From: Hyphomicrobium sp.
GTDB taxonomy: Bacteria > Pseudomonadota > Alphaproteobacteria > Rhizobiales > Hyphomicrobiaceae
Length of the DNA: 64,000 nucleotides
Direction of reading: 5' to 3'
Assembly (NCBI GenBank): GCA_002928515.1
Contig: PERI01000006.1
Coordinates: 85,670 to 149,669, forward strand
How positions within the stretch are numbered: position 1 is the first letter of the stretch; each line of letters begins with the position of its first letter. This document shows positions 1-64,000 of the stretch, in pieces. The translations under genes and the position numbers were made by a program. The notes below the pieces were generated by a model. That model made no database searches. It was not told the origin of the DNA and saw only the letters and a list, made by a program, of their open reading frames with translations.

Positions 1-22
1 CATGACAGGTTAAAATTGCGAA

Positions 23-361
23 CTACGAACTGCGCGTGCGGTTCTGAGATTTGAAACGCCAATCGGCAATTTTGATGTAGATCCAAGCGCAGATCATCAA
101 AATAATCAGGGTGCCAAAGACGCCTATGGCAGCGGTCGTCACGACATTGGAATCCTTGTCGTTGCCGAAATAGTGGATATAGCGGCCGATGGTGTAATTG
201 GCGGCCAGTCCACCGAATACTAGGAATGGCGTGAAGAAGATGGCATGGCCGGGCGAACCGACCACCTCTTTAAGAAACCAGACGATGCTACCGACAAGCG
301 CGACAATCACCCACATCGTGAATGTGCTGACCTCGGTCATGGCCCAAAACGTGTCGAGCAT
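23..361 (-). CDS. Small multi-pass membrane protein, unknown function
   Basis: I do not recognise a family. The protein (about 112 residues) has three hydrophobic stretches that look like membrane helices: one near residues 15-30, one with the core FFTPFLVFGGLAA, and one with the core GVFGTLIILMICAWIYI. It ends in a basic tail. A GTG eight codons further upstream is possible, but the ATG at 361 is preceded by a GAGGA ribosome site at good spacing, so I chose it. It is divergent from ccrA and shares no obvious operon. Likely an inner-membrane protein. Confidence 0.6.
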   Translation of the reverse strand: MLDTFWAMTEVSTFTMWVIVALVGSIVWFLKEVVGSPGHAIFFTPFLVFGGLAANYTIGRYIHYFGNDKDSNVVTTAAIGVFGTLIILMICAWIYIKIADWRFKSQNRTRSS

Positions 362-619
362 GGCATCCTCGCAATGCGAAAGCACACCGGGTTTACTGAG
401 CTTGGCCGGGTATTCGCTTAGGCAATTCTCTTCACTTTTACAGATAGAGCGTTAAGGAGTGATTGAGCTGATTGCATAACGGACGGGGTACCCCTTCATT
501 GCGGAATAAAAACATGCTTGATACGGGGCTTGTCGGGGCATAAAGCGGCTTCCAGTAGTTAAAAATCGGGAATATAGGCATCCTCGTTAAGAGATTGCCT
601 GCGCGGGAGATACGAATAC

Positions 620-1933
620 ATGGCGAGCCAAAACGTGGCATCGAAGCGAGAGGCGGCGGCAGATCCGACTGCTGGAGCTGCGAAAAAAGATCTTTACGAA
701 ATCGGCGAAATCCCGCCGCTCGGCCATGTGCCAAAGAATATGTACGCCTGGGCGATCCGCAAGGAACGCGAAGGTGAGCCGGATCAGGCCATGCAGGTCG
801 AAGTTGTGCCGACGTGGCAGCTCGACAGCCATGACGTGCTGGTTTTGGTGATGGCGGCCGGCGTCAACTACAATGGCGTTTGGGCATCGCTCGGCAAGCC
901 GATCTCGATGTTCGACGTTCACAAGCAACCATATCACATCGCCGGGTCGGATGCTTCTGGCATCGTTTGGGCCGTCGGTTCGAAGGTCAAACGTTGGAAG
1001 GTCGGCGACGAAGTTGTTGTCCACTGCAACCAGGATGACGGCGACGATGAAGAGTGCAACGGCGGCGATCCTATGTTTTCGACGTCACAGCGCATCTGGG
1101 GTTATGAAACACCAGACGGTTCGTTCGCTCAGTTCTGCCGTGTGCAGGACCGGCAACTTTTAGAGCGCCCGAAGCACCTGACTTGGGAAGAGAGCGCTTG
1201 TTATACGCTGACACTTGCCACCGCTTATCGCATGTTGTTCGGGCATCGCCCGCACGTTCTGCGCCCGGGCCATAACGTACTCGTGTGGGGCGCGGCAGGC
1301 GGTCTCGGCGCTTTCGCTGTACAGCTCTGCGCGACGTCTGGTGCCAACGCGATCGGCGTCGTTTCGGAGGACGATAAATTCGACTTCGTGAGCCAGCTTG
1401 GCGCCAAAGGGGTCATCAACCGCAAGAATTTCAATTGCTGGGGTCAGTTGCCGAAGGTGAACTCGCCAGAGTATCACACGTGGCTTAAAGAGATGCGCAA
1501 GTTCGGCGCGGCGATTTGGGACATCACGGGCAAAGGCGTGAACGTCGATTGCGTCTTCGAGCACCCGGGCGAAACGACAATTCCGGTATCGGTTCAAGTC
1601 GTCAAGCGCGGCGGTATGGTCGTCATTTGTGCCGGCACCACGGGTTATAATTTGACCATGGACGCGCGCTATCTGTGGATGCACCAAAAGCGCGTGCAGG
1701 GTTCGCACTTCGCAAACCTCGCGCAGGCGAGCCAGGCCAATAAACTGGTCGTTGAACGTCGCATCGATCCATGCATGTCGGAAGTATTTGCGTGGGAGCA
1801 GATCCCGAAAGCTCATATGCGTATGATGCGCAACGAACATAAGCCAGGAAATATGGCAGTGCTCGTTTCTGCGCCGACAACTGGATTGCGTACGGTGGAG
1901 GACTGCATCGAAGCTGGTGCACGACGCGCGTAG
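620..1933 (+). CDS. ccrA: Crotonyl-CoA carboxylase/reductase
   Basis: This is an NADPH-dependent enzyme that reductively carboxylates crotonyl-CoA to ethylmalonyl-CoA, the committed step of the ethylmalonyl-CoA pathway for C2 assimilation. It is cytosolic. The 437 residues match the family length. The order is a GroES-like zinc-less MDR fold, then a Rossmann segment with the dinucleotide loop GAAGGLGAFAVQ near residue 225, and a C-terminal part with HFANLAQA and a terminal helical tail. The ATG at 620 follows a GGGAG site. The pathway partner methylsuccinyl-CoA dehydrogenase lies 1.4 kb downstream, which supports Ccr rather than a generic quinone reductase. A rho-independent terminator follows the gene. 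Confidence 0.95.
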   Translation: MASQNVASKREAAADPTAGAAKKDLYEIGEIPPLGHVPKNMYAWAIRKEREGEPDQAMQVEVVPTWQLDSHDVLVLVMAAGVNYNGVWASLGKPISMFDVHKQPYHIAGSDASGIVWAVGSKVKRWKVGDEVVVHCNQDDGDDEECNGGDPMFSTSQRIWGYETPDGSFAQFCRVQDRQLLERPKHLTWEESACYTLTLATAYRMLFGHRPHVLRPGHNVLVWGAAGGLGAFAVQLCATSGANAIGVVSEDDKFDFVSQLGAKGVINRKNFNCWGQLPKVNSPEYHTWLKEMRKFGAAIWDITGKGVNVDCVFEHPGETTIPVSVQVVKRGGMVVICAGTTGYNLTMDARYLWMHQKRVQGSHFANLAQASQANKLVVERRIDPCMSEVFAWEQIPKAHMRMMRNEHKPGNMAVLVSAPTTGLRTVEDCIEAGARRA

Positions 1934-1963
1934 GCTATCGTCGTTAGCTCAATCGCAAATGTA

Positions 1964-1990
1964 AAAGTGGGCGACAGTGTCGCTCACTTT
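1964..1990. terminator. Bidirectional rho-independent terminator
   Basis: A 12-base stem (AAAGTGGGCGAC against GTCGCTCACTTT, one wobble pair) has a 3-base loop and is followed by a T-rich tract; A residues precede it. It lies between the convergent ccrA and brkB-like genes and can serve both. Confidence 0.85.
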
Positions 1991-1993
1991 ATT

Positions 1994-2977
1994 TTATGAG
2001 GCTGTGATCGCGTGTTGGGCTTCTGGATCTGAGTCTCGGCGTAAGCGTTTCATTTCCATAATGCCGCGATTGAGTTCGGCACCCAGAATGATGGCGATGG
2101 CTGTGAATTGGAAAAAGATCATCGCAACCATCAACTGCGATAGGCCGGCGTAAAATAGCGAGTAGTTGGTTATCTCCAGATAATGCGACCACAGGCCAGC
2201 GAGTGCGAGCCATAACGTTATCGACAAGGCCACTCCCGGCCAGACGTCCGCGAACCGACGTTTGCCAGCCGCGAGCCAAAGGTGGAACGCAAATAACTGG
2301 ACGGCGATAACGATACCGGCAAGTCCGTAGCGAATGCCGGGTCCGAGCCAACTTGAATCGAAGAGTGTCTTGGCCCATCCGGGCTGAAAGCGTGCGGCGA
2401 CGCCAGGACCAAACACCACAGCCCACGTCAGAACCAGTATCGATGCCGCGCTTACAAAAACAAACAACATACTGATGCCCAGACACAGTGGGTAGGTCCG
2501 GGTCTCATGCATGCGGTATGCGCCGTTTAAGGCGGCGCGCATGGTTTCGATGGCGCTGGTTGCGAAGAAGAGCGCTAAAAATCCACTGACCGTCAAAAGG
2601 TCAATTCGTGATCGCCCCATAATGGCGTCTATTTCTGGCGTGAGGCCTTTGGCAACTGGCTCAGGGAGAATATCGAATACCTGGGCAATGGCTTGGTCGG
2701 CCAGTTCACGACCGCCAAAAATACCCGACATCGCGCCCAAGAAAATGCAGAATGGGAAGAGCGAGACGACGAACGAGAAAGCCACCGCGCCGGCCATCGC
2801 AAAGCCGGAGTGCTCGTAAACTCGATATAGGGCGTCGAATACTGCGCGCACGCGCTTCATGAGTTGTCCGTTTCTTTGCGGCGGCACGGGCTTTGTATCG
2901 GTGCCTGCCCAGCTCAGATATGCAAGGTCTGGATGCGCTGCGCTAGACGGGCTTTCTTCCATGGGCATTTCTGTCAC
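1994..2977 (-). CDS. YihY/BrkB family inner-membrane protein
   Basis: The family was once misnamed ribonuclease BN; its members are multi-pass membrane proteins of uncertain function. The sequence shows the typical core: an N-terminal segment around HSGFAMAGAVAFSFVVSLFP, then FLALFFATSAIETMRAALN, and five or six hydrophobic helices ending near ILGAELNRGIME. Length (about 327 residues) fits. The annotated start is a GTG; ATGs lie 9 and 15 bases inside, and no strong ribosome site decides between them. It is transcribed against ccrA and sits between two ethylmalonyl-CoA pathway genes without an obvious role in that pathway. Confidence 0.85.
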   Translation of the reverse strand: MTEMPMEESPSSAAHPDLAYLSWAGTDTKPVPPQRNGQLMKRVRAVFDALYRVYEHSGFAMAGAVAFSFVVSLFPFCIFLGAMSGIFGGRELADQAIAQVFDILPEPVAKGLTPEIDAIMGRSRIDLLTVSGFLALFFATSAIETMRAALNGAYRMHETRTYPLCLGISMLFVFVSAASILVLTWAVVFGPGVAARFQPGWAKTLFDSSWLGPGIRYGLAGIVIAVQLFAFHLWLAAGKRRFADVWPGVALSITLWLALAGLWSHYLEITNYSLFYAGLSQLMVAMIFFQFTAIAIILGAELNRGIMEMKRLRRDSDPEAQHAITAS

Positions 2978-3198
2978 AGGGTAAATGTTGCCTTAAAACG
3001 ATGTTTCATTCTGCCTAAACAGTGCAGGCTCAGCGTCCGCGGAGATAGCTGTATTCGTCGTAATTGCTAAGGCGAAAATGGGCTAAGGTTAGGATCCGTC
3101 CGTGGGGGCGATTTTTTGTGATCCGAAGCCTGCTTTTGAGCGCATAAGGTTGTCAGCAATTCAGGTCTGCGAGCGCGCAATCGTCGCGTGCGTGCTGG

Positions 3199-3233
3199 TT
3201 GCGAACCTCAATTAGATGTCTAAATTGACGCAA
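3199..3233. promoter_or_regulatory. Long imperfect dyad upstream of mcd, candidate operator
   Basis: Inner arms TCAATTAGA and TCTAAATTGA (9 of 10 matching) are separated by TG and bracketed by TTGCG on the left and CGCAA on the right. The centre lies about 75 bases before the mcd start. The dyad is far from any T-tract and so is unlike a terminator. A dimeric transcription factor site is the natural reading, but no regulator can be named. Confidence 0.45.
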
Positions 3234-3291
3234 TCTCATTCAATCAGGCGCGCACCACCCCCGAGCGCCCTCTAACCTGCTGGAGAAATTT

Positions 3292-4971
3292 ATGTCCGTG
3301 GCGCCGATGAAGGCCGAAACCAAGATCCTGGCGGATAACCCGGCTCGCCTTATCGAGCGTTGTGGTGAAGCCGTGTCTTCGGCCGATCGGGTCCTGCAGG
3401 CGGCCAAAGCAGGTGTGCGCATCAAAATTCAAGAAGCTGGCGGCATGGACAATGCTCAGCACGCCGCACACGGGCTCGCATGGCTTGCCACGACGGTTGA
3501 AGGTCTGCGGCAGATGCACGATTGGGCTGCGCGCATGAACGGCGAAGGTCGTTTTGGTGAACTTGAGCAACTCCTGACCGCAGCAGCCTTTGCAGAGTAC
3601 TGCGCGCAAATTGGCGGCGGTATTCCGATGAGCCAAGTCGAGATTATCCGTGCCGATGCGCTTGGGGTCTCGAAAACCGAACTGCGCAGATTTGAAGATT
3701 CCGTTGCCGATCTCATGGCGGAAGGTGGTTCGGAGGCTGTTAAGGCGCGGCTTGCCGACCTGATCTCTGCGCAGCCTGATGCAATGACGTTTGGCGATAC
3801 AGGCCTTGATGAAACGCACGCACAAATTCAAGATTTGATGCGTCGGTTCTGCCTCGATGAAGTTTATCCGCATGCCCATGAATGGCATTTGCAAAATGCC
3901 TATATTCCACTGGAAGTTATTCAAAAGCTTTCTGAGCTGGGTGTGTTCGGCTTGTCGTTGCCGGAAGAGTACGGTGGCATGGGTCTTGGTAAAGAAGCAA
4001 TGTGTGTTGCTTCTGAAGAATTATCGCGCGGTTACATTGGTGTCGGTTCACTCGGTACACGCGCCGAAATTGCCGGTGAACTTATTCTTCACAACGGCAC
4101 GACGGAGCAAAAAGACAAATATCTTCCCAAGATCGCCGCGGGCGAAATTTTGCCAACGGCGGTTTTCACGGAACCTAACACCGGCTCCGATCTGGCTTCG
4201 CTGAAGACGCGCGCTGTGAAGCACGGCAACGTTTACAAAATCACAGGCCAGAAGACATGGATCACGCATCCGGTCCGCGCTGATGTCATGACCGTGCTTG
4301 CGCGTACGAATCCCAACGAAGCAGGTTACAAGGGCCTATCGATGTTCCTGGCTGAAAAGCCGCGCGGATCAGACGAGACGCCGTTTCCCGCGCCTGGCAT
4401 GAGCGGTGGCGAGATCGAAGTGCTCGGTTATCGCGGCATGAAGGAATATGATATTTCGTTCGACGATTTCGAAGTGCCCGCCGACAATCTGTTGGGCGGC
4501 ACAGAAGGTCAGGGCTTCAAGGCGCTCATGAATACGTTCGAGGGCGCGCGCATTCAGACGGCAGCTCGTGCCGTAGGCGTCGCCCAATGTGCTATGGATT
4601 TAGGTCTCAAGTACGCTCTCGACCGTGTTCAGTTTGGCAAACCCATTTATGAGTTCCCGCGGGTCCGCAATAAGGTCGTCATGATGGCGGTCGAAACGAT
4701 GATCGCACGCCAGCTGACGTACTTCTCTGCACGTCAGAAAGATGCAGGACGTCGCTGCGATCTTGAGGCGGGTATGGCTAAACTGCTGGGTGCACGCGTT
4801 GCTTGGGCGAACGCCGACAACGCACTGCAAATTCACGGCGGCAATGGCTTCGCACTCGAATATCCGATTAGTCGCGTCTTGTGCGACGCCCGCATTCTCA
4901 ATATTTTCGAAGGCGCGGCTGAAATCCAGGCGCAGGTTATCGCGCGTCGTCTGTTGGAAGGCGCCAACTAG
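3292..4971 (+). CDS. mcd: Methylsuccinyl-CoA dehydrogenase (acyl-CoA dehydrogenase family)
   Basis: An FAD enzyme that oxidises methylsuccinyl-CoA to mesaconyl-CoA in the ethylmalonyl-CoA pathway. At 559 residues it is about 150 longer than ordinary acyl-CoA dehydrogenases. The extra N-terminal helical domain (roughly residues 1-150) is the hallmark of the Mcd type. The dehydrogenase part has VFTEPNTGSDLASLKTRA, the FAD-contact segment VQFGKPIYEFPRVRNK, and a C-terminal QIHGGNGFALEYPISR region with FEGAAEIQAQV. The start ATG follows a GGAG site. Proximity to ccrA supports the specific call. A generic long-chain acyl-CoA dehydrogenase is the alternative but less likely given the length and neighbour. 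Confidence 0.88.
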   Translation: MSVAPMKAETKILADNPARLIERCGEAVSSADRVLQAAKAGVRIKIQEAGGMDNAQHAAHGLAWLATTVEGLRQMHDWAARMNGEGRFGELEQLLTAAAFAEYCAQIGGGIPMSQVEIIRADALGVSKTELRRFEDSVADLMAEGGSEAVKARLADLISAQPDAMTFGDTGLDETHAQIQDLMRRFCLDEVYPHAHEWHLQNAYIPLEVIQKLSELGVFGLSLPEEYGGMGLGKEAMCVASEELSRGYIGVGSLGTRAEIAGELILHNGTTEQKDKYLPKIAAGEILPTAVFTEPNTGSDLASLKTRAVKHGNVYKITGQKTWITHPVRADVMTVLARTNPNEAGYKGLSMFLAEKPRGSDETPFPAPGMSGGEIEVLGYRGMKEYDISFDDFEVPADNLLGGTEGQGFKALMNTFEGARIQTAARAVGVAQCAMDLGLKYALDRVQFGKPIYEFPRVRNKVVMMAVETMIARQLTYFSARQKDAGRRCDLEAGMAKLLGARVAWANADNALQIHGGNGFALEYPISRVLCDARILNIFEGAAEIQAQVIARRLLEGAN

Positions 4972-5016
4972 AATAGCAGTTCAAAGTGAACCTTTAGGAA
5001 GAAGGTTGTCGGTGTG

Positions 5017-5403
5017 ATGCTGCGAAATTCATCGACACTCTTTTCCCTGATTTCTTTAGCAATCGCGTTGCCTGCCTGCAGTGCTGAAACGCCCAAGCTC
5101 GACGGGGCATGGCGGGCGACGGAAGTTCAAGGATCGCCGGTCAGCGGTCCCACTTTTGATATCAGCGAACAAAAAGTATCTGGGAATGCTGGCTGCAATC
5201 GCTTCAATGGACCCATCGTCGTCGATGGTTCGAACGTGAAGTTCGGACCATTGGCAACGACGCGTATGTTCTGCGAAGGGAAAATGGAGCTAGAGGCTGC
5301 TTATCTGGCTGCACTTCAGTCGTCATCGCGCTATGAATTTTCTGCAAACACTCTGTCTTTGTTTGCCAGTGACGATACTGTTTCGGTAAAGTTTACGAAA
5401 TAG
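5017..5403 (+). CDS. META-domain (HslJ-like) lipoprotein
   Basis: A short secreted protein with an N-terminal hydrophobic signal ending in LPAC, a plausible lipobox cysteine, so probably lipid-anchored. The rest (about 100 residues) is one META domain: LDGAWRATEVQG, then VSGNAGCNRFNGPI, FGPLATTRMFC and a C-terminal LSLFASDDTVSVKF strand pair. The two cysteines in NAGCNRF and TRMFC are characteristic of HslJ/META proteins, which are linked to stress or antibiotic tolerance in enteric bacteria; the role here is unknown. ATG at 5017 is preferred over the overlapping GTG at 5014; an AGGAAGAAGG purine tract lies upstream. Confidence 0.8.
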   Translation: MLRNSSTLFSLISLAIALPACSAETPKLDGAWRATEVQGSPVSGPTFDISEQKVSGNAGCNRFNGPIVVDGSNVKFGPLATTRMFCEGKMELEAAYLAALQSSSRYEFSANTLSLFASDDTVSVKFTK

Positions 5404-5469
5404 CTCGTAGCGATTGCCAGCGTTGATTAAAATGTTCATAGATCAGCGCATGTGGCGATCGGTTTTTGC

Positions 5470-6294
5470 ATGACACGCTCTGTTCTTATCACCGGATGCT
5501 CTTCGGGCATCGGTCTTGATGCTGCCCGCACGATGAAAGCGCGCGGCTGGCGTGTCATTGCGACTGCTCGCACTCCTGAAGATTTGCAGCGTCTTCGCAG
5601 TGAAGAACGGGTTGAAGCGCTGCATCTTGAGCTTTCCGATCCGCAATCGATTGCGACCTGTGCTGTGGCTGCTTTGGAACTCACAGGCGGCAAGCTTGAT
5701 GCGATCTTCAATAATGCCGGTTACGGACAGCCAGGGGCTGTCGAAGATGTGACGCCTCAATTGTTGCGCGATCAGTTCGAAGTCAACGTGATCGGTACGC
5801 ATGATTTAACGCGACGTATAATACCTGCGATGCGTAGGAACGGATCGGGCCGGATCGTTCAGTGTTCGTCGATTCTTGGCTTCACTGCGGTTGCCTATCG
5901 CGGCCCGTATTGCGCTTCGAAGCACGCGCTAGAAGCGTTGACCACGTCGATGCGGTTGGAATTGATCGGAACCGGCATTCATGTTTCGTTGATCGAGCCT
6001 GGTCCCATCCGATCGCGTTTCGTTGAGAATGCCATGCAAAGGTTTATCAGTAACATTGATATCGAGGGATCACCGCATCGTGAGGCCTACCACTTACGGC
6101 TTGAAACTATGAGAGCTGGTGCGCAATCTATATTCAAAATGGAACCTGCGGCAGTCACGAAGTCGCTCATTCACGCGCTGGAAAGCAATCGGCCCTGGCG
6201 GCGGTATTACGTGACGGTCCCGACCTATTTGGCTGCGATTTTCAAGCGCTTGTTACCGCCTTTTGCGACGGAATATTTCGCCAGAAAGTTTTGA
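5470..6294 (+). CDS. Short-chain dehydrogenase/reductase family oxidoreductase
   Basis: A classical SDR of 274 residues. Visible motifs are the NAD(P) loop TGCSSGIG at the extreme N-terminus, NNAGYGQPG, and the catalytic set Ser in CSSILG, Tyr and Lys in YRGPYCASKHA. A C-terminal segment rich in bulky residues (RRYYVTVPTYLAAIFKRLLP) resembles SDRs acting on lipophilic substrates, sometimes membrane-associated. The start at 5470 places TGCSSGIG at residue 7, which is normal; the longer GTG form has six extra residues. Twelve bases separate it from the next gene, so the two are probably cotranscribed. The substrate cannot be read from the sequence. Confidence 0.85.
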   Translation: MTRSVLITGCSSGIGLDAARTMKARGWRVIATARTPEDLQRLRSEERVEALHLELSDPQSIATCAVAALELTGGKLDAIFNNAGYGQPGAVEDVTPQLLRDQFEVNVIGTHDLTRRIIPAMRRNGSGRIVQCSSILGFTAVAYRGPYCASKHALEALTTSMRLELIGTGIHVSLIEPGPIRSRFVENAMQRFISNIDIEGSPHREAYHLRLETMRAGAQSIFKMEPAAVTKSLIHALESNRPWRRYYVTVPTYLAAIFKRLLPPFATEYFARKF

Positions 6295-6306
6295 AGTCAG
6301 GGCGCA

Positions 6307-7530
6307 ATGGGCAAATCAGAATTAGCAAACGCGTCTGTTCTGCGGCCCGAAGTTAGAGCCGCCGAACCGCGCGAATTGTGCACCGATTGTGGAATTTCGC
6401 GCTCTGAAGATACCAAGCGCTGTGGGCGTGCGTGTCAATTTATCAAACCTGATTATGCATTATTGGAGCAGCGCGTTCACGGTCGTGCGCGTGATCCATC
6501 GCGAACGGATGAGCTGCATTTCGGTCCGCTGCAACGCATGGTTCGCGCGCGCCTTGCGCAGCCTAAGCCGGGCGCGCAGTGGACGGGAATCACCACGCGC
6601 ATTGGCGAGAGATTGTTGGAAACGGGCGCCGTCGATGCCGTTTTGACCATGGCGCCGGACCCCAATGATTCTTGGCGGCCTGTTCCTGTGCTTGTCACAG
6701 CCCCAAGTGGCATGGCGGCGTGTCGCGGTATGCGCATGGGTTATGCGCCGTTGTTGGCATTGCTTGAGACAGCGCGCGAACAAGGATTTCGCAGGCTGGC
6801 TGTCATTGGCATTCCTTGCCAAGTGTACGCTCTGCGATCGCTGGAAGACGAGCTTGGTTTGGAGCGCTTGTACGTTGTTGGCACACCGTGTTCCGACAAC
6901 ACCACGACAGAGAATTTTCACAAGTTTCTTGAGCTCTTATCTGCCGATCCTTCGACCATCACATATCTTGAATTTCGTGCCGACTATCACGTCGAGCTGC
7001 GATTTACGGATGGTCGCAAAAAAGAAATTCCGTTTTTGATGCTACCGCTATCAAAGTTGCCCGGCGATTTCTTTCCGATGACGTGTCGAACCTGCGTCGA
7101 TTATACGAACGTTCTTGCCGATATTACGGTCGGGTACATGGGTGGCGAGGGTCAACAGTGGTTGATCGTACGCAATGGTCGCGGTGAAGAATTGCTGGCG
7201 CTGCTGGGCGATGAAGTCATCATCGAAGCGCCTGGAAGTTCCGGTAAGCGGCGTGGGCCGGTTTCAGGCTTTATGAAGAATGTCGAACTGGCAGCGGGGG
7301 GCTTGCCATTGCGTTCCATGCCGAACTGGTTGCGGCCTTTGATGGGATGGTTGATGCCCAAGATCGGTCCGCGGGGATTGGAATTTGCCCGCGCACGCGT
7401 TGAGATGAAGGCCGTCGAAACGGTTTTACATCTGCGGCGCGCGCATCCGCGTCGCATGAAATATATGATACCGGATCATGTGTGGCGATTGGTTGAGCCT
7501 TATGGCATTCGCAAGGGTGACGGCGAGTGA
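6307..7530 (+). CDS. FrhB/BciB-like iron-sulfur flavoprotein reductase
   Basis: This belongs to the coenzyme F420 hydrogenase/dehydrogenase beta-subunit family, which also contains the plant hydroxymethyl-chlorophyll reductase and the bacterial divinyl chlorophyllide reductase BciB. Cysteine motifs are CTDCG followed by CGRACQF near the N-terminus, GIPCQV and GTPCSDNTTTE in the middle, and TCRTCVDYTN later; they would bind [4Fe-4S] clusters next to an FAD. The length of 407 residues fits BciB/HCAR. No photosynthesis gene is in the window, so a role in bacteriochlorophyll synthesis is only a possibility; a ferredoxin-dependent reductase of unknown substrate is the safer call. It is probably cotranscribed with the upstream SDR gene. 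Confidence 0.75.
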   Translation: MGKSELANASVLRPEVRAAEPRELCTDCGISRSEDTKRCGRACQFIKPDYALLEQRVHGRARDPSRTDELHFGPLQRMVRARLAQPKPGAQWTGITTRIGERLLETGAVDAVLTMAPDPNDSWRPVPVLVTAPSGMAACRGMRMGYAPLLALLETAREQGFRRLAVIGIPCQVYALRSLEDELGLERLYVVGTPCSDNTTTENFHKFLELLSADPSTITYLEFRADYHVELRFTDGRKKEIPFLMLPLSKLPGDFFPMTCRTCVDYTNVLADITVGYMGGEGQQWLIVRNGRGEELLALLGDEVIIEAPGSSGKRRGPVSGFMKNVELAAGGLPLRSMPNWLRPLMGWLMPKIGPRGLEFARARVEMKAVETVLHLRRAHPRRMKYMIPDHVWRLVEPYGIRKGDGE

Positions 7531-7540
7531 ACGCTTTGCT

Positions 7541-8044
7541 TCAGCGGTCGAAAGCAATTTTCCAAGCCTGAATTTTTTCAGCCAGTGGCAGTACGTACGC
7601 CGGGCTGGTTGATGGCAAAGTGATGGTCGTCACGCGATCTTGAGGGACATCCGCGCGTGTTGCTATGTGGCGACGATAAAGAGCCTGCGCACCTTTGCCA
7701 TTGAATGCGATCATTCGCAATTTGGGATAGCTGAGAAAGAGGGAGGCGAAATCATTGGCTCTGGCATTTCGGATTGCCGTATCGAGGCTTCCTGTTCGTT
7801 CGGCTGCTTGAAGCACGTCCCAAATGGCATAGCGACGCTGCAAGATTTGCGCACATCGTTGCCTGTAGTCGGCAGATAGCTGCGTGTTGATGACTTCAGC
7901 CATAATTGGCCAGAAATGATTGCGTGGATGGCCGTAGTATTCTTTGCGACGCAGCGACTCGTCACCTGGAAGTGTGCCGAGGATCAGGCACTCCGACTGA
8001 TCATCGATGATCGGAGGCAGACCAACTTTCACGATGGTCGTCAT
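7541..8044 (-). CDS. Hypoxanthine-DNA glycosylase (deoxyinosine, UDG family 6)
   Basis: A base-excision repair enzyme that removes hypoxanthine formed by adenine deamination. The 167 residues show LILGTLPGDESLRRKEYYGH near the N-terminus, then HPRNHFWPI, and a C-terminal LPSTSPAY loop; these are typical of the small uracil-DNA-glycosylase superfamily group called HDG. The gene overlaps the end of rlmH by four bases (ATGA), so it is translationally coupled to the upstream rsfS-rlmH run. A mismatch-specific Mug-type glycosylase is the alternative. Confidence 0.8.
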   Translation of the reverse strand: MTTIVKVGLPPIIDDQSECLILGTLPGDESLRRKEYYGHPRNHFWPIMAEVINTQLSADYRQRCAQILQRRYAIWDVLQAAERTGSLDTAIRNARANDFASLFLSYPKLRMIAFNGKGAQALYRRHIATRADVPQDRVTTITLPSTSPAYVLPLAEKIQAWKIAFDR

Positions 8045-8523
8045 GAGCGATGATAGGGATGACCGGCGATAATCGTCGCGGCGCGATACAGTTGTTCACT
8101 GAGCACGACACGGGCGAGGCCATGTGGAAGCGTTAATGCGCCTAGCGACAATTTCAAGTTTGCATGGGCAAGGACATCTGCGCCGTGGCCGTCGGGTCCG
8201 CCAATCAAAAGCGCGCAGCTTTTGGCACCACCGTCGCGGACTTTTGCCAGCAATTTTGCAAACGCTTCGCTGGTGAGGGAGCGGCCTTGAACATCCAGGG
8301 CAATTATGAAATCTGCGCTGCTTGCGATTTTCATAAGGCGGGTAGATTCGTCGACTTTACGAGAGTCCGCACTCGCTGCACGGCCTTCGGGCATTTCGAT
8401 GATTTCAAGCGGACCCAACGCCAGGGATTTGCCAGTCGCATCGAACCGCTTGGCATAGCGCGCAACGATGCTGCGTTCTTCGTCGTCTTTCAATTTGCCG
8501 ACGGCAGCAATTAACATGCGCAT
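8041..8523 (-). CDS. rlmH: 23S rRNA (pseudouridine1915-N3)-methyltransferase RlmH
   Basis: A SPOUT-class methyltransferase that modifies pseudouridine 1915 in helix 69 of 23S rRNA. The 160 residues have the family signatures: MLIAAVGKLK at the start, LLIGGPDGHG for AdoMet binding in the trefoil knot, LGALTLPHGLARVVLSEQLY, and the C-terminal HPYHR. The start can be 8523 or the ATG two codons in. It follows rsfS in the usual alphaproteobacterial order nadD-rsfS-rlmH. Confidence 0.95.
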   Translation of the reverse strand: MRMLIAAVGKLKDDEERSIVARYAKRFDATGKSLALGPLEIIEMPEGRAASADSRKVDESTRLMKIASSADFIIALDVQGRSLTSEAFAKLLAKVRDGGAKSCALLIGGPDGHGADVLAHANLKLSLGALTLPHGLARVVLSEQLYRAATIIAGHPYHRS

Positions 8524-8580
8524 GTTGTACCGCTCGATGATTCATCGAAGGTTTGACGATAGTTCAGATTGTGTCGCGCG

Positions 8581-9072
8581 TCAGTGTTGCGATGGATCTA
8601 GGTTCGACGTGTCGGGCGGCAGTTCAGCCTTCCACATCTTTTCCAGATTGTAGAATTCGCGCACCTCTGGACGGAACACGTGAATGATGATGTCGCCGGT
8701 GTCGATCAAGACCCAGTCGGAAGCGGCAAGTCCTTCAACGCGGACATTGCCTTGTCCTGTCTCTTTGATCTTTTCGCGCAGCTGTTCGGCGATGGCGGCA
8801 ACATGCCGGTCAGAACGCCCTGACGCGACGATCATATAATCGCCGAGCGATGACTTTCCTTCGAGCGGTATGGTGACGACTTCTTCGGCCTTAGCATCGT
8901 CGAGCCAGACGACGATATCGGCGAGCAATTTTGCCGAGGCCGGCGTCTTAGCGGCGGACTTGGCAACAGATGCACCTTTGCGGGCACCTTCGGTGGTCGT
9001 TCGGATCAAGCGGTGAGCGTCCTTTGCTGGTTGAACCCGCGTGTCACTGGGTTCGGTTCCTTTCCGAACCAT
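8581..9072 (-). CDS. rsfS: Ribosome silencing factor RsfS
   Basis: It binds ribosomal protein L14 and blocks subunit joining under starvation. The conserved domain starts near residue 45 (LADIVVWLDDAKAEEVVTIP) and includes DYMIVASGRSDRHVAAIAEQ, SDWVLIDTGDIIIHVFRPEV and REFYNLEKMW. An N-terminal basic, alanine-rich extension of about 40 residues precedes it. The frame also opens at a TTG at 9105, but the ATG at 9072 is more credible. It lies between nadD and rlmH, the standard context. Confidence 0.95.
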   Translation of the reverse strand: MVRKGTEPSDTRVQPAKDAHRLIRTTTEGARKGASVAKSAAKTPASAKLLADIVVWLDDAKAEEVVTIPLEGKSSLGDYMIVASGRSDRHVAAIAEQLREKIKETGQGNVRVEGLAASDWVLIDTGDIIIHVFRPEVREFYNLEKMWKAELPPDTSNLDPSQH

Positions 9073-9159
9073 CTCAATAATAATGCGCCAGCCATTCGGC
9101 GGCAAACGAATTTAACTGTCGCTGGCCAGTAAAAATTATTTATATATCAATATCTTAAT

Positions 9160-9828
9160 CTAAGTCCTGATGCGTCCTATTTGACTGGCGCGCAAAGCGG
9201 TCGATGAGAGTGGCGATAAGCGACTAGTTAAGAACACCCAAGCCGGGGGCTTATGGCGCGCAAGGCTCTTGGCGTCAGGCTCGGTTAGGCGACGGTCGGC
9301 AAGGACGCTGGCGGCAGGGCTTGCCAGTGCTTTCAGCCGCCAGCCGGGTCGATCGACGACCGCAATCGGCATTCTGGATGCAATATCGCGCCAATGCTGC
9401 CAGCGATCGAATGACGCCAGATTGTCCGCACCCATGACCCATACAAAACGCACGCGGGGAAAGCGGTGTTTCAAGAACCCCAGCGTTGCGGCTGTATATG
9501 GGGTTCCTAATTCTTGCTCAAAGCCGGTCACGCGCATGCGCGGCCCGAGTGCAAATTTTTGGCACTGTGCCATGCGGTCTTCAAGTGGCGGCAGGTCGTC
9601 ATTCGGTTTCAACGGATTGCCCGGTGTTACGACCCACCAAAGTTGATCGAGACCCAAACGCTTCACGGCAGTTTCAGCGACGATGCGGTGGCCATCATGA
9701 GGTGGGTTAAAGCTGCCCCCCATGATGCCGATCACCTGGCCTGGCATCGCCAGCGGCGGCTTCACACCCAGAGCGCCAAAATACTGCAGTGGAATTTTTC
9801 TGGCCAAGCTATGCGCGCCTCGATGCAA
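9160..9828 (-). CDS. nadD: Nicotinate-nucleotide adenylyltransferase
   Basis: It makes nicotinate adenine dinucleotide in NAD biosynthesis. The nucleotidyltransferase signature GGSFNPPHDGHR is followed by WVMGADNLASFDRW and the C-terminal LSSTALRAS (the usual SSTxIR element). The start is uncertain: the ATG at 9828 gives a 27-residue leader before the catalytic core, while the ATG at 9747 gives the compact form MPGQVIGIMGGSF. Neither has a strong ribosome site. It lies 11 bases after proA, probably in one operon proB-proA-nadD-rsfS-rlmH. Confidence 0.95.
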   Translation of the reverse strand: MHRGAHSLARKIPLQYFGALGVKPPLAMPGQVIGIMGGSFNPPHDGHRIVAETAVKRLGLDQLWWVVTPGNPLKPNDDLPPLEDRMAQCQKFALGPRMRVTGFEQELGTPYTAATLGFLKHRFPRVRFVWVMGADNLASFDRWQHWRDIASRMPIAVVDRPGWRLKALASPAASVLADRRLTEPDAKSLARHKPPAWVFLTSRLSPLSSTALRASQIGRIRT

Positions 9829-9839
9829 TCCGATTATTT

Positions 9840-11126
9840 TTACTTAAGACGGATTTGGCCAGTGCCGCGCACTTTGTATTTGAAGCTCGTTAATTGTTCC
9901 ACACCGACTGGTCCGCGAGCGTGCATCTTGCCGGTGGCGATGCCGATTTCTGCGCCGAAGCCGAATTCTCCGCCGTCGGCAAATTGCGTCGAAGCGTTAA
10001 CAAGCACAATGGCGGAATCGACGCGGTTCAAAAATTGCTCGGCGGTTGCTTCGCTTTCGGTGATGATCGCATCGGTATGTTGCGAGCCGTAGCGCGCAAT
10101 GTGTTCGATAGCTTCATCGACGCCGTCGACTGTTTTGACCGCTATAATTGAGTCGAGAAATTCTTTCCCGTAGTCGTCCGGATTGGCTGCAATTACGCGC
10201 TCATCCACAGATTTCGTGGCAGCGTCGCCGCGCACTTCGCATCCAGCGTCCAGCAAGGCTTTGACCAGCGGTGAGAGCAGATCATTCTTCGCGTTTTTAT
10301 CGACGAGTAAGCATTCCGTTGCGCCGCAGACGCCAATTCTCCGAAGTTTTGCGTTCAAAACGATAGGTAACGCGATATCGAGATTTGCGCTGCGATCGAC
10401 GTAAGTGTGGCAGATGCCTTCGAGATGCGCGAACGCGGGCACGCGCGCTTCCTCTTGGACGCGCTGCACGAGGCTTTTGCCGCCACGCGGGACGATGACA
10501 TCGATGGCCCCATTGAGGCCTTTGAGCATGAGGCCGACGGCTTCGCGGCTTGTCGTTGGCACAAGTTGGATAGAAGCTTCAGGCAACCCTGCAGCTTTTA
10601 GGCCAGCGACAAGGCAATCATGAATAGCCACACTCGAATGATGGCTTTCAGAACCGCCACGCAAAATTGCTGCGTTACCGGCTTTGAGGCTTAAGGCGCC
10701 TGCGTCGGCCGTCACGTTGGGACGACTTTCGTAAATAATGCCAATCGTGCCGAGGGGCACACGCACGCGCTGGAATTTCAGCCCATTGGGACGCGACCAT
10801 TCTGCCAGCACTGTACCAACAGGATCTGCCAACGCAGCTACGTCCTCTAAGCCTTTGGCGATCGCTTCAATGCGCTTGGCGTCGAGCATCAAGCGATCAA
10901 TGAAAGCTGCCGGGCGATCTGCGGCTTTGGCAGCCTCAATGTCGCGTGCGTTGGCATCGATGATTTTCGCTGCAGACGCGCGAAGAGCCGAAGCAGCGGC
11001 AAGGAGCGCTTCGTTCTTTTGCTGCGATGGGGCTTGTGCCAGCACACGACTTGCCGCGCGCGCAGCATCGCCAATAGCGTTCATTATGGCCGTTGTATCG
11101 TCTTCGATGCGCTCGGGTTTATTCAT
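9840..11126 (-). CDS. proA: Gamma-glutamyl phosphate reductase
   Basis: An NADPH-dependent enzyme that reduces glutamyl-5-phosphate to glutamate-5-semialdehyde in proline synthesis. The 428 residues are the standard length. Visible motifs are [16 protein letters not shown], the NAD(P) segment around [30 protein letters not shown], and [14 protein letters not shown] holding the catalytic cysteine. The start ATG at 11126 lies four bases after the proB stop, giving a tight proB-proA pair as expected for the two enzymes whose labile intermediate is passed between them. Confidence 0.97.
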
Positions 11127-11130
11127 CGTG

Positions 11131-12303
11131 TTATGTCCTGTTCGCGCCGCCGGTCAACGCCATGTCGTCGCGGTGAATGAGGGTGTCACGACCCTCGTAA
11201 CCCAAAATTTCAGAAATATCGCCAGATCGTTTACCCATAATACGTCGGGCATCGGCCGTCGCATAGGCAATCAAACCTCGGCCCAATTCTCGGCCATCGG
11301 CTGCGCGAATTATCACGGCGTCGCCGCGGTCGAAAGTGCCGTCGATACGTATCACGCCCGCTGGCAATAGACTCTTGCCGGACATGAGGGCTTTTTCAGC
11401 GCCGGCATCGACAAAGATTTGTCCCGCCGGCACAAGTTGGCCCGAGAGCCAGCGCTTCTTAGCAGTGGTCGGATCAGACTTCGCGATAAACCATGTAACC
11501 TTTCCTCCATTTGTAATGGCACGTAATGGATTGAGGATTTTGCCAGTTGTGATGACCATATTGGTGCCGGCTCCGAGCGCAATTTTCCCCGCCTCGACTT
11601 TGGTTTTCATGCCACCTTTGGAAAGCTCCGTACCCGCGTCACCTGCCATGGCTTCGATCTCTGGCGTGATGTCTGTGACAAGCGGAATATGTTGCGCGTT
11701 CGGATCATCATTGGGGGGAGCGGTGTAGAGACCGTCGATGTCCGACAGAAGAACAAGGCAATCAGCGGAGACCATCGATGCGACGCGCGCCGACAATCTA
11801 TCGTTGTCGCCGTAGCGAATTTCTGTGGTCGCAACGGTATCGTTTTCATTGACGACCGGAATGGCTTTGAGAGCGAGCAGAACATCGATAGTGGTACGCG
11901 CGTTCAAATAGCGACGACGCTGCTCGGTATCGCCAAGGGTCAGCAAAATTTGCGCAGCCGTCAGTCCGCGCGTTTGCGCCATTTCCTGATAGGCGTGCGC
12001 GAGCGCGATTTGACCGACAGCGGCGGCGGCTTGGCTCTGTTCAAGTTCAAGAGGGCCTTTGGGAAGCTTGAGCGTGTGTCGTCCAAGTGCGACTGCGCCT
12101 GACGACACGATGACGATTTCTTTGCCAGCTGCCTTCAATTCGGCGACGTCGTCCATGAGTGAGTTGAGCCACGTCGTTTTGAGTTGGCCGTTCGCACTGT
12201 CAGTCAGTAACGCTGAGCCGATCTTTACGACGATGCGACGCGCATGTGTCCATTCGGCGCGTGCTGTGGACGATGTGGCTGATGATGTCGATGGGCTGAC
12301 CAT
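11131..12303 (-). CDS. proB: Glutamate 5-kinase
   Basis: It phosphorylates glutamate, the first and feedback-inhibited step of proline synthesis. The amino-acid kinase domain runs over the first 260 residues ([50 protein letters not shown]). A C-terminal PUA domain ([19 protein letters not shown] ... [15 protein letters not shown]) follows. The ATG at 12303 is preferred to the earlier start because it gives a short leader of about 20 residues before the kinase strand. Confidence 0.97.
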
Positions 12304-12425
12304 TTCGGGCTCAATTAATTGATGCAGATGTGCTGCCAGCCTTATCAGCAAAAGCGCTGTCGGCTGCAAGCTGTTCGCCAAGATAACGTTGCTGCTTTCC
12401 GAGATGAGCGGCTGAGGCCGTTAAT

Positions 12426-13526
12426 TTATGGGACGAATGCTAAGAACAAAAACACACCGAACAACACCAAATGGAGAAATCCGAACAGGACATTGGTCTT
12501 GCCGGTTCCGAATGTCAGAATGCTGGCACCGAGCGTGGTGATCAGTAAAACGACATCGCGAGGTTCAAGGCCAAGATAGAGCGGTTGCTGCATGATGATG
12601 TCTGCGACTGCTACGGCTGGGATCGTCAGTCCAATCGTCGCCAACGATGAGCCAAGCGCCAAGTTCAAACTTTTCTGGAGGTTATCTTTTCTGGCGGCCG
12701 ATACGGCGGCAATGCTTTCCGGCGTCAGTACAATTAATGCGATCACGACGCCTGTGACGCCGACGGGTACGCCAAGCCATGCCACGCCTGAACTGATGAC
12801 GACGGCGAATAATTTGGCAAGTACAACGACAGCTACCAAAGCCAGAGATAACAGGCCAATAACTTTCAACAGTCGACTAGATCCACCTGTTACGGGTTCA
12901 AAAGCATCGGTGCGCTCGCCGGTGAAATAATCTCGATGCAGCATCGTCTGTGTGTAGAGAAACACGAAATAGAGTGCGATCGTCACCGCACTCACAAACG
13001 CCAACTGACTGCTTGTAAATGTGGGACCGGGAGCCGATTGGGTGTAGTTTGGTAGTATCAGGGTGAGTGATGCAATGACGAGCAAAACTGCCAAATAGAT
13101 TTTGGTCGATGTGACGTCGAACGATTGTTCGCGGTATCTCAAGCCACCGACGAGAATGCACAGTCCGACAAGGCCGGTGCAAATAATCATGATGACAGCG
13201 TAAACCGTATCGCGCACCAGTGTGGGGCTGGCTTTGCCGGTGAGCATGATCGAGAAAATCAATGCGAGCTCGATCACGGTTACGGCGATGGTCAAAATCA
13301 ACGTGCCAAAGGGTTCGCCAGTGATGTGGGCTGCATCTTCGGCATGATAAACGGCTGAGAAGACGGCTGCGATCAGTAGCGGTACCAGCAGGGCGGCGAT
13401 GGCCATACCCAGGAATGACCCCGAAAATTGATCATCAAAACCAAGTGAAGTTGCAATTGCAAAGAAGATCACGCCGCCAAGGGGTAAAAGCCAGGTCCAG
13501 AGTGGTGTGCGTGCGGTGTGAAGCAT
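12426..13526 (-). CDS. ChaA-type calcium/proton antiporter
   Basis: An inner-membrane cation/proton exchanger of the CaCA superfamily. Hydrophobic helices fill the 366 residues. The first repeat carries GEPFGTLILTIAVTVIELALI (alpha-1 motif with Glu in the membrane); the second has GVVIALIVLTPESIAAVSAA followed by SLNLALGSSLATIGLTIPAV (alpha-2 motif). This pairing is typical of ChaA. ATG at 13526 is chosen over a TTG at 13547. It is transcribed alone, between obgE and proB, with about 100 bases on each side. Ca2+ or Na+/K+ specificity cannot be read. Confidence 0.88.
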   Translation of the reverse strand: MLHTARTPLWTWLLPLGGVIFFAIATSLGFDDQFSGSFLGMAIAALLVPLLIAAVFSAVYHAEDAAHITGEPFGTLILTIAVTVIELALIFSIMLTGKASPTLVRDTVYAVIMIICTGLVGLCILVGGLRYREQSFDVTSTKIYLAVLLVIASLTLILPNYTQSAPGPTFTSSQLAFVSAVTIALYFVFLYTQTMLHRDYFTGERTDAFEPVTGGSSRLLKVIGLLSLALVAVVVLAKLFAVVISSGVAWLGVPVGVTGVVIALIVLTPESIAAVSAARKDNLQKSLNLALGSSLATIGLTIPAVAVADIIMQQPLYLGLEPRDVVLLITTLGASILTFGTGKTNVLFGFLHLVLFGVFLFLAFVP

Positions 13527-13649
13527 GGTTTCTCGCAGAGGGGGCAAGATGAAAGGTGAGCGTCAACGCATTGTTGCACACATCACACGATGCTCAAGAT
13601 GTCGTTTTGAAATTTTGTAATTTGTCTGTGTGGTGAGATAGGTAGCAGC

Positions 13650-15208
<1,559 letters not shown>

Positions 15209-15246
15209 TGAATTTCTACGAGATACGATAAAGGTGGCAAAAATGA

Positions 15247-15271
15247 AAAGGGGACGGCAGCGCCATCCCCT
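15247..15271 (-). terminator. Rho-independent terminator after rplU-rpmA
   Basis: Read on the minus strand, GGGGATGGC pairs with GCCGTCCCC across a GCT loop and runs into TTTTCATTTTT. It closes the ribosomal protein transcript just downstream of rpmA. Confidence 0.8.
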
Positions 15272-15310
15272 CGTGTTCGTTAGAAGCGGCGAGCGCTGTT
15301 TGCGATGAAA

Positions 15311-15583
15311 TTATTCAGCGGCAACAAGTGTCTTTGGGCGTACCGATATATAGATCCGGCCATTACGCTTGGTGTTGAATTCAACTTGGCCTTCTTCGAC
15401 TGCGAAGATGGTGTGATCGGTGCCCATGCCGACACCCGAGCCTGGATGCCATTGTGTGCCGCGCTGGCGGCAAAGAATGTTGCCTGGGATGACGTGTTCG
15501 CCGCCGTAGCGTTTGATGCCTAAGCGTTTCGATTCTGAATCGCGGCCGTTCTTCGTCGAACCGCCTGCTTTCTTTTGTGCCAT
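15311..15583 (-). CDS. rpmA: 50S ribosomal protein L27
   Basis: A 90-residue protein starting [20 protein letters not shown], then GVKRYGGE-like [39 protein letters not shown] and [10 protein letters not shown]. These are the invariant L27 blocks near the peptidyl transferase centre. It follows rplU by 32 bases, the universal rplU-rpmA pair. Confidence 0.98.
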
Positions 15584-15615
15584 GTCCGTTGTCCTCGATT
15601 GCTATCGGCTGCCAA

Positions 15616-15930
15616 TTAGGCGCCGGTGATACCAGTGATGCGCACAGTGCAAAGGTCTTGACGGTGACCCTTCTTGCGGCGTGAATTTTTCCGACGACGC
15701 TTTTTGAAAGCGATGACCTTGGGTCCGCGCGTATGTGCGACGAGTTCAGCCATTACTTTGGCACCCGATAAAAGAGGGGCACCAAGTTTCACGCCGGCGT
15801 CGGAGCCGACCATGAGGACTTCAGCAAATTCGATTTTGGCTCCGGCATCGCCCGAAACGCGCTCGATGGTCAGGACATCGTCCTTCGCGACGCGATACTG
15901 CTTGCCGCCTGTCTTAATGACAGCGTACAT
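15616..15930 (-). CDS. rplU: 50S ribosomal protein L21
   Basis: A 104-residue protein starting [20 protein letters not shown] with the conserved C-terminal signature [19 protein letters not shown] and VRITGI. It is the first gene of the rplU-rpmA operon. The 287-base region to the divergent gene at 16218 must hold its promoter; I see no clear -35/-10 pair. Confidence 0.98.
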
Positions 15931-16217
15931 GGGAATTCCTTTCGGCCTTCTGGGCCTGTTACCGCGCCCTGTGGCGCCATCGAAAACGATGGACTTTCAG
16001 GTAGTTGCTAGACGTTGCTAGCAGAAGCCTCGGGCAGCGCATTTGTCGTCGGAGCGTTATGCTCCTGTTATGAACGGCTTTATTGTCGAGATGAGGTGGC
16101 TTGTCAACGGTTGCTGCGCCGCAGAATGGGTGAAACTGCGCGCCTTTGCCTTGGTTTGGTGCGGGCTATCGGTCATATCCGATTAAATGAAGTTATATCA
16201 CGTAAAAGGATGACCGT

Positions 16218-17270
16218 ATGGCACTGTTTCGTGGGCCAAAACATGCTTCTGCACCTTCTGCGACCCGTCCTGCAGCTGAGCTACCTGCGATTCCCGTGGT
16301 TGAAACTGGGCGGGATTTTCCGCTTGCGACGCTGATGCAACATAAAGCTAAGACGCATGCTCTGCTCGATATTGCCTCGCGTCGCTATCCGCAGCGGGCC
16401 TTGAAGGCTCTGGATCGGGTGTCGCGTGCATGGCTGGTGCGATGGGACAACTCGCATCTTTCCGAGATAGATACGATTGCGCAGGTGTTGGGTCGGCCAG
16501 GCGCATACTTTTTTTCGGTGAACTATGAGTGGGGTTGCACGTGCCGTGTTGCGCCATCTCCTGATGGCCGATCTGCACGGCTCGCGCGGGTCCTTGACTG
16601 GTTGACGCCGGGTCTGGGCAGCAATCTCGTTGCCGCGCGTGTATCTGGAGCGCCTGCTGGCCCGTTCGCGATTTTGACTTGGCCTGGATACACCGGTGTC
16701 CTGCAAGTCATGGCGCCTGGGCGGTTTTCAGCGGCTCTCAATCAAGCGCCGATGCGCAAAGCTGTTGGACTTTTCTATCTAGATTGGGCAGCGAACCGTC
16801 GCCGTGTTTGGAGCATGCCGCATCCAACACCTGCGCATCTTTTGCGCGACGTTTCGGAGGAAGCGGAGACCTTCCAAGATGCGCGTCGTATGTTGATGGA
16901 GCGACCCATCTCAACACCTGCGATTTTTTCCATTGCCGGTCTGGCGCCGGGTGAGACGGCGATTATCGAACGGTCCGAGCGCGACGCGCGCGTGCGCGAC
17001 GGGGCACATGTTGCGGCCAATCACTATGAGTCTGCTGGATGGGGCGGTCACGCACGCGGCATTGACAGCGGTGGACGCGCGCGTCTCATGAGCGGATTGA
17101 CCCCGCAGTTCGACACCGATTTTCCATGGCTGGTGCCGCCGATCCTGAATGACCATACGCGTTTGGTGATGGTCGCAGACGCCAGAGAGGGCCGCATGAT
17201 CGCTCAAGGTTACGAGCGCGATGGGCCTGCGACACGGCCGATGGACATGACGTGGGCGCTGCCTACGTAA
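16218..17270 (+). CDS. Acid-ceramidase/NAAA-like Ntn hydrolase
   Basis: A 350-residue protein with the core of the acid ceramidase / N-acylethanolamine amidase / choloylglycine hydrolase type. The segment YEWGCTCRVAPSPDG has a candidate nucleophile cysteine in GCT, followed by a conserved Arg and Asp in LARVLDWLT, matching the NxGCT ... R.xD pattern of that family. An LTWPGYTGVLQVMAPGRFSA strand and ALNQAP follow, as in amide hydrolases of this fold. Family members usually mature by autocleavage before the cysteine. There is no evident signal peptide, so the protein may be cytosolic. It stands alone upstream of tRNA-Ser; the substrate (N-acyl amide or ceramide) is inferred. Confidence 0.68.
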   Translation: MALFRGPKHASAPSATRPAAELPAIPVVETGRDFPLATLMQHKAKTHALLDIASRRYPQRALKALDRVSRAWLVRWDNSHLSEIDTIAQVLGRPGAYFFSVNYEWGCTCRVAPSPDGRSARLARVLDWLTPGLGSNLVAARVSGAPAGPFAILTWPGYTGVLQVMAPGRFSAALNQAPMRKAVGLFYLDWAANRRRVWSMPHPTPAHLLRDVSEEAETFQDARRMLMERPISTPAIFSIAGLAPGETAIIERSERDARVRDGAHVAANHYESAGWGGHARGIDSGGRARLMSGLTPQFDTDFPWLVPPILNDHTRLVMVADAREGRMIAQGYERDGPATRPMDMTWALPT

Positions 17271-17335
17271 TGCGCTTGCGCATGTCTGGTACAGAAGTTA
17301 CAAGCCCGGTTCGCCGTCAAGGCGCCACGGCTTCC

Positions 17336-17425
17336 GGAGAGGTGGCAGAGTGGTCGATCGCGCCGCACTCGAAATGCGGAGTACGGGCAACCGTACCGGG
17401 GGTTCGAATCCCTCCCTCTCCGCCA
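17336..17425 (+). tRNA. tRNA-Ser (CGA)
   Basis: The acceptor stem GGAGAGG pairs with CCTCTCC, followed by discriminator G and an encoded CCA. The anticodon arm CCGCA-CTCGAAA-TGCGG gives anticodon CGA (reads UCG). A long variable arm (GTACGGGCAACCGTAC) identifies a serine tRNA, and the T arm contains GGTTCGAATCC. Its 3' end is the attachment site of the element that follows. Confidence 0.97.
17412..17425 (+). repeat. attL: 14-base direct repeat at tRNA-Ser 3' end
   Basis: CTCCCTCTCCGCCA forms the last 14 bases of the tRNA gene and is repeated exactly at 35789-35802. The integrase gene lies just inside, so this is the tRNA-proximal attachment site. Confidence 0.9.
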
Positions 17426-17608
17426 CTGGCAACTATCCAGAACAATCCGCATCGTTCCGTCGCGAGCCACAAAACACCAATTTTGCCATATTAAGTAACG
17501 TTTTTCGCATTCCTTTATCTTGCGAACCAGTGCAGGATTGTCCGATGACATCCGCCCGTGAGTGTGGGATGGATGTGGGTATTGGTCGAAAGCGGGGGCG
17601 CTGGGGGA

Positions 17609-18817
17609 ATGTCTGAGACGGCGGCAACAGCTGCGCTCAAAACAAATGTCAAGTCACGAGGGCTTACTGCAACCTTTGTGCGCCAAACGCGCAAGCCGGG
17701 CCGCTACGGTGACGGCAATGGTCTTTATCTTGTCGTCGATCCATCCGGGGCTTCGCGCTGGGTACTGCGCGTTCAGGCACGCGGCAAACGGCATGACGTT
17801 GGATTGGGGAGCGCAAAGCTTGTGACGCTGGCAGAAGCTCGTGATGCGGCGCATGCAGTTCGGCGCCTTGCACGCGCAGGCAACGACCCGGTTGCCGCTC
17901 GTCGAGCCGAACGAGGGGGCGTCCCCAACTTCGATGATATGGCAAAAACTGTTCACGCCACTAGGATCGCAACTTGGCGGAACGGCAAACACACTGCTCA
18001 ATGGCTGGCCACTCTAGAAGCCTACGCCTCTCCTGTGATCGGCAAGTTCCCAGTTAATCGCGTAGAGACAGGCGACATACTCAAGATCTTGATGCCTATT
18101 TGGACTTCAAAGCCCGAGACAGCGCGACGTGTTTTGCAGCGCGTGCGCACTGTTCTTGATCACGCAACGGCAGCCGGTCATCGCAGCGGCGAAAACCCGT
18201 GTCGGGTAGCTGTCATAGGCTTGCCGAAACAGGGCGACACTGTCCGCCACTTCACTGCTTTGCCATATGCTGAAGTGCCCAACTTTATCGCAAAATTGCG
18301 AAGTTCCAACAGCGCTGAGAACGTCCGTCTGGCGCTTGAGTTCCTAATTCTGACAGCGGCGCGATCGGGCGAAGTCAGGGGCGCACTGAAATCGGAAATT
18401 GATGGACGAGCAAAACTTTGGATCATCCCTGCCCAGCGCATGAAAGCCGAAAAAGAGCACGTCGTCCCGCTATCAGATCGCGCGCTCGAAATTGTCGAAA
18501 GCGCGATAGCGCTCTGCCCTAAGAGTACGCTTATATTTCCCTCAGCTCGGGGACACGAAAGTGTGCTGAGTGATATGGCCTTGACGATGTGTCTTCGCCG
18601 CATGGCGGTCAGCGCTACCGTCCATGGCTTTCGATCGTCGTTTAGAGATTGGTGCAGCGAGGAAACAGACTTTCAAAGTGAAGTCTGTGAGATGGCGCTC
18701 GCTCATGCAATTAGTAGCAAGGTTGAAGCCGCTTACAGGCGTGGCAAGCTTTTGGAAAAGCGCCGAGCTTTGATGAATGGCTGGCAGATCTTCGTACTAG
18801 GCAAGTCGTGCCTATGA
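17609..18817 (+). CDS. int: P4-type tyrosine integrase
   Basis: The site-specific recombinase expected to insert and excise the element at tRNA-Ser. The N-terminal DUF4102-like arm-binding domain shows GRYGDGNGLYLVVDPSGASR and WVLRVQARGKRHDVGLGS. The catalytic domain has Arg in LTAARSGEVRGA, HGFRSSFRDW (His-x-x-Arg), then HAISSKVEAAYRRG with the tyrosine nucleophile. The frame opens at 17558, but the ATG at 17609 lies behind a GGGGG tract and fits the family start. Its stop overlaps the next gene by four bases. Confidence 0.93.
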   Translation: MSETAATAALKTNVKSRGLTATFVRQTRKPGRYGDGNGLYLVVDPSGASRWVLRVQARGKRHDVGLGSAKLVTLAEARDAAHAVRRLARAGNDPVAARRAERGGVPNFDDMAKTVHATRIATWRNGKHTAQWLATLEAYASPVIGKFPVNRVETGDILKILMPIWTSKPETARRVLQRVRTVLDHATAAGHRSGENPCRVAVIGLPKQGDTVRHFTALPYAEVPNFIAKLRSSNSAENVRLALEFLILTAARSGEVRGALKSEIDGRAKLWIIPAQRMKAEKEHVVPLSDRALEIVESAIALCPKSTLIFPSARGHESVLSDMALTMCLRRMAVSATVHGFRSSFRDWCSEETDFQSEVCEMALAHAISSKVEAAYRRGKLLEKRRALMNGWQIFVLGKSCL

Positions 18818-19509
18818 CCCAGCTTGATACGAACATTAATTTCACTGAGCACCGAGCAGACATAGAAAAAAATCTCTCGCTGACATTCGACGATGTGCAT
18901 TGGGATCGAATAATATCGGTTGTGCATCGCATGTTAGATGACGTAAGCCGCCCACGTATTTTAAGATCGAAGGCTTTGAGCGAAGCGCGCGCTTTAAATC
19001 GTGCATGCCGGTCGGTGCTTCATCACCTGAAAAATCAAGGCCAAGGCGATAGCGTAGATTTTTCGTACTGCGCACCCTCATTCGAGCGCTTCAAAACCGC
19101 AGACGAACTTCGTGCTAAAATCATGCTTGATCCAGCCCTTTGGCTTGAAGTCGCGACAGACTGCCTGACTTCAATCGAGGAGATGTCTGATTGGGTCTTA
19201 GAGGAATTAGAAAGTGGACGGACTGGTCCGCTTGCCGCAAGAACCAGCGACTTCGCAGAATCTGGATATGAACTAGCGAGCCTTTTTTCGGTTGCGGGCG
19301 GCAACCTTGACCCTCATTCGGGCAGGCCAGGTTTCCGCTCTTTTCTCGGTTATATCTATGGTTTGCTTGAACAGTTGGCTCAAAGAAACAACCAAATCAC
19401 GAAGTTCACAGAAGCTACTTTCGTGGACGCGATTTCACGAAAGGTCGATACGGCTAAGCTTCACAGCCTTGGAGTTGATCATTGTTTGGGGCTGTTGACC
19501 CGAACTTGA
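18814..19509 (+). CDS. Hypothetical protein coupled to integrase
   Basis: I do not recognise this 231-residue protein. It is largely helical by composition, acidic in the middle, with one candidate short hydrophobic patch (FRSFLGYIYGLLEQLA). ATG at 18814 overlaps the integrase stop as ATGA, so the two are translationally coupled. That placement suggests a role in integration or excision control, but nothing in the sequence proves it. A GTG two codons earlier is an alternative start. Confidence 0.6.
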   Translation: MTQLDTNINFTEHRADIEKNLSLTFDDVHWDRIISVVHRMLDDVSRPRILRSKALSEARALNRACRSVLHHLKNQGQGDSVDFSYCAPSFERFKTADELRAKIMLDPALWLEVATDCLTSIEEMSDWVLEELESGRTGPLAARTSDFAESGYELASLFSVAGGNLDPHSGRPGFRSFLGYIYGLLEQLAQRNNQITKFTEATFVDAISRKVDTAKLHSLGVDHCLGLLTRT

Positions 19510-19632
19510 GCGACGTACCCACCCTTGGTGATTTTCAAAAAAATACAATGCCGTTATCAAGGGTCAGATATAGACCGATCCCAGACGGTACATGCATATC
19601 CATTGGGTGATCATTCCAGATCGGAGACACCT

Positions 19633-19869
19633 ATGGATGACGACTACAAAAGACCAGAACAACTTTTAAGGCTGAAAATCGTCCTCAAGCGCATTGGCTA
19701 CGGCCGTTCCAAATTTTACCAGATGCTACATTCGGGAGATTTTCCACCTGGCGTCAGGCTCGGTGCCAATCGGGTCGCTTGGCGAGAAAGTTTGGTTGAA
19801 GAATGGATAAGGTCTAGGCCAGTACACGATCTCCGTCACCCCAACAGACACGTGGACCATGTAGCCTGA
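19633..19869 (+). CDS. AlpA-like HTH regulator
   Basis: A 78-residue DNA-binding protein of the AlpA/excisionase type: LLRLKIVLKRIGYGRSKFYQ (helix-turn-helix), MLHSGDFPPGVRLGANRVAW (wing) and RESLVEEWIRSRP. AlpA homologues activate integrase genes or act as directionality factors in P4-like elements. The ATG at 19633 lies 36 codons inside the open frame and starts where homologues usually do. Confidence 0.82.
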   Translation: MDDDYKRPEQLLRLKIVLKRIGYGRSKFYQMLHSGDFPPGVRLGANRVAWRESLVEEWIRSRPVHDLRHPNRHVDHVA

Positions 19870-19919
19870 CCACATGCGGTCGAAACGAGAGATCTCATCG
19901 CAGCTGATAGGATAATCGC

Positions 19920-20288
19920 ATGTCGATAGTGGCAACGCTTTCCACAAAATCATCACTCTCAGCGCTGGTCAGAAATAGCGATGTTAGCGTCGCTGCCTTT
20001 ATCCAGCATCTGCGCTGCGTCGAACTTCCCATGCCCTTTCGTGCAGACCATGTTTGGGAACTTTATGCGGATTGGTTTTCTGAGGTTGCCACAAGGCGGG
20101 ATGAACCTCTTACACGCGGCCAGCTATTTCGACAGATCGGCCCAGCAGGCCTGCGACGTCGTCGAGAGACTACCGGGAAAACGCGTCGATACCGCTATCA
20201 ACTGACGAATGTGCTCGCGACATCCAGATCTACAAGACGCAATGCCGGTCCACAGCGCGTCCATGGACCGACGCAGTTCGACAGCTAG
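19920..20288 (+). CDS. Hypothetical protein of the replication region
   Basis: A 122-residue basic protein I cannot assign. The middle (DHVWELYADWFSEVATRRDE ... GQLFRQIGPAGLRRRRET ... RRYRYQL) resembles in layout the small DNA-binding domain at the C-terminus of phage D5-type primases, which use a similar W-LY-W helix and an arginine-rich wing. That is only a visual likeness. It sits between the AlpA-like gene and the replication initiator. Confidence 0.5.
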   Translation: MSIVATLSTKSSLSALVRNSDVSVAAFIQHLRCVELPMPFRADHVWELYADWFSEVATRRDEPLTRGQLFRQIGPAGLRRRRETTGKTRRYRYQLTNVLATSRSTRRNAGPQRVHGPTQFDS

Positions 20289-20340
20289 TAAATATGAATA
20301 ATTGTAAGTTTACTTCACGCAGTGAGCGATAAATTATCAA

Positions 20341-20413
20341 AGAAAAAACCGCCCCGGCTAGCACCAAGAGGCGGTTGAAACTGAGTTGTTGCGTCTGAGT
20401 TCTTGCACAAACC
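20341..20413 (-). ncRNA. Candidate antisense (countertranscript) RNA in rep leader
   Basis: On the minus strand a consensus promoter is followed about 70 bases later by a terminator: AACCGCC pairs with GGCGGTT (20370-20376 with 20348-20354) and the transcript then runs into TTTTTTCT. No minus-strand ORF is nearby, and the predicted RNA is complementary to the leader of the initiator gene that starts at 20468. This is the arrangement of replication-control antisense RNAs in plasmids. Not experimentally known; the call is inference from promoter, terminator and position. Confidence 0.42.
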
Positions 20414-20419
20414 AGCCGC

Positions 20420-20447
20420 TCCATATTGATACGCGATTTGCTGTCAA
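20420..20447 (-). promoter_or_regulatory. Minus-strand sigma70-like promoter for antisense RNA
   Basis: Reading the minus strand: -35 TTGACA (20447-20442), 16-base spacer, -10 TATGGA (20425-20420). The predicted start is near 20413. The -35 is a perfect match; the -10 keeps the TAT start only. Confidence 0.4.
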
Positions 20448-20467
20448 CGGACAAGCGGCAGAACCGG

Positions 20468-21400
20468 ATGCCGCACATGGAATGCGAGAACACACACCTT
20501 CAAACATTCGCCGCGCCGATGTCGCCGGCGGAACACGACGCGATCAACAGCGAAACTGCATTCCGCTTCATTCGTGCGATCGCTGTTGAGAAGGCAGCTT
20601 TGGACCAAAACCTTGACCCGTCCTGCATCCGTGTCTTGGCAGCTATTAGCTACTTCATGCATTCGGGTACACGCCGCGCGTGGCCGGGTTACGAACGAAT
20701 TGCCGAGATCACGGGCTACAGTTTCGACCGGATAGAACGTGCGATTAAACGGTTGAAGTGTGCCGGGTACATTTTCAGTCAACGACGCTCGCCAATCTCA
20801 GGCGGACGCGCGCTTGTTCACTATGGCCTGAATGGCATCCGGCCGCGCGATGTTGACGATATGGTCACAGCTGCAATCCTTGCCATGCGTGGCAACGCCG
20901 AAGCGGCTCACCCCGGCAAAAAGAGCGGGGTCACATCACCCCGGCAAAAAGAACAGGGTGACAATTCTGACCCCGGCGTTTTCACCGCTTCTGACCCCGG
21001 CGTTTTTGCCGACAGTAACCCTATAAGAAAGGAACCCTTCAGTAAGAGGGAGGGAGAGCCCCCTCAACAGACCGCATTGATTATCTGCGATTCAGAGCCG
21101 CCCTTTGCTGACACCGAGCAATCCAGCCGATACGAACTAGCCCGTATTGGAATTGAAAACCCTACCAACAATCAAGTTAGACGAATGCGATCGGAGATCG
21201 TTGGTTGTATTGATCGACATGCGGTCGATCAAAAACGCGGCACGCCTCAGGCTTGGTTTCGCAGCAAATGGGTAACTCAACCGTGGTTCTGGGCCGATAT
21301 AGCCAAGGCGGTCCACGAAGAGCTCTCCACAGGTAACACTGTTGTTGATCGCGTAGACCGCTTGAGCCGGCTCGCGTCACAAGTGGACGGGGTGCGATAA
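20468..21400 (+). CDS. HTH replication initiator-like protein (phage O / RepA type)
   Basis: About 310 residues. The N-terminal winged-helix HTH_36-type domain reads SETAFRFIRAIAVEKAALDQ, VLAAISYFMHSGTRRAWPGY, ERIAEITGYSFDRIERAIKR, LKCAGYIFSQRR. Then comes a low-complexity linker and a C-terminal helical domain. This is the layout of phage O-like and plasmid initiators, which bind repeats inside their own gene; a repeat cluster is indeed present in the linker-coding part. The start is uncertain: the open frame begins with TTG at 20426, and ATGs lie at 20468, 20477 and 20519, none with a strong ribosome site. The stop overlaps the next ATG by one base. Confidence 0.72.
   Translation: MPHMECENTHLQTFAAPMSPAEHDAINSETAFRFIRAIAVEKAALDQNLDPSCIRVLAAISYFMHSGTRRAWPGYERIAEITGYSFDRIERAIKRLKCAGYIFSQRRSPISGGRALVHYGLNGIRPRDVDDMVTAAILAMRGNAEAAHPGKKSGVTSPRQKEQGDNSDPGVFTASDPGVFADSNPIRKEPFSKREGEPPQQTALIICDSEPPFADTEQSSRYELARIGIENPTNNQVRRMRSEIVGCIDRHAVDQKRGTPQAWFRSKWVTQPWFWADIAKAVHEELSTGNTVVDRVDRLSRLASQVDGVR
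20909..21011. repeat. Four-copy repeat cluster inside rep gene, candidate origin iterons
   Basis: Two direct copies (20909-20935 and 20937-20963) share CACCCCGGCAAAAAGA and a GGGT.ACA end. Two more copies (20965-20987 and 20989-21011, TTCTGACCCCGGCG...) are the same motif in inverted orientation. The common core read on one strand is CGGCAAAAA followed by CGGGGTCA or a near match. Copies 1 and 2 are 28 bases apart and therefore fall in different reading frames, so the conservation is at DNA level. Confidence 0.6.
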
Positions 21401-22170
21401 TGGCAAACGTAGTCGCCATGACCGGCACAAACACAACCTTAATGCCCAACCTCGATGAAGCGCGCCGCGCGATCGCAGCAAATATCGTGGCGCTTGAAAT
21501 AGCTTTCCCTGCCGGCCGATCACGCGATAAGGACGAACGCGATGTAAGCGCGGCAATCTATATGCAAGCCATATCTGGAATAGAACCCGCGATCGTCGTG
21601 CATGTTCTCAAGGCATTACGATATCACAATCCGCGCAATCCCTTTCCACCGACGCCTCAAGACGTGTATGAGTCTTCTAACAAAACAGTCGGGGCTCTAC
21701 GTAGTGCCGTCCTGACCTATGGCTCGATAAACTACCAATGGCCACCATCTAGCAACGAATTGCCGCGCGGATGGTTTGCAAACGTTGGGGCATCACTATT
21801 CGAGCCTACATGTATTGTGTCAGACGCGTTGGCGACAACTTGGCTGTCAGAAGCTTTTCGACATGCTTGGCCGGATAATACTTTAAAGCAATTCCTAAAC
21901 TTTGGCTGGCGAGATTTGGAGAGTGCGGGAGGTCTTTGGAGTGAACAGCTTCAGCGTCTCAGGCAGTTCAACAAGCTACCGGCAAAGGTAGTTGATCTAG
22001 CCACCGCTGCTACAGTTGAAACTGCGCTTGCGCACCTTGACAAACTTCAGGGCGAAATTGCATCGGCGCGAACCGCAGAAAAACTGCGACGCGAGCAAAA
22101 GTACGGTCGGCAAATCTTCAGCAATGCCGAGTTCGACAACGCAGATAGGATCGGTGACGATCCATGCTGA
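21400..22170 (+). CDS. Hypothetical protein next to initiator, possible helicase loader
   Basis: A 256-residue protein without a family I can name. It has an N-terminal helical segment (LDEARRAIAANIVALEIAFP), the phrase IYMQAISGIEPAIVVHVLKA with RYHNPRNPFPPTPQDVYE, and a charged C-terminal coiled region (VETALAHLDKLQGEIASART). In phage genomes the gene right after an O-like initiator is often a P-like helicase loader, and the NPFPPTPQD-type segment is seen in such phage proteins. The function is therefore inferred from position. It overlaps rep by one base (TAATG). Confidence 0.55.
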   Translation: MANVVAMTGTNTTLMPNLDEARRAIAANIVALEIAFPAGRSRDKDERDVSAAIYMQAISGIEPAIVVHVLKALRYHNPRNPFPPTPQDVYESSNKTVGALRSAVLTYGSINYQWPPSSNELPRGWFANVGASLFEPTCIVSDALATTWLSEAFRHAWPDNTLKQFLNFGWRDLESAGGLWSEQLQRLRQFNKLPAKVVDLATAATVETALAHLDKLQGEIASARTAEKLRREQKYGRQIFSNAEFDNADRIGDDPC

Positions 22171-22283
22171 CAAAATTTCTTGATCTTCTTGGTCTATCAG
22201 AGTTGCCCGGTAAGCAACCCGCCGACCCTATGCCCAGCGCTGAACCGCAACCCACCTCTCCAAGCAGATCGCCCGCGACTTAA
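22164..22283 (+). CDS. Possible 39-residue small protein
   Basis: An ATG at 22164 overlaps the end of the preceding gene by seven bases and opens 39 codons: a short hydrophobic start (MLTKFLDLLGLSELPG) followed by a proline/serine-rich tail. Translational coupling is plausible. No homologue known to me; it may be chance. Confidence 0.25.
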   Translation: MLTKFLDLLGLSELPGKQPADPMPSAEPQPTSPSRSPAT

Positions 22284-22487
22284 ACGATGTCCACGCATCA
22301 CTGAGGCTAGGCTTCCTCTCTGAATGCTCGCGCCAGTTAGATCTATGTCATCCCAGCAGACGGTATCAGGCAATTTATCGCGGAAGGGCCACCTGAAAAA
22401 TTTGAAATATTCTGCCGATATAGGCGCATATCCGTTGACTGTTCCCTATAAATCAGGCATGCATATATAAATTGGAATGATTGCGCT

Positions 22488-22516
22488 CGCGCGGCTTTTG
22501 CCGACGCGGGTTTTTT
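22488..22516 (+). terminator. Rho-independent terminator after replication genes
   Basis: A GC-rich hairpin (CGCGCGGC, loop TTTT, GCCGACGCG with one bulge) is followed by TTTTTT. It ends the rep transcript about 200 bases after the last small ORF. Apart from this, the next hairpin and the small ORF, the roughly 400 bases between 22171 and 22569 show no gene. Confidence 0.7.
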
Positions 22517-22532
22517 ATTGCCCATTTCACAC

Positions 22533-22557
22533 AGGCCTCCATTCGGGGGCCTTTTTT
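22533..22557 (+). terminator. Second tandem rho-independent terminator
   Basis: AGGCCTCC pairs with GGGGGCCT over an ATTC loop (one wobble) and runs straight into six T. It lies 13 bases before the next ATG, so it could also act as an attenuator of the HTH gene at 22570. Confidence 0.7.
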
Positions 22558-22569
22558 GCGAGGTCAAAA

Positions 22570-22788
22570 ATGCAAATTGAACCAGTTGAGCCGTTGCTCA
22601 CCATGACCGATCTCTGTCGGCTGTACCAAGCAGACCGAACCACAATCGCGAAGCTGGTCCGTGACGGTGTGATCCCTGCCCCTGCATTCGCTGCAGGACC
22701 AAAAATGCGTCGATGGCGAGTGGACCAGCTGCCCGCGTTTCAGCCCGTAGCTGACCAACCTCGTGCCGCCATGCAGCGCCAAAACTAA
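22570..22788 (+). CDS. Small MerR/excisionase-like DNA-binding protein
   Basis: A 72-residue protein with one winged helix-turn-helix: LLTMTDLCRLYQADRTTIAK then LVRDGVIPAPAFAAGPKMRR and WRVDQLPAF. The wing ends with the RRW.vDqLp pattern of HTH_17/excisionase domains. Start at 22570 (the open frame begins earlier at 22477 but crosses both terminators). Could be a recombination directionality factor or a regulator of the downstream genes. Confidence 0.7.
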   Translation: MQIEPVEPLLTMTDLCRLYQADRTTIAKLVRDGVIPAPAFAAGPKMRRWRVDQLPAFQPVADQPRAAMQRQN

Positions 22789-22839
22789 ACATCAATACCG
22801 AATGAAACCCTACGTTTGAAGAGGGCGTTGCCAACTGCG

Positions 22840-23904
22840 ATGATAGATCAATGCTGCTCTGCTTTGAGCGCCCCGGCCAATCAGGTCCGGGGCGTTTCTG
22901 ATTCTGGGGACTGCGCTGGGTCGCAAGAAACGAGACCGTGCAAGTGTTGCGGAGAATTTAAGACCGAAACCCTGTTTAAGAAGTCATCTTCCGGGCGATC
23001 CAATCTTTGCAAAGCCTGCGACGCTGCGCGAGCCCGCAAACGATATGCTGAAATTAGATCGGCAGACCCCGAAGGTCTAAGGGAACGGGCTAGAAGGCGC
23101 TATTGGCAGAATATAGAGAAGATGCGTCTAGCAGGCCAACGTCGTGCAGCAACAGAGCGTGGTCGAGACATCAATCTTCGCGCCGTTGCTCGATACCGCG
23201 CCAAACATCCTGAGCGTGCCGCGGCACAAACGGCGGCTCGAATAGCCGAAGCACGAGGTCTGATAATTCGGCCCCGATCATGCGAAGTCGAGTTCTGTGA
23301 ACGCTCTGAGCGACTTCATAAGCATCACTGCAACTATTCAAAACCAGCCGACGTGATTTTCGTCTGCCTGGAACATCACGAGCACATTCACCACTGCGGA
23401 CCGCTTCGGCTAAAGGCCACATCGCGGAGAAAATGGGCGCGCGCACCAAAAGCGTCCTCCATCAAACAGACGATCGAAGTCTGTAGATCAAGCAAGCTCA
23501 TCGAGGAGAAAAGTATGCGACGTCCCCAAGCGATAAAACAGCATGCAAAGCACATCGCACAAAAGTCTGACCCAGATTCACCGATCCTTGTTGGGCCGGC
23601 GCTGAGCAATGAAAACGACGGCTCACTTTTGATGCGTTTATCGTTTGGCGATCGCGGGAACAAAAATATTCAAGCCGCTTTCGCGCTCGTAACCGGGGCC
23701 GATCGCGAGCTGATTATTGAGCGACTGAAGTTGATCTTCTCGCAGCGCTTGGAAGTTTTCAATTCCCACTTGCAGATGGCTGAACGAGAATTTGAATTAT
23801 GGCCGAGCGTTATGACCGAGGCCTCAGTAGCCACTGCACAAACGATGGCCGAGAAAGGGATCACAACGATCACGCTGGATACGGAGAACGCTCATGTCAT
23901 ATAG
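22840..23904 (+). CDS. Zinc-finger/HNH (endonuclease VII-like) phage protein with C-terminal extra domain
   Basis: The N-terminal zinc module CKCCGEFKTETLFKKSSSG ... LCKACDAARARKRY and an arginine-rich helical stretch are typical of phage endonuclease VII/HNH relatives. The nuclease-like core follows: C-x4-C, HKHHCNYSKPADVIFVCLEH and HEHIHHCG. From about residue 225 the protein changes character into a 129-residue helical domain preceded by its own ribosome site (GAGGAG at 23503-23508, ATG 23515). The C-terminal part may therefore also be made as a separate protein, directly before the tape measure gene where tail-assembly chaperones usually lie. ATG at 22840 is chosen over a TTG at 22816. 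Confidence 0.62.
   Translation: MIDQCCSALSAPANQVRGVSDSGDCAGSQETRPCKCCGEFKTETLFKKSSSGRSNLCKACDAARARKRYAEIRSADPEGLRERARRRYWQNIEKMRLAGQRRAATERGRDINLRAVARYRAKHPERAAAQTAARIAEARGLIIRPRSCEVEFCERSERLHKHHCNYSKPADVIFVCLEHHEHIHHCGPLRLKATSRRKWARAPKASSIKQTIEVCRSSKLIEEKSMRRPQAIKQHAKHIAQKSDPDSPILVGPALSNENDGSLLMRLSFGDRGNKNIQAAFALVTGADRELIIERLKLIFSQRLEVFNSHLQMAEREFELWPSVMTEASVATAQTMAEKGITTITLDTENAHVI
23503..23508 (+). promoter_or_regulatory. Internal ribosome binding site (GAGGAG) for in-frame ATG 23515
   Basis: GAGGAG lies six bases before an in-frame ATG within the zinc-finger/HNH gene. It is stronger than any site upstream of that gene's own start and would yield a 129-residue protein ending at 23904. Confidence 0.4.
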
Positions 23905-26029
23905 CGTCGAATACATCATTCGTCTGAGAGACGTCTATTCCAAGCAAGCGCGGCGCCTTTCGAACACCACTAAAGCGCTGAAGAGCACGATGGCGCTGGC
24001 TCGCGCGGCAACGAACGCTGCGTCGGCAGCTATTGCAAAGTTCGGCGTATCATCGCTGAAGTCGGCGAGTGGGGCCGACAAACTCGGTGTATCGTCCAAA
24101 CGTTCGTCAACATCGCTAGGACTGATAGCCAAGTCGGCTCATGCCGCAACTGCCGCGCTCAAAGGCATGGCAGTTGCGGCAGCGGCAGCAATTCGACAAG
24201 CACATTTTGCGTCCACCGGTATCGGCATGGGCCCAAATGAAAATCGCGCACGCAAAGGGGGATTATCCGCGTCCGGTATTCTGTCGGGTCGCGCACAGGA
24301 TCAGAACGCTCGCAACTCTTGGCTGAAACAACAAAAGGAAGCATCACGAGCGGGCCGACGCGCGACTGGTGGAGTATTCAGGAGCTTCGGTGCAACGCCT
24401 GGTCAAGCCTCTGGCTTCGGTGGTCCGTTGGCAGCGTTCAGTTTACTCAATCGGTTTGCCGAATTCGAACAAGCCGAGATCATGGTTCGCGCCATTGGTA
24501 AGAAACTCGGCGAGCGCGAAAGCGCACTCGAAGCAATGATCGCACAAGCTCGCAAGCTTGGAGCTGATACAATTTTCGAACCGCAAGACGTCTTAGAAGG
24601 GTCGCTGCTTTTTCTGAAAGCAGGCCGATCGGCCACCGACACCATGCAGGGTATCCCGCACACCCTCAACCTCGCCGCAGTGGCCGGCATTGATGTAGCT
24701 CAGGCAACAGAGGTTGCTCTGAACCTTATGGCTCAAGGCCGCGTGCCGGCGGAGCAGCTGGGGCAGACCATGGATGCCATGACAGCTACGTTTTTAAACT
24801 CGAAGGCCGAACTTCTGGGTCTCGCACAAGCCGCGAACTATGCCGTTCCCGAACTTACGCTAGCTGGCGTCCCGATCGAGCAACAGTTCGCAGCGCTGGG
24901 AGCGCTTGCGGAGGGTGGCCAAGCCGGGACCCGTGGCGCGCGAGCAGTACGTCAAATTTTCACGACCATGAAGAAAATCCCCTTTGACAAGAAAAAGTCA
25001 GCGTTGCTCACCGAGTTTGGCGTCGACCTCAACAAGTACTTCGACAAGGGTGTTCTCAAGGATCTCACGGGCTTCATCAAAACAATGGGCGAAGCTAACC
25101 AGCGATCTGGCAACTCACTCTTCGCGCAGCTGTTCCCTGCAAACGCCATTACAGGCATACAGACGCTGGTAGCTCAGCTCGAAACGATCGATCGCGTTTT
25201 GAAGGCAATACCAAATTTCAAAAATGCCAATGCGGATCTAGCAACAGAAAAGTTCAAAGGCCTTACTGGCGCTGTCAGGCAGCTTTCATCGGTCTGGTCA
25301 GAACTCGGGATTGCATTCGGAGAATCAGGTGCAGGGAAAGCTGTTGAGGGTGGCATCCGCCGCGTCTCAGATATGCTCACTGATTTACGAAACGCTCTGG
25401 TCGTTGGCTCATTCTTAGAAGAATTGTTTGACCCGGTTGCCCTGTCGCTGCGAGTAACGATGTTAGCCCAGCGCATCACGAGCGCCTTGATGACGGCAGT
25501 TGTGGAAGCGATGAAATCGGCGCTCAATTCGCTTTCGTCATGGCTCGGAGGTGAGGGCACTGCGGGCCAGTGGCTATCCGAAAAGCTCGGCATAGAAAAG
25601 CTCATTGGCGGACTAGACACGCTAGGTTCCGTCATAGATGTCGAACTCGACGCGCGGCTGCAGACGGTGCGCGACCGAGTTGCCAATCGAGACCTTCAGA
25701 AGAAGTACGGCGCCTTCGCACCCGAAGGATATCGTGAATTTCTCCGGCAGAACGCGGGTGGGATTGCAATTCCTCAGCCGCTGTCTATGGGCGCTTTGCC
25801 TACTCAAAATTTGCGACCTGAGGCCATCCCGCGCGCCGAAGCTCAGAGGATCAAAGTCGAGAGCGAATTCAAGGGTACGATTGAGCCGCTTTTTGTGCAG
25901 TTCGGCAAAGCTATCGTCGAGGTTCGCGGCAACGGGGGCGTACTGGGCAGTACGTCGCTATCGCCATCATCTAACGCACCGCGTGGGATATCAACGTCTG
26001 AAGCAGGGCAAGTCGCACCCGGCCGCTAA
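23894..26029 (+). CDS. Phage tail tape measure protein (TP901 type)
   Basis: A 711-residue protein. The N-terminal 180 residues are alanine/serine-rich and helical. The TP901 core spans roughly residues 190-450 with FEQAEIMVRAIGKKLGERES, ARKLGADTIFEPQDVLEGSL, AAVAGIDVAQATEVALNLMA, AQAANYAVPELTLAGVPIEQ and GQAGTRGARAVRQIF. Amphipathic helices and a proline/serine-rich end follow. Tape measure proteins set tail length and help DNA passage into the cell. The gene overlaps the previous one by 11 bases. No major tail, baseplate or head gene accompanies it apart from a gp10-like protein. Confidence 0.87.
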   Translation: MSYSVEYIIRLRDVYSKQARRLSNTTKALKSTMALARAATNAASAAIAKFGVSSLKSASGADKLGVSSKRSSTSLGLIAKSAHAATAALKGMAVAAAAAIRQAHFASTGIGMGPNENRARKGGLSASGILSGRAQDQNARNSWLKQQKEASRAGRRATGGVFRSFGATPGQASGFGGPLAAFSLLNRFAEFEQAEIMVRAIGKKLGERESALEAMIAQARKLGADTIFEPQDVLEGSLLFLKAGRSATDTMQGIPHTLNLAAVAGIDVAQATEVALNLMAQGRVPAEQLGQTMDAMTATFLNSKAELLGLAQAANYAVPELTLAGVPIEQQFAALGALAEGGQAGTRGARAVRQIFTTMKKIPFDKKKSALLTEFGVDLNKYFDKGVLKDLTGFIKTMGEANQRSGNSLFAQLFPANAITGIQTLVAQLETIDRVLKAIPNFKNANADLATEKFKGLTGAVRQLSSVWSELGIAFGESGAGKAVEGGIRRVSDMLTDLRNALVVGSFLEELFDPVALSLRVTMLAQRITSALMTAVVEAMKSALNSLSSWLGGEGTAGQWLSEKLGIEKLIGGLDTLGSVIDVELDARLQTVRDRVANRDLQKKYGAFAPEGYREFLRQNAGGIAIPQPLSMGALPTQNLRPEAIPRAEAQRIKVESEFKGTIEPLFVQFGKAIVEVRGNGGVLGSTSLSPSSNAPRGISTSEAGQVAPGR

Positions 26030-26049
26030 CGTGACATCTGGAGATAATC

Positions 26050-26460
26050 ATGACTTGGAAATCGGTTGGCGAAACAAATCTCGACCGCGCATTGGAAACC
26101 GAGCTGCGGATGCGGCTAGGTATTGCTCAAGCTGCCAACCAAGCAGGCCAGATGTTGGTGCGCAAAACCCAGGTCGGCATGAGAGCGTCTGCTGTTCCGT
26201 CCAACCCAGGAGGATATTCGGGAATACGCACCGGCAAGCTGGTCAACTCAATCGACTATGAGGTAGAGGGGGACAGATTTCTTCGATTTGGTTCGCGTGG
26301 TGCGATCGAGCGCGGCTTCGACTACGCTATAGCCCAACACGAAGGCACAAACAGGATGGCCGCTCGCCCCTATCTCTCCAATGCGGTCGAGACGTCTAAA
26401 GTAGCAGTTCAGGCGCTCATCGGACGCACTGTGTTCCAGAAACTCGTTGGGGGCATCTAG
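26050..26460 (+). CDS. HK97 gp10-like / virion morphogenesis tail protein
   Basis: A 136-residue protein with the gp10-like layout. It has an N-terminal helix (LDRALETELRMRLGIAQAAN, QAGQMLVRKTQV), a central segment GIRTGKLVNSIDYEVEGDRF, and a C-terminal FDYAIAQHEGTNRMAARPYL with SNAVET. The H-E-x-G-x-x-x-x-x-A-R-P-[FY]-L ending is characteristic of gp10/tail-completion proteins that join head and tail or shape the tail terminus. ATG follows a GGAG site, 20 bases after the tape measure gene. Confidence 0.75.
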   Translation: MTWKSVGETNLDRALETELRMRLGIAQAANQAGQMLVRKTQVGMRASAVPSNPGGYSGIRTGKLVNSIDYEVEGDRFLRFGSRGAIERGFDYAIAQHEGTNRMAARPYLSNAVETSKVAVQALIGRTVFQKLVGGI

Positions 26461-26788
26461 ACGATTGGAGCTTGGTTCGCGAGCTGATGTCGGGCGATTA
26501 TTTTACAGCCACATTAAAAAGGCTCGGGCCGCTGAAAAATACTACAATTGCACTACGGATCGACCCACAACCAACTGGCAGCTAATCGGTAACGTATCGG
26601 TACGATTTCAGCACCTCTTATGCGGGTTTCAAATAGCTTTTGAGTTGCAGCGCCACCGCATGAGCATGGATATTATCCCCCTACCGCCCTACGGTTTTTA
26701 ATAGTCTGGTTTCACGGGCTGAACACTGATTGTCACGAGTCCTGATGCGGCCTAAGTTTCTGAAGGTGCTTAGATGGAGGTAATTGCC
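26461..26788. other. Gene-free stretch after tail genes
   Basis: No convincing gene. A frame beginning near 26463 reads about 38 protein-like codons (from DWSLVRELMSGDYFTATLKR to a stop) without a good start and may be a remnant of a tail gene. No terminator hairpin with a T-run stands out. Confidence 0.4.
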
Positions 26789-27010
26789 ATGGCCGAAGTC
26801 GAAACAGTCACCGTATACCATTGCGAGGTTTTCATCGCCTATGACACGGGCGGGCACTACGAGGTCGGCACAACGGCCAAGCAAGCCCGCCAGCGGCTGA
26901 AAGACCATGGCGAAGGATACCCAATCACGGTCGAAAGATTTCTGCCCACGGTAGGCATGGCCGATGAGGCGACCGGCAAGTTCATTCCTCGTCTAGTCAG
27001 CAGCAACTAA
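26789..27010 (+). CDS. Small hypothetical protein
   Basis: A 73-residue protein (MAEVETVTVYHCEVFIAYDT start; a TTAKQARQRLKDHGEG segment) of unknown family with a beta-strand-rich N-terminus. The open frame begins at 26774, but the GGAGG inside its first codons is a perfect ribosome site for the ATG at 26789, so I start there. Confidence 0.55.
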   Translation: MAEVETVTVYHCEVFIAYDTGGHYEVGTTAKQARQRLKDHGEGYPITVERFLPTVGMADEATGKFIPRLVSSN

Positions 27011-27084
27011 GACAAGACCGCAACCGCACAAACAGCTTGAGCAGCGAGTAGCCATCTTGACGGCGGAACAAAACGGGTTCAATA

Positions 27085-27112
27085 TGTTCTGATAATTACC
27101 CTTATCAGAATA
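27085..27112. promoter_or_regulatory. dif/Xer-like dyad upstream of second recombinase
   Basis: Two 11-base arms, TGTTCTGATAA and TTATCAGAATA, match as inverted repeats at 10 of 11 positions and are separated by six bases (TTACCC). Arms ending in ATAA and beginning TTAT with a 6-base centre are the geometry of XerC/XerD crossover sites. The site ends 14 bases before the start of a XerD-like gene. It could equally be an operator for that gene. Confidence 0.45.
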
Positions 27113-27126
27113 GGTAGGCTTGGCAA

Positions 27127-28062
27127 ATGATGGGTACTGATCTCCAAGTTATTCACCCGACGCGATCACAGATCGAAGGCGGCAATGCTGAGCGCATGCC
27201 TTCCCTTCAAACCTCCGCGAATACCGATCTCGACCTCCTGGCCGTGTGGATCAAAGTACATGCTGATGGATCGCCACACACGAGGCGAGCATACGGCCGT
27301 ATCGGGCGGCGCTTCGTCGATGCGCTGGGCCGTGCAGGCCGCGGCATGAAGCGAGCTACAGTCGATGACGTTCAAGCGGCGTTGGAAACGATGCGCTTGA
27401 AAGAGGACGGTTCTCCAGCAAGTGCCGCTACTGTGAATACGACCATAGCTGCTGTAAAAGCGCTGCTGGGATTCGCGCACCAAGTTGGCTACGCACGCTT
27501 CAATGCCGCGCCTCTCATCAAGCTTCGCAAGGCCCCGCGCCAGTTGGCCCAGCGCATAATGTCAGAATTCGACACCCTAAGCATTCTTCGCGCCGCCAAA
27601 CCTGGCAGGGAACGCATCCTTTGCGAGGTCGCATACTTCGGAGGCCTACGCGTGTCCGAGCTTTCGTCACTGACTTGGTCGCAGACTATTCCGCGCGACA
27701 GCGGCGAATTGCAGCTAGCCCTGGTCGGAAAGGGTGACAAGTCGCGCCACGTTCTTTTGCCAGCCGACACTGCGAAAGGGCTGCTGGCGATGCGCGGGCA
27801 CGCCCCTCAGACCGCCAGAGTTTTTGCGATAACTGAACGCCGGATCAATTACATTCTGAAGGCAATCGTGAAACGAGCTGGCGGCAACCCCAGCGCTTCA
27901 CCGCATTGGCTGCGCCACGCACATGCCTCTCACGCGATCGATAATGGCGCACCCATCACACTCGTCTCGCAAACGCTAGGTCACGCCGACCTAAAGACGA
28001 CTAGCGTTTACGCGCACGCTCGGCCGAATGAAAGTTCAAGTCGGTATCTGAAATGCAAGTGA
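27127..28062 (+). CDS. XerD-like tyrosine recombinase
   Basis: A 311-residue recombinase of the XerC/XerD/phage type, unlike the P4-type integrase at the tRNA. The N-terminal SAM-like domain includes SPHTRRAYGRIGRRFVDALG and SAATVNTTIAAVKALLGFAH. The catalytic residues are present: Arg in YFGGLRVSELSSLTW, Lys in VGKGDKSRHVLLP, HWLRHAHASHA (His-x-x-Arg), LGHADLKTTSVYAHARP (His and nucleophile Tyr). It may act on the dyad just upstream, resolve multimers of the excised element, or mark a nested insertion. Confidence 0.88.
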   Translation: MMGTDLQVIHPTRSQIEGGNAERMPSLQTSANTDLDLLAVWIKVHADGSPHTRRAYGRIGRRFVDALGRAGRGMKRATVDDVQAALETMRLKEDGSPASAATVNTTIAAVKALLGFAHQVGYARFNAAPLIKLRKAPRQLAQRIMSEFDTLSILRAAKPGRERILCEVAYFGGLRVSELSSLTWSQTIPRDSGELQLALVGKGDKSRHVLLPADTAKGLLAMRGHAPQTARVFAITERRINYILKAIVKRAGGNPSASPHWLRHAHASHAIDNGAPITLVSQTLGHADLKTTSVYAHARPNESSSRYLKCK

Positions 28063-28096
28063 AAAACTTGAGTGCCGATGCCGATAAAGTTCAAGA

Positions 28097-28573
28097 CTAT
28101 TCCTGATTGAATTGTTTATCAGAGGGGCAAACCATGCCATCGACTTCAGTCTCAACAAAATTGATATAGTCATAATCGCAACTCCCTTTGTTGCTCGCGC
28201 AGTGCATCATAGATATTCCCCAACCTATGACATCGCCTGGGACTGCAATGTAATCACTAGCTGACAAACCGCTGCTAGCTGCGGATTTGGATTGCAAATT
28301 TTTTGCTTGTGTCATCCATGTCTTACCCTGGCCTTTAGCAAAGCCATAAATCGCGAAGGTACTGTCAGTGGAGAAAGTTTTCAGATCTAAAATGAGCTGG
28401 CGCATTTCAGCAAGATGGCTGCTGCAGGTGGCAAAATTGTAATTGTACGATTCCTCAGCGAAGCTGGGCCACTGTGAAAATGATGCGCCTATAAAAATGA
28501 AAGAAATACTTGCGGCCTTGCCGATGGCTAGAGGTTTCAAATTCCGCCCCCTTAATTTACGCAAGTTTATCAA
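28097..28573 (-). CDS. Secreted protein of unknown function
   Basis: A 158-residue protein with a basic N-terminus followed by a hydrophobic signal segment (AASISFIFIGASFSQWPSFA) and a probable cleavage site near FAEE. The mature part has four cysteines (ATCSSH, MMHCAS, GSCDYD, MVCPSD), compatible with disulfides in the periplasm. No family recognised. It is convergent with the recombinase gene, with 34 bases between. Confidence 0.5.
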   Translation of the reverse strand: MINLRKLRGRNLKPLAIGKAASISFIFIGASFSQWPSFAEESYNYNFATCSSHLAEMRQLILDLKTFSTDSTFAIYGFAKGQGKTWMTQAKNLQSKSAASSGLSASDYIAVPGDVIGWGISMMHCASNKGSCDYDYINFVETEVDGMVCPSDKQFNQE

Positions 28574-28739
28574 AGCAGCACCATACTAACCCTATGACTA
28601 AGTATAATAATGCAGGGCGTGAATTATGACTAGCAAGCCTAACGTGCATGCTTCGCAGAAATTCCGACTTTCGCACCAGCCATTGCAGACCAGCAATCGC
28701 AATAATAGGATAATATAAACCGCAAATCTGGGTGGGGTC

Positions 28740-29303
28740 ATGTGCGTGCGATGCGTTCTCTACAGTCTGTTTCTCATCATATTTTTGAATGAAGCAGCAA
28801 TCGCTGCAGGGTGTGGATCGCGAGGCGGTCCTGGATTCCGCGGACCAAAAGGTAATTGCGTAGGTTGGAAGCAACTATCGAAAGTCTGCGGCACACCGCC
28901 AACTTCGAATTGCACTTTCGAAGGTGCCGGTGAAGGCGACACTGATTTTGAGAAAGGAACAGATTTTGTTAATGCAGGAGCTGGTGGATCAGCGCTAACG
29001 GCGGTCGGCGCCGATGCTGCGCGGACTACGAAAGCATTCAATCAACGCGTCGTTAAAGACGACGGCATTGCTTGCGCTTCAACCAGCTTACTATCGACAC
29101 TGAACAATTGCGCCACAGAAACAGATGACGAAAATTGCACCGCCCAAATTGAAGTCGCAGTCCGCAACGGACAATGCACGAAAATAATAAAAGGTGCCGA
29201 AACGACTATAGAGGCTGGTTCTGGCTCATTTGAATGGGTTCGCATCAAACTGTTAGGCGTGAAGGGGGAGTACTGGATAAACCGCGATCTCGTGCTTGAA
29301 TGA
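28740..29303 (+). CDS. Secreted cysteine-rich protein with SH3-like end
   Basis: 187 residues. A signal peptide (LYSLFLIIFLNEAAIAAG) is followed by a glycine-rich, cysteine-rich segment and a C-terminal strand-rich part, FEWVRIKLLGVKGEYWINRD, that looks like the end of an SH3-like domain. Disulfide-rich exported protein; function unknown. ATG follows GGTGGGG. Confidence 0.5.
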   Translation: MCVRCVLYSLFLIIFLNEAAIAAGCGSRGGPGFRGPKGNCVGWKQLSKVCGTPPTSNCTFEGAGEGDTDFEKGTDFVNAGAGGSALTAVGADAARTTKAFNQRVVKDDGIACASTSLLSTLNNCATETDDENCTAQIEVAVRNGQCTKIIKGAETTIEAGSGSFEWVRIKLLGVKGEYWINRDLVLE

Positions 29304-29345
29304 TAAAATTGCGTTATTCAAACTTTCATAATGAGTGTCTGACTA

Positions 29346-29900
29346 ATGAGCGCCAGCAACTCGCAACCTACTAAGATAGAAAAGTTCGTTGTTTGGGCGA
29401 TCTTTATAGCATTCTTTGTAGGATGGGCACTACTACAAGGACCGTCGCTGACGCCAGAGCAGCGTGCTGAAAAAGAACGGCTGGAGAGACAGCTCGCAGC
29501 TGAAAAACGACAGCAGGCCAGTACGCCCGAAGGGCTTGCGTTGGCTATCTATACCGAGCAGCGCAAGCCTCAGACGCAACGGCGCGACAAAAATATTCTG
29601 CAACTTACTGTTGACGATGAGAGCTTTCTCACCGCGAGCTTTTTGCACCTTGCTATTAAACAAGATGCCGCCAAATTTTTCAGCAAAGTATTCGATTCAA
29701 ATCCTGACATCCAGACGGTTCTGATCGTCAATCGAGCGACGCTGATTGATGTGAAGGGTCATACTTCGATAGATCCAGTGCTGCGCGTGACCATGAATCG
29801 GGATACCGCGGCGGAAATTAACTGGAAGAACTTCAGGTCGGAAAATTTAGATAAAGTTGCAGACGAATATTGGGAACACCCAGCGTTGACGAGCGACTAG
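29346..29900 (+). CDS. Single-pass membrane protein, unknown function
   Basis: 184 residues with one N-terminal membrane helix (VVWAIFIAFFVGWALLQG), a charged coiled coil (LTPEQRAEKERLERQLAAEK) and a soluble domain of about 110 residues containing VLIVNRATLIDVKGHTSIDP. I know this layout from Hyphomicrobiales accessory regions only as uncharacterised. It follows the secreted protein gene by 42 bases and is probably cotranscribed. Confidence 0.5.
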   Translation: MSASNSQPTKIEKFVVWAIFIAFFVGWALLQGPSLTPEQRAEKERLERQLAAEKRQQASTPEGLALAIYTEQRKPQTQRRDKNILQLTVDDESFLTASFLHLAIKQDAAKFFSKVFDSNPDIQTVLIVNRATLIDVKGHTSIDPVLRVTMNRDTAAEINWKNFRSENLDKVADEYWEHPALTSD

Positions 29901-29994
29901 ATTACCCTCGGCGCGCACGCGTTAGTGCTCGCCATGTCATTGGCGATACTGAAAATCTAGCGCGCGCATAGTTTGTCTACGAAGGGGATGAGAA

Positions 29995-30498
29995 ATGTTT
30001 GGGGTATTCCGAGTCGCTAAAGCTCGTAAAACCTGCGTACAGGCGCTACTCACTTACGTCGTCCGCCCCAAAGTATTTGGGCCCTGGCCACCACATTTCT
30101 GGCAAGACCCGTTTGTCATCGGTTTTGTGGCCTACGTTATTAGCAACATTTCGCACATGGCGACTAACGGCAAACTGAATACAGAGCAGCGGGGGCTCGT
30201 GCTGATCGGCACTCTAAAAGATGTAGGCGCGTCGCCGACTGACTTTCTCGACCGGATGGAAATACTCGCCCCGGCGCGCGACCCGGCCTTCATGCTCGGC
30301 GCACGCAACGCGGAAACGATCATTACTTACGTCTTCAATCTTCACCCGATGCCGGGTGATTCCGATGTTGCGGCAGCAAAGGAACTCGCCAGAGGCACGA
30401 CGCTGACCGGCAACGTGGACCGGGCCGAGATCGGCGGTGCGCTGATCAATATGCTGTATACTAATATCGTGAAACAGCGACTGGGCGATATTGATTGA
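29995..30498 (+). CDS. Hypothetical protein
   Basis: 167 residues. The N-terminal third has hydrophobic, aromatic patches (VFGPWPPHFWQDPFVIGFVA YVISNISHM region); the rest is helical with LNTEQRGLVLIGTLKDVGAS and RAEIGGALINMLYTNIVKQR. Not recognised. The following 137 bases contain no gene; a stretch ending in DYLRMLSVKAE before a stop at 30630 may be a pseudogene remnant. Confidence 0.45.
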   Translation: MFGVFRVAKARKTCVQALLTYVVRPKVFGPWPPHFWQDPFVIGFVAYVISNISHMATNGKLNTEQRGLVLIGTLKDVGASPTDFLDRMEILAPARDPAFMLGARNAETIITYVFNLHPMPGDSDVAAAKELARGTTLTGNVDRAEIGGALINMLYTNIVKQRLGDID

Positions 30499-30635
30499 AT
30501 GAAAGCTTTTGCAACATAAAACCAACGTCGCCGTTTGCCTACCTTTAAGAATCTGCTGGTTAAAGACCCGAGGCTGCGGGTGCTAATGCAGGGCGACTAC
30601 CTACGCATGCTGAGCGTCAAGGCTGAATAGTTTAC

Positions 30636-31055
30636 ATGGAGAATTCGGTGACCGACGGAAACGACCGGTGGGATATCGCAAGCTTCGACGCTGCGATGCG
30701 ATTTGCTGATCTAGCGATCAAGTCGTTGTTGATTCTGTGCGGCGGTGCGGCAGTGGCCCTGCTTTCGTTTGCTGGTACGCGCGCTTCAACCGGCCAAGAA
30801 AGTCTTGATGCTTACGCGGCGGCAGTAATGCTTTTTGGTTGGTCAGCTGCGGGTGCTGTTCTGACTGCAGGATTATCGTACATTGCCCAGTCTTTTTTCA
30901 CTCATTCCTGGAGAAAAACCGGTTTCGGATTTCAGACCATCGCTATAGTCGTATGGCTCGCCAGCATCGGTGCATTCGCCATCGGCGTACAGATGTCAGC
31001 GACTGCTGTATCAACATCGAAAATTGCTAGCACAAGTGCCATAGTGCAACACTGA
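30636..31055 (+). CDS. Multi-pass membrane protein, unknown function
   Basis: 139 residues with three hydrophobic helices (SLLILCGGAAVALLSFAG, AVMLFGWSAAGAVLTAGLSY, FQTIAIVVWLASIGAFAIGV). No soluble domain to speak of. It lies convergent to the Pycsar-like pair. A three-helix protein of this kind near defence genes could be another membrane effector, but that is speculation. Confidence 0.5.
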   Translation: MENSVTDGNDRWDIASFDAAMRFADLAIKSLLILCGGAAVALLSFAGTRASTGQESLDAYAAAVMLFGWSAAGAVLTAGLSYIAQSFFTHSWRKTGFGFQTIAIVVWLASIGAFAIGVQMSATAVSTSKIASTSAIVQH

Positions 31056-31199
31056 GAGACGCAGACCACGAAGTTTTCACTGCTAATAAAGCGCACTGCG
31101 TTAGATGCCTTTTTGCACATAATTAGCTGTCAAGCGGCCTTCGCATTACGAGTAGCACTACCTGTAAGCAATTCACGCGCAAACTGGCCAAAGCGGCTA

Positions 31200-31853
31200 C
31201 TATGCGGCCCACAAACCACCTACTAACCAGTAGAGAAGTGTTGTGAATAACGCGAGGGCAGCAATGAGCATAGCGCGCCGAAGCAGAAGGTACTTGCGCG
31301 AACAGACGACCGAAAGATTATAGCTATTGCTAATACGTTCGACTGCAAGCGAAGTATCGGAAAGCGCCCCAATGCGGCGGACATATTCTGGGCCGTTCGG
31401 AAGCTGAGCAACACTTTTCCAAAAGATGTGACTATCTCCACCGCTGGGCAGGCGCGGCACAATCACAAAAAAGCTAATCGCTGAAGACACGTTAAGCAGA
31501 ATAAATGCAAGAACCGCCAAAATACTAACCGGAAACGTGACGCCAAACTTCAGCGCGTCGATGTAACCCGGCGCATTTAGTAAGAATGCGGTCAACCCTG
31601 AAGTCACCGCGAATGTCGCGCCTGCTTTAGCATCCGCAAGTTGAATATATTGGCCGACATATTGGTGATGAAAATCCGCGAAGGATATAAGTTGTTCTAC
31701 TTTTTTTGCATCGACATCGACTGGTGCAGGGCTAAGCGAACCCTGTTCTTGAGCCCCCGACTGCACCGATTCTCCTAATCCGGCTGGCGCTGAGACGGGA
31801 GACTGCGGCGGCAAATTCGCGGTCGCAGCCATGGATGTCGGTTCACCGGTCAT
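31200..31853 (-). CDS. pycTM: Pycsar-type membrane effector (PycTM / DUF5706-like)
   Basis: 217 residues. After a low-complexity N-terminus comes FADFHHQYVGQYIQLADAKA with GATFAVTSGLTAFLLN, the typical start of DUF5706/PycTM proteins. Then come a hydrophobic hairpin (VSILAVLAFILLNVSSAISF), a conserved soluble segment and a C-terminal helix (AMLIAALALFTTLLYWLVGG). In Pycsar defence the effector is activated by cyclic pyrimidine nucleotides made by its cyclase partner and damages the membrane. The ATG at 31853 has a GGGAGGGG site and overlaps the cyclase gene by 11 bases; an ATG at 31832 is an alternative. Confidence 0.75.
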   Translation of the reverse strand: MTGEPTSMAATANLPPQSPVSAPAGLGESVQSGAQEQGSLSPAPVDVDAKKVEQLISFADFHHQYVGQYIQLADAKAGATFAVTSGLTAFLLNAPGYIDALKFGVTFPVSILAVLAFILLNVSSAISFFVIVPRLPSGGDSHIFWKSVAQLPNGPEYVRRIGALSDTSLAVERISNSYNLSVVCSRKYLLLRRAMLIAALALFTTLLYWLVGGLWAA

Positions 31854-32604
31854 CGCGAAGCCCCTCCCACGCACCTTGGAAGTGGTAAGCGAAATATGGC
31901 AGCTGGGTCGCTGTGTAAACAAAGCCAGTGCTGTCGGGGACAATTTTACACAACTGGCTACGCCAGTTTTCGGGCAGACCAGCCAACACGTTCGCGCCGA
32001 TAAGAATTTGGTCAGCCTTGGCAAGTTTCAACAGTTTACACGCGATGTTTGCCGTCGTGCCGATGGCCACAAAGCTGCGGAACCGCTTAGCAGCACCGAC
32101 ATTGGCAACGGTTATCCAGCCGTGATCAACGCATATTCGGAAATTCAACGGCACAATGTTCGAGCGAGCGATAACCGGGTTAAGCAAGTTTGCCGCCGTG
32201 TAAAAGATAGTCATAGCTGCCGCACAGGCACGGTGTGACTGATGATGGGTAAACGTTGAATCAACGGGGAAGTACGCCATGAGACCGTCGCCCGTGTTTT
32301 TCTCAACTGTTCCGCCGTAATCCTCGATAATCCTGATTAACTCGGTAAAAAGGAAAGACAGGACACGCAGCAATTGCTCCTGTTCAGCCAATGTGCTCGC
32401 TGGGCGGCCGCTGAAACCGCAAATGTCTATAAACATCACTGCAGCGGTAATGCGACGTCCAACCCCGATGGGCAAATCGCCGTCTTCCGGCAAAACTCGT
32501 CCGTCGGCGGCGACCATGTGGCGACCGTCGATCTTAGTCCGAAGCGCTTCAATGCGTCTGCACTGAATATCGTGATAGCGCTGCGAATTATAACTGGCGT
32601 CCAA
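31843..32604 (-). CDS. pycC: Pycsar-type nucleotide cyclase (class III cyclase domain)
   Basis: 253 residues carrying one class III nucleotidyl cyclase domain. AAVMFIDICGFSG has the first metal-binding Asp, and YGGTVEKNTGDGLMAYF has the second metal Asp. LNFRICVDHGWITVANVGAA and FVAIGTTANIACKLLKLAKA (the dimer-interface strand) follow. A lone single-domain cyclase directly coupled to a PycTM-like gene defines a Pycsar operon; it would make cCMP or cUMP on phage infection. I cannot decide the base from the sequence. The start is a TTG behind GGGGG at 32604; the first ATG is 29 codons later. Confidence 0.75.
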   Translation of the reverse strand: MDASYNSQRYHDIQCRRIEALRTKIDGRHMVAADGRVLPEDGDLPIGVGRRITAAVMFIDICGFSGRPASTLAEQEQLLRVLSFLFTELIRIIEDYGGTVEKNTGDGLMAYFPVDSTFTHHQSHRACAAAMTIFYTAANLLNPVIARSNIVPLNFRICVDHGWITVANVGAAKRFRSFVAIGTTANIACKLLKLAKADQILIGANVLAGLPENWRSQLCKIVPDSTGFVYTATQLPYFAYHFQGAWEGLRDDR

Positions 32605-32799
32605 TTTCCCCCGCGAATCGCTTTAGCTTATTAGACTCCAAGTTTTTAGCGCATTGCCTGTCGGATTTCCACGGTCAAGGCCAGTCCATCTACCGTCTCA
32701 ATTCCAGCCTATCGGAAAAGCCTACCCAGCGCAGGCGCTATTTCGTTGATTGGCAACGGCGCTTGATGCACAGCTTCGCACTCGATCGAGGACGGCTCG

Positions 32800-33123
32800 C
32801 TAGCATACGCCGCCGCTTTTACAGCTATCGAGCGCGGCTTTGTAATAGTCGTATTTTCTGCCAACCTGACCGCATGACTGTGACGGGAGATCGCCGTTTC
32901 CTAGAGCCTTCTGAATGCAATTCGTGACTTGCCAACGAAGCCCGCTCACTAAGTCTTCTCCGTCTGCAATAACCGATTGGCGCCTCTGTTCAGGCGTCAT
33001 CGCCGCTTCTCTTTTGGCCTTCTCGTCGCTAGCGCTGTCACCCGACAAGATTGAATAAACCACCAAGACTAGCATTCCCAAAAACACATAGCCGACCATG
33101 GGCGGCGCTGCCTCAGTATTCAT
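32800..33123 (-). CDS. Small single-pass membrane protein
   Basis: 107 residues starting MNTEAAPPMVGYVFLGMLVL with one N-terminal membrane helix, then a charged stretch (DEKAKREAAMTPEQRRQSVI) and three cysteines near the end. Unknown family. The open frame reaches 33399, but ATG 33123 is where protein-like sequence begins. Confidence 0.4.
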   Translation of the reverse strand: MNTEAAPPMVGYVFLGMLVLVVYSILSGDSASDEKAKREAAMTPEQRRQSVIADGEDLVSGLRWQVTNCIQKALGNGDLPSQSCGQVGRKYDYYKAALDSCKSGGVC

Positions 33124-33386
33124 CTTTCGACCCTTATCATGACGTGCTGAAAGCAAAGATTGTGCGCAGAGATGGATTGATGCCCGGTTATCGGAATGCA
33201 TAAAATGCCGAGCAGGCAACGATCGCTGCCGTAGTGACGGCGTACGAGGCGCTGCGTTTGCCAACTGGTACCGAGCTTGCCGGCGAGTAATCACCGTCGG
33301 CACGCGCGTTTGACAACCAAGCCGGCCGGCGGCAAAGGTCGCGGCGGGGGAGCAGGGCGCGGGCTTCGCTGATCGCGAGGCCGCCA

Positions 33387-33653
33387 GTGAAGACTTCAAA
33401 GCCGTTTGTGATCCAGACGCTGGGCCAGATGCACAAGCAAACGACCTGGTGCTGGCTGTACTGCAGCGAGCATCAGTGCGGGCATCGCGTTGCGGTGACG
33501 CTGGCGCAATTCGTCATACGTTGGGGGCCTGAAGCATCGTCGGACCGGCTGCGCCGCTCGGCGGTGTGCGGTAAATGCGGTCGACGCGGCGCGATTACGA
33601 TGATGCCGAGCTGGATGGGCAACGAACGCGGATTTGCGCAGTTTCCGGGGTGA
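33387..33653 (+). CDS. Small zinc-ribbon-like protein
   Basis: 88 residues with two cysteine pairs: LYCSEHQCGH and AVCGKCGRRGA, separated by VAVTLAQFVIRWGPEASSDR. The pattern (C-x4-C-x-H ... RWG ... C-x2-C-GR-GA) is one I know from uncharacterised alphaproteobacterial proteins often found in accessory regions. Likely metal-binding. GTG start at 33387; ATG at 33429 is possible. Confidence 0.55.
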   Translation: MKTSKPFVIQTLGQMHKQTTWCWLYCSEHQCGHRVAVTLAQFVIRWGPEASSDRLRRSAVCGKCGRRGAITMMPSWMGNERGFAQFPG

Positions 33654-33808
33654 TTAGCGAATCTGTTTAAAGTCTCAAACTGGCGATTTTCAACGTCGAC
33701 GCCGCTCGCTTTAAGCGCTCCGGGCAGGCCTGCTCCCAGGCGTCTGCGATTACCTTGGCCAGTGCGCTGTCAAGCCATTGTCGACTTACAGTCGAACTTC
33801 AAAATACC

Positions 33809-33838
33809 TTGACAGTATTAGTATGCTAGCTTACTAAT
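33809..33838 (+). promoter_or_regulatory. Promoter with overlapping palindromic operator
   Basis: -35 TTGACA (33809-33814), exactly 17 bases, -10 TACTAA (33832-33837). The palindrome ATTAGTA-T-GCTAGC-T-TACTAAT (33817-33838) fills the spacer and covers the -10. It precedes the ribbon-helix-helix gene at 33881 and is probably its autoregulatory site. Confidence 0.65.
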
Positions 33839-33880
33839 GTGTTACGTTCAACTTGTAAGGCTAGCCAGGAGGTTTATTCG

Positions 33881-34114
33881 ATGGCTGTGCAGGAAATCCA
33901 CAGCCATGAGGAAGACAATATGGGGCCAAAGCCCGGCTACAAGGCGCCGAGTCGAGAGGGTAAGGCGTCAATCCTAACCCACCTCGACCAAGAACTTCGA
34001 ACAGCTTTCAAGGTCGCAACAATTGAGCGCGGCACAACAATGCAAGACGCGCTGGTTGCTTTCATCGAAGAGTACTCGGCAACCGTCCTGAAGCGAATGA
34101 AGCGCAAAGGCTGA
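33881..34114 (+). CDS. Ribbon-helix-helix (CopG/ParG-like) regulator
   Basis: 77 residues; the last 50 form a ribbon-helix-helix: GKASILTHLDQELRTAFKVA (beta strand and first helix) and TIERGTTMQDALVAFIEEYS. The N-terminal tail is basic and flexible, as in ParG. ATG at 33881 follows CAGGAGG. A strong palindromic operator overlaps its promoter. It could be an antitoxin, a copy-number repressor or a partition centromere-binding protein; no ParA or toxin is recognisable next to it. The next gene follows after 17 bases. Confidence 0.7.
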   Translation: MAVQEIHSHEEDNMGPKPGYKAPSREGKASILTHLDQELRTAFKVATIERGTTMQDALVAFIEEYSATVLKRMKRKG

Positions 34115-34131
34115 TAGCACTGGAGAACAAA

Positions 34132-34800
34132 ATGACCATGGAAGCTAAAACATCGTCGATCGTCACACGCCGTCGCGTTCTTGAGGCGAGCGCTGCCGTT
34201 GTGGCAGCTGTATCGGCGTCGCCTGCTGAGGCAAGCTTTACTGCGCAGGCCGAAACAGAAATTTCGGCACTCTACAAGAAGCTCGCAGAACAGACCCTCA
34301 TTGCTGACCGGTGCTTGAGAGCAGAATCGGCAGCAAATGACAGGTTCTATGCAATTCGCCCGAGAGTTCCCGATGCATTAAGGGTTGCAAGCATCGCGAA
34401 TGCCCAACCCGTAAACCCGCTTTTCGTCCGTGAAGGTGCGGACGTTGACGGCACTAAATTTCTTTGGGTGGTGGCCATAGGTTGGGAAAGCGCTATTCCG
34501 TACTATTGGAACAATGAGAGCCGCCACTTCGCTGAGAAAAACTTGGTCGTTGCGAAGCAATATGATTGCGATGTTGAAGCAGCGCGTGTGGCCGCAGGCG
34601 AAACCTCGGCAGCAGCCGCAAGTCACCTCGCATGCCACGCGAAGTGGGAAACCGAAAAGCAGATACTTGCCATGCAGGCTAAATCACCTGCCGATGCGCG
34701 CATCCAGCTCACTGTGCTGCGCAACTCCCACGAAGGTTGCGAATATACAGCGGATGTTGTGGATCACGTCATTGCATCAGCACTGCGGGTTTTATCATGA
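34132..34800 (+). CDS. Exported protein of unknown function
   Basis: 222 residues. The N-terminus TRRRVLEASAAVVAAVSASP has a twin-arginine-like RRR followed by a hydrophobic run and AEA cleavage site, suggesting Tat or Sec export. The mature part is helical with aromatic patches (FLWVVAIGWESAIPYYWNNE). No family recognised. It is in an operon with the ribbon-helix-helix gene. Confidence 0.5.
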   Translation: MTMEAKTSSIVTRRRVLEASAAVVAAVSASPAEASFTAQAETEISALYKKLAEQTLIADRCLRAESAANDRFYAIRPRVPDALRVASIANAQPVNPLFVREGADVDGTKFLWVVAIGWESAIPYYWNNESRHFAEKNLVVAKQYDCDVEAARVAAGETSAAAASHLACHAKWETEKQILAMQAKSPADARIQLTVLRNSHEGCEYTADVVDHVIASALRVLS

Positions 34801-34838
34801 CCGGGAAGGCAGCACGGTGGCCGTCACCGCCGTCGATA

Positions 34839-35231
34839 TTAATCTTCCCGATCAGGACCAACGATAAGTTCTCGATGATCGCGTGGAAACGCGAGCCATG
34901 CTTGATCAGTTTTATCTTTCGCCTGCCGAAACTTTGTCACTGACGCCACAATTTGAGAGTATGTTGGCCACTTGTCAGGTTCGATTTTTAGTCGGCGCGT
35001 CTCATGCAGCGCCAATTCCCTACGATCAATATCAGCGTTTGGGTTGGGAAGGATGAGCCGCATTGGGTCTTCGGACAAAACCGCAGAGATGTTAGCAATC
35101 GCTGTCGTTAACTGGTTCAACTCATCTGCCGCTGTGCGCTCGTCTTTCGTTGCAGCCAAATAGTTTTGCATAATTTCTGACATGAAGAAATTCCACACCC
35201 GTTCATCACAGCGCACTAATCGAAGTAGCAA
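34839..35231 (-). CDS. Hypothetical protein
   Basis: 130 residues, helical, charged, without membrane segments (for example DELNQLTTAIANISAVLSED and YSQIVASVTKFRQAKDKTDQ). Not recognised. An internal ATG at 35183 is an alternative start. Convergent with the exported-protein gene. Confidence 0.45.
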   Translation of the reverse strand: MLLRLVRCDERVWNFFMSEIMQNYLAATKDERTAADELNQLTTAIANISAVLSEDPMRLILPNPNADIDRRELALHETRRLKIEPDKWPTYSQIVASVTKFRQAKDKTDQAWLAFPRDHRELIVGPDRED

Positions 35232-35235
35232 TTCA

Positions 35236-35574
35236 TTAGCGAAAACTCAGCAAGGCTGAGGACATTTTATTTGTGGCGCCATGCGTGGTGAGCATTCCCC
35301 TCTGGACTGCCAGCGTGCCGGTTAGCATGGATGTTTGTCGACAGACCTGAACTTTGCACCGCGTGATTCCATTTTCTCTCTGGCAATCGTAGCTGCATTG
35401 GCTGCTGGGATCTGCTGGCCATTCGACTCCACGCCAGAAGCAGAAATCTAGCCGGTCAAACTTTTTTACGTCGGCGGCTGGCACAGCGGCGGCGGAAGCG
35501 ACAAAAACAAACAATATTGGCGTGACGAACCCGATAAAGTGCTTGCGATCAAAAATGAGGACCATTGAGCGAGC
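35236..35574 (-). CDS. Secreted protein of unknown function
   Basis: 112 residues from the ATG at 35574: a signal peptide (HFIGFVTPILFVFVASAAAV) followed by a cysteine-rich mature part (FCFWRGVEW, CSYDCQRE, TRCKVQVCRQ). Last gene of the element. The frame is open up to 35652, but those codons lack a signal-like start. Confidence 0.45.
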   Translation of the reverse strand, partial: ARSMVLIFDRKHFIGFVTPILFVFVASAAAVPAADVKKFDRLDFCFWRGVEWPADPSSQCSYDCQRENGITRCKVQVCRQTSMLTGTLAVQRGMLTTHGATNKMSSALLSFR

Positions 35575-35788
35575 CATTGATTGGATATTGGCCGGGATGT
35601 AAGCATCGCGCAAATGGACAGCGAGGGTCAAGTCCACAGCTATCTCATCCAATGCAGCTACGATTGCCGCAGTGACCGTAGAAATTTACGTGGTAAGCAT
35701 TAGAGTGGTGGGCAAAATGTGGGGCAATCAGTGACTACTTTGCCATTTATTGCGTAGTTACATTGCTTTAAGAGCGTTGTCTGGCAGA

Positions 35789-35802
35789 CTCCCTCTCCGC
35801 CA
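35789..35802 (+). repeat. attR: 14-base repeat of tRNA-Ser 3' end
   Basis: CTCCCTCTCCGCCA, identical to the last 14 bases of the tRNA-Ser gene at 17412-17425. No tRNA body precedes it, so it is the distal attachment site rather than a second tRNA. Core-genome genes resume immediately after. Confidence 0.9.
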
Positions 35803-35876
35803 GTTGCCGACCTTCAAGCGCGGCGCTCCGACATTTCTGTTTCATTTGACGCCGTTCGGCGCGGAGATTGTCCATC

Positions 35877-36725
35877 ATGAAGCTTGTAAGATTTGGTGCG
35901 CTGGGCGCTGAAAAGCCGGGCATTGTCGATGCGGATGGTCACATTCGCGATCTGTCAGGTCATGTGCCAGATTTTTCAGGCGAGCACTTGGGAACGGCAT
36001 CTTTAGATGCCATCCGCAAGATCGATCCTTCATCGCTTCCAATTGCTCCCAAAGATGCACGCTTGGGCTCACCAGTTGCTGGAACGCGAAACTTTATCGC
36101 GATCGGTTTGAATTACGCGGACCACGCGAAAGAGACAGGGCAAGAGTTACCTGCGGAACCCATCCTATTTAACAAGGCTTCGACCTCGATCTGTGGACCT
36201 AACGACGATGTGATGTATCCTAAAAATTCAGATCGTATGGATTGGGAATGTGAGATTGCATTCGTGATCGGTAAGCGGGCGCGCTACGTGGATGAGAAGG
36301 ACGCTGTCGCGCATATCGCAGGTTACTGCATTTGCAATGATGTTTCGGAGCGACGCTTTCAGGTCAAACGCAACGGTCAGTGGGTCAAGGGGAAGTCTGC
36401 AGAAACTTTTGGACCCCTCGGTCCTTGGTTGGTGACACCCGATGAGATGCCGGACCCGCACAATCTTGCAATGTCGCTTGATGTTAATGGCAATCGGAAG
36501 CAAACCGGATCGACTGCGACGATGATTTTCAGCATTCCGAAGTTGCTGGCCTATGTCACAGAATTCATGGTGCTGGAGCCGGGCGACGTGGTGACAACGG
36601 GCACGCCGCCTGGCGTTGGCTCAGCTAAAAAGCCACCTGAGTATCTCAAGGCTGGCGACGTGATGACCTTGAAGATCGAAGGTTTAGGCGAACAGCGCCA
36701 GACTGTGGTGCCATTCAAGATGTAA
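35877..36725 (+). CDS. Fumarylacetoacetate hydrolase family protein
   Basis: 282 residues. The FAH domain shows FIAIGLNYADHAKETGQELP, ILFNKASTSICGPND, the metal ligands in DWECEIAFVIGKRA, and GPWLVTPDEM, MIFSIPKLLAYVTEFMVLEP, TTGTPPGVG. Members hydrolyse or decarboxylate beta-dicarbonyl acids (fumarylpyruvate, ureidoglycolate, oxaloacetate); substrate unknown. ATG at 35877 follows GGAGA. Before the element inserted, it would have followed tRNA-Ser. Confidence 0.88.
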   Translation: MKLVRFGALGAEKPGIVDADGHIRDLSGHVPDFSGEHLGTASLDAIRKIDPSSLPIAPKDARLGSPVAGTRNFIAIGLNYADHAKETGQELPAEPILFNKASTSICGPNDDVMYPKNSDRMDWECEIAFVIGKRARYVDEKDAVAHIAGYCICNDVSERRFQVKRNGQWVKGKSAETFGPLGPWLVTPDEMPDPHNLAMSLDVNGNRKQTGSTATMIFSIPKLLAYVTEFMVLEPGDVVTTGTPPGVGSAKKPPEYLKAGDVMTLKIEGLGEQRQTVVPFKM

Positions 36726-36788
36726 GCGCGGCAGTCACCGCACTTACCAAAATGTGCCGTAAGTGAGGATGTGCTTTAAGTATCGTTG

Positions 36789-39700
36789 TCAGGCATCATC
36801 GTCGCTAAAGTCGTTCTGCTGTCCGGGATATTTGTTCAAGAAGTTTGGCATGTCTTTTTTATATCCGGCAGCTAGTCGTTGACGGATTTCATCCCACGAG
36901 CGCGGGTTCGACAAGTTCAATTGACCAAGCCCCTCGCGTGCATACTTCAACTGATCGCGGAGCATTTGTTCGCCTTGTTGCAAACCATCGTCGGATTGAG
37001 CCGCGCGTTCGATTTCATCGATCAGATAGTCGATCAAATTGATTTCTGGGAACAACATGTAAAATGCGAGGTCTTCGCGGACCTGATCTTCGACGGCATC
37101 CAACAATGAGCGCTTTCGGGTATCACCCGAAGTTTCACTGACGAGGTTGGTGTAAACTTCACTCAATTGACGGTCTTGATCGTTTTGGAATTCGCGCAAG
37201 ACGCTGCCCAATAGTGGGTTCTTCTTGCTGTGGGCGACGAGCGTTTTCCAAGCCTCTAGCATTGCCCCGCGCGCGGCGCTTGACTGCAAGCGCTTCTCTA
37301 CAACTTCAGAGTTCAGGCCAATTGCCGACAAAAGTTCGTTTTTGTAATAGGCGGCAAGTTGAATTTTTTCCTCTTGGGTTAGAGGCATGACGCGCGGGAG
37401 AGCTGGCGCTGGCTTGGGGAGTTCGGGGGCTCTGTCCGCACGAGGAAGTTCTGGGCGCGTTTCTCGCAGCGCACCACCATCAATTGCAGGTCGATCTTGA
37501 GCGCCTTCAAAACGGCGACGGTCGTATGCGTAATTCGCGGATTCGGGCGCCGTTGCGCGGATCGTCAGAAGCGTTTCATAGAGCGCAGGGCGGATGTAAT
37601 AGCGGTCGTCAATTTTAACGTCAGGTGCCACCGCTTTCACGGCCGATCCTGCATTCATGACGCGTCTGACAACGCGATTTTCATAGCCTTGCACAATGTC
37701 CGAGAGTGTAACCATAGACGTGAAGCCTTCGGTTTCGCGAATAGGTTCCAGCGTATGCAATACGATTTCTGCATGCTCGCGCGGATGGGGCGCAAGGGCT
37801 GCGGTGACAAGCTGATCGAGCCGTGCGCGATCCTTGGCTTGAGAGTCCGTTTTAAAATGCTTGTCGCAAATGCTCGATAAATACTCGCGCAGTTCGCTGC
37901 GAACGCGGTAGCGCTCAGGGTTGAGGCTCAAAGCCTCGACAGCGCCAATGTCTGCACCGGCCGTCAGAACCATACGCACGCGGTCGGCGGATGAGCGTTC
38001 CATAATGCTGAGATCCGCCATGGCGGAAAAACCGTCACTATTGGTGATGGGCCGAAGTGCATTCAACGTGAGCCATGCTGTCTCATAAGGATGTGGCCCC
38101 AGTGCAGCGTTGATGGTTGCTTCCAGTTGCGACGCAGATCGCGACTTCATGCTCGGCACATCCGAGAGTGGCGAGCGCACGGCGTTGGCACCAAACAAGC
38201 CGGACATAAAGATCAGGCTATCGATGGCGATGGCTATGGCAAGTGCCAGATATGCTAAGCGATTGCCGTCTTGGAAGGCGTTCCACGTGACGACAAATCG
38301 GTGCGCTTTGTCATCGCGCGCCAGTTCGATTGAGTTAATACGAGTGCGCAGTAGTTCGGTGTCTTTGCTCGGCAACGCGGTATCGACGAGGCATTTGCGG
38401 GCAAAGCCAAACAGGTCATCAGCCGTTTTATTGGCAGCTAGTTTGTCTCCACCAACGCAGGTTTGCTCAAAGGCTTTGATGCCAGCTTGCAGCGCGAACA
38501 AAGGTCCTGCGGCGTCGGTTGCAATTTTGGGATCGCAGTCCAATCCCGTCAAAAGTGTTTTTGTTTCTGGCGTACCCGACATTGCACCGTAAATATCGCC
38601 GCACATGCGGTGGATGCTCGACAACTTTTCGACGTTAGGGCTGGCACGAAAGTCCGCGCGCGCTTGTGCGAATACAGGCAGGACGCGAGTGGGGTCGAGT
38701 TTTGGACCGCTGTCGTCTTTAATCGTGTCTTCAGCCAACGCGATGCGCTGTTCGGCGGTGTCGGCCTCGCCTTTGAGCTTGGCTAAATCACCGTCAATGA
38801 TTGCGAGTTCGCGATCAATCGCGGTCAATCGGGTTTCGACGCCCGTCAATCTTTTCTGGGAATCCTTCAATCGCTCTTCAGCAATCTTTGCAGCACTTTG
38901 CAGGAGCGATAACTCGGCCTGACGTTCGCGATAAACCGGGCCGCGACCGACTTTGCCCGTGCCCTCGACGCCTTTGTCTTCGGCCAAGGCTTCGACACGC
39001 TTAGCATCGACGTCGCGCAGTTTTGCGTCGTACTCCGATTTCTTGACGGCGTAGTCGGATGCCAATTCGGGTCGTTCGGTAGCAAGGCGGCCTTTTTCTT
39101 CGGTCAGCGAAACTTTGCGATTGGCTAGACCCGCTTGGCCAGACTGAGCAGAAGCCATGCGCTCTTGTTGTTCTTTTACGGCGCGGCTGCGTTCCTCAAT
39201 CTTGGCATTCATGTAGCGTTCAATCGCGCCTTGCGAGGCGGCGGCCGCCTGCGCAACCCCTTCGATCTGACTGTCGTAATCTGTCCAAGCTTGAGTTTTG
39301 AAAAGCGCGTCGGATCCTTCCGCTTGACGCGCTGCAATTGTTTGCTCGATGTCGGCGATGATGCCTGCCACCTGATTTTGCGCGCGCAATTCAGCAGCGC
39401 GCACACGCTCGGACTGCGGGAAAATCGATGTGAACAAACTGTCGAACGAGAAGAATACGCTGGTTGCCATACAGGCGAGAAACATCACCCAGAGCATGGA
39501 GTTGCGGACGATGACGCGCGTGCCTTGCAGGTAAGGCCGGATGAGATCGCTGGCGGCATAAAGTGCGATGAGCGCTACGAGAAGAAGCCCGGCACCGACG
39601 AGCAGAAACTTGTCGCCGGCTCGCGACCAAGCCAAATCTTCGGTTGTCGCTTGGCGCACATCGGCTTGGCCGCTCCATTGCATGAACAAGACAAGTCCAG

Positions 39701-40124
39701 CAATGAACAACAATCCGCCTACGCCTGCGCCGAGCCACGATTGAACGGCCGGATTGACAAAACGACTTTCACCCTTTTGCGATTGTGTGTTCATGCCGGT
39801 TGCGAAGCTTTCGCCGATCAACCACGCGACGATCAACATGACACCCTGAATACCGAAGGTGATCATGCCGGATAGCAGCGGCTCGCCAGTGAAGTTGCGC
39901 ATGCCGTCCCACGTCGTCCATCCAGAAGCGGCGGACAGAACGATACCTGTGGCTCCAAGAAGACCTAACTGCCAATTCGAGAACACGGATTCCTCGATGG
40001 CTGTCCACACGCGTTTGGCAACGCGGCTGCGCAATATCCAACTTAATGCAAAGAGGGCCAAGAGAGCTGCGCCGAGCGGCTGGGCATTTTGTGCTAAGGT
40101 ATCCAACACCAATTTTACGTCCAT
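36789..40124 (-). CDS. Large membrane and coiled-coil protein, unknown function
   Basis: About 1111 residues, no family I can name. Layout: six N-terminal membrane helices (for example LGLLGATGIVLSAASGW, FLLVGAGLLLVALIALYAAS), then a long coiled coil (residues about 260-480, ending in an ELAIIDGDLAKLKGEADTAE pattern), a cysteine-containing soluble part, and one more helix (YLALAIAIAIDSLIFMSGLF). Two copies of a roughly 95-residue repeat beginning with ALGPHPYE / ALAPHPRE follow, then a proline-rich linker and a helical C-terminus. ATG at 40124 follows GAGGGA. The architecture suggests a scaffold or mechanosensing-type membrane protein, but this is inference. It is transcribed away from zur. 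Confidence 0.6.
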   Translation of the reverse strand: MDVKLVLDTLAQNAQPLGAALLALFALSWILRSRVAKRVWTAIEESVFSNWQLGLLGATGIVLSAASGWTTWDGMRNFTGEPLLSGMITFGIQGVMLIVAWLIGESFATGMNTQSQKGESRFVNPAVQSWLGAGVGGLLFIAGLVLFMQWSGQADVRQATTEDLAWSRAGDKFLLVGAGLLLVALIALYAASDLIRPYLQGTRVIVRNSMLWVMFLACMATSVFFSFDSLFTSIFPQSERVRAAELRAQNQVAGIIADIEQTIAARQAEGSDALFKTQAWTDYDSQIEGVAQAAAASQGAIERYMNAKIEERSRAVKEQQERMASAQSGQAGLANRKVSLTEEKGRLATERPELASDYAVKKSEYDAKLRDVDAKRVEALAEDKGVEGTGKVGRGPVYRERQAELSLLQSAAKIAEERLKDSQKRLTGVETRLTAIDRELAIIDGDLAKLKGEADTAEQRIALAEDTIKDDSGPKLDPTRVLPVFAQARADFRASPNVEKLSSIHRMCGDIYGAMSGTPETKTLLTGLDCDPKIATDAAGPLFALQAGIKAFEQTCVGGDKLAANKTADDLFGFARKCLVDTALPSKDTELLRTRINSIELARDDKAHRFVVTWNAFQDGNRLAYLALAIAIAIDSLIFMSGLFGANAVRSPLSDVPSMKSRSASQLEATINAALGPHPYETAWLTLNALRPITNSDGFSAMADLSIMERSSADRVRMVLTAGADIGAVEALSLNPERYRVRSELREYLSSICDKHFKTDSQAKDRARLDQLVTAALAPHPREHAEIVLHTLEPIRETEGFTSMVTLSDIVQGYENRVVRRVMNAGSAVKAVAPDVKIDDRYYIRPALYETLLTIRATAPESANYAYDRRRFEGAQDRPAIDGGALRETRPELPRADRAPELPKPAPALPRVMPLTQEEKIQLAAYYKNELLSAIGLNSEVVEKRLQSSAARGAMLEAWKTLVAHSKKNPLLGSVLREFQNDQDRQLSEVYTNLVSETSGDTRKRSLLDAVEDQVREDLAFYMLFPEINLIDYLIDEIERAAQSDDGLQQGEQMLRDQLKYAREGLGQLNLSNPRSWDEIRQRLAAGYKKDMPNFLNKYPGQQNDFSDDDA

Positions 40125-40231
40125 TCGGCGAAGTCCCTCGTCAGCGTGGCGGTCAGATTCAGATTGGTAAGGCGGTATTGCGCAGATCAATCGGTAAATT
40201 AGCGGCTAGATTAAGCCAAATTGTGCTCGAC

Positions 40232-40251
40232 TCATGAAATTCCTTTCATGA
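40232..40251. promoter_or_regulatory. Perfect dyad in the divergent region before zur
   Basis: TCATGAAA and TTTCATGA separated by TTCC: a perfect 8-base inverted repeat between the large membrane protein gene and zur. It does not match the Zur-box consensus I know. Candidate operator. Confidence 0.4.
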
Positions 40252-40410
40252 AAGCATACGCTTGGGCACGGAGAGAAGGACTTTAAGCTTGTGCCCTATC
40301 GCCGTGGAAACGCGCCTCGAACTGTTATAGTGTCCAGTCAAAGCTTGTCGGGCGGAAACTGGCATGGCCTTTCAAAACGGGGCTCGGGAAACGGGGCGCA
40401 AGGATCTTTC

Positions 40411-40902
40411 ATGACAGCCAATGCGAATGAAGAACAGCGTGCGAAAGACCGGGTAAAAACCTCGGTAGATCAGGCGACCGTTATCTTTGCCGAGAAGAAC
40501 ATTCGCTTCACGGAACTGCGCAAGAAGGTGTTCGAGGAGATCGCCTCCACTACGGCAAGCGTTGGCGCATACGAGGTTTTGGATCGGTTGGCGCAAAAGG
40601 GCACGCGGCTTGCACCGATTTCTGTCTATCGCGCTCTGGATGCGCTTCTTGAAGCCGGCGTCGTGCATCGCCTCGAAAGCAAGAATGCTTATTTTGCCTG
40701 TCGTCGCCTACATGTTCCGCGCACCGGTCGTCGGCCGATGTTTTTGAGTTGCGAACACTGCGGTACGGTTCTTGAGACGGATGGCGAAGATATCTTCTCG
40801 TCGATCGATGCTGCTTCGCGGGCTGCGAAGTTCGAGCCGCGCGTGCGCTTCGTCGAGGTCACCGGTACGTGCCAAGAGTGCGCTGCGCGGCGTAAGGTTT
40901 GA
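40411..40902 (+). CDS. zur: Zinc uptake regulator (Fur family)
   Basis: 163 residues from ATG 40411. The N-terminal winged helix (FTELRKKVFEEIASTTASVG ... GTRLAPISVYRALDALLEAG) and C-terminal dimerisation domain with two cysteine pairs (SCEHCG and CQECA) are as in Fur/Zur. The downstream znuC and znuB identify the metal as zinc. With zinc bound it would repress zinc uptake genes. Confidence 0.88.
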   Translation: MTANANEEQRAKDRVKTSVDQATVIFAEKNIRFTELRKKVFEEIASTTASVGAYEVLDRLAQKGTRLAPISVYRALDALLEAGVVHRLESKNAYFACRRLHVPRTGRRPMFLSCEHCGTVLETDGEDIFSSIDAASRAAKFEPRVRFVEVTGTCQECAARRKV

Positions 40903-40936
40903 AATTGGCTCGTCGGCCATCGGAGAGTTAAGCTAA

Positions 40937-41809
40937 GTGCCTGAAGGTCTTGAGACGTCACTTTCCAAAAGCGCGGGCCACAATCACCATCATCATGGCG
41001 ATGATTGCGGTTGCGGCCATACGCACGCCTTACCGCTCGATCGATCGGCGCTGGTTTCCGCGCGCTCACTTTGGCTCACGCGGTCTGGCCGCGATGTCAT
41101 TGCGGGCGTCGATCTCGATGTGCGCCCTGGTGAGATCGTCACTTTGATTGGTCCAAATGGGGCCGGTAAGACGACGCTTGTAAAACTCATGCTGGGCATC
41201 GAGTGGCCTGACCGCGGACAGTTATGGCGTCCTGATACAACTCGCATCGGCTACGTGCCGCAACGGTTCGACGTGGATCGCGCGATACCGATGACTGTGG
41301 CGCGATTTCTTTCGCTCGGGCATGATGCGACTTCTTCTGAGATTGCAGCGACGCTCGCAGAGGTCGGGGCGGAGCGGACGATCCATCAGCAACTTTCTCA
41401 ATTGTCGGGCGGTGAAACGCAGCGCGTTCTGATCGCGCGAGCCCTGCTGCGCAAACCCAATTTGCTTGTCCTCGACGAACCGGCACGTGGTGTCGATTAT
41501 GTCGGCGAGGCCGATCTGTACGATCTTATCGGGCGATTGCGGGATAGTCGTCGGCTTGGCGTGTTGCTGATTTCGCATGATCTGCATGTCGTCATGGCGA
41601 AAAGCGATCGCGTGATTTGTATCAATGGCCATGTTTGTTGTTCGGGAAAGCCAGAGACCGTCGCGCAGCATGCAGAATATGCGCGTTTGTTTGGGCCGCA
41701 TGCGGCGCAAGCTCTGGGCGTCTATCTGCACCATCACGATCATAGCCACGATATCACAGGTGTACCGCACCCAGTGAACGCGGCTGCTCCCGATCAGCGG
41801 AGCCCGTGA
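40937..41809 (+). CDS. znuC: Zinc ABC transporter ATP-binding protein
   Basis: 290 residues. Walker A GPNGAGKTT, signature LSGGETQR, Walker B NLLVLDEPA, and H-loop LLISHDLH are present. Histidine-rich segments flank the domain: HNHHHHGDDCGCGHTH at the N-terminus and YLHHHDHSHD at the C-terminus, probably binding zinc. Start is GTG at 40937. The gene is followed immediately by the permease gene. No znuA (binding protein) is in this window. Confidence 0.9.
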   Translation: MPEGLETSLSKSAGHNHHHHGDDCGCGHTHALPLDRSALVSARSLWLTRSGRDVIAGVDLDVRPGEIVTLIGPNGAGKTTLVKLMLGIEWPDRGQLWRPDTTRIGYVPQRFDVDRAIPMTVARFLSLGHDATSSEIAATLAEVGAERTIHQQLSQLSGGETQRVLIARALLRKPNLLVLDEPARGVDYVGEADLYDLIGRLRDSRRLGVLLISHDLHVVMAKSDRVICINGHVCCSGKPETVAQHAEYARLFGPHAAQALGVYLHHHDHSHDITGVPHPVNAAAPDQRSP

Positions 41810-42613
41810 GTGTTTGAGTGGCCTGAACCTTTTGTCGTGCGCGCGCTCTTGGCGGGACTAGGCTTGGCCATCGTCGCAGCGCCTTTGGGCTGCATCGTCG
41901 TTTGGCGTCGTATGGCTTATGTTGGTGAGACCTTAGCGCAATCGAGCTTGCTGGGTGTGGCGCTCGGGCTAGCGTTGAATATCGATTTGACTCTGGCGGT
42001 CATTTTTGCGGCGGTTGCTGCGGCGTGCGTCTTGATCGCATTCGGGCAGCAAAAGTTGCTGGCTCTCGATTCCGTACTTGGTCTTATGCATCACGCGGCT
42101 TTGGCGCTGGGCATTGTGGCTATTGCCGTCTTGAAGGGGCCATCTATCGATTTGATGGGCTATTTATTCGGCGACGTGTTTGCGGTGACTTCGGGCGATT
42201 TGATTTGGATTTACTGCGGTGGCGCGTTGGTTTTAGGCGCAACGATTATGTTGTGGCGGCCTTTGTTGCGACTGTCGTTGCACGAAGATCTCGCGACCGC
42301 CGAGGGGATCAATCCGCGTTTATCACGCGCCGCGTTCGATATCCTTTTGGCCGTGACTATCGCCGTTGCGATGAAAATCGTCGGCATTTTGCTGGTCATG
42401 GCGTTTCTGATTGTACCGGCCGTTGCAGCACGTCCTGTTGCCTCTACGCCTGAGCGCATGGCTGTCATTGCTGCCGGCGTTGCGTCAGTTGGGGTCATCG
42501 GTGGCTTGCTGCTCTCGCTGCATACCGATAGCCCTGGCGGACCGAGCATTGTTCTAGCTATGTGCTTGATCGCAATCATCTCCCTGTTGGCGACAGGGCG
42601 TCGTTCAGGCTAG
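41810..42613 (+). CDS. znuB: Zinc ABC transporter permease
   Basis: 267 residues, with eight or so hydrophobic helices. Characteristic phrases are [52 protein letters not shown] and [20 protein letters not shown]. The GTG start directly abuts the znuC stop, so the two are coupled. Confidence 0.93.
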
Positions 42614-42644
42614 AACCGAAACAGAAAGTGGAGGCGACGTCTCA

Positions 42645-43898
42645 ATGTCAGCGGATGGCGGCAACGGGCTGAAGGCACGGCATCACACGCACGCGGTCAA
42701 AGTTGGCAGTGTGCAGGTGGGTGGCGGGGCGCCGGTTGTCGTGCAGTCGATGACAAACACAGACACCGCCGATATTGCGGGCACTGTTGAGCAAGTCACC
42801 GCGTTGGCGCGAACGGGGTCGGAGTTGGTCCGCATCACGGTGGATCGCGACGAGGCTGCTGCTGCTGTTCCTCATATTCGCGACCGATTGCGGGCACAGG
42901 GCTTGGACGTGCCTCTGGTCGGAGATTTTCATTATATCGGCCATAAGTTGTTAGCCGATCATCCAGCATGTGCTGAAGCGCTCGATAAATATCGCATCAA
43001 CCCGGGCAACGTCGGTTTCAAAGATAAGAAGGATCGTCAGTTCGGAGCGATCATCGAAACCGCGATGCGGCATGACAAGCCCGTCCGGATCGGCGTCAAT
43101 TGGGGTTCGCTCGATGCCGATTTGCTGACCTATCTGATGGACGAGAATGCGAAGTTGGTGGTGCCTGCGTCCGCGCGGTCTGTGATGCACGAAGCGATGG
43201 TGCAGTCGGCATTACTTTCGGCGGCGCGGGCTGAGGAAATGGGTTTGGGTGCCGACCGCATCATCGTGTCTGGCAAAGTTTCGTCGGTCCAGGATTTAAT
43301 TGCTGTTTACACGCTACTGGCCGCGCGCAGTCGTTATGCGTTGCATCTTGGTTTAACCGAAGCAGGCATGGGATCGAAGGGCATTGTCGCGTCGTCGGTT
43401 GCAATCGGTATTTTGCTGCAAAAGGGAATAGGCGACACCATTCGCTTCTCGCTCACCCCTGAGCCAGGTGGAGATCGCACGCAAGAAGTACGGGCTGCGC
43501 AAGAGTTGTTGCAGACGATGGGGTTGCGTTCGTTCGTTCCAGTCGTTGCTGCGTGCCCGGGTTGTGGTCGGACCACATCGACCGTGTTCCAGGAACTCGC
43601 GCGCGACGTGCAAAATATGATCCGCGATAAAATGCCTGAATGGAAAGTGCGTTATCCGGGTGTTGAGGCGCTGAACTTTGCGGTGATGGGCTGCATCGTC
43701 AACGGACCTGGCGAGAGCAAGCATGCCGATGTCGGGATTTCATTGCCGGGGACAGGCGAGCAACCGGCAGCGCCCGTCTTCATCGATGGCAAGAAAGCAC
43801 TGACGTTGCGCGGGCCCAACATTGCGCAAGACTTTAAAGTCATAGTCGAAGACTACATCGAAAAGCGGTTTGGCGTAGCCAATCGCGCTGCGAGCTGA
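42645..43898 (+). CDS. ispG: 4-hydroxy-3-methylbut-2-enyl diphosphate synthase (IspG/GcpE)
   Basis: An [4Fe-4S] enzyme of the MEP isoprenoid pathway that converts MEcPP to HMBPP. 417 residues; [14 protein letters not shown] near the start and the cluster cysteines in [15 protein letters not shown] and [18 protein letters not shown]. It follows znuB by 31 bases. The prenyl synthase ispA lies 0.9 kb downstream on the other strand. Confidence 0.96.
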
Positions 43899-44029
43899 AT
43901 TTCCCACGCATAAAAGTGATTCGTTTTTTCAGTTCGATGAGAACGCGGAACTCTGAGCGAATTTCGCGCGTTACCACCGCAGAACAGGCCGTCATCGGTC
44001 GGGGAACAATCTGCAAGGGGGAGCACGCT

Positions 44030-44734
44030 ATGCTCACATCCATTCGATCAAAGACTATAATTCTTGGTGCGATTTCATCTTCGCTCATTTCTGGTGCGGC
44101 TTTAGCTGCCGATCTGGGGCCATATCGCCCATATTCTCCTCCGCCAGCTCCGGAACCGGTCGTCGAGCGCTACGAAGAGCCATCGATTTGGCAGGGTGCA
44201 TACATCGGCATCAACGGTGGATATGGCTGGGCTAATTCCGGTGCGACAGATCCTGACGGCATCTTTGGCGGTGGACAGATTGGTTATAACTGGCAGCGCG
44301 ATCGCTTGGTGTTCGGACTTGAGGCCGACATTCAAGCAGCCGATATGGACGATCGAACAAACTTTTCATTTGGCAACGCGCGTAGCGACATCGATTGGTT
44401 TTCTACGGTGCGGGCGCGTGTTGGCGTGACGCATGGTCCGGCGTTGTTTTACGCAACGGGTGGTGTTGCTTTCGCAGAGATTGATACCGAACTGAACCTT
44501 GCCAATGGTGGTAATACGATTTCCTTCCGCGATGAGGACAAAGCTGTTGGTTACGCTGTAGGTGGCGGTCTTGAATGGTCGCTTGCTAAAAATTGGACCG
44601 CCAAAGCTGAGTACCTTTATCTCGATTTCGGCGATGAAAATATCACTGGGTACGATGCCGTCGGTGATGCCTATCGTACTAAAATCGATACCGACATGCA
44701 CACAGTGCGACTTGGTTTGAACTATAAGTTTTAG
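44030..44734 (+). CDS. Omp25/Omp31-like outer membrane beta-barrel
   Basis: 234 residues. A signal peptide (ILGAISSSLISGAALA, cleaved before ADLG) is followed by a proline-rich linker and an eight-strand porin-like barrel: WQGAYIGINGGYGWANSG, FGGGQIGYNWQRDRLVFGLE, WFSTVRARVGVTHGPALFYA, GYAVGGGLEWSLAKNWTAKA and a terminal HTVRLGLNYKF with the C-terminal phenylalanine needed for barrel insertion. The frame opens at 43916, but ATG 44030 follows AAGGGGGAG. Confidence 0.9.
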   Translation: MLTSIRSKTIILGAISSSLISGAALAADLGPYRPYSPPPAPEPVVERYEEPSIWQGAYIGINGGYGWANSGATDPDGIFGGGQIGYNWQRDRLVFGLEADIQAADMDDRTNFSFGNARSDIDWFSTVRARVGVTHGPALFYATGGVAFAEIDTELNLANGGNTISFRDEDKAVGYAVGGGLEWSLAKNWTAKAEYLYLDFGDENITGYDAVGDAYRTKIDTDMHTVRLGLNYKF

Positions 44735-44771
44735 TGGCTAACTCGCGAAAAACTATGGGCTGTCGTTCGCT

Positions 44772-45677
44772 TCAATGCGTGCGGCGGCCCATATAATTTG
44801 CAGCATCGATCAGTGGTTGCGTCCTTGCGCTGAAGCGTTCGAGTGCGGCAATGGCTTGATCTATCGCTTGGTCAAGGTGGTGTCGCGCTTCGGTCACGCC
44901 AAACAACGACACCAATGTTGCTTTACCGGCGGCTGCATCTTTACCGGTTGCTTTACCGACCTCTTCAGTTTGTCCTTCTGCATCCAACAAGTCGTCGCTG
45001 ATCTGGAATGCAAATCCGAGGGCATCGCCATAAATTTTTAGGGCCTTTACGTCTTCGGGTGAGGCCTTTCCAAGGATGGCACCCAACTCACATGCCACCG
45101 CAATGAGCTTTCCCGTCTTCATCGCTTGCAGGCGCGTGATGTGGGCGATGTCGCCGTGTGGACCGACTTGCAGTTTGTCTGCTTCGAGGTCGAGGATTTG
45201 GCCGCCAACCATACCTCCGGCTCCACCTGCACAACTCAGGGCGAGAACCAGTTCGGCTCGTATTGTTGGATTGTCATGCCCCGTGGGGGCACTCAAAATT
45301 TCAAAAGCCAGAGATTGAAGTGCGTCGCCAGCTAGAACGGCCGTCCATTCATCATACGCCTTCCAGACCGTGGGTCGACCACGACGGAGTTCATCATTGT
45401 CCATGCATGGCAAATCGTCGTGGACCAGAGAATAACAGTGGATCAATTCGACAGCACAGGCTGCGGTCTGAGCAAACGAAGGCTCAACTCCAAAAAGCGC
45501 TGCACTTTGAAGGGTTAAGAAGGGGCGGAAGCGCTTTCCGCCACCTAGAACCGCGTGACGCATCGCAGACACAAGTCGCGGAGGCGTGCCGCGATCCGTT
45601 TCACGGTCCAAAATCCGACTGAGTTCGGCGTCGATATGGGTTGCGGCATTGCCAAGTAAGACTGGAAATGGCGACAT
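44772..45677 (-). CDS. ispA: Polyprenyl (farnesyl/geranylgeranyl) diphosphate synthase
   Basis: 301 residues. First aspartate-rich motif in YSLVHDDLPCMDNDELRRG, second in FQISDDLLDAEGQ. It makes C15 or C20 prenyl diphosphates from IPP and DMAPP in the cytosol; the size of the pocket residues upstream of the first motif cannot settle C15 versus C20. ATG at 45677. Divergent from mtgA. Confidence 0.93.
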   Translation of the reverse strand: MSPFPVLLGNAATHIDAELSRILDRETDRGTPPRLVSAMRHAVLGGGKRFRPFLTLQSAALFGVEPSFAQTAACAVELIHCYSLVHDDLPCMDNDELRRGRPTVWKAYDEWTAVLAGDALQSLAFEILSAPTGHDNPTIRAELVLALSCAGGAGGMVGGQILDLEADKLQVGPHGDIAHITRLQAMKTGKLIAVACELGAILGKASPEDVKALKIYGDALGFAFQISDDLLDAEGQTEEVGKATGKDAAAGKATLVSLFGVTEARHHLDQAIDQAIAALERFSARTQPLIDAANYMGRRTH

Positions 45678-45798
45678 TGCCTTAACCTCTCGCTACAAAT
45701 TTCGTGCCGACATCAACCCACGTGCCATTGTGTTGAACACGAGGTTCCGCCATATCGCATCGCCAGATCCAATTCGCAAAGCGACTGATCATACTTTT

Positions 45799-47103
45799 AT
45801 GACACCGATTGACGAAACATCTGACAACGAGGGTGCTGTGCTGCCGGAGGTGTGCGAGCGAACCCAGCCCGGCCAGCCGTCTGATAAGCTCAGAACTGCA
45901 GATACTGTTTCAGATGAGAGAGAATTATATTCGGTGCTCCTCAATCCGCCGCGTCCCATGATGCCTTCCGCGTTTATTGCTGTATCGCGAGCTGTGACCG
46001 ATTTTCCAGTTCCTCGACCGTTAGCTCCATCGGACTATGGTTTGCCGGACGCGATCGAAGATGCGGGGCACAATGTGTCCGCTCCGATTGGTTCAGAGCC
46101 AATTCAAGATCGGGTTTCTGAAATTGATGATGCAACGGTCGTCGAGCATTCTGAAATTGCATCTGCGGTTGAGTTGAAGCGAGAACCAGAACCAGAGTTA
46201 GAACCTAAGATCGCAACGAGCGCTATCTCAATAGACGACCAAGCGACCTCTGCCGCGCATGTGGATGCTGTCGCGACATTTGAAAATACAGAGCCCACGC
46301 GGCGGGGCCTTTTGCCAGACGTACCTGCCCAGTCTCAAGACCGCTCTTGGATAACTTTTACGAAGAAAATCGCCAAGATTGCAGTCGGTGTCGCTGCTGT
46401 TTGGCTGGCCGCGATTGTCGTGTTGATTTTTGCCTATCGCTTTATCGATCCGCCTTTGTCGTCTCTGATGGTTCAACAAAGATTGTCGGGGCAGGAGATC
46501 ACCCAAGATTGGGTGCCGTTAGAACTGATTTCTAACAACGTTGTGCGGGCCGTTATGTTGTCTGAAGATGGCCGGTTTTGTCAGCACAGCGGCGTCGATT
46601 TTGAGGAAATGCAAAACGCCATTGAACGTGCAGGCGATGGGACGCCACGAGGTGCCAGTACCATTTCGATGCAGGTGATTAAAAATCTGTTCTTATGGCC
46701 ATCACGCAGCTATGTGCGCAAAGTCATCGAAATTCCGATGACGTGGCTGATGGAATTGGTCTGGCCCAAGCGCCGGATTATGGAAGTGTATTTGAATATC
46801 GCAGAATGGGGACCTGGCATTTTTGGTGTCGAGGCCGCGTCACAATTTCATTTCAATAAATCGGCAAACCGCTTGAACGAGCGCGAAGCCGCGCGCTTGG
46901 CTGTCGCCTTGCCCAATCCTATGCTGCGCGATGCGGGCGATCCAGGACCTAAAACACGTCGGCTTGCCAGCGATATTCAGGCACGTATGCGAGCCGCATA
47001 TTTGGGACAAACGGCGTGCGTTAAGGTCGAGCGGCGGTTTCAGATTGAGCGCGATAATCCCGCTGATAACGGTTGGCGGCCAGTTGTGCGGCAGTCTGGT
47101 TAA
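45799..47103 (+). CDS. mtgA: Monofunctional peptidoglycan glycosyltransferase with long N-terminal extension
   Basis: 434 residues. The C-terminal 235 match MtgA: a membrane anchor (KIAVGVAAVWLAAIVVLIF), then MLSEDGRFCQHSGVDFEEMQ (catalytic Glu), ASTISMQVIKNLFLWPSRSY, PMTWLMELVWPKRRIMEVYL and NIAEWGPGIFGVEAAS. The N-terminal about 190 residues are acidic, proline/glutamate-rich and probably disordered in the cytoplasm. That is unusual, since MtgA is normally 220-245 residues. ATG at 45799 is the first in the protein-like region. Confidence 0.9.
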   Translation: MTPIDETSDNEGAVLPEVCERTQPGQPSDKLRTADTVSDERELYSVLLNPPRPMMPSAFIAVSRAVTDFPVPRPLAPSDYGLPDAIEDAGHNVSAPIGSEPIQDRVSEIDDATVVEHSEIASAVELKREPEPELEPKIATSAISIDDQATSAAHVDAVATFENTEPTRRGLLPDVPAQSQDRSWITFTKKIAKIAVGVAAVWLAAIVVLIFAYRFIDPPLSSLMVQQRLSGQEITQDWVPLELISNNVVRAVMLSEDGRFCQHSGVDFEEMQNAIERAGDGTPRGASTISMQVIKNLFLWPSRSYVRKVIEIPMTWLMELVWPKRRIMEVYLNIAEWGPGIFGVEAASQFHFNKSANRLNEREAARLAVALPNPMLRDAGDPGPKTRRLASDIQARMRAAYLGQTACVKVERRFQIERDNPADNGWRPVVRQSG

Positions 47104-47339
47104 GTCACCTGGCGGCAGATTGCCCAAATTGGCTCATAAGGGGCCTATGCAGGACTAGCATTTCCCTGTTTTTGTGCGTATAAGCCGCGGAACTTGGTCT
47201 TTCGGGCCGCTTCGGGCGGTGCTAAAACCAGCAGACCTTCTAAGAAGAATTTGGCGCCTAATCCGCCTTTGTGGTGGGCCGCAGGTCTTGCGGTTATCGA
47301 ACATTTGGCTAGGGCAGCCTTCGAATTGGAGCACGTAAG

Positions 47340-47525
47340 ATGGCAGTTCCACGCAGTAAAATGTCACCGATGAAGCGCGGGCAGCGTCGTTCACACGATG
47401 CGCTCACGGCACCGGCATACGTCGAAGACAAAGAGAGTGGCGAGCGTCGCCGTCCGCATCACATCGATCTGAAGTCGGGTAAGTATCGCGGCCGCCAGAT
47501 TTTGCCGGCGAAGACAGACGCGTAA
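47340..47525 (+). CDS. rpmF: 50S ribosomal protein L32
   Basis: 61 residues: [20 protein letters not shown] with the usual [16 protein letters not shown] end. The zinc-binding cysteines of some L32 proteins are absent, as is normal in this lineage. Ends in a terminator at 47593. Confidence 0.97.
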
Positions 47526-47592
47526 TCTTTCGACTGGCACCATATCTCTCGATAGCTGTGCCCTGCTTTGAAAGTATGACAAAACAATGAGC

Positions 47593-47619
47593 AAAGCCGG
47601 GCCTTTGGGCACCGGCTTT
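47593..47619 (+). terminator. Rho-independent terminator after rpmF
   Basis: AAAGCCGG pairs with CCGGCTTT across an 11-base loop and is followed by TGTGTTTTG. It ends the rpmF transcript. Confidence 0.75.
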
Positions 47620-47721
47620 TGTGTTTTGTACACGCGTCTTAGCTTGGCAAATCGGGGGTAGCGTGTCACAACGGCGCCCGTGCCCGTACCACTGGGCCTA
47701 GTCTCGACAGGAGAGTGCACC

Positions 47722-48126
47722 ATGTCGCTCAGAGCCATTCCGCTCTTGGTCATCGCCTTCATCTTCTACAACTTGGTCGCAATGTCGTTTGGCATCGAGG
47801 GCCTTAACAACGCGATCTTCTCAACCACGCTGCTCAGCGGTGGTACATGGACATTTACCTGGGGTGACATGATCTTGCTGATCACGCTCTTTCTTTTGTT
47901 CATTGAAATTGTGAAGTCGACATTCACTTCGACATCGACGCTCATCGATCATGCTCTTTCGATGGTGGTCTTTATCGCCATCTTGGTCGAGTTCTTAGTG
48001 GTTCCGCAGGCTGCAACGTCCGTGTTCTTCCTCGTTTTGGTTGCATCGCTGATCGATGTGATTGCGGGTTATACGATCGGTATTCGTGTGGCACGCCGCG
48101 ATCTCAATATCGGTGCCGATCAATAA
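47722..48126 (+). CDS. Four-helix inner-membrane protein, unknown function
   Basis: 134 residues, almost all hydrophobic. Helices lie around IPLLVIAFIFYNLVAMSF, DMILLITLFLLFIEIV, HALSMVVFIAILVEFLVV and FFLVLVASLIDVIAGYT, with RVARRDLN as a basic end. Common in alphaproteobacteria as an uncharacterised protein. ATG at 47722 follows AGGAGAG. A strong terminator follows. Confidence 0.75.
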   Translation: MSLRAIPLLVIAFIFYNLVAMSFGIEGLNNAIFSTTLLSGGTWTFTWGDMILLITLFLLFIEIVKSTFTSTSTLIDHALSMVVFIAILVEFLVVPQAATSVFFLVLVASLIDVIAGYTIGIRVARRDLNIGADQ

Positions 48127-48158
48127 ATCGGCGACCGCGTTACTCTTTCGTACTGACA

Positions 48159-48182
48159 ACAGCCAGCCTTCGGGCTGGCTGT
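48159..48182 (+). terminator. Rho-independent terminator after the four-helix gene
   Basis: Perfect 10-base stem ACAGCCAGCC / GGCTGGCTGT with a TTCG tetraloop and a short T stretch. Confidence 0.85.
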
Positions 48183-48330
48183 TTGCATTTCATTAACCAA
48201 TATGTCGTTTGCCGAACCAAAGGATTTAAAGGTTCTTAGGAAATTCCAACTAATTTGATCTTCAAGATATCAAAGTCGTAGAGCGTGCCGGCAACGATGC
48301 CGGAGACGCTGGTCCAATCGAGGTCAGCAC

Positions 48331-50106
48331 GTGGCTTCCCCGTCTCTTGTGCCGGAACGTATTGCTCGTGCTGATGATCCCACATCACCGGCTGAGGATC
48401 ATGTTGCTTTTGGGCTCGATCGCCGAAACATTTCCGATGTTCTCGATAGCGTCGAGTCATTATCCGATATCGAAGAAACGTCTTATGCTTGGAATTTGCG
48501 CACCGATCATATTGATTGGGAACCGAACGCGATGAGCGTTTTGGGAATTTCCGATCCTGCAAAAATTGCGACGGGTCATGCCTTCCAGTCCCTTATTGTG
48601 CATGAACATGTCAATCGTCGCTCAGAAGCGATCTTTGGAAAGGTTTCCAGCGAGCGTGTTCGTGGCGTTCCCTATCGCACCCAATATCGATTGATCCCTA
48701 ACGCCAGCACGGTCCATGACTCCTTTCACTTGGAAGATCAGGGTCGATGGTGGCCAGGTGTTGATGGCAGACCTGAATATGCGCAAGGCGTTCTACGCGT
48801 TACCAACGCTCACTATATGCAAGAGCAGCGCTGCCTTCATGCCGCTGATTTTGACGAGCTCACCGGACAACTCAATCGGATCAGACTGACTCAGGCTTTG
48901 GCCAGTGTTTTAGAGACTGCCATTTCTGACAAAACTACTTGTGGCTTGCTGATTGTCGCAATCAACAATCTGGGCATCATTAACAGCACCTACGGTTTTG
49001 ATGCCGGTGATGAAGCTATCACAGCGGTCGGGCGACGTATGAATGCCAAGCTGCGTGAGACCGATGTGTTGGGCCGATACGCATCCAATAAGTTTGCTGT
49101 CGTCATGAAAGATTGTGGGCCAGGTGCCCTTCGCCTTGGTGCCGAGCGCTTTATGAAAGCGGTGCGCGATCATTCTATTTCGACATCGGTCGGACCACTG
49201 GCTATTACTGTATCAGTCGGTGGCGTCGTAATTCCTGACCAGGCCACGACCGTTCAACAATCTATCGATTGCGCTTTGCGGGCATTGGATCGTGCCAAAA
49301 GCAAGCGCTTTGAATGTTTTATGCCGTACGAGATCAACACGGACATTGATTTTGCTCGTCATCGGTCGAAAGCAATTGCAGACGATGTGATCGCAGCCAT
49401 CGATAATCACCGAATGCAGCTTGCGCTTCAGCCATTGGTGAATGCCAAGACCGGTCAGCCCGAAATCTATGAATGCTTGCTGCGCATGAAAAATAGTTCA
49501 GGCCAGGTTGTTTCAGCGGGCGAATTCATCCCGATTGCGGAACAACTGGGATTGTCACGACTTGTCGATCGTCGCACGCTTGAACTTGCTGTTGAACTTT
49601 TGAAACAACATCAAGATATGACGTTGTCGATCAACGTATCTGGGCTCACGTGTACGGATCATGCGTGGCTGTTGGCGCTGCAGAAACTTACTGGTATGCG
49701 GCGAGATATTCTAAGCCGCATAATTATCGAGATTACGGAGACGGCCGCGCTCCAAGATATCGATCAGTCGATCAACTTTGTAGATATGCTAAAGGACTTA
49801 GGCTGCCGGGTGGCCATTGACGACTTTGGCGCGGGATATACGTCGTTTAAGAATTTGAAGTTGCTCAACGTTGATATGGTCAAGATCGACGGGGCTTTTG
49901 TGAAGAATCTGGCCGAAGACGCAAGCGATCAAATGTTTATCAAAACAATGATCGAGCTTGCGAAGAATTTTGGCATGGAGACGGTTGCAGAGTGGGTGGG
50001 TGATGAGAAAACCATCGAACTGCTCACAGATGCCGGCATAACCTATCTGCAAGGTTTTCATTACGGTCAGCCGTTTGCAGCTGAAGACTACAAACCAGGC
50101 ACATAA
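48331..50106 (+). CDS. PAS-like/GGDEF/EAL protein, likely c-di-GMP phosphodiesterase
   Basis: 591 residues. The N-terminal sensor (residues about 45-165) is PAS-like: SYAWNLRTDHIDWEPNAMSV with LGISDP. The GGDEF domain (about 175-335) has DELTGQLNRIRL, but its signature is YASNKF instead of GGDEF, so it should lack cyclase activity. The EAL domain (about 350-580) has ECLLRM in place of EALLRW, and it keeps SINVSG, IIIEITET, AIDDFGAGYTSF, VKIDGAFV, VAEWVGDE and YLQGF. All expected catalytic acidic residues remain, so it is probably a phosphodiesterase regulated by the degenerate GGDEF domain. GTG start after GAGG. Confidence 0.85.
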   Translation: MASPSLVPERIARADDPTSPAEDHVAFGLDRRNISDVLDSVESLSDIEETSYAWNLRTDHIDWEPNAMSVLGISDPAKIATGHAFQSLIVHEHVNRRSEAIFGKVSSERVRGVPYRTQYRLIPNASTVHDSFHLEDQGRWWPGVDGRPEYAQGVLRVTNAHYMQEQRCLHAADFDELTGQLNRIRLTQALASVLETAISDKTTCGLLIVAINNLGIINSTYGFDAGDEAITAVGRRMNAKLRETDVLGRYASNKFAVVMKDCGPGALRLGAERFMKAVRDHSISTSVGPLAITVSVGGVVIPDQATTVQQSIDCALRALDRAKSKRFECFMPYEINTDIDFARHRSKAIADDVIAAIDNHRMQLALQPLVNAKTGQPEIYECLLRMKNSSGQVVSAGEFIPIAEQLGLSRLVDRRTLELAVELLKQHQDMTLSINVSGLTCTDHAWLLALQKLTGMRRDILSRIIIEITETAALQDIDQSINFVDMLKDLGCRVAIDDFGAGYTSFKNLKLLNVDMVKIDGAFVKNLAEDASDQMFIKTMIELAKNFGMETVAEWVGDEKTIELLTDAGITYLQGFHYGQPFAAEDYKPGT

Positions 50107-50157
50107 AAATCGCCGCGCCTTATCAGAGCGTCGTGGTGGCTAACTTACGCTAGACCA

Positions 50158-50808
50158 TTATCTGGTCTGCGATAGTTTTTCGATTTTCTGTTGCATGGCT
50201 GAAAGTTGCGCTTTCAGATCGCTTAGCTCATCTCGGGGTGGCGTCGTCGTTTGGCCTGAAGGCTTTGCAGACTCTTCAGTCGTCGTCGTTGCACCCGCAG
50301 GCTTGGCTGGGCCATTCGGTCCACTTGGACCAAACGATGTCCACATCGTCATAGCTTGTTCGAACATCGCCATGTTTTGACGGGCTTGCTTTTGATAGAA
50401 ATCAAATGCCACCGTTGGATTGGTAAAGGCTGATGCAAATTGCTCGCGGAAACGCACCTGTTCCTTGGCAAAATTTTCTAAGCTGAATTGCAAATAGCTC
50501 GGTACCATGCGGGCGATACTGTCATCGTAGAAGCGAATGAGCTGGCGCAAGAATGGAATTGGCAACAAGGCTTGCCCGCCTTCGCGGCTTTCTTGCTCGA
50601 CGATGATTTGCGTCAGAACGGCGTGGGTCAGGTCATCACCGTTTTTGGCGTCGTAGACAACGAAGTCACGGTCGCCGCGCACCATTTTCGCGAGATCCTC
50701 GAGCGTTACATACGTGCTCGTCTCGGTATTATACAGTCGCCGGTTCGCATATTTCTTGACGACGACGGCTTCGCGTTTGGGAGCTTGGGCTTCTGCGTTG
50801 CTCAGCAT
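50158..50808 (-). CDS. phaR: Polyhydroxyalkanoate synthesis repressor PhaR
   Basis: 216 residues from ATG 50808. The N-terminal PHB/PHA accumulation regulator DNA-binding domain reads VVVKKYANRRLYNTETSTYV, TLEDLAKMVRGDRDFVVYDA and KNGDDLTHAVLTQIIVEQES. The accumulation domain around LRQLIRFYDDSIARMVPSYL follows, and the C-terminus is proline/threonine-rich with a coiled coil (DLKAQLSAMQQKIEKLSQ). PhaR represses phasin genes and itself and binds PHB. It sits divergent from phaA. Confidence 0.95.
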   Translation of the reverse strand: MLSNAEAQAPKREAVVVKKYANRRLYNTETSTYVTLEDLAKMVRGDRDFVVYDAKNGDDLTHAVLTQIIVEQESREGGQALLPIPFLRQLIRFYDDSIARMVPSYLQFSLENFAKEQVRFREQFASAFTNPTVAFDFYQKQARQNMAMFEQAMTMWTSFGPSGPNGPAKPAGATTTTEESAKPSGQTTTPPRDELSDLKAQLSAMQQKIEKLSQTR

Positions 50809-51057
50809 CGCTAGTGGTTCTCTTTCGGCGATAGTTGCTGCACTGCGGCAGCGTACCACACTGAAGGGCCAGCCCGCCAGACCATTCTGACCCAATTTTA
50901 AGCAGGGTTAGGCAACAGGTCGCAATTGCCGAAAAATGGGACGCGCTGCAATGTGAATTTATTGTAGGGTTTGCCATAAGCCGCGATAATCGTGGCTCCA
51001 CACCGACGAAAATCATAAGCCGAAAAACATAATATTCGCGCCCAGGGAGGGGCTTCA

Positions 51058-52248
51058 ATGAGCCAGGATGCTACCACAATCGTGATTGCCAGTGCCGCCC
51101 GCACGCCGGTCGGATCGTTCAATGGATCTCTGGCGAGCCTCCCGGCACATAAACTAGGTGAGGTCGCTATCCGCGCAGCGCTGCAACGCGCAAACGTTCA
51201 GCCCGGTGATGTCTCAGAGGTGATCCTCGGCCAAGTTTTGACGGCGGGCCAGGGCCAAGGGCCTGCACGGCAGGCATCGGTTGCGGCGGGCATTCCCGTC
51301 GATGCTCCAGCATGGAGCATCAATCAGATTTGTGGATCGGGCCTGCGCGCTGTAGCGCTTGGGATGCAGCAGATCGCCACGGGATCGGCGACGATTGTCG
51401 TTGCTGGCGGTCAAGAGAGTATGAGCCAGTCCGCTCACGCCGCACACATGCGCGATGGCACCAAAATGGGCGACATCAAATTCGTCGATACCATGGTGAA
51501 AGACGGTCTATGGGACGCGTTCAATAACTATCACATGGGTACGACGGCAGAGAACGTCGCGCGCCAATGGCAGATCACGCGCGAAGATCAGGACAAATTT
51601 GCAGTTGCTTCGCAGAACAAAGCTGAAGCGGCAAAGAAAGCTGGTAAGTTCAAGGATGAGATCGCGCCAGTTACCATCAAGGGTAAGAAGGGTGACACCG
51701 TTGTCGATACCGATGAATACATCAAAGACGGCACGACCATCGAGGGTGTCTCGAAACTGCGTCCGGCTTTCGATCCCAAAGAAGGCACCGTAACTGCGGC
51801 TAACGCATCCGGTATCAACGATGGCGCGGCTGTTGTTGTGCTGATGACGGCAGAGGAAGCCAAGAAGCGCGGAATTACCCCATTAGCGCGCATCGTGTCG
51901 TGGGCAACGACAGGTGTGGATCCTTCCATCATGGGTACCGGCCCTATTTCGGCTTCCAAGAAAGCTCTCGAAAAGGCGGGTTGGACCATTGCCGATCTGG
52001 ATTTGATCGAAGCCAACGAAGCGTTCGCGGCACAAGCTCTTGCCGTTAACAAGGGTCTGGGTTGGGATGCTGATAAGGTCAACGTCAACGGTGGTGCGAT
52101 CGCTATCGGTCATCCGATCGGTGCATCGGGTGCACGCATTCTGAATACGCTGCTGTTTGAAATGCAGCGTCGCGATGCCAAGAAAGGCTTGGCAACTTTA
52201 TGCATCGGTGGCGGTATGGGTGTTGCACTCTGCGTTGCACGCGACTAA
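51058..52248 (+). CDS. phaA: Acetyl-CoA acetyltransferase (thiolase)
   Basis: 396 residues. Nucleophile cysteine in [31 protein letters not shown]-type loop, [17 protein letters not shown] with the catalytic His, and the second Cys in [13 protein letters not shown]. It condenses two acetyl-CoA into acetoacetyl-CoA, the first step of PHB synthesis. It also feeds the ethylmalonyl-CoA pathway via PhaB and crotonyl-CoA. ATG follows GGGAGGGG. Confidence 0.96.
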
Positions 52249-52269
52249 GCGCCGATCATCTTTAGCATT

Positions 52270-52299
52270 GCAGCAGCTCATTAGGGCTGCTGCTTTTTT
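52270..52299 (+). terminator. Rho-independent terminator between phaA and phaB
   Basis: GCAGCAGC pairs with GCTGCTGC around an 8-base loop, then TTTTTT. phaB is thus at least partly transcribed from its own promoter or by read-through. Confidence 0.85.
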
Positions 52300-52362
52300 C
52301 ACTTCACGTCACACCGCGGAACGGGCAACAAGCCCCACATAAAAATATAGGGAGAGAACACT

Positions 52363-53088
52363 ATGGCACGAGTTGCCCTTGTCACTGGCGGTACGCGCGG
52401 CATCGGTCACGCAATTTCTTTGGCATTGAAGAGCGCTGGATATCGCGTGGCTGCGAGCTATGCGGGTAACGATGCGGCTGCTCAGCAGTTTCAGGCTGAA
52501 ACAGGCATCCCGGTATATAAATTCGACGTGGCGAGCTTTGAAGCTTGTGAATCGGCCATTAAGCAGATCGAAACGGCTGTTGGTCCTATCGACGTGCTCG
52601 TCAACAATGCCGGCATCACGCGCGATGGCATGTTCCACAAAATGACCAAGCAGCAGTGGGACGAAGTTATCGGCACCAATCTCAATGGACTTTTCAACGT
52701 CACCCGACAGGTTTGGGAAGGTATGCGCGCACGCAAGTTCGGTCGCGTCATCAATATATCGTCGATCAACGGGCAAAAGGGCCAGATGGGCCAAGTCAAT
52801 TACTCGGCTTCAAAGGCTGGTGACATCGGCTTCACAAAAGCACTGGCGCAAGAAGGCGCACGGGCAGGTATCACCGTTAACGTGATTTGCCCGGGCTATA
52901 TCGCGACTGAGATGGTCAAAGCTATTGCGCCAGACGTGCTCGAAAAATCTATTCTGCCGCAAATTCCTGTTGGTCGCTTGGGTGAGCCGAGCGAGATCGC
53001 CCGTGCTGTCGTTTTCCTGGCATCGGATGATGCGGGCTTCATTACAGGGTCCACGTTGACAGCCAACGGCGGTCAGTACTTCGCTTAA
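52363..53088 (+). CDS. phaB: Acetoacetyl-CoA reductase
   Basis: 241 residues. NADPH loop TGGTRGIGHAIS, NNAGITRDGMFHKM, catalytic Ser in INISSINGQKGQMGQVNYSA with Tyr and Lys, and PGYIATEMVKAIAPDVL. It reduces acetoacetyl-CoA to (R)-3-hydroxybutyryl-CoA for PHB. Together with phaA and ccrA it supplies carbon to storage and to C2 assimilation. ATG follows GGAGAG. Confidence 0.95.
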   Translation: MARVALVTGGTRGIGHAISLALKSAGYRVAASYAGNDAAAQQFQAETGIPVYKFDVASFEACESAIKQIETAVGPIDVLVNNAGITRDGMFHKMTKQQWDEVIGTNLNGLFNVTRQVWEGMRARKFGRVINISSINGQKGQMGQVNYSASKAGDIGFTKALAQEGARAGITVNVICPGYIATEMVKAIAPDVLEKSILPQIPVGRLGEPSEIARAVVFLASDDAGFITGSTLTANGGQYFA

Positions 53089-53110
53089 ATCTTTGAAGCG
53101 TTTTAATGCG

Positions 53111-53140
53111 AAAGCCCCGGCCAATATTCGCCGGGGCTTT
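53111..53140. terminator. Bidirectional rho-independent terminator
   Basis: Perfect 11-base stem AAAGCCCCGGC / GCCGGGGCTTT with an 8-base loop, T-rich on the right and A-rich on the left. It lies between phaB and the convergent NYN gene. Confidence 0.9.
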
Positions 53141-53165
53141 TTCTTTGAGGTTGAGACTTGATCGA

Positions 53166-55067
53166 TTATCCGCGCAAGCGCGAGCGGACAATGCGCGGGA
53201 ATTCATCGTCGCTTGGTTCGCCGCTGTTGGAATTGCCATAGCCAGTTTGTGGGCGCTGGTCTGGGATCATGTGGCGAGAATTGTCTGCGCTCCATCCATG
53301 CTCGCCACTTTGCGTTGGTGGGCTTTGTCCGTAGGGCGAACTTGGTAATTGCTGCTGCGGCGCTGTTGCACGGCCGTAAGCTGGCGTGCGTTGTTGTTGT
53401 TGGGTCGGCTGAGCGGAAAACCAAGCTTCAACGAGATCGAGTTCATCTGACGACAAACTGAGACCCTGACTGCGGCAGCGTGCAACTACGAAATTGCGGA
53501 AGCGGCTGGCGAACAAGTTGGCCGAAGCGCCTTGTTCGAACCATGGATCGCTTTCGCTGACCACTTCGAGAATGAACCGCAGATCGTCGCGCTTGAGATC
53601 GAGGCCGAATTCGCGCGCGCGTTGCGTGAGGTTTACAAGCGTTTGCGAGCCTTGCAATCCATTGGTGGAAATTTCCTGTGCCATAATGTCGAACAACACG
53701 CGATATTCCGCAGGTGCCAGCGCGGGTGCCTGACAAGCTTCATGTATGCGGGCAATGGATTGCTGAATCTGAGTTGCCTGATCTCCAGGCCGTTGCGCCG
53801 CTTGGTATCCAGGCGCTGCGACCTGAGCATTTCGCTGCGCATCCAAGCGCGGGTCACCATAGGGGCCCGGTTGTGGCGCTAGTGGTTGTTGAGGTGCTGG
53901 CATGCGTTGCTGCATAGGCGGTTCAACCATGCGTTGCTGTTGTTGTGGTGGTGCAGCGAGCGGTGCCATCGCGCGCGTCTCGGCGCCGTAGGGTCCTTGC
54001 GCTATCGGTGCAGCGAGCGGCGGCGCATAGGGATCTTGTTGATGTGAAAGTGCGGGCTGGTATGCGCGTTGTGGAGTGACATACGGCTCGCTCGAACGAG
54101 AGCGCATATCGTTTTGTGCAATCAGCGCTTGCTGTTGCACAGTGTTCTGCACCAGCAGACCCGTCGCGGTGATATGACGGTTCGCATCGAACACCGTGTA
54201 GGGAGGTGTATCGCTGAGGTGGATGTCGTCTGGCAGATCCGACAGGAGTAAATCGCGGAATGTGCCAAAACCACCCCAGTTCGTTCCCACGGTCTTGTCA
54301 CGTCCGACAATGCGGACCGCCCGATCCGCCAATGTTTCGAGCGGAACGGCTTGAGGCGCTGTTCGCACGAATTGAACGACCTCGGCGATAGTCGCGCGGC
54401 GGGCCGCTTCCACATCGACGGCTGCTATGGGCATTGTTTGTGCGGTGAGTTCACGCTGAGCGGTGTCGGCTGTAATTGCCTTACCGCTGAGCAGCAATGC
54501 CATCAGGCTCGATTCGCGAATTTCGCCGTCGCTGATTGCCGTGTAGGGCTGAGCGGTATGGTCATTTGCATACACGACTGTGTGGCGTGCGTGCGCTCGA
54601 AGTCGATGCAGAACAGGTGTGAAGTCGGCGTCGCCGGATAAGATGATAAATTCGTCGAAGTACGTATCGTGGCTGATGATGTCACGAATATCCATCACGA
54701 TGCGGATGTCGGCGGAGTTTTTGAGCTGTGCCGTTAACGGTGGGCAGTCGATAACTTCGAACCCGGAACGCAAGAAATGGTGACGAATGAACGGAAACGA
54801 GTTCATGTCGGTCGAATTGTCATGGGTATTGCGGCGTGGAACGGGGTTTCCATAACAGCGGTTCATGGCGATGCGGCGCTCTTTAGGCGCGATAAACGTC
54901 GCCGTAGGCGTGATGAGTTCGCCCGACACGATGCCTTGCAACCAAACCTGGCTATCCTTTGCAAAGCGCTTTGCTGCTTCTTCGTTTTTGCGCTTCAGCG
55001 ACAAGTAGATGTTGTCGTAATCGACAAATACCGTCGTCAGGATCGGTCCATCGGACTCGCGTTTCAT
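53166..55067 (-). CDS. NYN-domain (LabA-like) protein with LOTUS domains
   Basis: 633 residues. The N-terminal NYN/PIN-like nuclease domain has VFVDYDNIYLSLKR, SADIRIVMDIRDIIS and FIILSGDADFTPVLHRLRAH, with the conserved aspartates. An OST-HTH/LOTUS domain (IAEVVQFVRTAPQAVPLETL ... TNWGGFGTFRDLLLSDLP) follows. A long glutamine/proline-rich linker and a second C-terminal helical domain (about residues 465-580) come next. LOTUS plus NYN proteins bind and perhaps cleave RNA. ATG 55067 is preferred to a TTG three codons upstream and follows GGGGG. Similar proteins are frequent in Hyphomicrobiales, but the target is unknown. Confidence 0.82.
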   Translation of the reverse strand: MKRESDGPILTTVFVDYDNIYLSLKRKNEEAAKRFAKDSQVWLQGIVSGELITPTATFIAPKERRIAMNRCYGNPVPRRNTHDNSTDMNSFPFIRHHFLRSGFEVIDCPPLTAQLKNSADIRIVMDIRDIISHDTYFDEFIILSGDADFTPVLHRLRAHARHTVVYANDHTAQPYTAISDGEIRESSLMALLLSGKAITADTAQRELTAQTMPIAAVDVEAARRATIAEVVQFVRTAPQAVPLETLADRAVRIVGRDKTVGTNWGGFGTFRDLLLSDLPDDIHLSDTPPYTVFDANRHITATGLLVQNTVQQQALIAQNDMRSRSSEPYVTPQRAYQPALSHQQDPYAPPLAAPIAQGPYGAETRAMAPLAAPPQQQQRMVEPPMQQRMPAPQQPLAPQPGPYGDPRLDAQRNAQVAAPGYQAAQRPGDQATQIQQSIARIHEACQAPALAPAEYRVLFDIMAQEISTNGLQGSQTLVNLTQRAREFGLDLKRDDLRFILEVVSESDPWFEQGASANLFASRFRNFVVARCRSQGLSLSSDELDLVEAWFSAQPTQQQQRTPAYGRATAPQQQLPSSPYGQSPPTQSGEHGWSADNSRHMIPDQRPQTGYGNSNSGEPSDDEFPRIVRSRLRG

Positions 55068-55279
55068 TGACGGCAACCCCCGTTATGCAGAACTCTGATT
55101 CGCGCCCACTGTCCACGAGTCGGAAACTGACAGCAAGACACACCCCGAGATAGACTGGGGTGCGCGGCATTTATCTCGTGGATTGAATGTGTTCGGGTAC
55201 ACCTTGACCTGATGAAGACAGTGGACGGCTTGGGGATAACCGTCGATTGCAGGCAAGCTGTTGCTCGCAAGTCGCGGGG

Positions 55280-55753
55280 TTATTTGCCAGGCTCGAAGTC
55301 GTCAGGTGCCAGATGAAAACCGGCGAACTCGAAGCCTGGCGCAACCGTGCATCCTACAAGCGTCCAGTCTCCCTGGCTCATGGCGCGTTGCCAATGGCCT
55401 CGTGGAACAACAACCTGAGGTCGTTCGCCTGCCCTGAAGTTTGAGCCGAGTTGATAACGTTCACCGCGGCCGTTGGGTGAAGTGATTTCGAGTGCAAGGC
55501 TTGCTCCGGCGTAGTGGTGCCAAATTTCGACGGCATCGACCGTGTGCCAGCGCGATTGTTCCCCATCTCGCAGTAAAAAATAGATGGCTGTGGAGATGGC
55601 GCGGTTGCCATGGCCCGTCGTCACACTGTCGCGAAATGTTTCGCGGAAGAACCCGCCTTCTGGGTGAGGGGCTAGATCGAGAAAGCGGATGATGTCGTCA
55701 GCTGAAAAATTTTCAGGCGACGTTTCATATCGCGGAGATCGCGTCACGCGCAT
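55280..55753 (-). CDS. Cupin (DUF985/Cupin_5) protein
   Basis: 157 residues. DDIIRFLDLAPHPEGGFFRE and TFRD at the start, AIYFLLRDGEQSRWHTVDAV with the metal-binding His, EIWHHYAGASLALEITSPNG, PQVVVPRGHWQRAMSQGDWT and GFEFAGFHLAP: the Cupin_5 pattern. Probably a small sugar or acid epimerase-like or binding protein; the exact role is unknown. Its ATG overlaps the gloB stop by one base (TGATG), so the two are coupled. Confidence 0.88.
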   Translation of the reverse strand: MRVTRSPRYETSPENFSADDIIRFLDLAPHPEGGFFRETFRDSVTTGHGNRAISTAIYFLLRDGEQSRWHTVDAVEIWHHYAGASLALEITSPNGRGERYQLGSNFRAGERPQVVVPRGHWQRAMSQGDWTLVGCTVAPGFEFAGFHLAPDDFEPGK

Positions 55754-56523
55754 CAGGCCTTATTCTTGAGGGCTCGGAGTTGCGCAAAAACTTGCCAGTC
55801 TTCGGCGCTTTCCATTCCCAAGCGCGCCCGAATGGCTGGAGAGTTTGTGCGCAGAAATGGATTGGTCGCCAATTCTGCCGCGATTGTTGTCGGCAGAGTA
55901 GGCAGGCCAGCCGCACGCAATCGCTCAACTTCGATCATGCGCATTTTGAGGGCTTCGTTTTCCGGCTCAATGCTCAGTGCGAAGCGGCCGTTGGACAACG
56001 TGTACTCGTGGCCGCAATAGACAGTCGTATCGCTCGGAAGCGCGGCCAATTTTGACAGCGAGCGCCACATGGTTTCTGGTACGCCTTCAAAAATTCGTCC
56101 GCAGCCTAGTGCGAAAAGTGTGTCGCCGGTGAAGGCGAGCTTATCATCTGGCAGCACATACGCGATGTGACCCAGCGTATGCCCTGGCGTTGCAATGACG
56201 TTTATCGGGTGTCCAGCGAAAACCAGTTTCGACTGTTCGTTGACAGTCACATCAAGGCCCGGAATGCGATCGGCTTCGGTTTCAGGTCCCCAAATTTGGC
56301 AGCCGTAGTATGCTTTGAGCGCCATGTTCGCGCCGGTATGGTCGTTGTGGTGATGGGTCGTCAAAATGTGCGTGAGGCGCCAATTGTTGCGTGAAAGCGC
56401 AGCCTTGATTGTGTCGGCCGCTGGCGCGTCAATTGCCGCCGTTTCGCCCGTTGCTGGAGCGTGGATTAGGACGCAATAATTGTCGGAGAGGCAAGGGATC
56501 TGGATGATTTCGAGTGCTGGCAT
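55753..56523 (-). CDS. gloB: Hydroxyacylglutathione hydrolase (glyoxalase II)
   Basis: 256 residues. Metallo-beta-lactamase fold with THHHNDHTG, VIATPGHTLGHIAYVLPD, FTGDTLFALGCGRIFEG and VYCGHEYTLSNGRFA, and a C-terminal segment NPFLRTNSPAIRARLG typical of GloB. It hydrolyses S-lactoylglutathione in methylglyoxal detoxification. ATG at 56523. Confidence 0.95.
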   Translation of the reverse strand: MPALEIIQIPCLSDNYCVLIHAPATGETAAIDAPAADTIKAALSRNNWRLTHILTTHHHNDHTGANMALKAYYGCQIWGPETEADRIPGLDVTVNEQSKLVFAGHPINVIATPGHTLGHIAYVLPDDKLAFTGDTLFALGCGRIFEGVPETMWRSLSKLAALPSDTTVYCGHEYTLSNGRFALSIEPENEALKMRMIEVERLRAAGLPTLPTTIAAELATNPFLRTNSPAIRARLGMESAEDWQVFAQLRALKNKA

Positions 56524-56884
56524 AACCCTTACTTTGGTCGGCGACGTTGACGCTGTCAAACTCTGCCTTTGCCACCACTTTGATGTCAAAGAAATCAGAC
56601 TTTTGTTTTATCTATTTCAGCCAGTGTCAGGGCGAGCCTGACGCGAAACTTCTAGATAATCCAGACCGGTAGGTTTGCCACTTGCCCGGCCCAATTGGTG
56701 CGGAAGTTTCAATAAATTAACATCTTGGTAATCATTCAAATGTCCCATGGCGTGGGGCATCACTTAGCGATTCGCGCACTGTTTTCAGCGCTTCCAGTTG
56801 CCTCAGTAGCCGACATGTTTGTCTGGCGAACTTAGCAAGTTGCGTTCTTGCGTCGGTTTTTGAGCTTTTACCGAGGCGGCAGGA
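56524..56884. other. Divergent intergenic region gloB / secretion cluster
   Basis: No gene in 361 bases. It must contain promoters for gloB and for the TolC-like gene. A small dyad GTCAGG / CCTGAC (56626-56642, 5-base centre) is present, and an AT-rich stretch with AATAAATTAACATC lies around 56710. I see no clear -35/-10 pair. Confidence 0.5.
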
Positions 56885-58408
56885 ATGCGCTGTTCATTGA
56901 TTATCCGAATTTGCGGGCTGCTGGCGATGAGTGTTCTCGCCGGATGCGCGGTTTACCCGACGCCGCTCAGCGATCAGGAACTGGCCATTGCCGCCGAAAT
57001 CAATACTGGCTCCGTGGTTGCAAATCAGGAACCGGTTGCTGGCGCTGTGACGCTGTACGAAGCCATGGCGCGGGCTTTGAAATACAACCTTGACCACCGC
57101 GTTGAGGAAGCAGAAGCCGCCGTTCGGATGGCTGAGCTCGACCTGTCCCACTACAGCCTTCTGCCGTCCGTCGTTGCCAACAGCGGCTATGCAGGCCGCA
57201 ACAAGTTCAACGCGTCGTCGAGTTTCAATCTTGACGAAGACAGGCCGAATTTCGCGGCATCGACCAGCCAAGATAAAGAAATTCGTTCGACCGATATCGG
57301 TATCAGCTGGAATATCTTGGACTTTGGTTTGTCATACGTGCGCGCTCGGCAGGATGCCGACAAAGTGCTGGTGCAAGATGAAATGCGCCGCAAAGTCATG
57401 CATCGCGTCGTTGAAGATGTGCGCACGGCCTATTGGCGCGCTGTCAGCGCTGAGCGATTGATGGGTCGGTTGGCAACACTGGAAGTCGAGACCAAGAGGG
57501 CGCTGCAAGAAACGCGTACTCTTTACAAGGAGCGCGAGACATCGCCCATCACGGCTTTGACCTACGAGCGCGAACTCGTCGAAATCAAACAGAAGATTGG
57601 CGAGATCCAGAGAGATTTGAATACGGCCAAGGCGCAGCTTGCGGCTTTGATGAATCTCAAGCCCGGAACAGATTTTCGGCTTGTGTACGACGGTCGTAAG
57701 GAAGGCTCGCTCGAACTCAGAGCGTCGATGGACGATATGATCGCGACGGCCGTTTACAACCGACCGGAATTGCGTGAGGTCGCCTATCGCAAGCGCATCA
57801 ATGTGCATGAAGCTGACGCGGCTTTGCTGGAATTGCTGCCGGGCATGCAGCTTTACGCCGGTTCGAACTACGACAGTAATAGTTTCTTATTGCATAGCGA
57901 TTGGACGAATTGGGGTGCCAAGGCGAGCTGGAATTTGCTGAAGGTGTTTTCCTATCGTGCGCGACGTGATGTGATAGCCCTGCAAGATGACATGCTTAAT
58001 CAGCGTTCGCTTGCTGTGACGATGGCAGTCATGACCCAAGTTCATGTTTCGCGCATTCGCTTTCTCCATGCGCGTAAAGAGCTAAGAACTGCCGCTGAAT
58101 ATCAGGACGTTCAGCGCCGTCTCTTAGATCAGATCCAGGCGGAAGCAGCCGCCGATCGCATCAGCAACCAGACGCTAATCCGCGAAGAAATGAACACGCT
58201 TGTTGCAGAGGCTAAATTCGACATCGCCTATGCGCAAATGCAGAACGCTTACGCCAACTTGTTCTCGTCGATGGGTCTTGATCCTTACGCGTGGGAAATC
58301 GATCGCCAGCAAAGCGTGAAGGATATGACCGCTTCGTTAAAGCAACTTTGGTTTGAGCGTGGCGATCTCAATGCGGGATGGTCGAAGCGACTTGCCTCGG
58401 CGCAATAG
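56885..58408 (+). CDS. TolC-family outer membrane efflux lipoprotein
   Basis: 507 residues. The signal sequence MRCSLIIRICGLLAMSVLAG ends at a lipobox cysteine (LAGC), so it is lipid-anchored. Two TolC/OEP repeats follow: long helices (LYEAMARALKYNLDHRVEEA, VRTAYWRAVSAERLMGRLAT) and barrel strands (GISWNILDFGLSYVRAR, WTNWGAKASWNLLKV). It would form the outer-membrane duct for the adaptor and inner-membrane proteins encoded just downstream. Start ATG 56885. Confidence 0.85.
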   Translation: MRCSLIIRICGLLAMSVLAGCAVYPTPLSDQELAIAAEINTGSVVANQEPVAGAVTLYEAMARALKYNLDHRVEEAEAAVRMAELDLSHYSLLPSVVANSGYAGRNKFNASSSFNLDEDRPNFAASTSQDKEIRSTDIGISWNILDFGLSYVRARQDADKVLVQDEMRRKVMHRVVEDVRTAYWRAVSAERLMGRLATLEVETKRALQETRTLYKERETSPITALTYERELVEIKQKIGEIQRDLNTAKAQLAALMNLKPGTDFRLVYDGRKEGSLELRASMDDMIATAVYNRPELREVAYRKRINVHEADAALLELLPGMQLYAGSNYDSNSFLLHSDWTNWGAKASWNLLKVFSYRARRDVIALQDDMLNQRSLAVTMAVMTQVHVSRIRFLHARKELRTAAEYQDVQRRLLDQIQAEAAADRISNQTLIREEMNTLVAEAKFDIAYAQMQNAYANLFSSMGLDPYAWEIDRQQSVKDMTASLKQLWFERGDLNAGWSKRLASAQ

Positions 58409-58561
58409 GCCGAAATAGGAAATTTTCTTGGGCTATAGTTGGCTTTCAAATCAGATTTTATCGGCTTAAGGCGCTTTCGGTTAACGTGACCGAAAGACGA
58501 ATGCGCCAATACTGCGCTCGAAGGTTTACCGATCTTAAAGTTTGGTCGGTGGGGAGTGCGT

Positions 58562-59326
58562 ATGGAACGAGTTGTTAAGACGTGCGTGGCGGGTTTGGCG
58601 CTTGCCGTATCGGCTGGTGCTGGTGGTCGGGCTGCCGAGATGCAGCGACCTTTAGAAGCCAGTATCCCTGTACGTGGGGTCATTCGGGCCATCGAACAAG
58701 CGCAATTGTCTACCGATCTCATGGCGCGTGTCGCTAGTATCGGGTTTCGCACCGGCGAGCGCTTTAAAAAAGGTGATCTGCTGATTTCTTTCGAATGCGA
58801 ACGCTATCGCGCAGAGGCTCAATCCGCAGAAGCTGTTTGGCGTGAGATGAACCTCACTCTCGACAGCAACCAGCAGCTAGAAAAATTTCGCGCCGTTGGA
58901 CGCCATGATGTGGAAATTTCCAAGGCACGCGTAGCAAAAGCTGAGGCCGAAGCGCGTTCGCTCAAGAGCCGCGTTTCGCAATGTGAAATTATTGCACCAT
59001 ACGACGGTCGCGTGTCTGAGCTTTCAATCAATGTGTACGAGCAGCCGCAAGCCAACAAACCGTTTCTCTCTATCGTCGGAGACGGCAAACTTGAAATAGA
59101 GTTGATCGTGCCGTCGAATTGGTTGAGTTGGCTGCATGCCGGCGCAGCTTTCGATCTCAAAATTGATGAGACCGATAAAGACTATGGCGGTCGCATCGAT
59201 CGCATCGGAGCTGCCGTTGATGCGGTCAGCCAGATGGTGAAAGTCATCGCCGTGTTCGATACGCCACCCAGCGATGTATTGCCGGGCATGAGCGGTACGG
59301 CACACTTCTCGCAACCTAACGGGTAA
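58562..59326 (+). CDS. HlyD-like periplasmic adaptor
   Basis: 254 residues with a cleavable signal (GLALAVSAGAGGRAAE). A lipoyl/barrel-sandwich half (GVIRAIEQAQLSTDLMARVA, GERFKKGDLLISFECERYRA) leads into a helical hairpin and the second lipoyl half (CEIIAPYDGRVSELSINVYE), then a beta-barrel (LIVPSNWLSWLHAGAAF). This is the standard membrane-fusion-protein fold without a membrane anchor. ATG 58562 has GGGGAG upstream. The gap of 153 bases to the TolC-like gene contains a CTTTCGGT/ACCGAAAG hairpin (58474-58496) without T-run. Confidence 0.83.
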   Translation: MERVVKTCVAGLALAVSAGAGGRAAEMQRPLEASIPVRGVIRAIEQAQLSTDLMARVASIGFRTGERFKKGDLLISFECERYRAEAQSAEAVWREMNLTLDSNQQLEKFRAVGRHDVEISKARVAKAEAEARSLKSRVSQCEIIAPYDGRVSELSINVYEQPQANKPFLSIVGDGKLEIELIVPSNWLSWLHAGAAFDLKIDETDKDYGGRIDRIGAAVDAVSQMVKVIAVFDTPPSDVLPGMSGTAHFSQPNG

Positions 59327-59331
59327 TCGAC

Positions 59332-60771
59332 ATGGCTGAAACGTCTCGTCGTCCCGAAAGCAAATCCGCGTCGGTTGTCAAACAACAAGCGACTGTTGTT
59401 GGCAAAGTGCCAATGGCTGGCGGTGTTAAAGTTGCCGATGGCCAAGCAGCGCTCCTTGCTTTGCTGCGTGTTGAAGCCGACATGCGCGAAGTTAGCAATG
59501 AACGCGATCTTATGTTGTTGGTTGCGAATGAGATGCGCAAGTTAACCCGCGCGCGTCAGATCTTTATTCTCAAGCCTGGATTTTCCACGAAAATGGAAGT
59601 GCAGGCGATATCGAGCTTGCCCTCAGTCGATCGCAATGCGCCATTGGTTCAGTACATTGAGAATGTCGTGGCTCGCTCTGGTGCTTCGCGTTCGCTGAAA
59701 GATCCTGGTCCGCTCGACACGTCTGGGCCGGATTCCACAGGTGCTGCTGCTGCTTATCCTTTCCGCTCCTTAATGTGGCTGCCATTGCGTCAAGGCAAGC
59801 GTATTGCCATGGGCGGAATTGTGCTTGCCCGCGAAGACCAATGGACGGATGCTGATTTGATCGTTGCCACGCGCTTGTCGCGGGCTTTTGCACATGCATG
59901 GTCGGCGCTAGGCGGAAAGCCGCGCCAGATCATACGCGACTTTATAGTGCCCAAACGCTGGCATGCTCTCGCGGTTGTTGCTGTTTTGTCGGCGTTAGTT
60001 TTCGTCAAAGTTCCATTGTCGGCTCTGGCACCCATGGAAATTGTACCGCGCGAGCCTTTTGTGGTTGCTGCGCCGATCGATGGCGTCATCAAAGACGTCG
60101 TCGTTGAGCCAAACCAAGCTGTCTCTAAAGGCGATTTGCTTGTTAAGTTGACTGATACAAGTTTGAGAAACCGAGTTGAGGTAGCCGATCGCGAAGTGCA
60201 AGTGGCCGAGGCGCGATTAAAGCAAGTCAATCAGATTGCATTCAATGACGATCGTGGGCTGCATCAGATTGCGATTGCTCGCACTGAATTGGCTCTCAAA
60301 GTGGCGGAGCGAGATTTTGCGCGCGACTTGTTGGCAAAATCAGAAATACGCGCTGAGAGATCTGGCCTAGCGATTTACGCTGATAAGCGGACACTTGTTG
60401 GCAAACCCGTGGCGGTGGGTGAACGCATTCTTGAGGTCGCGGAAGCTGACAAGCTTGAGGCGCGCATTGAGCTGCCAATATCCGATACCAGTGTTCTTTC
60501 GACGGGTGCTGTCGTTAAGCTCTACCTCGACAGTGAGCCGCTGAAGCCTTGGCATGCTACGGTCAAACGTTCCGACTATAAGGCGCACACGGGCGACAAC
60601 AATGTGCTGTCATTGCGCGTGATCGCGACGTTGCTGAGTGATGGTCAGATGCGCAAGCTTCCGCGCCTTGGCGTTCGGGGTACGGCGCAAATATCTGGCG
60701 ACCCGGTTCCGCTTGGATTGTATCTATTCCGTCGTCCATTTATCGCGCTTCGCCAAAGCATAGGTTTCTAA
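59332..60771 (+). CDS. GAF-like/HlyD fusion membrane adaptor
   Basis: 479 residues. The N-terminal 190 residues form a cytoplasmic GAF-like domain (VANEMRKLTRARQIFILKPG, YPFRSLMWLPLRQGKRIAMG, VLAREDQWTDADLIVATRLS). A membrane helix (HALAVVAVLSALVFVKVPLS, near residue 215) follows. The rest is a HlyD-type adaptor: REPFVVAAPIDGVIKDVVVE, a coiled coil, and ADKLEARIELPISDTSVLST. A sensory GAF-like domain on an adaptor is unusual and could gate export. It is five bases after the previous gene. Confidence 0.8.
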   Translation: MAETSRRPESKSASVVKQQATVVGKVPMAGGVKVADGQAALLALLRVEADMREVSNERDLMLLVANEMRKLTRARQIFILKPGFSTKMEVQAISSLPSVDRNAPLVQYIENVVARSGASRSLKDPGPLDTSGPDSTGAAAAYPFRSLMWLPLRQGKRIAMGGIVLAREDQWTDADLIVATRLSRAFAHAWSALGGKPRQIIRDFIVPKRWHALAVVAVLSALVFVKVPLSALAPMEIVPREPFVVAAPIDGVIKDVVVEPNQAVSKGDLLVKLTDTSLRNRVEVADREVQVAEARLKQVNQIAFNDDRGLHQIAIARTELALKVAERDFARDLLAKSEIRAERSGLAIYADKRTLVGKPVAVGERILEVAEADKLEARIELPISDTSVLSTGAVVKLYLDSEPLKPWHATVKRSDYKAHTGDNNVLSLRVIATLLSDGQMRKLPRLGVRGTAQISGDPVPLGLYLFRRPFIALRQSIGF

Positions 60772-60772
60772 T

Positions 60773-62905
60773 ATGAGCGCGCAAGAGACCCCCGTCGTTC
60801 CCGAACTGCGTCAGGATTTGCGCCTTGAGCGTGGCGCGCCTGCGGCTGATGGAACGAGTAGTTGGGTCGTGGTCGATTCTATTCAGCATCGTTATTTGAA
60901 AATCGGTGAAACGGCATACCAACTGCTTTCGATATGGAAGCCAGGTGCTTCATATTCGGAACTTCAGAAAGCAGTCTATGAATCGTTTGGCCACGCGATA
61001 ACGCCAGAAGATATCTCCGAATTTGTAAGATTTCTTTCAGCCAATAATTTAACTGTCGATCCCGCCTCTGGAAGCTGGCGGCACTATGCCGATGTGCTGG
61101 ATCGGGGTCGGCATGGCTGGTTGATGTGGTTGGTGCACAACTACTTGTTCATTCGCGTTCCATTGTTCCGCCCCGAAAGTTTTCTGCAGCGTTGGTTGCC
61201 TGCCGTTTCACCTCTCGGCTCGCGGGCGTTTTTGTTGTTTATCCTAGGGCTAGGATTGACCGGGCTTTATTTAGTTTCCCGGCAATGGGACTCATTTACA
61301 GCAACGTTCCAGCATTTCTTTTCGTTGGAAGGTGCGCTGACCTATGGCGTAGCGCTGATTATTATCAAAAGCGCGCACGAACTTGGCCATGCATTCACGG
61401 CGGCTCGGTTTGGGTGTCGTGTGCCAAGTATGGGTGTCTGCTTTATCGTACTGTTTCCGGTGCTCTATACCGACGTGAGCGATGCGTGGCGCCTGCGATC
61501 TCGTCACCAAAGATTGCGGATTGGCGGCGCGGGCATTGCTGTCGAATTAGCGCTTGCGTGTGTTGCAACTTTTCTGTGGGCGTTTTTGCCTGAAGGCGTT
61601 CTGAAAAGTTTGGCGTTTTCGATTGCGACTGTTGGCTGGTTGATGAGCCTTATCATCAACCTCAATCCGTTGATGCGGTTTGATGGCTATTACTTGTTTG
61701 GTGATGCGCTGGGCATCGACAATCTTCAGGCGCGTGCATTTGCCTTCGGTCGTTGGCGTCTCCGAGAGATATTGTTTGATGTAAGAGATCCAGCTCCTGA
61801 GCAATTTTCGCGCGCTATGGAGCGCACGCTGACCATTTATGCTTGGCTGACGTGGATATATCGCGTCATTCTATTCACGGGCATTGCGTTGATCGTCTAT
61901 CACATGGCGTTCAAGCTGCTTGGCGTTGCACTGTTTCTGATTGAAATCATCTATTTTGTTATCCGGCCGATTTATTTCGAAGTTCGTGATTGGTGGGCAC
62001 GTGGCGAACGCTTAATGACGACGACCCGTAGTCGTTTTACGGTTTCGCTCGCTGCGGTTATGTTTCTTTGGTTTGTAACGCCGTGGTCAACACGCGTAAC
62101 TGTTCCAGCAATGCTGGAAGCTGCGCAAATTGCTCATGTGTATTCGCAGCGCGCGGGTTTCGTCAAAGACGTCAAAGTGCAGATCGGTGGACACTTGCGA
62201 GCTGGAGATACCATTGCAGTTCTCCAGTCTAGCGAACTTGATCGCCAGATCGTAGAGGTCGAAGGCAAGCAAGCATTAACTCGCCTACGATTGGCACGGC
62301 GTTTGGCGGATGATGAGGAACGGATTGAAAGTTTGGTTTTAGAACAAGAGTTGCGCGCTCTGAACTCGCAATTGGAAGGGCTGGAGCGCGAGAAGTCTGA
62401 ATATGTTATTAAAGCACCACAGGACGGCTTGTTGGTTGAGCTCAGTTCGGAGTTGCATCCAGGGCGGGCCGTTCCAAGCGGTTTAAAAGTTGCTTTAGTG
62501 CGAAGTGGTTCTGATCTGGTTGCGCGTGGGTATGTTTCTGGAAGTGATGTGCGGCGGCTCGGGTCCAATGCCATGGGCTTTTTTGTACCAGAGGCGGTTG
62601 GGCAGCAGATTGTTCCCTTGCGATTAGATCGTATTGGTCAGAATGGATCTCATGATTTGGATATCATCGAACTTGCCTCAATTTATGGTGGTTCTGTTGC
62701 TGTGCATGCGGTATCTGGCCCCGATGGACACAAAGAATTGGTTCCAGTTGAAGCGCAGTATTTAGCAACGATGACGGCTGATCGCAGGGCGTTTCCCATC
62801 GTCGCCATTCGGGGTGTTGCTCATCTATCTGGTGAGCGGCGTAGCTTTGCCGGTCGGGCATTCCAGGCTGTCGCTTCGGTACTGATCCGTGAAAGTGGTA
62901 TTTAG
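60773..62905 (+). CDS. Site-2 protease (M50)/HlyD fusion export protein
   Basis: 710 residues. The N-terminal 100 residues resemble a PqqD-type domain (YLKIGETAYQLLSIWKPGAS). Then a multi-pass membrane part has the zinc protease motif AHELGHAFTAARFG (HExxH, about residue 201) and the second ligand motif NLNPLMRFDGYYLFGDALG (about residue 300). The C-terminal part is a HlyD-like lipoyl/coiled-coil adaptor (IAHVYSQRAGFVKDVKVQIG, then a helical hairpin, YVIKAPQDGLLVELSSELHP). It begins one base after the previous stop. The protein would combine membrane channel or protease and adaptor in one chain and takes the place of an ABC exporter. Confidence 0.85.
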   Translation: MSAQETPVVPELRQDLRLERGAPAADGTSSWVVVDSIQHRYLKIGETAYQLLSIWKPGASYSELQKAVYESFGHAITPEDISEFVRFLSANNLTVDPASGSWRHYADVLDRGRHGWLMWLVHNYLFIRVPLFRPESFLQRWLPAVSPLGSRAFLLFILGLGLTGLYLVSRQWDSFTATFQHFFSLEGALTYGVALIIIKSAHELGHAFTAARFGCRVPSMGVCFIVLFPVLYTDVSDAWRLRSRHQRLRIGGAGIAVELALACVATFLWAFLPEGVLKSLAFSIATVGWLMSLIINLNPLMRFDGYYLFGDALGIDNLQARAFAFGRWRLREILFDVRDPAPEQFSRAMERTLTIYAWLTWIYRVILFTGIALIVYHMAFKLLGVALFLIEIIYFVIRPIYFEVRDWWARGERLMTTTRSRFTVSLAAVMFLWFVTPWSTRVTVPAMLEAAQIAHVYSQRAGFVKDVKVQIGGHLRAGDTIAVLQSSELDRQIVEVEGKQALTRLRLARRLADDEERIESLVLEQELRALNSQLEGLEREKSEYVIKAPQDGLLVELSSELHPGRAVPSGLKVALVRSGSDLVARGYVSGSDVRRLGSNAMGFFVPEAVGQQIVPLRLDRIGQNGSHDLDIIELASIYGGSVAVHAVSGPDGHKELVPVEAQYLATMTADRRAFPIVAIRGVAHLSGERRSFAGRAFQAVASVLIRESGI

Positions 62906-62924
62906 ACCATAATTTGCGCTCTCA

Positions 62925-63006
62925 TTTGAATACGTCATTCGTTATTCAAATTCCTAATTTAAATGCTTTGTAAATTCCAGATTGATAATTCGTTTCAATT
63001 TAAATG
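62925..63006. promoter_or_regulatory. AT-rich repeat region before the large surface protein gene
   Basis: The intergenic 198 bases are strongly AT-rich. A perfect 8-base inverted repeat TTTGAATA (62925-62932) / TATTCAAA (62943-62950) is followed by two direct copies of AATTTAAATG (62956-62965 and 62997-63006). Probably binding sites or a curved-DNA promoter region for the giant gene. Confidence 0.4.
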
Positions 63007-63103
63007 TTATTGCTTATTAAGCATTTGACGCTTGTTTATTTTTAGAAATGTCCAGTTATTCCGCTGTCATCAATAAACGGAAAACCCTTTTCCTGTTTAA
63101 CTC

Positions 63104-64000
63104 ATGCAATCTCCGAAGTTTGGCTTGACCAAGCTTTGGCTATGCTTGGGATTTTTATATATGAACAGGTTGATGCGCACGTGGGCGTTTCCAAAACGGA
63201 AAAACGCAAAGCCCGCAGAGGTGCTACCAGAGGCATATTCTGCACGCCTGTCCTATACAGCGTTGGAGTCGCGTATCGCATTTGACGGTGCAGCGGTGGC
63301 TGAGGCTGCGGCTGTTGCGGCGGCTGAGCCAGCAGGTTCTGAAAATAGTGCGGCTCCAGCTCATAGTGAATATCAAGCAACCGACGCAAAGGCGGCTCCG
63401 CATGGATCGGCAGAAGTTGCCGAGCCGAGTGATGCGCACAATATCGCTGCGGAAAGTTCTGCAGAACAAGACGCCGATGACCTTTGGGAAGCCGCCGCCA
63501 TGGGGCCGCAGCCAACCGAAGACCAAACGACCATTGTCTTTGTTGACAAGAACGTCGAGAATTTTGAACAGATTATTGCAGGCATCGATCCGTCTTTTGA
63601 AATCGTTCTGATTGATGGCAATTCGAGCGGCCTGGAACAAATCGCTGCAAATTTGGAGGGGCGCACGGATGTTGCCTCTATCCATATCGTGTCCCATGGC
63701 GAGGCTGGTCGCCTATTTCTAGGTACAGATGTGCTGGATCTGGGGACAATCACTGGTTCGCATGCAGAAACACTTGCGGCCATTGGTGGCGCACTTGCAG
63801 CCGATGGCGATATTCTTCTTTATGGATGCGATGTCGCCGACGGCGTGACCGGCTTAGAATTTATGGAAGCCCTATCGGACGTCACAGGTGCTGATATCGC
63901 AGCATCCGTTGATGATACCGGCGATCCGACACGCGGCGGCAACTGGACGCTTGAGCGATCTGTTGGCTCGATTGAGACGTCGTCCATTTATATCGACAGC
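63104..64000 (+). CDS. Start of a large DUF4347 (LEPR-XLL-like) surface protein, truncated by window end
   Basis: 299 codons are visible with no stop. A basic N-terminal segment is followed by the phrase YTALESRIAFDGAAVAEAAA, which matches the LEPR-XLL-type motif (LE-S/P-R-x-hydrophobic-FDGA) of giant secreted proteins. An alanine/glutamate-rich linker precedes a DUF4347 domain: IVLIDGNSSGLEQIAANLEG, IHIVSHGEAGRLFLGTDVLD, GDILLYGCDVADGVTGLEFM, DIAASVDDTGDPTRGGNWTL. Proteins of this class usually continue for thousands of residues with cadherin-, VCBS- or RTX-like repeats. The start could also be ATG 63161 or 63173; no ribosome site decides. The preceding TolC/HlyD/M50 genes are the likely exporter. 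Confidence 0.78.
   Translation, partial: MQSPKFGLTKLWLCLGFLYMNRLMRTWAFPKRKNAKPAEVLPEAYSARLSYTALESRIAFDGAAVAEAAAVAAAEPAGSENSAAPAHSEYQATDAKAAPHGSAEVAEPSDAHNIAAESSAEQDADDLWEAAAMGPQPTEDQTTIVFVDKNVENFEQIIAGIDPSFEIVLIDGNSSGLEQIAANLEGRTDVASIHIVSHGEAGRLFLGTDVLDLGTITGSHAETLAAIGGALAADGDILLYGCDVADGVTGLEFMEALSDVTGADIAASVDDTGDPTRGGNWTLERSVGSIETSSIYIDS

Follow-up and report, generated by a model that had tools for sequence, protein, structure and literature searches.

The window analysed here is a stretch of 64,000 nucleotides from Hyphomicrobium sp., and its end is occupied by five genes in the same orientation. A TolC-type duct, a soluble adaptor, a GAF-like/HlyD adaptor, an M50-HlyD fusion and a giant protein with a DUF4347 domain follow each other in tight order, and all five were found where the original prediction had placed them:

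56885..58408, + strand: TolC-like outer-membrane duct, predicted lipoprotein (PF02321 OEP, 4.5e-35; lipobox LAGC by direct reading)
58556..59326, + strand: soluble periplasmic adaptor of the RND_mfp type (TIGR01730, 1.1e-32, above the NCBIfam cut-off; PF13437, 9.1e-16)
59332..60771, + strand: membrane adaptor with a GAF-like part, one transmembrane segment (TM, residues 212-230) and an HlyD part (PF13437 HlyD_3, 1.2e-10)
60773..62905, + strand: RRE-like/M50 intramembrane protease/HlyD fusion, the core of the cassette (PF02163 Peptidase_M50, 1.2e-9; PF13437 HlyD_3, 1.3e-5; NF041824 daptide_HExxH, 1.1e-47)
60860..61057, + strand: putative PqqD/RRE-like N-terminal domain, residues ~30-95 of M50-HlyD (BLASTP alignment to the relative L223; NF041824 match from residue 26)
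61376..61390, + strand: HELGH zinc-binding motif (H202, E203, H206; H, E and H invariant in 48/48 and 22/22 sequences)
61658..61687, + strand: NLNPLMRFDG, the second M50 motif (N296, P299, D304, G305; invariant in 48/48)
62081..62641, + strand: HlyD/RND_mfp-like periplasmic adaptor part of M50-HlyD (TIGR01730, residues 437-621; PF13437, residues 545-623)
63104..64000, + strand: giant repeat protein, N-terminal 299 codons in the window (alternative ATG at 63164; Big_9, Cadherin_4 and Cadherin_5 repeats)
63263..63286, + strand: leader motif LESRIAFD (LExRxxxD; L, E, R and D invariant in 32 giants)
63533..63985, + strand: DUF4347 domain with conserved His-Gly and invariant Cys (PF14252, 4.6e-50)

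The gaps between the first four genes are 147, 5 and 1 bases; the value of 153 originally given for the first gap is obtained with the alternative ATG start of the soluble adaptor gene at 58562. The proposed lipid anchor of the duct agrees with the lipobox and the OEP match, residues 5-23 forming a hydrophobic N-terminus, and the assignment of the second gene product as a soluble HlyD-like adaptor is borne out by the RND_mfp match. The HlyD part of the membrane adaptor was likewise recovered, but its GAF match is weak in this protein (E 0.039, below the cut-off) and reaches 2.4e-10 in the relative L211. This GAF-like part is presumably cytosolic. An M50 core with both of its motifs is joined to an HlyD part as proposed, and the sequence ALESRIAFDGA (from position 63260) was present together with DUF4347 (170 bits; gathering score 24.6). 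The giant continues beyond the window and comprises at least 1,788 codons up to the end of contig C6; its own C-terminus lies beyond the contig end, and related giants have a weak C-terminal segment in common.

At least 591 relatives of the M50-HlyD gene were detected. The cassette gene order recurs in other classes and in another phylum, and the arrangement is therefore far beyond chance. In 63 loci, the M50 gene is preceded by at least 4.3 kb of sequence; of these, 60 have an adjacent GAF/HlyD gene and 59 the soluble adaptor, and TolC was found within the locus in 49, in 45 of these directly upstream. A repetitive giant ORF (≥986 codons) lies near the M50-HlyD gene in 42 of the 43 loci whose flanks extend for 6.5 kb or more in each direction. 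M50-HlyD genes thus occur mostly beside giants, which, like the leader motif counts given below, speaks in favour of the original prediction. The HExxH motif was found in 18/18 further M50 proteins. In the M50 protein tree, which was built quickly and has long branches for L210, L212, L216, L218 and L225, a sister gammaproteobacterial lineage (type B) is split from the type of the window (type A) with an SH-aLRT value of 94, just under the mark for strong support.

The 25 largest neighbour clusters of the type A loci revealed no recurrent extra component. The top clusters consist of adaptors and M50 proteins, giants, and TolC; the others resemble antisense frames or genes of few loci, and one minor cluster is an ABC ATPase family (9/80 loci). 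A pattern scan of viral contigs with a single protein yielded no relative. In Magnetospirillum, the cassette adjoins a 492-residue protein without the leader motif, and in a Desulfovibrio bin with the cassette no convincing motif was detected (E 0.05). In Phyllobacterium sp. 628, the cassette is reduced to the GAF/HlyD and M50 genes; a giant with the motif was not seen there, and an ABC secretion set is located nearby.

The claimed absence of a linked ABC ATPase was examined with a profile from seven exporters on 80 + 20 loci. No ABC gene is present in the cassette of the window, and no ABC gene was seen between cassette genes in the sequence covered of the 80 related loci. Some ABC ATPase gene occurs within the covered stretch of 9/80 loci, but in only two of the 80 is its distance from the M50 gene 3 kb or less, and there it lies on the opposite strand. 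A match beside the M50 gene of L210 was set aside as a soluble ABC-F type ATPase, and the matches in L214, L218 and L227 (of the 20 loci) lie 7-8 kb away.

These counts bear on the explanation that the cassette is a disguised type I secretion system, in which an ABC protein encoded elsewhere would power the passage of the giant and the M50 fusion would act only as a processing adaptor. The genome of the window does encode one type-I-secretion ABC protein (PrtD type) on another contig, C3, and type I systems typically contain TolC and HlyD components. Besides the nine loci mentioned above, Phyllobacterium sp. 628, with type I HlyD and ABC genes 3-5 kb away, is in line with this explanation, as is a Vibrio LEPR-XLL giant for which RTX and serralysin-type domains at the C-terminus, features reminiscent of type I substrates, are reported (PMC10868602). 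Against it stand the lack of ABC genes between the cassette genes, the N-terminal position of the conserved signal, the absence of GGxGxD from 49/59 giant ORFs of at least 700 codons (many of them cut short), and the occurrence of a SecA-like motor instead in the sister lineage. A disguised type I system is thus considered unlikely.

This SecA-like ATPase is compact, is encoded directly behind the M50 gene in type B, and is newly described here. It was detected in 9/25 M50-positive and 0/159 M50-negative gammaproteobacterial genomes (p 4e-9); as eight of the nine had been located through their M50 genes and used to build the profile, the telling part is the 0/159 together with the ninth genome, G368. 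Three of the proteins match the SecA DEAD motor (PF07517, 6.5e-68 to 4.6e-96), the Walker A motif GEGKT is invariant in 8/8, and two match SecA2 models, both far below the cut-off. It is rather likely that SecA powers type B. In the genome of the window, one SecA was found over the cut-off and one stretch below it, so that no second SecA exceeded the cut-off. Because type A has no recurrent linked ATPase, its energy source is a guess, and SecA as its motor is put forward tentatively, with the balance leaning against it. The original prediction let the M50 protein fill the place of the ATPase. The cassette has no ABC gene, as claimed, but in view of the SecA-like ATPase of the sister lineage this part of the prediction may be wrong.

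The giants have a common N-terminal leader, LExRxxxD, which is new here. In alphaproteobacteria, the leader profile matches 13/17 M50-HlyD-positive genomes, three of the 13 being from one genus, and 0/272 negative genomes (p 2e-19), where three best candidates were scored per genome and some negative calls may be misses. Without the seven genomes that supplied profile rows, the ratio is 6/10 to 0/272 (p 3e-10). Two of the four positive genomes missed by the profile, G277 and G270, have the pattern by regular expression, the contig of G270 being that of locus L095. The link is weaker in gammaproteobacteria (6/25 M50-positive and 2/159 M50-negative genomes at E 0.01), 19/25 positive genomes having no match at this threshold, and the M50-negative G404 encodes a convincing motif giant of 1,110 codons with DUF4347. 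Machine and leader co-occur in Pseudomonadota and Nitrospirota. Furthermore, the profile detects motif giants that are encoded elsewhere in a cassette-bearing genome (three in G298, one each in G292 and G294). It is very probable that the machine serves the motif-bearing giants.

The link of the cassette to LEPR-XLL/DUF4347 proteins, as originally claimed, holds for the LExR motif, but DUF4347 tracks the machine less sharply. In the same alphaproteobacterial set, the domain occurs in 13/17 M50-positive and 13/272 M50-negative genomes. The leader profile matches none of these 13 negative genomes with DUF4347 over the cut-off (0/13), and in the eight whose best copy was readable upstream of the domain the motif is absent. 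All 34 loci (among 80) in which DUF4347 was first detected have the motif; with an improved profile the domain was found in 19/25 motif frames and was absent from six (G040, Pectobacterium L072, Halomonas L069, G394 and two in L095). DUF4347 was ranked below the motif as the recognised element, since the motif follows the machine more closely and 6/25 motif frames are without the domain.

DUF4347, which may resemble caspase-like proteases, might also be a self-cleaving domain that cuts the giant after the arginine of LExR, and the M50 core would then serve as a dock or channel only. Consistent with this, the domain has a His-Gly that is nearly invariant and a fully invariant Cys (in 32 sequences, H58 conserved at ≥90% and C102 invariant), and the arginine of the motif is invariant. 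A PDB sequence search matched the domain to chain 9qpe (3.7e-6). The presence of the domain in 19/25 motif frames raises the chance of self-cleavage and lowers that of leader cutting by the M50 protease. However, the copies in L057, L118 and L122, all from M50-positive genomes, are without the His, six motif frames have no domain match, and the domain also occurs without the motif in M50-negative genomes. Self-cleavage by DUF4347 is therefore regarded as improbable.

It has also to be considered that the leader is an unusual Sec signal, so that SecA/SecYEG would deliver the giant into the periplasm, with the cassette needed only to move it across the outer membrane or to anchor it. The residues before the motif (up to 25, in 50 frames whose true starts are not fixed) are basic (K+R 0.205 vs D+E 0.070) and followed by a mildly hydrophobic stretch, and the SecA-like ATPase of type B would suit such a route. 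On the other side, E, R and D of the motif are invariant, some giants have only 2 to 8 residues ahead of LExR, and a membrane-embedded M50 core with an RRE-like domain would be superfluous. This makes the Sec route quite unlikely, somewhat more so than self-cleavage or a disguised type I system.

A plausible reader of the motif is provided by the N-terminus of the M50 protein, which by homology appears to be a leader-binding domain of the PqqD/RRE-like kind, comparable to that of daptide leader peptidases; this relationship is new here. Residues ~30-95 of the protein in the window align to residues 63-126 of L223, which match PqqD (PF05402, 7.3e-7) above the cut-off. The protein of the window itself has no direct Pfam match for PqqD/RRE; PqqD exceeds the Pfam cut-off in 1/6 type B proteins scanned and matches 2/48 type A proteins (best E 0.11). 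Of the aligned type A M50 proteins, 48/48 match NF041824, the model of the daptide leader protease (the window's own with 163 bits, the curated cut-off of 300 not being reached), and NF058609 (EpeP/YydH/LiaK) matches 41/48. A PDB sequence search with the M50 alignment found adaptor relatives and, weakly, site-2 protease relatives; with the N-terminal domain alone it gave nothing useful. The RRE-like domain probably reads the leader, and cutting of the leader by the M50 protease is slightly favoured.

Site-2 proteases often act in signalling. The M50 fusion could thus be a signalling protease of regulated intramembrane proteolysis with the giant as a merely co-regulated neighbour, and the GAF domain of the neighbouring adaptor would fit. 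Yet the protease is fused to HlyD and linked to adaptors and TolC at most loci, the leader motif is also found on giants away from the cassette, and the best-matching protease models are leader peptidases, which renders a signalling role very improbable.

The explanation that we favour, with some reserve, is a leader-dependent export machine with the RRE-intramembrane protease-HlyD fusion as its core, probably powered by SecA and not by ABC. The cassette would be dedicated to the export and display of giant cadherin/Ig-repeat proteins in a single passage over both membranes. The giant would be made without a classical Sec signal and begin with a short, often basic stretch and the leader LExRxxxD, which would be bound by the cytosolic PqqD/RRE-like domain. 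The intramembrane zinc protease core may then clip the leader or engage it within the membrane. Together with the GAF/HlyD adaptor and the soluble adaptor, the HlyD part of the fusion would attach to the TolC-like duct, which would serve as the exit for the chain. The energy would probably come from the dedicated compact SecA-like ATPase in type B and perhaps from the housekeeping SecA or another unlinked motor in type A. As a tentative extension, this might represent a separate secretion class of diderms, in which an RRE receptor-protease-HlyD gate lies in the inner membrane, a SecA-family ATPase pushes the unfolded giant and TolC provides the one-step exit.

Giant repeat proteins are common, and the question addressed here is by what route they arrive at the cell surface when no ABC exporter is linked to them. 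This question is directly testable, as one short leader predicts the substrates and co-occurs with the machine. If the proposed mechanism is true, the leader-peptide logic of RiPPs is re-used to export some of the largest bacterial proteins, a RiPP leader-recognition fold, site-2 proteases and perhaps SecA-type motors are tied to trans-envelope secretion, and a purpose of LEPR-XLL-type start motifs is suggested. In the titles, abstract beginnings and consulted passages of papers listed by searches of an open full-text library, no description of such a cassette was found.

Among known systems, type I secretion (HlyB-HlyD-TolC; Lap-type adhesin systems) shares the TolC duct and HlyD-like adaptors, represented in the window by the PF02321 protein and by PF13437 in three proteins, as well as a giant repetitive adhesin-like substrate and the expected one-step route. 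In contrast, the cassette has no ABC ATPase, three adaptor-type proteins and a conserved signal at the N-terminus. Similarly, the passages seen of PMC12153261 place the giant Ca-dependent adhesin BapP of Pseudoalteromonas tunicata next to a putative TolC-dependent exporter, but ABC transporter genes lie beside BapP. Accessory Sec (SecA2) resembles type B in the second SecA-like ATPase adjoining the cassette and in the SecA2 model matches; however, the type B frames (~650-720 aa) are linked to M50-HlyD and adaptors and score far below the SecA2 cut-offs.

Three type B giants, with LEPRIMMSADP, LEPRLLLSADL and LERRLLYSADP, resemble LEPR-XLL proteins. The motif of the window is an FDGA variant, which is not matched by NF012209 (LEPR-8K), presumably the LEPR-XLL model; this model had no match at E 0.001 in the genome of the window, and its sole match in 289 alphaproteobacterial genomes, in an M50-positive one, made it too narrow as a substitute for the motif. 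Passages available from papers on LEPR-XLL proteins describe no exporter.

The epipeptide protease EpeP/YydH/LiaK (NF058609) belongs to a Bacillus subtilis system for small peptides, which has no outer-membrane duct. According to a review (PMC10885120), EpeP is an M50 protease thought both to cleave and to export, and some product was still made after deletion of epeP, so that additional proteases and exporters are likely to take part. The daptide leader peptidase MpaP (NF041824) shares with the cassette fusion an M50 core with HExxH and NPxxxxDG and, as far as homology indicates, an N-terminal RRE; the cassette fusion has an extra HlyD part, and its substrate is hundreds to thousands of residues long and not a small peptide. 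According to the passages available from PMC10036551, daptide clusters carry ABC transporters, unlike the cassette, and the RRE is fused to an intramembrane site-2 protease that removes the leader from precursors with the motif ELExMEAP, to be compared with LExRxxxD of the giants described here.

The four genes that the original prediction placed ahead of a gene for a giant DUF4347 protein were all found in the window in this order:

56885-62905: TolC-like duct, RND_mfp-type adaptor, GAF/HlyD adaptor and M50-HlyD fusion, in the gene order as given
from 63104: giant DUF4347 protein, directly after the M50-HlyD gene

The contig extends 4.5 kb beyond the window, and the frame of the giant, which contains Big_9 and cadherin-like repeats, is open to its last base (1,788 codons up to this point). 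The window is located in a genome of 2.9 Mb that has a single M50-HlyD gene and encodes a single DUF4347 protein, as well as six ABC_membrane proteins. Of these six, a PrtD-type secretion ABC is encoded on another contig (C3), and the other five gave their best scores with MsbA-like and glucan-exporter models. Among the matches listed, the closest M50 proteins stem from Hyphomicrobium metagenome bins (60% identity). On its reverse strand, the window also encodes a protein that combines an NYN domain and a long Gln/Pro-rich region (53166-55076).

Reference genomes were scanned with an alignment built from 22 M50-HlyD proteins. This yielded 591 or more related loci, and the best 80 among them were examined; contig ends truncate many loci, and close relatives inflate some counts. 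Among these 80, 63 loci offered at least 4.3 kb upstream, and the GAF/HlyD gene was adjacent to the M50 gene in 60 of them, the soluble adaptor was present in 59, and a TolC gene occurred in 49 (directly upstream in 45). It had been predicted that M50-HlyD genes mostly lie beside genes for giants, and this held: 42 of the 43 loci whose flanks both measured at least 6.5 kb contained an ORF of at least 986 codons from one repeat-rich cluster, the sole exception being locus L116. On the same strand, 33 ORFs of this cluster were situated upstream and 25 downstream; a further 12 were upstream and divergent, and one was downstream on the opposite strand. Thus, the linkage is conserved and the order is not.

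Matches were also obtained in 78 plasmid records, nine of which were inspected. A giant lay beside the cassette in seven of the nine, including Azospirillum, Variovorax, Kosakonia, Burkholderia, Escherichia coli and Cupriavidus (unannotated record). In the record of Phyllobacterium sp. 628, only the GAF/HlyD and M50 genes were present within 32 kb, with no giant beside them. The Magnetospirillum plasmid pMSR-1 (L036, 9514-17100) carries the full cassette with a 492-residue ELWxxDGT protein instead of a giant, and this protein lacks the leader motif described below. Few E. coli strains have the cassette (24 of 5,426 complete genomes), and it is plasmid-borne in 21 of 25 places.

Some further features of these loci were observed. 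Genes of the tail-collar type adjoin the cassette (L112, 12985-13581; L031, 17131-19238; L032, 460-1074); those of L031 and L032 bear the annotation 'tail fiber protein', and a frame of this type was read in the Pseudomonas locus L112, its cluster occurring in five loci. Their products are possibly extra substrates or surface partners of the cassette. In Variovorax (L030, 17273-25903), the type II secretion-like genes gspG, gspK, gspD, gspE and gspF directly follow the M50 gene on the same strand. In genome G254 (L024 and L027), in-frame stops split the M50-HlyD gene, and a giant frame with the motif lies nearby. In the M50 tree, a Nitrosospira bin was placed within Nitrospira, Pelagibacter beside Oceanospirillaceae, and a Desulfovibrio bin with Pectobacterium; these placements may be signs of horizontal transfer, and the bins may be contaminated.

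Near the frame start of the cassette-linked DUF4347 giants a motif, LExRxxxD, was found; 32 giants were aligned, and the four named residues (L, E, R and D) are the same in all of them. Among the best 80 loci, DUF4347 was first detected in 34 and the motif in 38, including all 34 DUF4347 loci; the remaining loci mostly end before the N-terminus of the giant. In 289 alphaproteobacterial genomes, for which three M50-HlyD candidates per genome were scored, M50-HlyD was present in 17, DUF4347 over the cut-off in 26, and both in 13 (p 1.7e-12). A motif profile of 22 positions (E ≤0.01) matched 13 of the 17 genomes with M50-HlyD and 0 of the 272 others (p 2e-19); seven of these 13 genomes had supplied rows of the profile, and three (G026, G136 and G217) belong to one genus. 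Without the seven source genomes, the ratio was 6/10 versus 0/272. Four genomes with M50-HlyD were missed by the profile: G277 and G270, in which a regular expression found the pattern, and G093 and G127. None of the 13 genomes with DUF4347 over the cut-off and without M50-HlyD matched the profile, and the motif was seen in none of the eight best copies readable upstream of the domain.

Ten genomes picked for their cassettes gave nine convincing matches, two of them from genomes that had contributed profile rows, and one poor match (the Desulfovibrio bin, E 0.05). Five of the matches were distant from the cassette; G298 accounted for three of these, G292 and G294 for one each. The link was weaker in a set of 184 gammaproteobacterial genomes than in the Alphaproteobacteria (6/25 with M50-HlyD versus 2/159 without, E 0.01). 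One of these two matches is a 1,110-codon frame with DUF4347 (G404), and the other, in a 126-codon frame, is probably due to chance. Raising E to 0.1 added two M50-negative gammaproteobacterial genomes (G351 and G401), both lacking the strict pattern.

The giants of E. coli and Azospirillum begin with MTTIKNRRLRPRAHRFALESRQLFDGA and MALEPRFMFDAA, those of Pelagibacter and genome G277 with MSNKLIQALEPRLMLDGA and MKLVLEPRYLFDGS (both starts inferred). The motif lies so near the start in these four that no space is left for a classical Sec signal ahead of it. The residues preceding the motif (up to 25; 50 frames) are basic on average (K+R 0.205, D+E 0.070). At the C-termini of giants (e.g. L071, L072, L097 and L113), a weak common segment was observed, in which [FL]xxQ[LIV] is separated by approximately 15-20 residues from a Leu-rich end; it is perhaps an anchor or retention element.

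The leader is usually, but not always, joined to DUF4347. In a recount with a profile from our own DUF4347 alignment, the domain was present in 19 of 25 distinct motif frames and absent from six (G040, Pectobacterium L072, Halomonas L069, G394 and two in Micavibrio L095); the giants of L072 and L069 are cassette-linked. Leaderless DUF4347 occurs in genomes where the M50-HlyD machine was not found. In the alignment of 32 giants, H58-G59 is near-invariant and C102 invariant, and the His is lost in some copies; this His-Gly and Cys pattern recalls caspase-like proteases. DUF4347 could accordingly be imagined as a self-cleaving domain that cuts the giant after the LExR arginine, which we consider unlikely. 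The domain is contained in PDB chain 9qpe and is reported for PA0256, a putative T6SS toxin.

The M50 protein itself may well cut the leader. None of its zinc-protease residues varies among the 48 aligned proteins of the window's lineage (type A), which argues that catalysis by the predicted core matters. The first 95 residues of the window protein gave no Pfam match. All 48 proteins were matched by NF041824, the model of the daptide leader protease; in the window protein the match begins at residue 26, with a score under the cut-off. Six proteins of the gammaproteobacterial sister lineage, type B, were scanned, and in one of them a PqqD match exceeded the Pfam cut-off (L223, 7.3e-7); this stretch aligns with residues ~30-95 of the window protein. 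Direct PqqD matches in type A were weak (2/48, best E 0.11). An N-terminal RRE-like, i.e. leader-binding, domain is predicted from this homology.

No recurrent ATPase gene was found beside type A cassettes among the largest neighbour clusters listed. In the M50 tree, the gammaproteobacterial type B proteins form a sister group (12 rows, SH-aLRT 94); here, a compact SecA-like ATPase gene lies directly behind the M50 gene in eight loci and one weak case (L225). A profile drawn from eight of its nine matching genomes separated this ATPase from housekeeping SecA in the 184 gammaproteobacterial genomes (nine above 850 bits, next match 611). All nine contain M50-HlyD; in the ninth, G368, both genes lie on different contigs. 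In three type B DUF4347 giants, FD[GA]A is replaced by the LEPR-XLL form of the motif (LEPR/LERR...SADP or SADL). Thus, in this small sample, the leader variant matches the lineage of the machine.

Judged from sequence, the cassette is read as an exporter that depends on the leader and is built around an RRE-protease-HlyD core, export and cleavage being putative. No description of such a cassette was found in the open full-text literature searched. The linked ABC that defines type I secretion was not found, the profile for the ABC search in the related loci having been built from seven ABC proteins, and the window M50 protein does not reach the cut-off set for the daptide protease family; the cassette is therefore filed under neither, and may work partly like both. 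ABC genes adjoin BapP, also a giant adhesin (PMC12153261), unlike the cassette, and a Vibrio LEPR-XLL giant is reported to have C-terminal RTX and serralysin domains (PMC10868602), which would fit a type I route. For export by an M50 protein alone, the closest precedent seen is the epipeptide protease EpeP, which, according to a review, is thought to perform both cleavage and export, and whose deletion does not fully stop production (PMC10885120).
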